Positions 1-5,914 of a stretch of DNA of 5,914 nucleotides are shown here, one piece after another. Origin of the DNA: Candidatus Latescibacterota bacterium (lineage in GTDB: Bacteria > JAAXHH01 > JACQVL01). Position 1 is the stretch's first letter, and every line of letters begins with the position of its first letter. The position numbers and the translations under genes are program-made. The stretch is from contig JACQVL010000264.1 of the NCBI GenBank assembly GCA_016209865.1, forward strand, positions 1 to 5,914, given 5' to 3'. The notes below the pieces were generated by a model, which saw nothing but the letters and a program-made list of their open reading frames with translations, ran no database searches and was not told where the DNA came from.

Positions 1-38
1 CCGCATGCGGGGGGACACGGAGGGGGGTCACATACTCG
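1..38 (-). other. Left-edge gap after the DppD-like gene; possible start region of the next gene
   Basis: These 38 bases hold two runs of six G on the plus strand (9-14, 22-27) and a perfect 10-base palindrome CCGCATGCGG at the edge (1-10). On the gene strand an ATG at 6-4 and an in-frame GTG at 18-16 could start a following gene, where a DppF-like ATPase would be expected, but only one or two codons are visible and no clear ribosome site is seen. Confidence 0.3.
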
Positions 39-50
39 TCACTCGTCACT
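34..50. repeat. Tandem heptad array (2 units plus ACT) at the end of the DppD-like gene
   Basis: The plus strand reads ACTCGTC (34-40), ACTCGTC (41-47) and ACT (48-50), the same unit and orientation as at 1026-1056. On the gene strand it encodes the last residues SDE of the ATPase and supplies its TGA stop (39-41). Confidence 0.85.
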
Positions 51-1010
51 TTGATACAGATGGCACGCCACGCGGTGGTCGGGCGCGTGCTCCCGCAAGG
101 GCGGCGCAACCGTCCGGCAGCGTTCCATCACGAACGGGCAGCGGAACTGGAAGATGCAGCCGGGCGGCGGACGGCGCAGGTCGTGGGTCAGCCCTTCAGC
201 CGCCTTCAACGGTCTGCGCGCTTTGATGGAGGGGATGGAAGCGATGAGGAGCTGGGTGTACGGATGGAGCGGGCGCTCGAACGCCTCCGTGACCGGGGCG
301 ATCTCGACGAGGTTCCCGGCGTACATCACCGCGATCCGGTCGACCAACTGGGCCTGAAGCCCCATGTCGTGTCCGATCAGGACCATCGAGACGCCCAGGC
401 GCTGTTTCACGTCCACCAGCGTCTGGGCGACGACCCGCTGGACGACGACATCCAGCGCGCTGGTCGGTTCGTCCGCGATGAGCACCGGCGGAGTGAGCGC
501 GATCGCCATGGCGATGCAAACCCGCTGTTTCATGCCGCCGCTCAACTCGTGGGGGTACAGCCCGGAGACCCGTCCGGGCAGGCCCACTAAGTTGAGCAAT
601 TCCCCGATGCGCGTGCTCAATCGCTCTCTGGGCTGCTTGCCGTCATGCGTCTGGATCGCATCCCCGATCTGGTCTTTCACCCGCATGACCGGGTTGAGGG
701 AATTCATCGCCCCCTGCGGGATGAGGGCGAGCGATCGCCAGCGAACCTCCCGGAGTTGACGCTCGCTCAGCGTAAACAGGTTCGTCCCGTTGAGCCAGAC
801 CTCCCCACCCAGCACCCGGCCGGGCGGCTGCACTAACGAGAGGATCGCCATCGCCGCCGTCGTCTTCCCGCAGCCGGATTCGCCCACCAGCCCCAACGTC
901 TCCCCGCGGTACAGGCTGAAACTGACCCCGTTCACCGCCACGACATCCCCTTTCGGGGTCTCATAGTGCACGCGCAGGTTCTTGACGTCCAGGACGACCG
1001 CTCGGTTCAC
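39..1010 (-). CDS. dppD: ABC transporter ATP-binding protein, DppD/OppD-like
   Basis: This is a cytoplasmic ATPase that drives the peptide/nickel-type importer. From the chosen start it has 323 residues, with Walker A GESGCGKT (43-50), Q-loop Q99 (IPQGAMNSLNP), signature LSGGMKQR (156-163), Walker B VLIADEPTSALD (176-187, catalytic E181) and switch H214. The C-terminal oligopeptide-ATPase extension includes RPLHPYT (246-252) and four conserved cysteines, C285, C291, C298 and C316, which in this family can hold an iron-sulfur cluster. All catalytic residues are present. The GTG at 1010 is preferred because AGAAGGA lies eight bases upstream; a GTG at 1034 is in frame but sits in the heptad array and adds eight unlikely residues. 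The final SDE and the stop are repeat-derived. A paired DppF-like ATPase would be expected next, beyond the left edge. Confidence 0.95.
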   Translation of the reverse strand: MNRAVVLDVKNLRVHYETPKGDVVAVNGVSFSLYRGETLGLVGESGCGKTTAAMAILSLVQPPGRVLGGEVWLNGTNLFTLSERQLREVRWRSLALIPQGAMNSLNPVMRVKDQIGDAIQTHDGKQPRERLSTRIGELLNLVGLPGRVSGLYPHELSGGMKQRVCIAMAIALTPPVLIADEPTSALDVVVQRVVAQTLVDVKQRLGVSMVLIGHDMGLQAQLVDRIAVMYAGNLVEIAPVTEAFERPLHPYTQLLIASIPSIKARRPLKAAEGLTHDLRRPPPGCIFQFRCPFVMERCRTVAPPLREHAPDHRVACHLYQSDE

Positions 1011-1018
1011 AGGTTCAT

Positions 1019-1025
1019 TCCTTCT
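1019..1025 (-). promoter_or_regulatory. Ribosome binding site deciding the DppD-like GTG start
   Basis: AGAAGGA on the gene strand lies eight bases before the GTG at 1010. It favours that start over the GTG at 1034, which is inside the heptad array and has no such signal. Confidence 0.65.
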
Positions 1026-1056
1026 ACTCGTCACTCGTCACTTGTCACTCGTCACT
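1026..1056. repeat. Tandem heptad array (4 units plus ACT) at the DppC-DppD junction
   Basis: The plus strand reads ACTCGTC (1026-1032), ACTCGTC (1033-1039), ACTTGTC (1040-1046), ACTCGTC (1047-1053) and a partial ACT. On the gene strand each unit contains TGA; because 7 and 3 share no factor, consecutive units put TGA in all three frames. The DppC-like gene stops in it at 1038-1040. A GTG at 1034 inside the array is also an in-frame but less likely start for the ATPase gene. Confidence 0.9.
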
Positions 1057-1907
1057 GCCTGTCTCAGCCGTGGATTCGCAATCTCATCTAAGCCGATGGC
1101 GATGAGGAACAGGCCGGTGAAGATGACGATCAGGACGAGGATGGGGAAGCCCCACCACCACCACATCCCGCGGATGATGGCGGACGACCGGATGGCGTAG
1201 AAGATGGTCATGCCTAAGGTAGGAATCCGAGTCGGTCCCAGTCCTAACGCCTCCAGGCTGGTCGCGGCCAGGATCGCGCCCGAGATGTTGCCCGTCAGGC
1301 TGGAGGCCAGGTACGGCAGCATGTTCGGGATCATCTCGGTGAGGATGATCGCCAGCGAGGAAGCGCCCGACAGCCGCGCCATCCGGATGTAGCCTCGTTC
1401 CCGCAGGGTGAGCACCTGGGCGCGGATGAGCCGGGTCGGCGCCGGCCAGGCGAACAGCGACAGGATCAACGCCATCGTGTCGATCTCCACCGTGCGGACG
1501 TAGGCGGAGATGACGATCAGGATGGCCAATGACGGGATGGTGAGCACCGCGTCGGTGACCGTGCGGATGAGGTTGTCCACCCAACCGCCGAACAGACCGG
1601 CGGTGCAGCCTAACAGGATGCCGGTCAGCATCCCCACCCCCGCCGCGATCAGGCCGACGCGCAGGGAGCGCGGCGCGCCGGTGATGACGACCGCTAAGAT
1701 ATCCCGGCCGTTGCTCTCCGTCCCGAACGGATGCGCCCGATCCCCGCCCATCATCCAGGCCGGGGGCAGGTTCAGCGGAGAAGTCCCCACCCGCGCTAAG
1801 GTGGTGTCCCAGCAAAGCGGCCCGATGACCCCCATCAGCACCACGCCTATCACCATGCTGGCACCGATGAGTAACTTAGGGGAAGTTGCGGGGTGGATCA
1901 GTGTCAT
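1038..1907 (-). CDS. dppC: ABC transporter permease, DppC/OppC-like
   Basis: This is a 289-residue partner permease of the preceding DppB-like protein. The N-terminus has one membrane segment (about 12-32), then the family signature HPFGTESNGRDIL (59-71) and PRSLRVGL (79-86). Five further membrane segments follow, near 88-108, 122-140, 145-165, 198-222 and 252-272. The coupling loop is at about 170-198 (RGYIRMARLSGAS). A run of four tryptophans stands at 249-252, a region that is Trp-rich in many DppC proteins. The natural end LDEIANPRLR (273-282) is followed by seven residues, QAVTSDK, of which at least TSDK plus the stop TGA are encoded by a heptad repeat. The ATG at 1907 lies 16 bases after the DppB-like stop with only a weak ribosome site, consistent with translational coupling. 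The family call is firm; the transported ligand is unknown. Confidence 0.95.
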   Translation of the reverse strand: MTLIHPATSPKLLIGASMVIGVVLMGVIGPLCWDTTLARVGTSPLNLPPAWMMGGDRAHPFGTESNGRDILAVVITGAPRSLRVGLIAAGVGMLTGILLGCTAGLFGGWVDNLIRTVTDAVLTIPSLAILIVISAYVRTVEIDTMALILSLFAWPAPTRLIRAQVLTLRERGYIRMARLSGASSLAIILTEMIPNMLPYLASSLTGNISGAILAATSLEALGLGPTRIPTLGMTIFYAIRSSAIIRGMWWWWGFPILVLIVIFTGLFLIAIGLDEIANPRLRQAVTSDK

Positions 1908-1923
1908 CAGTCTGTTCTCTGCG

Positions 1924-2931
1924 TCATCTGTGATACGTGATGCGCGGGTCGAGGAGGGGGTAAACGAGGTCGATCACCAGCACCGCCAGCGCCGTGGCCA
2001 CGATCAGGATGAAGCAGATGCCTTGAATCAGGGTGTAATCCTGGTTGACGATGCCCTGGTAGAGCAGATAGCCCATGCCAGGGTACGCGAAGAGGTATTC
2101 GACGAGGGTCGACCCGCCCACGATGCCGCCTAAGCTCAAGGCCAGGCCAGTGACCTGGGGGAGCATCGCGTTCCGCACCGCGTACCGCCAGAACACCCGG
2201 CCGGGCCGGAGGCCCTTGGCGTCGGCCAGGATGAGGTAGTCCTCCCCGGCGGTCGTGATCATCATCCCCCGCATCCCCAGCGCCCAGAATCCCATCGACG
2301 TGATGACGATGGCCAGAGCGGGCAGCGTGCCGTGGTAGACGACGCTGGAGATGAACCCCCAGGTCAGCCCGGCCTCGACATCGCGGCCGTACCCGCCGGA
2401 GACGGGGAAGAGTTTCAGGCCGAAGGCGAACACGTAGATGAGCAGGATGGCCAGCATGAAGAACGGGATGGAGGTGAACGTCAGCGTGACCGGCAGGAGG
2501 CGTCGTACCAGAGAAGGTGTCCTCTGCCATCCTAAGAGCGCGCCGATCCCGTTGCCGAGGAGGAACGAGAGGAGAGTCGCCACGCTCAGCAGCCCGACGG
2601 TCCACGGCAGGGATTGGGCGATCAGGTCGCGGACCTGCACCGGGAACTGCGTCAGCGAATACCCTAAGTTGAACGTCGCCAGGTTGCCCAGGTACCGAAG
2701 GTATTGAACGGGGACGGGCTGGTCGAGGCCGAATTTCTTGCGCCAGGATTCGATCAACTCGGCGCTGTTCTCCACGTAGCCCGACTGGGCGGCCATGCGG
2801 CTCACCATGGCGGCGACGGGATCGCCGGGCGCGAGCCGGGGGATGATGAACATCATCGTCGCCCCCAGCCAGACGGTCAGGACGAACATCAACACGCGCC
2901 GGATGAGGTAGCCGGTGGGGAGAGGACGCAT
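1924..2931 (-). CDS. dppB: ABC transporter permease, DppB/OppB-like (dipeptide/oligopeptide/nickel family)
   Basis: This is a 335-residue inner-membrane permease, one half of the transmembrane channel of a peptide/nickel-type ABC importer. Likely membrane segments lie near 10-31, 109-134, 147-172, 202-222, 259-281 and 303-325, with the long external loop after segment 1 that is typical of DppB. Family hallmarks include YLIRRVL (8-14), PRLAPGDPV (31-39), KFGLDQPVPVQY (66-77), the cytoplasmic EAA-type coupling loop (about 229-258, with D237-A-K-G-L) and FAYPGMGYL (281-289). The ATG at 2931 gives the expected N-terminus and no other in-frame start fits, yet no Shine-Dalgarno sequence precedes it because a heptad array sits there. 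Translation may be coupled to the MoaD-like gene 35 bases upstream. The DppC-like gene begins 16 bases after its stop. The ligand may be a peptide, metal chelate or other small molecule; the sequence does not say which. Confidence 0.95.
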   Translation of the reverse strand: MRPLPTGYLIRRVLMFVLTVWLGATMMFIIPRLAPGDPVAAMVSRMAAQSGYVENSAELIESWRKKFGLDQPVPVQYLRYLGNLATFNLGYSLTQFPVQVRDLIAQSLPWTVGLLSVATLLSFLLGNGIGALLGWQRTPSLVRRLLPVTLTFTSIPFFMLAILLIYVFAFGLKLFPVSGGYGRDVEAGLTWGFISSVVYHGTLPALAIVITSMGFWALGMRGMMITTAGEDYLILADAKGLRPGRVFWRYAVRNAMLPQVTGLALSLGGIVGGSTLVEYLFAYPGMGYLLYQGIVNQDYTLIQGICFILIVATALAVLVIDLVYPLLDPRITYHR

Positions 2932-2936
2932 GAAGC

Positions 2937-2964
2937 AGTGACGAGTGACCAGTGACGAGTGACG
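2937..2964. repeat. Tandem heptad array AGTGACG x4 in the MoaD-DppB gap, inverted relative to the other copies
   Basis: Four 7-base units on the plus strand: AGTGACG (2937-2943), AGTGACC (2944-2950), AGTGACG (2951-2957) and AGTGACG (2958-2964). They fill almost the whole 35-base gap between the MoaD-like stop and the DppB-like start. On the gene strand this copy reads CGTCACT and contains no stop triplets, unlike the copies at 34-50 and 1026-1056. It occupies the place where a ribosome binding site for the permease would be expected. Confidence 0.9.
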
Positions 2965-2966
2965 GC

Positions 2967-3203
2967 CTAACCCCCGGCCAGGGGCGGGAAGAACGCGACC
3001 ACATCCCCCTCGTGCAAGCGCCGGGCGCGATGGGTCTCCTGGTCGTTGACGCACACGACGGCCGGTTCCTCCTCGATGCCTAAGCGCACCGCCAGATCGT
3101 CCACGGTTACCCCGCCCGGCAGGTCGAGTTCGGCAGTGCGGCCGTTGGCATGGGGCGGGAGATGCTGCTGGAGAGGCCCGAAGAGTTTGATCTTGATGCG
3201 CAT
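2967..3203 (-). CDS. moaD: MoaD/ThiS-family sulfur carrier protein (molybdopterin synthase small-subunit type)
   Basis: This is a 78-residue beta-grasp protein of the type that is adenylated and thiocarboxylated at its C-terminal glycine and, with MoaE, donates sulfur to make the molybdopterin dithiolene. It starts MRIKIKLFGPL, typical of MoaD, has the LPGGVTVDDL segment near 28-37 and NDQE near 53-56, and ends FFPPLAGG with the essential Gly-Gly exposed. The length is normal for the family. The ATG at 3203 is chosen because GGAGAAAGGGA lies just upstream; the reading frame stays open further upstream (to an ATG at 3341), but that extension is low-complexity and overlaps the large-subunit gene and its repeat. 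It lies 62 bases after the hydroxylase gene and 35 bases before the permease gene, which suggests a cofactor supply role for the adjacent enzyme. A ThiS or other sulfur-carrier role cannot be excluded; no moaE, moeB or thiG is in view. Confidence 0.9.
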   Translation of the reverse strand: MRIKIKLFGPLQQHLPPHANGRTAELDLPGGVTVDDLAVRLGIEEEPAVVCVNDQETHRARRLHEGDVVAFFPPLAGG

Positions 3204-3210
3204 GCCGCCG

Positions 3211-3221
3211 TCCCTTTCTCC
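3211..3221 (-). promoter_or_regulatory. Ribosome binding site of the MoaD-like gene
   Basis: The gene strand reads GGAGAAAGGGA ending seven bases before the ATG at 3203. It supports this start over the longer frame that opens at 3341. Confidence 0.65.
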
Positions 3222-3253
3222 ACACGACGATGCTGTTCCTGTTCTCTTTCCCG

Positions 3254-3281
3254 AACCCCGAACCCCTAACCCCGAACCCCG
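3254..3281. repeat. Tandem heptad array AACCCCG x4 at the end of the large-subunit gene
   Basis: Four consecutive 7-base units on the plus strand read AACCCCG (3254-3260), AACCCCT (3261-3267), AACCCCG (3268-3274) and AACCCCG (3275-3281). The single G-to-T change in the second unit creates the TAG stop (gene strand, 3266-3268) of the large subunit, so its final residues GVRG are repeat-encoded. The remaining units extend into the 62-base gap before the MoaD-like gene. Confidence 0.9.
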
Positions 3282-5503
3282 TCCTTCCTCTCCTGACAGG
3301 CCATGACGACGCGTTCCGGGGTGATGGGGGCTTCGTTGCACCAGACGCCGATGGCGTCATGGATCGCGCCCGCGACGACCGCGATGCCCGGAGCGATGGG
3401 CGGCTCGCCCACCCCCTTGCAGCCGAACGGGCCGTTCTTGGTCGGCACCTCGACGAGGACCGACTCCACGTAGGGGACGTCCATCGCCGTCGGGATGCGG
3501 TAGTCGAGCAGGTTTGGGTTGGCGTTGCGGCCGTCGATAGCGTACTGCATTTGCTCCATCAGACCCCAGGAGAAGCCTTGCACCGCCCCGCCCTCCATCT
3601 GCCCTTCCACGCCCAGCGCATAAATCGCCCGCCCGACATCCAGACTGCCGACGTACTTGAGCAGCCGCACCTGTCCGGTGTCGGGGTTCACCTCGACTTT
3701 GGCGATCTGCGCGGCGATCGTCGTAGCGCTGGGCTGGGCGGCGAACGCGCCGCGCCCGACGATCGGGCCGCCGATCGTCCGCATTCCAAGCCGGGCAGCC
3801 TCGGCGAGGGACATCGCGTTCTCTGGATGATCCCGATCGACGACCTGGCCGTCCCGCAGTTCCAGCCGGTCGACGGGGACGGCGAACTGTTCAGCGGCTA
3901 AGGCCAGGATGCGCTCCCGCGCCTCCTCCGCCGCGCGCAGCACCGCGTTCCCCATGCTGAACGTGATCACGCTCCCGCCGGACGCCGTGGCGTACGGGGC
4001 GCTGTCGGTGTCCCCGCGGATGACTTTGACTCGCTGGTACTCCACCCCGAGCACCTCGGCGGCGATCACGGCCATCGCGCTGTCCGTCCCGGTGATGTCC
4101 ATCAGTCCGCTGAACACGCTGACCGACCCGTCCTCATGGATGGACACGACCGCCGCGCCTGGCCCGGCTCCGTTCGTCCACTCCCCGACCGCCACCCCCC
4201 AGCCCTGGTTGGGACCGGTGTCGTGCTCCCGCTGCCACCAGCCGACGTGGTCCGCGACCGCCTTCAGCGTCGCCTTAAAATCGACCTGGTCGCCCTCGCG
4301 CATGTTCTTCAGGCGTAACTCCACCGGGTCGATCCCCAGTTCATGGGCGATCCGGTTCAACTGGCTCTCCGAGGCGAACGTCGCCTGCGGCGCGCCGGGC
4401 GCGCGGTAGGCCCCCGGCGCTGGCTTATTCGTGTGGATGTCGTACGCATCCCATTTGACGTTGGGGATGGAGTAGACGCCTTGAATCCGGCCAGTCGCCC
4501 CGCAGCCGCCGCTGCCGATGCCGGGGTCCCACAGGGCGAACGCCTGACGGGCGGTGATCGTGCCGTCGTGAGTGACTCCGGTCTTGATCGTGATCACCGC
4601 GCCCGGCGCGGGACGGGCATCTAAGAATTCTTCTTCGCGGGTGTAGACGATCTTGACGGGACGCCTGGTCTTCTGAGCGAGCAGCACCGCGTACGTGTCG
4701 ATGATCCCGCCAAACTTGGCCCCGAACCCTCCGCCGATCGTCATTCCGATGCTGTTGATCTGGCTCAGGGGAATGCCGAGAGAACTGGAGATGTTCGCCC
4801 GGACGGCAAAATGGCCCTGGGTGCTGCTCCAGACGGTGACTTTCCCGTCCGGCCCGACCTCGGCGATGCACGATTGAGGCTCGATGTACGTCTGGTGCGC
4901 CCGGTGGACGATATAGGTATCCTCGAAGATACGATCCGCGTCGCGGAACCCCTGGTCGACATCCCCGATCTGGTGGTGACTTTCCCCGGCGACGTTGTGC
5001 AGGGTCTCTCCGTGCGGGCCGATCACCGGCTGGCGGTCGTCGTAGATCATCGTCGTCTCCGGCTTCGCCGCGTCTCGTGGGTCGATGTAGGCGGGCAGGG
5101 GGTCGTACTCCACCTCGACTAAGCGAACGGCATCTTCGGCGATCTCGCGCGAGACCGCCGCGATGGCCGCGATCTTCTGGCCCTGATAGGTGACCTTGTC
5201 GGTGGCGAACAGGTTGAGGACACGCCGGGTGGCGTGGACTTCCTCCTGGATGACGAGCGCCTGGTCTTCCGTCAGGTCTTGCTGGGTCATCACCGCCATC
5301 ACGCCAGGCAGGGCGCGGGCCTTGCTCACGTCGATCCGGGTGATGCGGGCATGGGCATACGGGCTGCGGACGAACACTCCATACAGCAGACCGGGCAGGT
5401 GGACGTCGGCCGTGTACCGGGCCCGTCCGGTGACTTTCTCTAAGGCGTCCACGCGGGGCACCCGGCTGCCTACGACGTGAAATTGCTGTCCGTTGGGCTC
5501 CAT
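3266..5503 (-). CDS. Molybdopterin-binding large subunit, xanthine dehydrogenase / CoxL form II-like family
   Basis: This is the catalytic subunit of a molybdenum hydroxylase, binding the molybdopterin (probably cytosine dinucleotide) cofactor and hydroxylating an aldehyde or N-heterocycle with water as oxygen donor. The 745 residues include an N-terminal a/b-hammerhead domain (about 20-135), the glycine-rich cofactor loop GGGFGAKFGG (257-266), the active-site loop AYRAPGAPQ (365-373), and KGVGEPP (696-702), whose E700 matches the catalytic base of the family. The active loop lacks the Cys-Ser of true CO dehydrogenase (AYRCSFR), so this is not form I CoxL. At 469-485 the usual GQG and AQIAAE are replaced by TGT and AVIAAE. 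The ATG at 5503 is chosen because AGAGGTGAG stands 4-5 bases upstream; an in-frame ATG at 5539 would add 12 unfamiliar residues and overlaps the hairpin region. The last residues (GVRG) and the TAG stop come from a heptad repeat. Family call secure; reaction unknown. Confidence 0.95.
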   Translation of the reverse strand: MEPNGQQFHVVGSRVPRVDALEKVTGRARYTADVHLPGLLYGVFVRSPYAHARITRIDVSKARALPGVMAVMTQQDLTEDQALVIQEEVHATRRVLNLFATDKVTYQGQKIAAIAAVSREIAEDAVRLVEVEYDPLPAYIDPRDAAKPETTMIYDDRQPVIGPHGETLHNVAGESHHQIGDVDQGFRDADRIFEDTYIVHRAHQTYIEPQSCIAEVGPDGKVTVWSSTQGHFAVRANISSSLGIPLSQINSIGMTIGGGFGAKFGGIIDTYAVLLAQKTRRPVKIVYTREEEFLDARPAPGAVITIKTGVTHDGTITARQAFALWDPGIGSGGCGATGRIQGVYSIPNVKWDAYDIHTNKPAPGAYRAPGAPQATFASESQLNRIAHELGIDPVELRLKNMREGDQVDFKATLKAVADHVGWWQREHDTGPNQGWGVAVGEWTNGAGPGAAVVSIHEDGSVSVFSGLMDITGTDSAMAVIAAEVLGVEYQRVKVIRGDTDSAPYATASGGSVITFSMGNAVLRAAEEARERILALAAEQFAVPVDRLELRDGQVVDRDHPENAMSLAEAARLGMRTIGGPIVGRGAFAAQPSATTIAAQIAKVEVNPDTGQVRLLKYVGSLDVGRAIYALGVEGQMEGGAVQGFSWGLMEQMQYAIDGRNANPNLLDYRIPTAMDVPYVESVLVEVPTKNGPFGCKGVGEPPIAPGIAVVAGAIHDAIGVWCNEAPITPERVVMACQERKDGVRG

Positions 5504-5507
5504 CTGT

Positions 5508-5516
5508 CTCACCTCT
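5508..5516 (-). promoter_or_regulatory. Ribosome binding site deciding the large-subunit start
   Basis: On the gene strand the sequence AGAGGTGAG ends four bases before the ATG at 5503. This is the clearest Shine-Dalgarno match in the window and favours 5503 over the in-frame ATG at 5539. Confidence 0.8.
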
Positions 5517-5541
5517 CGTGTATCTGATGTGTGCCCCATGA

Positions 5542-5562
5542 GGGCGATCACAAGGATCGCCC
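5542..5562. repeat. Perfect hairpin (8-bp arms, 5-base loop) between the two hydroxylase genes
   Basis: On the plus strand GGGCGATC (5542-5549) is followed by ACAAG and then GATCGCCC (5555-5562), a perfect inverted repeat. On the gene strand it directly follows the TAG stop of the small subunit. No U-rich tract follows on the gene strand (TCATGGGG comes next), so it is not a standard Rho-independent terminator. It resembles a dispersed hairpin element with a TAGGGGCGA edge that I recall from Chloroflexota and some other genomes; that link is from memory. It may protect or pause the transcript between the two subunit genes. Confidence 0.75.
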
Positions 5563-5914
5563 CTACCGGTGCATCATCGCGGCGGCCTGTGACACCGCGT
5601 CGATGATCTTCGCGTACCCGGTGCAGCGGCACAGGTTGTTGGCCAGCCCGTGCTGGATGTGCACGACGGTCGGCCGGGGGTTCTCGTCGAGGAGGGCTTT
5701 CGCCGCTAAGATCATCCCCGGCGTGCAGATCCCGCACTGCAGCCCGCCGCACGCCATGAACGCCTGCTGGACGGGATGGAGGCGGTCGCCGTCGGCCAGC
5801 CCTTCGATCGTCGTGATCGGCTTCCCGTCCGCTGAGACCGCCAGGACCAGGCAGGAGCAGACGGTCTTGCCGTCGAGCATCACCGTGCAGGCCCCGCAGT
5901 CGCCCGTCCCGCAC
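5563..5914 (-). CDS. [2Fe-2S] small subunit of a molybdenum hydroxylase (CoxS/XdhC-like), 5' partial
   Basis: This is the electron-transfer subunit of a xanthine dehydrogenase / CO dehydrogenase-type enzyme, carrying two [2Fe-2S] clusters that pass electrons from the molybdenum site towards FAD. Only the last 116 residues are visible; the N-terminus lies beyond the right edge. Numbering from the first whole codon, the ferredoxin-type cluster ligands are C1, C6 and C9 (within CGTGDCGAC) and C21. The C-terminal helical-domain cluster uses C60 and C63 (QCGICTPGM) and C95 and C97 (NLCRCTGY). Family members are usually about 155-170 residues, so some 40-50 are missing. Two further cysteines, C19 and C55, are not among the usual ligands. 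An internal GTG at 5883 could look like a start, but the cluster motif continues upstream of it, so it is not one. The TAG stop at 5563-5565 abuts a hairpin. The large-subunit gene follows after 59 bases. The family call is secure; the substrate is unknown. Confidence 0.95.
   Translation of the reverse strand, partial: CGTGDCGACTVMLDGKTVCSCLVLAVSADGKPITTIEGLADGDRLHPVQQAFMACGGLQCGICTPGMILAAKALLDENPRPTVVHIQHGLANNLCRCTGYAKIIDAVSQAAAMMHR

Follow-up and report, generated by a model that had tools for sequence, protein, structure and literature searches.

Dispersed, polar heptanucleotide arrays at gene edges supply stop codons and C-terminal tails as a by-product of their placement in a Candidatus Latescibacterota genome

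Why two neighbouring transporter genes should each end inside a copy of the same seven-base tandem repeat is the question raised by a 5,914-nucleotide stretch of DNA from Candidatus Latescibacterota bacterium, referred to here as the window, which is one complete contig of a 3.75-Mb assembly that is 83% complete. Every called gene of the window lies on the minus strand, and the gene content comprises DppD-like, DppC-like, DppB-like and ThiS-like genes and a molybdopterin-binding xanthine dehydrogenase-like subunit with its [2Fe-2S] partner; the DppB-like label is based on position and sequence. The heptad arrays and three of these genes are located as follows:

34-50, minus strand: AGTGACG array, 2.4 units, perfect, overlapping the DppD-like gene at its 3' end
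39-1010, minus strand: DppD-like ABC transporter ATPase (Pfam ABC_tran and oligo_HPY)
1026-1056, minus strand: AGTGACG array, 31 bp, 4.4 units, 91% match
1038-1907, minus strand: DppC-like permease (Pfam BPD_transp_1)
2937-2964, plus strand: third AGTGACG array, lying between the stop of the ThiS-like gene and the start of the DppB-like one
3250-3281, minus strand: array of a second heptad family, CGGGGTT (equal to the unit GGGGTTC) with a GGGGTTA variant
3266-5503, minus strand: MoCoBD xanthine dehydrogenase-like gene (Pfam), with the tail MACQERKDGVRG

The arrays at 34-50 and 1026-1056, which the initial annotation had reported together with the TGA stops they contain, were confirmed; both read AGTGACG on the minus strand and so share one orientation. 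The G-rich strand of the first heads away from the DppD-like gene, whose in-frame TGA (39-41) lies within the array and whose protein ends ...LYQ-SDE, and the second covers the stop of the DppC-like gene, an in-frame TGA at 1038-1040 (protein end ...RLRQAV-TSDK), and most of the spacer between the two genes. The other two arrays had gone unnoticed: the one at 2937-2964 has its outer end upstream of the DppB-like start (2931), at a distance of 5 bp, and the xanthine dehydrogenase-like gene takes its TAG stop (3266-3268) from the one at 3250-3281, which has the polarity of the AGTGACG arrays. When up to 3 mismatches are allowed, the window contains seven 14-mer matches, a number reached in 0 of 200 dinucleotide shuffles.

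Across the genome, AGTGACGAGTGACG occurs at 240 sites (127 forward and 113 reverse, with none for the reversed control), and it is absent from all 58 other genomes, all relatives, that were scanned; a 23-mer form has 179 copies in the genome and 5 copies in total elsewhere, in 2 of 383 other bacterial genomes. These counts are from the whole genome, and positional statistics are from an 893-kb sample (24% of the genome), 90% coding, with 792 gene calls made by a simple coding-potential caller. Because two thirds of the sample were chosen as contigs holding the 14-mer, array densities in it are biased upward; positions and polarity are unbiased by this selection. The sample contains 132 AGTGACG arrays, one of them within a gene. 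Tandem arrays of period 7 number 152, those of any other period between 4 and 16 at most 10, and random spacers of matched dinucleotide make-up yielded no period-7 array in 20 sets; seven is also the period of polar intergenic heptads of the type described by Rehm et al. in 2015. Several unrelated units coexist in the genome, namely AGTGACG, GGTGGTC, TTTTGGA, GGGGTTC, AAGGACG and CAGGGGT; the GGGGTTC and CAGGGGT families have G runs, and AGTGACG, which by inspection has no run of two Gs, is not of the G-quadruplex type.

The AGTGACG arrays keep a fixed register, 98 of the 132 beginning AGTGACG and 100 finishing GACGAGT or TGACGAG, and are mostly 16-38 bp long, with modes at 16/17, 23/24 and 30/31 and A-rich flanks at both sides. 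Simple-sequence repeats arising in place by replication slippage would also have lengths that step by seven, and the unit variants resemble slippage products, but slippage does not lead one to expect one unit in one register at many loci, the absence of other periods, or the polarity and pairing described below; it is a most improbable source of the arrays, though it may have acted later on existing copies.

Placement relative to genes is strongly polar. The AGTGACG strand has its 5' terminus, here called the outer end, on the side nearer to a gene in 104 of 121 arrays (61 ± 5.4 expected). A scan of array-to-stop distances in the sample, as called for by the initial annotation, bore out an enrichment near stop codons, with 63 arrays having their outer end no more than 20 bp from a stop where 22.9 ± 4.1 are expected, against five having their inner end there (22.7 expected). 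Starts are marked as well: the outer end of 34 antisense arrays lies within 40 bp upstream of a start, compared with an expectation of 17.1. Over all heptads 202 of 238 arrays fit, the families other than AGTGACG sharing this polarity.

Two readings of the stop codons inside arrays had been put forward at the outset. According to one, the array is a frame-independent stop cassette, retained for guaranteed termination. AGTGACG does contain TGA, and an array of three or more units presents a stop in every frame; 32 sampled genes terminate within an AGTGACG array or just past where it begins, for the most part at offsets -5, -12 and -19, as three frames predict. This reading fails, however, to account for the marking of starts, where the arrays are antisense and a stop is useless; direct overlap with stops is within the range of chance (30 arrays versus 24.3 ± 3.8 by random placement in the same spacers, 30 being reached in 94 of 1000 permutations); and many AGTGACG arrays lie 3-8 bp past the gene's own stop. 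Moreover, 60 arrays lack a stop codon in any frame of the G-rich strand, yet are placed alike (39 outward and 5 inward, 10 of them within 20 bp past a stop), and stop-free heptad arrays are translated right through by eight genes. The stop-free families largely refute the cassette as a function, and we rejected it as a highly improbable cause of placement. The other reading, in which arrays have spread into the ends of genes by virtue of insertion being tolerated there, comes closer, but it leaves unexplained why the arrays that overlap the 3' end of a gene are sense in 45 cases and antisense in a single one, when translation would not be blocked by antisense CGTCACT repeats. Since stop-free arrays keep their polarity and 3'-end overlap is so one-sided, polarity would come from the entry process and not from stop supply: the supply of stops is a by-product of array placement.

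Positions near both starts and stops might also suggest regulatory mRNA or DNA sites, for which translation control (as for TAACTGA) and G-quadruplex effects (as for GGGAATC) have been proposed (PMC4679880, PMC4692102). Arrays that are sense at stops yet antisense at starts do not allow a single RNA-level reading to cover both, AGTGACG is without quadruplex G runs, and the identified flanking genes are functionally unrelated; we regard a regulatory role as the explanation of these positions as quite improbable.

The short repeat-encoded tails proved to be lineage specific. DppD ends ...VACWLY in the sister genus (G013) and ...VACWMYEKFEG in G011, and ...VACHLY followed by QSDE in the window; QSDE is not in the homologues. 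The xanthine dehydrogenase-like protein of a relative without the array (L031) ends ...LVTEMA, and that of the window ...VVMACQERKDGVRG. A radical SAM protein ends VREAL followed by NTVTSDEENHSE here and VRDVLGL in G013, before an array-free spacer of 75 bp, this being one diverged site. Curated family models reach their end at the array itself in four proteins, transketolase (653/654), aspartate kinase (466/468), dipeptidase (455/458) and nicotinate phosphoribosyltransferase (476/480). For annotators, this means that short tails such as SDE, VTSDK and VTSDQ are repeat-encoded, and heptad arrays show how repeats rewrite protein C-termini. Tails from stop-free arrays of the CAGGGGT or GGTGGTC type that are read through were seen at L047:4657, L083:1394, L095:8624 and L101:2777, and further ones at L065:3347, L081:5582, L068:16075 and L068:16238.

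DppC and DppD form one fused open reading frame in three relatives, G013, G001 and G011 (L153, L154 and L169), which is 650 aa long in G013 and crosses the contig end in G011. The window's DppC-like and DppD-like genes share a frame across the AGTGACG array, as would fit an array that split a fused gene; we did not adopt this reading, because a distant outgroup homologue (G061, a 292-aa frame) is unfused, and genes that were never fused are therefore at least as likely.

Arrays that share a spacer face each other. All 27 AGTGACG pairs in one spacer are inward, and adjacent arrays in one spacer, taken over all heptads and oriented by the G-rich strand, comprise 55 inward, 1 outward and 7 tandem arrangements. 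Paired arms are independent in length and sequence, and different heptad families occur within one spacer, at times stacked with equal polarity. The DNA between paired arms is mostly unique, 15 of the 27 inner stretches having no match elsewhere in the sample, and the matches of the remaining ones resemble REP-like hairpin segments. Spacers with arrays are longer even after the arrays are subtracted (median 86 versus 34 bp). A target-site duplication signal is marginal (3.53 versus 3.35 ± 0.08, reached by 4 of 300 shuffles) and is not claimed. In part of the pairs a REP-like hairpin, ATTCCCGC...GCGGGAAT, was seen between the arms, and a dispersed REP-like hairpin, GGATTCCCGC..GCGGGAATGAC, is often found between inward arrays (L044:6170-6247, L109:3560-3680 and others).

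The arrays are thus dispersed, of period 7, fixed in register, polar, paired inward and independent of stop codons, and the tails they encode are lineage specific; we think it probable that they are short polar insertions that have entered spacers at gene edges, with several families in this genome. Each copy would occupy an intergenic spacer and abut a gene edge, its G-rich strand beginning at the gene on either the stop or the start side; because that strand runs from gene to spacer in every copy, two copies that share a spacer point at each other. A copy that joined a gene ahead of the original stop codon would contribute its first TGA or TAG in frame as the new stop, with a tail of a few added residues, and an array without a stop in the gene's frame would be read through. 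At spacer junctions, copies may come in along with unique filler DNA, their polarity being set by the mechanism of entry, presumably by extending or joining the DNA end on the gene side; selection would purge copies that break genes. The greater length of array-bearing spacers fits filler DNA, as it would a preference for long spacers. The comparison genomes, which lie outside the same genus or family, offer no array-free site of high DNA identity, and insertion and replacement look alike in them. We accordingly place confidence in this descriptive account, as the probable one, and far less in each mechanistic version of it.

Of the mechanisms, telomere-like extension of DNA ends predicts polarity and pairing best, although we know of no bacterial enzyme for telomere-like addition of heptads, and we consider it doubtful. 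Broken spacer ends would be 3'-extended with G-rich heptads and joined with filler, and the inward arrays would be the scars. A G-rich strand that, as at telomeres, leads away from the gene in the 5' to 3' direction agrees with this, as do the exclusively inward pairs, the independence of the arms, the mixed and stacked families of equal polarity and the mostly unique inner DNA; a possible analogy is provided by the interstitial telomeric sequences of eukaryotes, which are described as repair scars (PMC2246262, PMC8537989). The fixed register of array ends and the limited length of the arrays speak against it, enrichment at synteny breakpoints was not shown (2 of 13 array spacers are syntenic, versus 12 of 44 others), and a PF00078 reverse transcriptase was found neither in this genome (83% complete) nor in G013. 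Snap-back copying of one arm from its partner was rejected, the likeness of arms being 0.672 versus 0.694 ± 0.039 for random arms.

REPINs are dispersed, extragenic inverted doublets, and the REPs that form them are palindromic and linked to RAYTs. A miniature element, REP/REPIN-like or other, with a dedicated transposase to move it would likewise be dispersed, with fixed ends and inverted doublets, and the REP-like hairpins ATTCCCGC between some arms point the same way; however, by inspection the heptad unit has no internal palindrome and the arrays no internal inverted repeat, the inner DNA of the doublets is not conserved, 78 AGTGACG arrays are unpaired as against the 27 pairs, and no RAYT (Y1 transposase, PF01797) was found in this genome, at 83% completeness, or in G013. 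Such an element is an unlikely source. A RAYT or a PF00078 reverse transcriptase as the source was set aside, since neither was found in this genome, as was a MITE with a conserved body, given the 15 inner stretches without a match in the sample; an enzyme specific to the element was not found.

The sister genus G013 has 21 period-7 and 15 period-8 arrays, made of other units, and almost no other periods; some of its octads and heptads stand in inward pairs (L126:4907-5003 and L126:8562-8686). When oriented by purine content, 23 of 34 arrays there fit the polarity, and orientation by the G-rich strand fits better by eye. In the relative's contig L031 an AT-rich heptad bracket follows ThiS. A 30-base AGTGACG form occurs in seven IMG/VR contigs, in at least two of which (L187 and L190) it comes after a TAA stop, with an A-rich link between, and stands opposite an inverted partner. 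Other heptads abound in several of the AGTGACG-bearing contigs (22 period-7 arrays in 66.6 kb). Two IMG/VR contigs, L186 and L189, filed as viral and dense in several heptad families, may be misfiled bacterial DNA. It is a speculative thought, and one we hold with little confidence, that in several phyla an end-directed process adds G-rich heptads, and in the sister genus also octads, to the ends of spacer DNA. If it were true, telomerase-like addition would take place during repair or DNA capture, and inward heptad brackets would be the scars of a process unrecognised so far.

Comparison with known systems places the arrays in a class described before. REPINs are likewise dispersed inverted doublets, with a palindromic unit and a RAYT link that were both not found here; the palindromic unit of 20-40 bp that characterises REPs is absent from the heptad arrays. 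The STRR heptanucleotides are tandem heptads of heterocystous cyanobacteria. According to the mention of them in PMC4692102, several tandem heptad units occur per genome, in Calothrix; the lineage and units are other than those here, and a limited search of the literature, in which the STRR work figured at second hand, found no description of polarity or pairing. Rehm et al. (2015; PMC4692102), who were studying G-quadruplexes, reported polar heptads in Xanthomonas (GGGAATC) and Nostoc PCC 7120 (GGGGA(C/T)T), mostly of about four units, intergenic and nearer the 5' neighbouring ORF regardless of its orientation; they are sense within 50 bp of stops, overlap included, antisense within 50 bp upstream of starts, and form inverted pairs. 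Period 7, intergenic location, sense-at-stop and antisense-at-start polarity and inverted pairs are thus common to both, whereas that study dealt with one G-quadruplex-forming unit type per genome and here there are several units, some without G runs (AGTGACG), with AGTGACG pairs that are exclusively inward and a polarity independent of stop codons. MacGregor (2015; PMC4679880) described TAACTGA repeats in marine Beggiatoaceae, Cyanobacteria and Bacteroidetes, present in 2-6 copies, dispersed next to genes and carrying stops in all frames of one strand, for which translational control was proposed; 13 sets overlap the stop of the upstream gene. These too are dispersed, gene-adjoining heptads, some of them over stops, but unlike the arrays here they consist of a single unit that is mainly read toward the downstream start codon. 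Polarity has therefore already been published for the Xanthomonas and Nostoc heptads, and the genome studied here is of that kind; new here are the many units in one genome, the non-quadruplex units, the stop-independent polarity and the exclusively inward pairs. With one geometry common to several unrelated heptads, its shared cause lies neither in G-quadruplexes nor in stop codons, and a genome with several heptads makes testable the question of why seven-base repeats are in excess in the spacers of various bacteria.
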